From Thermoplasmata archaeon (GTDB lineage: Archaea > Thermoplasmatota > Thermoplasmata > Thermoplasmatales > Thermoplasmataceae), in assembly GCA_021790415.1 (NCBI GenBank), contig JAJYDZ010000081.1:1-7151 (forward strand): DNA of 7,151 nt, read 5' to 3'. Position numbers and translations under genes: made by a program. The notes beneath the pieces were generated by a model. That model did not search any database. It was given only the letters and a program-made list of their open reading frames with translations, and had not been told where the DNA came from. Positions 1-7,151 of this stretch are shown here, piece by piece (position 1 is the first letter of the stretch; each line of letters starts with the position of its first letter).

Positions 1-283
1 TCTCTGAAAGAGTCCTGTACATTTCTGATTTAGATATTACTGAAAAGTAAATATCCCAATCGCTATGAGACTTTAGATAATCAAGCACTCGCTCGCCACT
101 CTTTATATATGTCTCTTCAAAAATGCTATTGTTAGAGCCGGACTTTTTCCGAAGCTTTTCCATTACTTCGCGGGAAGGACTACCCAGATCCAGTTCTGCA
201 CCTTCACAAGCCTCAAGGTACAAGCTCAGGTTGATCATTGAACAAGTATCAATGACGCTCGCAAATTCACTATTCGATTCCAT
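1..283 (-). CDS. PIN-domain-like nuclease, partial (C-terminus beyond window edge)
   Basis: Only the first 94 codons are present; the gene runs off the left edge. Its ATG (281-283) overlaps the TAA of the ATPase gene by one base (TAATG), and a GAGG ribosome site lies about 7 bases upstream, so translation is probably coupled. The N-terminus reads SVIDTCSMINLSLYLEAC, the first strand and helix of a PIN fold, with Asp12 in the position of the first metal-binding acid. At residues 80-89 FSVISKSEMY matches the second conserved PIN strand and helix, with Glu87 as candidate second acid. About 75 residues separate the two, more than in small VapC toxins, so this would be a PIN protein with an insertion. 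PIN proteins cut RNA or, less often, single-stranded DNA. As the last visible gene of the methyltransferase-ATPase operon it is the best candidate effector. The remaining acidic residues cannot be checked, so activity is inferred. Confidence 0.7.
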   Translation of the reverse strand, partial: MESNSEFASVIDTCSMINLSLYLEACEGAELDLGSPSREVMEKLRKKSGSNNSIFEETYIKSGERVLDYLKSHSDWDIYFSVISKSEMYRTLSE

Positions 284-1473
284 TAAGATTCCTCTGAAAT
301 CTTCTTTTCACTCCTTTTAGGATAAAACTCCTCAGCTATCTTGCTTACGTATTCCTTTGATATAGGAGGATCTATATTTTCAGAACTTGCTCTTGCCAAG
401 GTCTGAAAACACACCTTTACAACAACACGGGGAAATCTCAATTGACTTCTTGAAAGGAACACATCTTCTATACCTCGCTCGAAGGGAAAAATCGACTTTG
501 ATTCACTTCCTGTGCGCATTGAATTAAGCCATTTTTCAATTATTCCAGTTATTTCATCACGATCCAACTCTTCAAGAGAAAGAGTTGTTTCCCCGTGATG
601 ACTAAATCTTTCCCAAAGAGGCGGATTTATCTTTTCAATTATCTTTTCTACACCGGGTACCATAGCTAGAACTATCCATAAGTTTTGATGCTCTGATTCG
701 TCTATTAATTTCCTAAATGTAGATAGGTACTCGTACCGGACTCGGGAAGATATTCTGGCTCCAAGTGTTAGTTCTTCAAACTCATCCAGGAGAAGCGCAA
801 CACCTTCTGCCCCGTAGATCCCTTTTATTGCAGTGATAAGGGCATTGAAATATTCCGCTTCTAAATCTTTTGGAACCGAAGGGGATGTCCCCTCCGATAC
901 GAAATCCTTATAATCGAAAAATGGTCGAATTTTAGTCTCAATAACCAACTTTGCAAAACTATATGCCACATTTTCGTTATTGGTGAGCTGCACCTTATCC
1001 TTAAGTATCTTCTGGAGTTTAATTATCATCACATCACGATCACTCTTAGTCTTTAAGCTAATCAAGAATGCATCGTAGTTAGAGCCGAATAAAACCTGTT
1101 GAGTAGAAAGATAATGCTCACTAATTTCATAAAGTGCTTTAGAGAACTCATATCTTCCAAGCGACTGCAACACGTGATTGGCAATACTGTAAAAATTGAC
1201 ACCCGGGTTCTCAATATAAAATGCTTTTATTTTCTTTTTCCAGAAAAAATCCGTCATAAAGCCTTTCATAAAAGCGCTCTTTCCGGCCCCATAGTTACCA
1301 ATCAGTGGGAATGTCTTCGCCCCTCTCCCTGTAGACAGTTCATCATAGAACTTTGTGACTTTTCCCTCCATTCGAGCACTCAAATATACATAATTTCCGT
1401 TTGGTAGTCCAGTACCAGAGGGAGTGAAGGGATTTCCCTGCAATTTCGCTTTATTTTTAAACCAGTTTTCCAT
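283..1473 (-). CDS. P-loop ATPase (AAA+/STAND-like) of the methyltransferase cluster
   Basis: A 396-residue soluble ATPase. Walker A is GNYGAGKS at residues 59-66 and Walker B is VALLLDEFEEL at 225-235, with Asp230-Glu231 as Mg-binding and catalytic acids. A hydrophobic strand ending in LAMVPG (269-274) sits where sensor 1 is expected, and Arg289 in LWERFSHHG is a possible arginine finger. About 160 residues separate Walker A from Walker B, more than in a minimal AAA+ core, so a helical insertion lies between them. The C-terminal 100 residues are helical and basic and could be a winged-helix lid as in Orc1/Cdc6-like ATPases. Similar 'gsGKS ... LLLDEfEeL' ATPases occur in defence loci such as BREX (BrxC/BrxD). 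I see only motif-level likeness and do not assign it to that system. The ATG overlaps the upstream gene by 17 bases and has GGAG nine bases before it. NTP hydrolysis is well supported; the partner or target is inferred from context. Confidence 0.85.
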   Translation of the reverse strand: MENWFKNKAKLQGNPFTPSGTGLPNGNYVYLSARMEGKVTKFYDELSTGRGAKTFPLIGNYGAGKSAFMKGFMTDFFWKKKIKAFYIENPGVNFYSIANHVLQSLGRYEFSKALYEISEHYLSTQQVLFGSNYDAFLISLKTKSDRDVMIIKLQKILKDKVQLTNNENVAYSFAKLVIETKIRPFFDYKDFVSEGTSPSVPKDLEAEYFNALITAIKGIYGAEGVALLLDEFEELTLGARISSRVRYEYLSTFRKLIDESEHQNLWIVLAMVPGVEKIIEKINPPLWERFSHHGETTLSLEELDRDEITGIIEKWLNSMRTGSESKSIFPFERGIEDVFLSRSQLRFPRVVVKVCFQTLARASSENIDPPISKEYVSKIAEEFYPKRSEKKISEES

Positions 1474-2476
1474 TTATGATTTCTCCAATTTTATTTTTTA
1501 ATAGCCTTAAGTGTGAAACATGCCCTACTCCATTAATATAGGGAAAGTACTGTAAAAATGTTTCGTCCATCCCAGCATAAGGTGATGTGGACATAATGGC
1601 ATTCATTGTTATTGGAGTGAAAGAAACAATGGACTCGTTGTGTTGCACCAAAGAAATCATAAATGCGTGCAAGTCTGAAATAGCGATCCTTTTGGCCAAA
1701 CAGATGCCTTCTATGAATGGTGGCAAGTATATTTCGATCCATTCAGAGTCTCGCTTATTATTTCCGAAGTTTACGAAGTCCGTTAGCAGTTGCGTATGAT
1801 TGACTTTGTCAGAGACAGGGTAAATTACACGCTTATTGTCTTCAAGAGTATAAATTTCGTTCGTGATGTTTAGATTTAGGGACCACAGCCTGAGTCCCCA
1901 AAAAATTCCTTGAATTTTATCATAAGTCTCTAACTCAATGTCCCGGCCAACCCCAGAAGTAATTCTGAGGGGTCTTGATTTGCTCTTGCAGGATCTTTTT
2001 GCTTGAATTTTCTGATTCTTGAGGAATTCTACCTTTGCCGGATTTCCTAGACTTCTTAGATCTTGCAAGTCATAATTTGGCTTACTCATGAAAACGTCGA
2101 AGAAATTCTCCCTGCAATCATCATTCTCGACCAATTTAATTCTTAGGCATTCTTTTGCGGCTTCACTAAGTGGTCCACTTGAACTCCTTGTGATTGACAG
2201 GAAAGTTTTTGTAATCGCATCCGAAGAAACGTAATATTTTGCATCGTTTTTCAAAATGATCAAATGGAAATTCTCAAGAACTTTTCTGTAATGATATAGT
2301 GTTGAATGACCAACTTGTGGTTGTCCGTCTCTATTCAAGAAAATCCTGGAATCCCTTATCTTTCTTTCAAGTGCTCCAACCGTTAATTTCCCATCGTTTT
2401 GGTCAACTATGTGAATTATTCTCTTTAGTTTCTCAAAGTTTACATATCTCATCCAAAGGGTGTTCCTTTTTTGCAT
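1457..2476 (-). CDS. Unrecognised 339-aa protein with N-terminal winged helix
   Basis: I do not recognise this family. Residues about 12-85 look like a winged helix: a helix at VGALERKIRD, then a putative recognition helix at STLYHYRKVLENF (59-70), followed by a wing-like LKNDAKYYVSS. Residues 153-171 are a strongly basic patch rich in Lys and Arg that could contact nucleic acid. The rest, including IFWGLRLWSLNL (191-202) and IEIYLPPFIEG (247-257), is mixed alpha/beta and matches no motif I know. No nuclease, ATPase or methyltransferase motif is visible. The ATG has GGAG eight bases upstream, supporting this start over the Met at residue 9. It starts 15 bases after the methyltransferase stop and overlaps the ATPase start by 17 bases, so it is very probably made with both. 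A plausible role is DNA recognition or bridging between the two enzymes; that is inference from position and the winged helix. Confidence 0.75.
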   Translation of the reverse strand: MQKRNTLWMRYVNFEKLKRIIHIVDQNDGKLTVGALERKIRDSRIFLNRDGQPQVGHSTLYHYRKVLENFHLIILKNDAKYYVSSDAITKTFLSITRSSSGPLSEAAKECLRIKLVENDDCRENFFDVFMSKPNYDLQDLRSLGNPAKVEFLKNQKIQAKRSCKSKSRPLRITSGVGRDIELETYDKIQGIFWGLRLWSLNLNITNEIYTLEDNKRVIYPVSDKVNHTQLLTDFVNFGNNKRDSEWIEIYLPPFIEGICLAKRIAISDLHAFMISLVQHNESIVSFTPITMNAIMSTSPYAGMDETFLQYFPYINGVGHVSHLRLLKNKIGEIINGKLV

Positions 2477-2491
2477 ATCACAGGCTCCATA

Positions 2492-3772
2492 TCACCCTTT
2501 TCGAAGGCTTATAATGCTTTCTAGTGAAAACGTTTTTCCGTATCTGCCCATCTGCTGGGGGCTGTTCCCCTTGTCTCGTGCCCTAATTGTCTCTAAGTGT
2601 TCAAAACCAATATTCTTAGCGATTTCGGTTACGTATTCACCAGCAAATATGTTTACTCCACCATATCTTGAGTCACCCAGAACTATATGCATAGTTCCAC
2701 CGTTTTCTAACACCCTATACATTTCCTTAATTGTCAAATACATATCTTTGAAATATCCATCTACAAGCCTGATAACATTCTGGTTGGGTAGGTCCTTCTT
2801 TCTCAGTTCTTCAATATCTTTTTCAATACTTTTGGGGGGAACGTAATCTTCAACGCTGTACTGTTCTCTGGCCTCCACGTGTGACCGAATCAGCCTGTAT
2901 CTAAGCTCCTTGATTTGTTCATAATCTTCCAGAAAACCAATCATTAGTTCGAGGAGGTAGATTCTAGTGTAATCGTGACGGTTTGGATACGGTGGAGAAG
3001 TTATTACAGAACTTATAGTACTAGATTTTAAGGTCGTTTTTCTTGCATCACCTATCATTGCTTTCGATCTGGTTCTAGGTAGCCCATTAGAAAAGCTGAG
3101 GTCGTCAATAATCTGCTTTGTTTTAGCTTCAAACAGCTCTTCAACAGAACTTATGTGCTTTTTTTCAACAGTCCTTATAAATGCACCATCTTTCCTAGTG
3201 AATGACAATTCTTCCAAAATGCTCAACAAACTCAACAAAAAAAGTTCACGATATTTTTTCTCTTCAATTTGCAAAATAGTTGATTTAAGAGACAATATTC
3301 TTTCAAGATAACCTTTAGGGAAATATTTCTTCAACATCTCTATTGGTTGCAAATCCTGTGGATCTAGCACTGGACGCAAGGGTCTTATTAAATTATGGTA
3401 AATCTCCAATACTCTCTTTTTTGAATATCTACGTAGTTTTACGTTAGTGGCTAGTATCGATAAAGGCATAAGGTCTAGGCCTAGAGCTCTAATCCCACTT
3501 TCTTTGGAGGCGAGAAGTGTGGTACCTGCTCCGCAAAATGGATCAAGTGTGACATCGCCAGGTCCTAAGTTATATTTATTAATTATAGTAGATACTAGAT
3601 TACGAGAAAAACTGTGTTTATAAGTATACCATCTGTAAACCGGCAAATGGTTAACTTGATATGGTGTGACAAGCTTAGAATATTCGGTTAGGTGCCAATA
3701 GTCTTTTTCCAATTTAGATGATCTGGCACCTGTGATTGTGGGATGAAGATTCACATAGAACAATAGTTTCAC
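2492..3772 (-). CDS. SAM-dependent amino DNA methyltransferase (N4-cytosine or N6-adenine)
   Basis: A 426-residue exocyclic-amino DNA methyltransferase. The SAM-binding motif I is DPFCGAGTT (77-85), followed by GLDLMPLS (98-105), the acidic end of motif II. The catalytic motif IV is TSPPY (258-262) within ITSPPYPNRHDYTRIY; the T/S-P-P-Y form is commonest in N4-cytosine enzymes but also occurs in N6-adenine ones. HLPVYRWYTYKHSFSRNLV before motif I resembles motif X. LENGGTMHIVLGDSRYGG (355-372) fits the later core strands. The approximately 150 residues between motifs I and IV are long and could be the specificity region. The start is GTG at 3772; no ATG precedes residue 102 and an in-frame TGA lies 12 codons upstream. 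There is no clear ribosome site, so leaderless initiation is possible. No adjacent recognisable restriction endonuclease is seen. Instead the next genes are a winged-helix protein, an ATPase and a PIN-like protein, so it may mark self DNA for a multi-gene defence module. Confidence 0.9.
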   Translation of the reverse strand: MKLLFYVNLHPTITGARSSKLEKDYWHLTEYSKLVTPYQVNHLPVYRWYTYKHSFSRNLVSTIINKYNLGPGDVTLDPFCGAGTTLLASKESGIRALGLDLMPLSILATNVKLRRYSKKRVLEIYHNLIRPLRPVLDPQDLQPIEMLKKYFPKGYLERILSLKSTILQIEEKKYRELFLLSLLSILEELSFTRKDGAFIRTVEKKHISSVEELFEAKTKQIIDDLSFSNGLPRTRSKAMIGDARKTTLKSSTISSVITSPPYPNRHDYTRIYLLELMIGFLEDYEQIKELRYRLIRSHVEAREQYSVEDYVPPKSIEKDIEELRKKDLPNQNVIRLVDGYFKDMYLTIKEMYRVLENGGTMHIVLGDSRYGGVNIFAGEYVTEIAKNIGFEHLETIRARDKGNSPQQMGRYGKTFSLESIISLRKG

Positions 3773-3827
3773 CCGAGATAAAATTTTGGTAAATCTTTGC
3801 TTGAAATGTCAAGGAAACATATCCATC

Positions 3828-4397
3828 TTAAATTTCATGCCCTTTTGTCTTCCCTTCTTTGATGTATTCCTCAATCAAGGCCCTCATGTGTGGAAGTGAC
3901 CATGCAAAGTCTACATGCTTGCATTCCTTGCTGTCATCCTTCTCGCACCATAATTCAAAGTGGCTGTTAATTCTCTTAATGTAGACCATAATGACGCTTG
4001 TTGTTTTCCCGGAATGATCAATCTCCTGTATTGCGACGTGATCATCAAGCACGTTAAGATGGGTCATCGCTGACAGCCCCCTGAACCTGTCTCTCCAGTC
4101 CGGGGGCATTTTGAATTGCACTCCTTCTTCAGTAATCTCACCTTTGGCAACTTCTTGTGTTCTTTTCAGTTGTTCTGCAACAAGTGTACCCTTTGCGGTC
4201 AACGAAATAGAGTAAGTCCTACGGCCATATGTCGATAAATCTTTTCTTAAGTAGCCGTCTCGCTGCAAAGAATCCAGCAGCTTATCCAAGACCTGATTGC
4301 TTGTGACTATATCAAACAACTCTGACTTCATGAAACTCTCCTTTTCAGTAAGTCGTTGAATGACTGATTTTGCGTATTTCAGGTCTAAAGAATCCAT
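3828..4397 (-). CDS. Winged-helix transcriptional regulator with C-terminal Cys/His segment
   Basis: A 189-residue protein. Residues about 5-80 form a MarR/HxlR-like winged helix: a helix-turn-helix around ELFDIVTSNQVLDKLLDSL and a wing at YGRRTYSISLTAKG (57-70), a typical 'r.Y.LT.kG' ending. Residues 100-145 are a separate alpha/beta segment. The C-terminus has Cys151, Cys159 and His161 in the stretch HFELWCEKDDSKECKHVDFAW; this could bind a metal or sense redox state, though only three candidate ligands are evident. It is the first minus-strand gene from the divergent promoter at 4398-4516, whose 16-bp half-sites suit a dimeric winged-helix repressor, so it probably regulates itself and the rightward small-gene cassette. 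It lies 55 bp ahead of the methyltransferase and may also be cotranscribed with it. The ATG has no ribosome site but follows TATA-like sequences by about 27-42 bp, fitting a leaderless or short-leader mRNA. Confidence 0.8.
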   Translation of the reverse strand: MDSLDLKYAKSVIQRLTEKESFMKSELFDIVTSNQVLDKLLDSLQRDGYLRKDLSTYGRRTYSISLTAKGTLVAEQLKRTQEVAKGEITEEGVQFKMPPDWRDRFRGLSAMTHLNVLDDHVAIQEIDHSGKTTSVIMVYIKRINSHFELWCEKDDSKECKHVDFAWSLPHMRALIEEYIKEGKTKGHEI

Positions 4398-4516
4398 TGT
4401 TCAATAGTCAAATGGCAATTTGCATATGAGAATTCCTATATTAGCCGTTTGACTAATGAGTAACTTATTATACCTCCTTTCTTTGTCATTAGTTAATTAA
4501 CGAATGGTGAATAAAC
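4398..4516. promoter_or_regulatory. Divergent promoter and operator region
   Basis: This 119-bp AT-rich gap separates the leftward regulator gene from the rightward small-gene cassette. For the leftward promoter, TATA-like candidates are 4436-4443 (CTATATTA on the plus strand) and CATATG at about 4423-4428. For the rightward promoter, TTATTATAC (4465-4473) would give a start near 4495-4500, and GGTGA (4506-4510) is a ribosome site six bases before the ATG at 4517. Related half-sites flank both TATA candidates. A repressor bound here could therefore shut off both directions. Positions are read directly; promoter activity is inferred. Confidence 0.6.
4401..4459. repeat. Inverted repeat of 16-bp half-sites (candidate operator), with a third copy at 4486-4501
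   Basis: The sequence TCAATAGTCAAATGGC at 4401-4416 reappears on the opposite strand at 4444-4459 as TCATTAGTCAAACGGC, matching at 14 of 16 positions, with 27 bases between the arms. A weaker third copy, TCATTAGTTAATTAAC, lies at 4486-4501 on the plus strand (11 of 16 matches). The middle copy can pair with either neighbour, producing two overlapping palindromes, each with a TATA candidate between its arms. This is the arrangement expected for a dimeric repressor controlling two divergent promoters. Confidence 0.6.
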
Positions 4517-4669
4517 ATGGCTGAATACAGTGGAAAAGTAATCAAAATTACTGAAAGGAATTATGATAAGCTCCACGATCTTAAATTTGAGCTGAGGGTT
4601 GATACGTTCGACCAGGTCGTTAACTCGCCCCTAGAGGAGCATTCACAGAAGCAGGAGCTTGTGGCTTGA
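4517..4669 (+). CDS. Small VapB/RHH-antitoxin-like protein, 50 aa
   Basis: A 50-codon gene opens the rightward cassette. The stretch KVIKITERNYDKLHDLKFEL resembles the start of archaeal VapB-like and ribbon-helix-helix antitoxins: a short beta strand with alternating hydrophobic and charged residues, then a helix. The following VDTFDQVV recalls the usual 'eSFddVi' motif. These proteins act as dimers that bind operator DNA and neutralise a toxin. No toxin gene follows directly; the next three genes encode membrane proteins, and the only PIN-like gene in the window is far away on the other strand. It may therefore be a stand-alone regulator or a repurposed antitoxin. The ATG has GGTGA six bases upstream. 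Its TGA overlaps the TTG start of the next gene (TTGA), indicating translational coupling. Family assignment rests on a short motif. Confidence 0.65.
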   Translation: MAEYSGKVIKITERNYDKLHDLKFELRVDTFDQVVNSPLEEHSQKQELVA

Positions 4670-4983
4670 ACGATCTTGGTTCCGAATCAAAGAACGTTCC
4701 ATTCATTTTCAGTAAACTATGTACGCTGAAGCCAGGGCCCGATGGTGTACTTCAAGTTTATGCGCTGTGGCTTAAGTTCCCTGAATCGAAAGTAGAGATC
4801 AACAGGAACTCGCTGAAGAAGCTCTCTTCGATTATGATTGTTCTGAGTGTGGTGCTCCTGGCCATTGGAGTGATTGGCGGGCTCTCAGTCATAGCTTTGA
4901 TCTATGATGTAACCGTAGTCTCACTTCTATGGGTTTGGACTGCAGTGTTCCTCGCAGTGATATTTGCAGGGAGGATGAAGTAA
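4666..4983 (+). CDS. Small membrane protein, two predicted transmembrane helices, 105 aa
   Basis: I do not recognise the family. The first 50 residues are polar. They are followed by two hydrophobic stretches, about 54-79 (IMIVLSVVLLAIGVIGGLSV and on) and 83-101, separated by a very short turn, giving a membrane hairpin with a long soluble N-terminus and a GRMK tail. There is no cleavable signal peptide. The start is TTG at 4666, chosen because AGGAG at 4653-4657 sits eight bases upstream and because the TTGA overlap with the preceding stop is typical of coupled genes. The next gene begins one base after the TAA. Function unknown; it is probably made together with the neighbouring two-helix proteins and may assemble with them. 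Confidence 0.7.
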   Translation: MNDLGSESKNVPFIFSKLCTLKPGPDGVLQVYALWLKFPESKVEINRNSLKKLSSIMIVLSVVLLAIGVIGGLSVIALIYDVTVVSLLWVWTAVFLAVIFAGRMK

Positions 4984-4984
4984 G

Positions 4985-5203
4985 ATGACAGATCTGCTAA
5001 CTCGGTCCAAAAGTTTTGCTGTAAAGTACCTGCCGCTGAGTGGTTCCGTAGGAGGGTTCTTTGTGGGAACAGCCTTTCTAGACATTTCAGTTAAGACGGG
5101 AAATGGTTGGTTCTTTCTTGCAGGCTTATTCTCGTTTTTCTATGCTGTATTCTACTATCGTTGGGTGACTGAAACCTCCAGAACGGTAAAGGAGCGTGAA
5201 TAA
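4985..5203 (+). CDS. Small membrane protein, two predicted transmembrane helices, 72 aa
   Basis: Not recognised. It has a short basic N-terminus (RSKSFAVKY), a first hydrophobic segment at about 17-35 rich in Gly (GSVGGFFVGTAFL), and a second at 41-59 rich in aromatic residues (WFFLAGLFSFFYAVFYY). A charged tail follows, ending in KERE. GGAGG at 4970-4974 lies ten bases before the ATG, inside the previous gene, and the ATG follows that gene's stop by one base. Its own TAA overlaps the next ATG by one base. The spacing shows it is part of the same cassette; the function is unknown. Confidence 0.7.
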   Translation: MTDLLTRSKSFAVKYLPLSGSVGGFFVGTAFLDISVKTGNGWFFLAGLFSFFYAVFYYRWVTETSRTVKERE

Positions 5204-5442
5204 TGATCGGTTCATTAGTTCCCGTTATTCTTGCTACCATCCTCAGTCTGGTCATGTGGTCCCTTTACTCTTTCCTGGACTGGATGTACTCTGGTCCGCT
5301 CTGGCATTTTATTCTTGCCGAATCAGCCATGGGGGCCGCTCTTTTTACAATTGTTCTACTTCTTTATCGAGAACAGATCTTGCGAATTTGGAACCGAGTT
5401 TCCACCACAGGATTCCGGGGACTAAGGTGGCGACAAAGATGA
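5203..5442 (+). CDS. Small membrane protein, two predicted transmembrane helices, 79 aa
   Basis: Not recognised. Hydrophobic segments lie at about 4-24 (SLVPVILATILSLVMWSLYS) and 35-55 (HFILAESAMGAALFTIVLLL), followed by a basic tail (REQILRIWNRVS, then an Arg-rich end). The ATG shares a base with the previous stop (TAATG), and GGAG at 5191-5194 is a good ribosome site. It closes the rightward cassette. The last 98 bases overlap, tail to tail, a probable minus-strand gene at 5345-5641. The low-complexity Arg-rich ending (FRGLRWRQR) lies in that overlap and may have been extended by loss of an earlier stop. Coding is well supported by the start context; function is unknown. Confidence 0.6.
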   Translation: MIGSLVPVILATILSLVMWSLYSFLDWMYSGPLWHFILAESAMGAALFTIVLLLYREQILRIWNRVSTTGFRGLRWRQR

Positions 5443-5641
5443 AGAAGAGAACTATGGCTGGCCAGATGAATGGTCCACTTATCGGAACCTTGAGGAAAAC
5501 AGCTAGTGGAGAACCAATAACCATGTACAGCAGGAACGCTGCCATTGAATCCAAAGTAATTCTAGAACATAACCTCAGGGCTCTTTCAAGATTTGTTCCA
5601 AGCTGTGATGGAGATAATTTTGCCTTATTCTTGTTACGCAG
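5345..5641 (-). CDS. Probable small membrane protein with non-AUG start, convergent with the cassette
   Basis: The minus-strand frame is open from just after a TGA near 5647 down to the TAA at 5345. From CTG at 5639-5641 it gives 98 residues: a basic N-terminus (RNKNKAKLSPSQLGTNLERAL), then hydrophobic segments at about 33-51 and 55-78, then a charged tail ending in LDKEVEQL. Signals agree with a gene: a symmetrical TATA box CTTATAAG at 5674-5681, and GGTGGTGAG at 5647-5655 followed six bases later by the CTG. There is no ATG, GTG or TTG at that spacing; the first standard in-frame start is TTG at 5554, then ATG at 5545, both with poor ribosome sites. A shorter 69- or 66-residue product from those is the alternative. 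Its 3' end overlaps the 79-aa plus-strand gene by 98 bases, so one of the two could be spurious. Not recognised as a family. Confidence 0.45.
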   Translation of the reverse strand: MRNKNKAKLSPSQLGTNLERALRLCSRITLDSMAAFLLYMVIGSPLAVFLKVPISGPFIWPAIVLFFIFVATLVPGILWWKLGSKFARSVLDKEVEQL

Positions 5642-5646
5642 TAAAT

Positions 5647-5681
5647 CTCACCACCGTGTACTACACGATTCAACTTATAAG
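5647..5681 (-). promoter_or_regulatory. Candidate archaeal promoter and ribosome site for the 5641-5345 gene
   Basis: The TATA-like octamer CTTATAAG (5674-5681) is self-complementary, so it could point either way. Reading leftward, transcription would begin near 5652, and GGTGGTGAG (5647-5655) would lie at the very start of the message, just before the proposed CTG. Reading rightward there is no good gene start within 50 bp. The leftward direction is therefore preferred. Confidence 0.4.
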
Positions 5682-6028
5682 ATTTTCTCGGTGAAAAACC
5701 TTGCAGGGCTCACCACTTATGCGGGTTCACTAATGGGAAAATACACGAAAAAGTGCCTGAAGCATTCGGTTGGGTCAGGTGCAGCATCCTGCAGTTTTCA
5801 ATTGCAGGAGAGTGGTTTCCTTAACAAACCAGGGATTTATCACAATTTTCCGGAGGAGTGCTGGAAGATTGTTGCCGGTCTTGTTGGGGAAACCACAAAA
5901 ATAGACGCGGGAGGAGTGAAAGCCAGAAATCAGGCATACCAGGGAATGGGGTTGGAGGCGTGTCCTCCTGACAGCCTCTTCTTTGGAACTGTGCCTTAAA
6001 TTTAGATAGAGGAGTGAAGAAATTGGAG
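5682..6028. other. Stretch with no convincing gene
   Basis: On the plus strand an open stretch starts with ATG at 5733 and ends with TAA at 5997-5999, giving 88 residues (MGKYTKKCLKHSVGSG and on, ending in FFGTVP). It lacks a clear ribosome site, has an uneven composition rich in Gly, Cys and Ser, and shows no domain I recognise. It could be a remnant of a decayed gene or chance. The minus strand has open stretches with no useful start. A 7-bp perfect hairpin (TCCTGCA / TGCAGGA) lies at 5787-5809. Confidence 0.4.
5787..5809. repeat. Short perfect hairpin, 7-bp stem and 9-base loop
   Basis: TCCTGCA at 5787-5793 pairs with TGCAGGA at 5803-5809 around GTTTTCAAT. No T-run follows, so it does not look like a terminator. 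It lies in the gene-poor stretch upstream of the integrase. It may be chance. Confidence 0.3.
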
Positions 6029-6057
6029 TATATAAGAAAAAATATGGAGTGGGGAGC
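6029..6057 (+). promoter_or_regulatory. TATA box and ribosome site of the integrase gene
   Basis: TATATAAG at 6029-6036 is a strong archaeal TATA box centred about 30 bp before the integrase ATG at 6062. Initiation would fall near 6056-6060, giving a leaderless or almost leaderless message. GGGGAG at 6051-6056 also lies at ribosome-site distance if initiation is further upstream. An in-frame TAA at 6059-6061 fixes the ATG as the first possible start. Confidence 0.6.
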
Positions 6058-6061
6058 TTAA

Positions 6062-7046
6062 ATGGCTCCTCGCTTGAGAGAAAGGAAAAACCAGGATCTG
6101 GAAAGAAAGCTTCTAGACTTCAGGCTTTGGGCAAGAACTTACGGCGGATACCATTCAACGTCCACGGTTCCGAAGCAGGTAAGGACCATCAGGAGATTCG
6201 GGGAAATCTGCAACATGCTCTCGCCCAAGGAGAACATGGAGTGCATCCTTGATGAGTTGGTCAACGAATCTGAAAGAGGAGTAAAACCGCAAACCCTGAA
6301 CCATGTCATCTACGACATTGAGGCATGGGCAAGGTTCCTCGGCCAGCCCATGACCATTCCGAGGTTCAAGCAATCTGCCAGGGCTGAACCGTGGATACCC
6401 ACGGATGATGAGGTTCACCGGATAAGGGAAAACCGCAAGCCGGTCAGGGGATCGTGCGATCTCGGCCAGGAATAGGTGCATAATCGACGTTCTCTTTGCA
6501 GGCGGGTTGAGGATAGGCGAGCTCATTAAGCTCAATCTTTCGGATCTGGACGGCAATCTCCTCTCGGTCATAAGCGAAAAGGGTGAGGCTCCCAGAGTCA
6601 TAGGACTCCCCCAGTCTGTGACCGAAAGATTGCAAGAATACATTGAAAAATACAGGTCCCAGACTGACAGAGATGCCCTCTTCACTACCAACATTGGAAG
6701 ACTGAATTACAATTATGCTAGAAACATGGTCAAATCCATTGCAAGGGAGTCGGGAGTGCCAAAATTCCATGCACATGCTGCAAGGCACTGGTGTGCCACG
6801 GCCCTGTTAAAAAGGGACTCCAGGGGACAAAGGCTCGACATAAGGGAGGTTCAAATCCATTTGGGTCACCGGTCCCTTTCCTCTACCCAAGTCTATACCC
6901 ACCTAAGAGAAAGGGAGGTGGCGGAGCACACGTCAGAGCACCTGGACACCTTTTTTCGACTAGAGGAAAAAAGAGTGGATTCGAACATGAATGTTCAAAT
7001 AATTTTCGGGACTGAACATGAATATGATGGGACCGTTGAGATTTGA
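6062..7046 (+). pseudogene. Tyrosine recombinase/integrase (XerC/D-like), frame broken by one base
   Basis: Two frames together make one integrase. The upstream frame (6062-6475) gives an N-terminal DNA-binding domain of helices, and the downstream frame holds the catalytic domain. Removing one G from the run GGGG at 6447-6450 joins them into 327 residues reading VRDRAISARNRCIIDVLFAG across the junction, as expected for the family. In that numbering the catalytic set is complete: Arg150 (GLRIGEL), Lys173 (SEKGEA), His238 and Arg241 (HAAR), His269 (LGHRS) and the nucleophile Tyr278 (QVYTHL; codon 6894-6896). The enzyme would catalyse site-specific strand exchange between an element and the chromosome. 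Its stop codon and last six codons lie within the 3' end of the opposing tRNA-Pro gene. The break may be a real inactivation, a sequencing error in a G run, or programmed +1 frameshifting. Base composition is visibly more GC-rich than in the leftward operon. Confidence 0.88.
7029..7046. other. Probable attachment site core, shared by tRNA-Pro 3' end and integrase 3' end
   Basis: These 18 bases are both the last part of the tRNA (acceptor 3' strand and T stem) and the last six codons including the stop of the integrase. Integrases of this class commonly recombine within a tRNA 3' end beside their own gene. The true core may be longer. No second copy of this sequence is visible elsewhere in the window, so the opposite end of the element, if still present, lies outside to the left. 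Confidence 0.55.
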
Positions 7047-7100
7047 ACTCAAGTTACCAACACCCCAAGCTGGTAGGATACCAAACTACCCCACGGTCCC
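7029..7100 (-). tRNA. tRNA-Pro(GGG)
   Basis: Read on the minus strand, the 72 bases fold as a complete cloverleaf. The acceptor arm GGGACCG pairs perfectly with CGGTCCC. The anticodon stem CCAGC pairs with GTTGG (one G-U) around the loop TTGGGGT, giving anticodon GGG at 7064-7066. The T arm TTGAG/CTCAA encloses TTCAAAT. CCA is not encoded and there is no intron. The gene is intact despite the integrase next to its 3' end, as expected when an integrating element restores the tRNA end. The flank at 7101-7108 is AT-rich (TATTTAAG on the plus strand), but a promoter direction cannot be assigned. Confidence 0.96.
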
Positions 7101-7151
7101 TATTTAAGAAAAGGGTAAGATTTCGTCGATGAGGTCAGTGTGGGAAAGTAT

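What the first reader, a model, noticed from the sequence alone, without database searches (positions are those of the whole stretch)
1..3772. Methyltransferase - winged-helix protein - ATPase - PIN-like nuclease operon: candidate undescribed defence module
Four genes on one strand with 15-bp, -17-bp and -1-bp junctions combine a TSPPY DNA methyltransferase, an unknown DNA-binding protein, a P-loop ATPase (GNYGAGKS, LLLDEFEEL) and a PIN-like protein. Known methylase-ATPase defence systems (BREX, DISARM, Hma) also carry a helicase, a PglZ-type or a DUF1998 partner. None is visible here, and a PIN effector would be unusual. If real, the methyltransferase would mark self, the winged-helix protein would recognise DNA, the ATPase would act as switch or motor, and the PIN protein would be the effector.
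Basis: partly seen in the sequence, partly recalled or inferred. Interest (0 to 1): 0.8.

Follow-up and report, generated by a model that had tools for sequence, protein, structure and literature searches.

The report
Methylase-linked DNA-reader, ATPase, PIN-nuclease operon
A scarce four-gene set, seen in archaeal and bacterial genome bins and probably part of a virus-defence system, pairs a DNA-marking enzyme with a DNA-reading protein, an ATP-driven switch and a nuclease of a type not usually used for this job.

Summary
On the minus strand lie an N4/N6 DNA methyltransferase (3772-2492), a winged-helix protein (2476-1457), an AAA ATPase (1473-283) and a truncated PIN protein (283-<2), with junctions of +15, -17 and -1 bases.

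The four-gene order recurs in both related genome loci found: an archaeal MAG (L001) and a WOR-3 bacterial MAG (L002). The winged-helix and PIN lists share 18 contig lengths (0.41 expected), and the paired proteins co-vary (r = 0.93).

The PIN family models as a PIN fold. Its D-E-D-D tetrad is complete in 64 of 65 proteins; the exception is truncated. The winged-helix model matches FokI's DNA-recognition part, which BREX BrxA also resembles. The ATPase is a distant BrxD relative.

In L002 the block sits between type III Mod and Res genes. In L001 it sits directly before a DUF1156 (HmaB-like) methylase. On the features tested it is not itself BREX, Hma or Dpd.

Best reading: a modification-gated, BREX-related module. 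Methylation marks self, the FokI-like protein reads DNA, the ATPase licenses, and PIN acts. Whether PIN cuts DNA or RNA is unresolved, and defence is untested. New variant of a known kind. What lies left of base 1 could not be seen.

The parts
2492..3772 (-). N4/N6 DNA methyltransferase, 426 aa (GTG start; the true start may lie further in), motif I DPFCGAGT, motif IV TSPPY
   Evidence: ORF; Pfam PF01555 5e-17; PADLOC MTase_II 4.9e-75; 43% identical to the L002 and 48% to the partial L001 orthologue
1457..2476 (-). Winged-helix DNA-binding protein, 339 aa; first 224 residues model like the DNA-recognition part of FokI; C-terminal alpha/beta part unassigned and not tested alone
283..1473 (-). 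AAA ATPase (ORC/Cdc6-like, distant BrxD relative), 396 aa, Walker A and B, conserved Arg289 and Arg349
   Evidence: AAA_22 21.8 bits, cut-off 27; BrxD 17.3 bits, cut-off 350; 42 and 41% identical to L001 and L002
2..283 (-). PIN nuclease, N-terminal 94 aa only (open at the window edge), first two catalytic-type acidic residues present
   Evidence: alignment to full-length L001 and L002 proteins; model of the L002 orthologue is a PIN fold
3828..4397 (-). MarR-like winged-helix protein, 189 aa, 55 bp before the methyltransferase; possibly the operon's regulator; not similar to the HTH-bearing fragment before the L002 operon
   Evidence: HTH_27 E 0.0012 (19.5 bits, below the cut-off of 22.2); weak MarR-type matches; no alignment to L002:3-335

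Best explanation
A four-component, modification-gated defence module related in logic to BREX and restriction-modification. The methyltransferase marks the host's copies of a site (inferred from family). The FokI/BrxA-like winged-helix protein reads that site or the DNA around it (fold by model; reading inferred). It then recruits or frees the PIN nuclease, the effector (fold by model and conserved active-site residues in the family; activity inferred). The module is carried as a cassette beside or inside other restriction loci (shown in two loci). I cannot tell whether PIN cuts invading DNA or, as in VapC, RNA to stop the infected cell.
Against: No functional data. Only two loci could be read, one of them cut inside the methyltransferase, and both carry a second methylase, so the block may be an accessory and not self-sufficient. 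MAG contigs may be mis-binned. Foldseek E-values are weak: reader best 2.5e-3 to DtxR with FokI second at 2.6e-3, PIN best 0.031; none under 0.001. I found no precedent for PIN as a DNA-restricting effector; PMC12839542 treats PIN domains as RNases in a backup role (passages). The PIN and ATPase lists share no contig length (0). The window's PIN is cut and 30% identical to the L002 protein modelled.
Confidence: 0.58

Rival explanations
1. A guard module of a neighbouring restriction system: the reader-ATPase pair senses failure or inhibition of the host's R-M complex and releases PIN as an RNase that stops translation, as PrrC does beside a type I R-M enzyme.
For: L002 places the block between type III Mod and Res genes in one tight six-gene run (4-bp overlaps at Mod-MTase, MTase-reader and reader-ATPase). 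L001 places it before a DUF1156 methylase. The PIN fold is closest to VapC RNases. PrrC is silenced by a linked type I R-M enzyme (PMC2610378 abstract). PMC12839542 lists PIN among backup suicidal effectors (passages).
Against: The block carries its own methyltransferase in 3 of 3 loci read (window, L001, L002), which a pure guard would not need, and its DNA reader has a FokI-like form suited to site reading. The companions differ between L001 and L002, so no one R-M system is guarded.
Confidence: 0.27
2. Part of one larger known system whose remaining genes lie left of base 1 (Hma/DUF499-type or type III R-M), the four genes being lineage variants or additions of its core.
For: L001 has an HmaB-like gene right after PIN (PADLOC HmaB E 8.2e-135). 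Its MAG holds a DUF499 gene on another contig, two genes after a radical-SAM gene 96% identical to the one in L001. L002 has Mod and Res.
Against: The companions belong to two different systems, while the four genes stay together; no DUF499 and no DUF1156 in G002 as held.
Confidence: 0.1
3. Not defence: replication, partition or addiction genes of an integrated element (ORC-like ATPase, winged helix, VapC-like PIN) with a methylase for its own protection.
For: A tyrosine recombinase and a tRNA-Pro stand at the right end of the window; the ATPase class is ORC/Cdc6-like.
Against: L001 and L002 show restriction genes, not replication genes, next to the block. No match to the ATPase in 50,697 phage records, and 1 distant match in 72,556 plasmid records, near DpdA-family genes. 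The L002 PIN is 257 aa, about twice VapC, and follows a 404-aa ATPase, not a small antitoxin.
Confidence: 0.05

Closest known systems
BREX (type 2 BrxD ATPase; BrxA DNA-binding protein)
   Same: DNA methylase plus an ORC/Cdc6-type ATPase distantly like BrxD, plus a winged-helix protein that, like BrxA, resembles FokI's DNA-recognition part (PMC9240713 passages)
   Different: No PglZ or BrxC-size ATPase in the block or its read neighbours; a PIN nuclease stands where BREX has PglZ
Hma / DUF499-centred BREX-Related (BR) systems
   Same: Methylase and ORC/Cdc6-class ATPase; in L001 the block adjoins a DUF1156 HmaB-like methylase
   Different: Block has no DUF499 and no helicase, and its methylase is a 426-aa MTase_II type without DUF1156
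Type III restriction-modification
   Same: In L002 Mod- and Res-like genes flank the block in one run of genes
   Different: Not on the L001 contig nor on the visible side of the window
PIN-GNAT-EVE operons near R-M loci
   Same: A PIN protein kept beside R-M and DUF499 loci (PMC7641849 passages)
   Different: There PIN is fused to GNAT-EVE; here it is a separate protein with a reader and an ATPase
PrrC anticodon nuclease
   Same: ATPase-coupled nuclease linked to a type I R-M enzyme (PMC2610378 abstract; its relative RloC is rarely so linked)
   Different: ABC ATPase and nuclease in one chain (HEPN class recalled), not PIN with a separate AAA ATPase and reader
Dpd 7-deazaguanine system
   Same: A homologous ATPase (hhalign probability 98.6%, E 7.9e-16) lies near DpdA-family genes in a Haloferax plasmid
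   Different: No Dpd model matches any of five window proteins; modification chemistry differs; the gene before the Haloferax ATPase is not the winged-helix family

Membership tests
BREX | PglZ protein in the locus (relatives' loci; left of the window unseen) | tested here: not met
   None among the L001 and L002 proteins scanned. By PF08665: no match in G001, one in G002 on another contig, C24
BREX | BrxC-type large ATPase | tested here: not met
   ATPase is 396 aa; PF10923 BrxC_BrxD 15.3 bits against a cut-off of 22.2
BREX | BrxD equivalog | tested here: not met
   NF033438 17.3 bits against a cut-off of 350
BREX | BrxA-like DNA-binding protein | tested here: inconclusive
   None of the 19 Pfam families listed for the 38 members of A6 is BrxA or DUF4007; FokI-like fold in common with BrxA
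Hma / DUF499 BR system | DUF499 ATPase (HmaC) | tested here: not met
   Window ATPase does not match DUF499; DUF499 in G001 only on a different contig, none in G002
Hma / DUF499 BR system | DUF1156 methylase (HmaB) | tested here: not met
   Window methylase has no DUF1156 match; an HmaB-like gene is the next gene in L001 only
Hma / DUF499 BR system | Swi2/Snf2 helicase (HmaA) | tested here: inconclusive
   None among the window or L001 proteins scanned; sequence left of base 1 and beyond the L001 contig is not held; G001 was not searched for it
DISARM | DrmB (DUF1998) and DrmA helicase | tested here: inconclusive
   No such match listed for the window proteins or the L001 and L002 proteins scanned (methylase lists cut at 25 rows); left side unseen
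Dpd | Any Dpd protein | tested here: not met
   No Dpd model at E up to 1 for five window proteins; that the library holds models beyond DpdA (seen) is recalled
PIN domain nuclease | PIN fold | tested here: met
PIN domain nuclease | Conserved acidic active-site residues | tested here: met
   D13, E93, D182, D201 all present in 64 of 65; P0152 (141-aa fragment) has the first two; the window shows only the first two
VapBC toxin-antitoxin | Small VapC with a small cognate antitoxin gene | tested here: not met
   248- and 257-aa PIN proteins preceded by 401- and 404-aa ATPases in L001 and L002
Type III R-M | Mod and Res genes | tested here: inconclusive
   Both flank the block in L002; not on the L001 contig; left of the window unseen
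DNA methyltransferase, N4/N6 type | SAM and catalytic motifs | tested here: met
   DPFCGAGT and TSPPY, PF01555 5e-17
Any antiviral system | Protection against virus or plasmid | not testable with these tools
   needs experiment

The most novel reading that the evidence does not exclude
A self-contained restriction-like system in which a PIN nuclease, gated by a FokI-like DNA reader and an ORC/Cdc6-type ATPase, takes the place that PglZ or PD-(D/E)XK enzymes hold elsewhere and destroys DNA lacking the partner methyltransferase's mark.
Probability: 0.28. Interest if true: 0.8.

Novelty: new variant of a known kind. Interest (0 to 1): 0.6.

Why it matters
If right, it adds a small module to the BREX-related systems with a nuclease class that the BREX survey I read in part lists among backup RNases (PMC12839542 passages). 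It also offers a four-protein set in which the question of how an ORC/Cdc6-type ATPase couples methylation reading to an effector could be tested directly. The families look scarce (81 winged-helix and 63 PIN clusters found among 5.8 billion, by a word-based search of limited reach), yet names and MAGs point to both archaea and bacteria (WOR-3, Deltaproteobacteria, CPR3, Thermococci), so transfer as a cassette is likely.

Tried and rejected
Searched and empty: viral contigs with the ATPase alone and with the ATPase, winged-helix and PIN alignments (4 scans, 0 relatives confirmed); phage records with the ATPase and the methylase; plasmids with the L002 winged-helix and PIN proteins. PDB by sequence gave no useful relative of the ATPase (only weak P-loop matches to Ran/GSP1-type GTPases and the like), the winged-helix protein (none) or the PIN family (none); the methylase matched other methyltransferases. 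BrxA structures (7ZGE, 3BHW) are not among the 50 rows; that is no evidence against.

The protein upstream of the Haloferax ATPase is not the winged-helix family (BLAST; hhalign 1.1%), so only the ATPase is shared there.

The methylase has relatives in 17 plasmid records. I looked at 2: one beside a type II endonuclease, one with no endonuclease annotated nearby, before cas1f and cas3f. The methylase family as such is ordinary.

The contig-length test uses the longest contig per cluster, so it counts coincidences of length, not read adjacency; I did not read those contigs. PIN and ATPase lists share none (0 pairs); the ATPase list has only 10 entries from one single-sequence search, and no PIN hit closer to the window's own was recovered. 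A7 and A6 held 33 of 63 and 35 of 81 hits besides the loci; the tetrad was later checked on all 63.

Literature: no description of this block in what I saw (2 of 2 papers listed; none found; 4 of 4; 15 of 90; 15 of 315; 4 of 4; 6 of 22; 12 of 20), nor in the passages and sections opened. PMC12839542 was read in part (abstract, passages, sections 29, 33, 36; not its supplements). Subscription papers and preprints are not covered.

Full report
OBSERVATION. A fifth gene of the same strand, a MarR-like winged-helix protein (4397-3828), precedes the methyltransferase by 55 bp. The G+C of bases 1-3772 is 38.3%, against 49.8% for the recombinase gene near the right end. No whole genome is held for the window, so nothing left of base 1 could be read.

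METHYLTRANSFERASE. It matches N6_N4_Mtase (5e-17) and a PADLOC type II methylase model over residues 20-425 (4.9e-75). The TSPPY motif suggests N4-cytosine from recalled motif lore; this was not tested. It is 43% identical to the L002 orthologue and 48% to the partial L001 one.

ATPASE. Walker A and B and arginines at 289 and 349 are kept in 9 of 9 aligned proteins, the window's included, which fits an AAA ATPase. Pfam and NCBIfam see AAA_22 and BrxD only below their cut-offs (AAA_22 21.8 bits against 27, BrxC_BrxD 15.3 against 22.2; BrxD 17.3 against 350). A single-sequence search of 5.8 billion proteins gave 10 relatives. A Haloferax plasmid ATPase is homologous by profile comparison (98.6%, E 7.9e-16). 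In that plasmid one unknown gene separates the ATPase from a transglycosylase-like gene, and two genes separate it from a gene over the DpdA cut-off (279.7 bits against 200).

CO-CONSERVATION. Among the genomes held of these two phyla each of ATPase, winged-helix and PIN families matches in 1 of 147 and 1 of 23, each time the source genome itself; what this adds is that no genome has one family without the others. The lists of winged-helix and PIN clusters share 18 longest-contig lengths; lists shifted by 1 to 200 bases share 0.41 on average, 4 at most. The pairwise distances of these 18 pairs correlate at 0.93 (0 of 5000 permutations reach it). Winged-helix and ATPase lists share 3; PIN and ATPase lists share 0. 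Where both proteins bear locus tags of one source (4 pairs: KAX02, ES703, AMJ42, DRN50), the tags leave room for one gene between them, if they step by 5 (by 1 in ES703), which fits the ATPase. One further tagged PIN (KAX97_15095) has no tagged partner; its contig is 1,662 bases.

COMPANY. In L002 the run is type III-like Mod (PADLOC MTase_III 1.8e-119), MTase, winged helix, ATPase, PIN, ResIII helicase with an endonuclease domain (Pfam ResIII 8.6e-14, RE_endonuc 24.5 bits against 23.4), with overlaps of 4 bp at the first three junctions. In L001 PIN is followed by a DUF1156 methylase (PADLOC HmaB 8.2e-135; NCBIfam antiphage DUF1156 210.5 bits, below its cut-off of 1000) and a radical-SAM gene. 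Another contig of the same MAG holds a radical-SAM gene 96% identical to that one, followed by TcmP and a DUF499 gene (Pfam over cut-off; NCBIfam antiphage DUF499 195 bits, below its cut-off of 1200). So the archaeon has DUF499-type parts, but their link to L001 is not shown. The companions of the block thus differ between the two loci while the block stays whole. Hma is defined as helicase, methyltransferase and ATPase (PMC8565338 passages), and PMC12839542 renames it a DUF499-centred BREX-Related system (passages; section 29; section 33).

MECHANISM. Shown: gene order and co-conservation in the loci read, folds by model, ATP motifs, family-wide PIN acidic residues, restriction company. Inferred: methylation marks self; the FokI-like protein reads the site; the ATPase licenses; PIN acts. 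DNA against RNA as PIN's target is open: the fold is nearest VapC, and PMC12839542 counts PIN among endoRNases, but the block's own methylase and DNA reader speak for a DNA-centred response. I put the modification-gated module, with DNA or RNA as PIN's target left open, at 0.58, and a PrrC-like guard of a neighbouring system at 0.27.

SETTING. A tRNA-Pro (7100-7028, no CCA encoded) and a tyrosine recombinase reading towards it (6062-7046, in two reading frames) suggest an integration site. The operon may be cargo of an integrated element that runs left from the tRNA (inference); the other end is not in the window, and the repeat search found no second copy of the tRNA end in it (exact seeds of 11).

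NOVELTY. What I saw, in an open-access library, gave no account of this four-gene set; several of these lists were longer than the rows shown. The nearest frame is the BREX-Related family. It is a new variant of modification-based defence and, on the features tested, not a member of BREX, Hma or Dpd; DISARM could not be settled because the left side is unseen.

Noticed in passing
window 6062-7100: Tyrosine recombinase whose N- and C-terminal parts lie in different reading frames (6062-6475 and 6507-7046), reading into a tRNA-Pro on the other strand: an apparent integration site, with the gene broken or the assembly faulty.
   Followed up: partly
window 4666-5442: Three small ORFs (105, 72 and 79 aa), hydrophobic by eye, in a row on the plus strand; no PHROGs match, other libraries not tried.
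   Followed up: partly
L003 7046-13104: Haloferax plasmid locus with a DpdA-family transglycosylase, a second transglycosylase-like gene, an unknown protein and a BrxD-like ATPase related to the window's: an ATPase of this class near a 7-deazaguanine modification enzyme.
   Followed up: partly
L001 6504-7466 and L016 325-1374: Radical-SAM (SPL-like) genes 96% identical on two contigs of the same MAG, one after a DUF1156 methylase, the other before TcmP and DUF499 genes; either two copies or strain mixture.
   Followed up: partly
L002 6073-6846: PIN family has an inserted segment with a strongly conserved basic motif (PYRIRRKKPF) and a fifth invariant acidic residue, E156 (64 of 65, the exception a fragment).
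   Followed up: partly
window 1457-1804: C-terminal 115 residues of the winged-helix protein hold invariant W246 and H322 (A6) and have no assigned fold.
   Followed up: no
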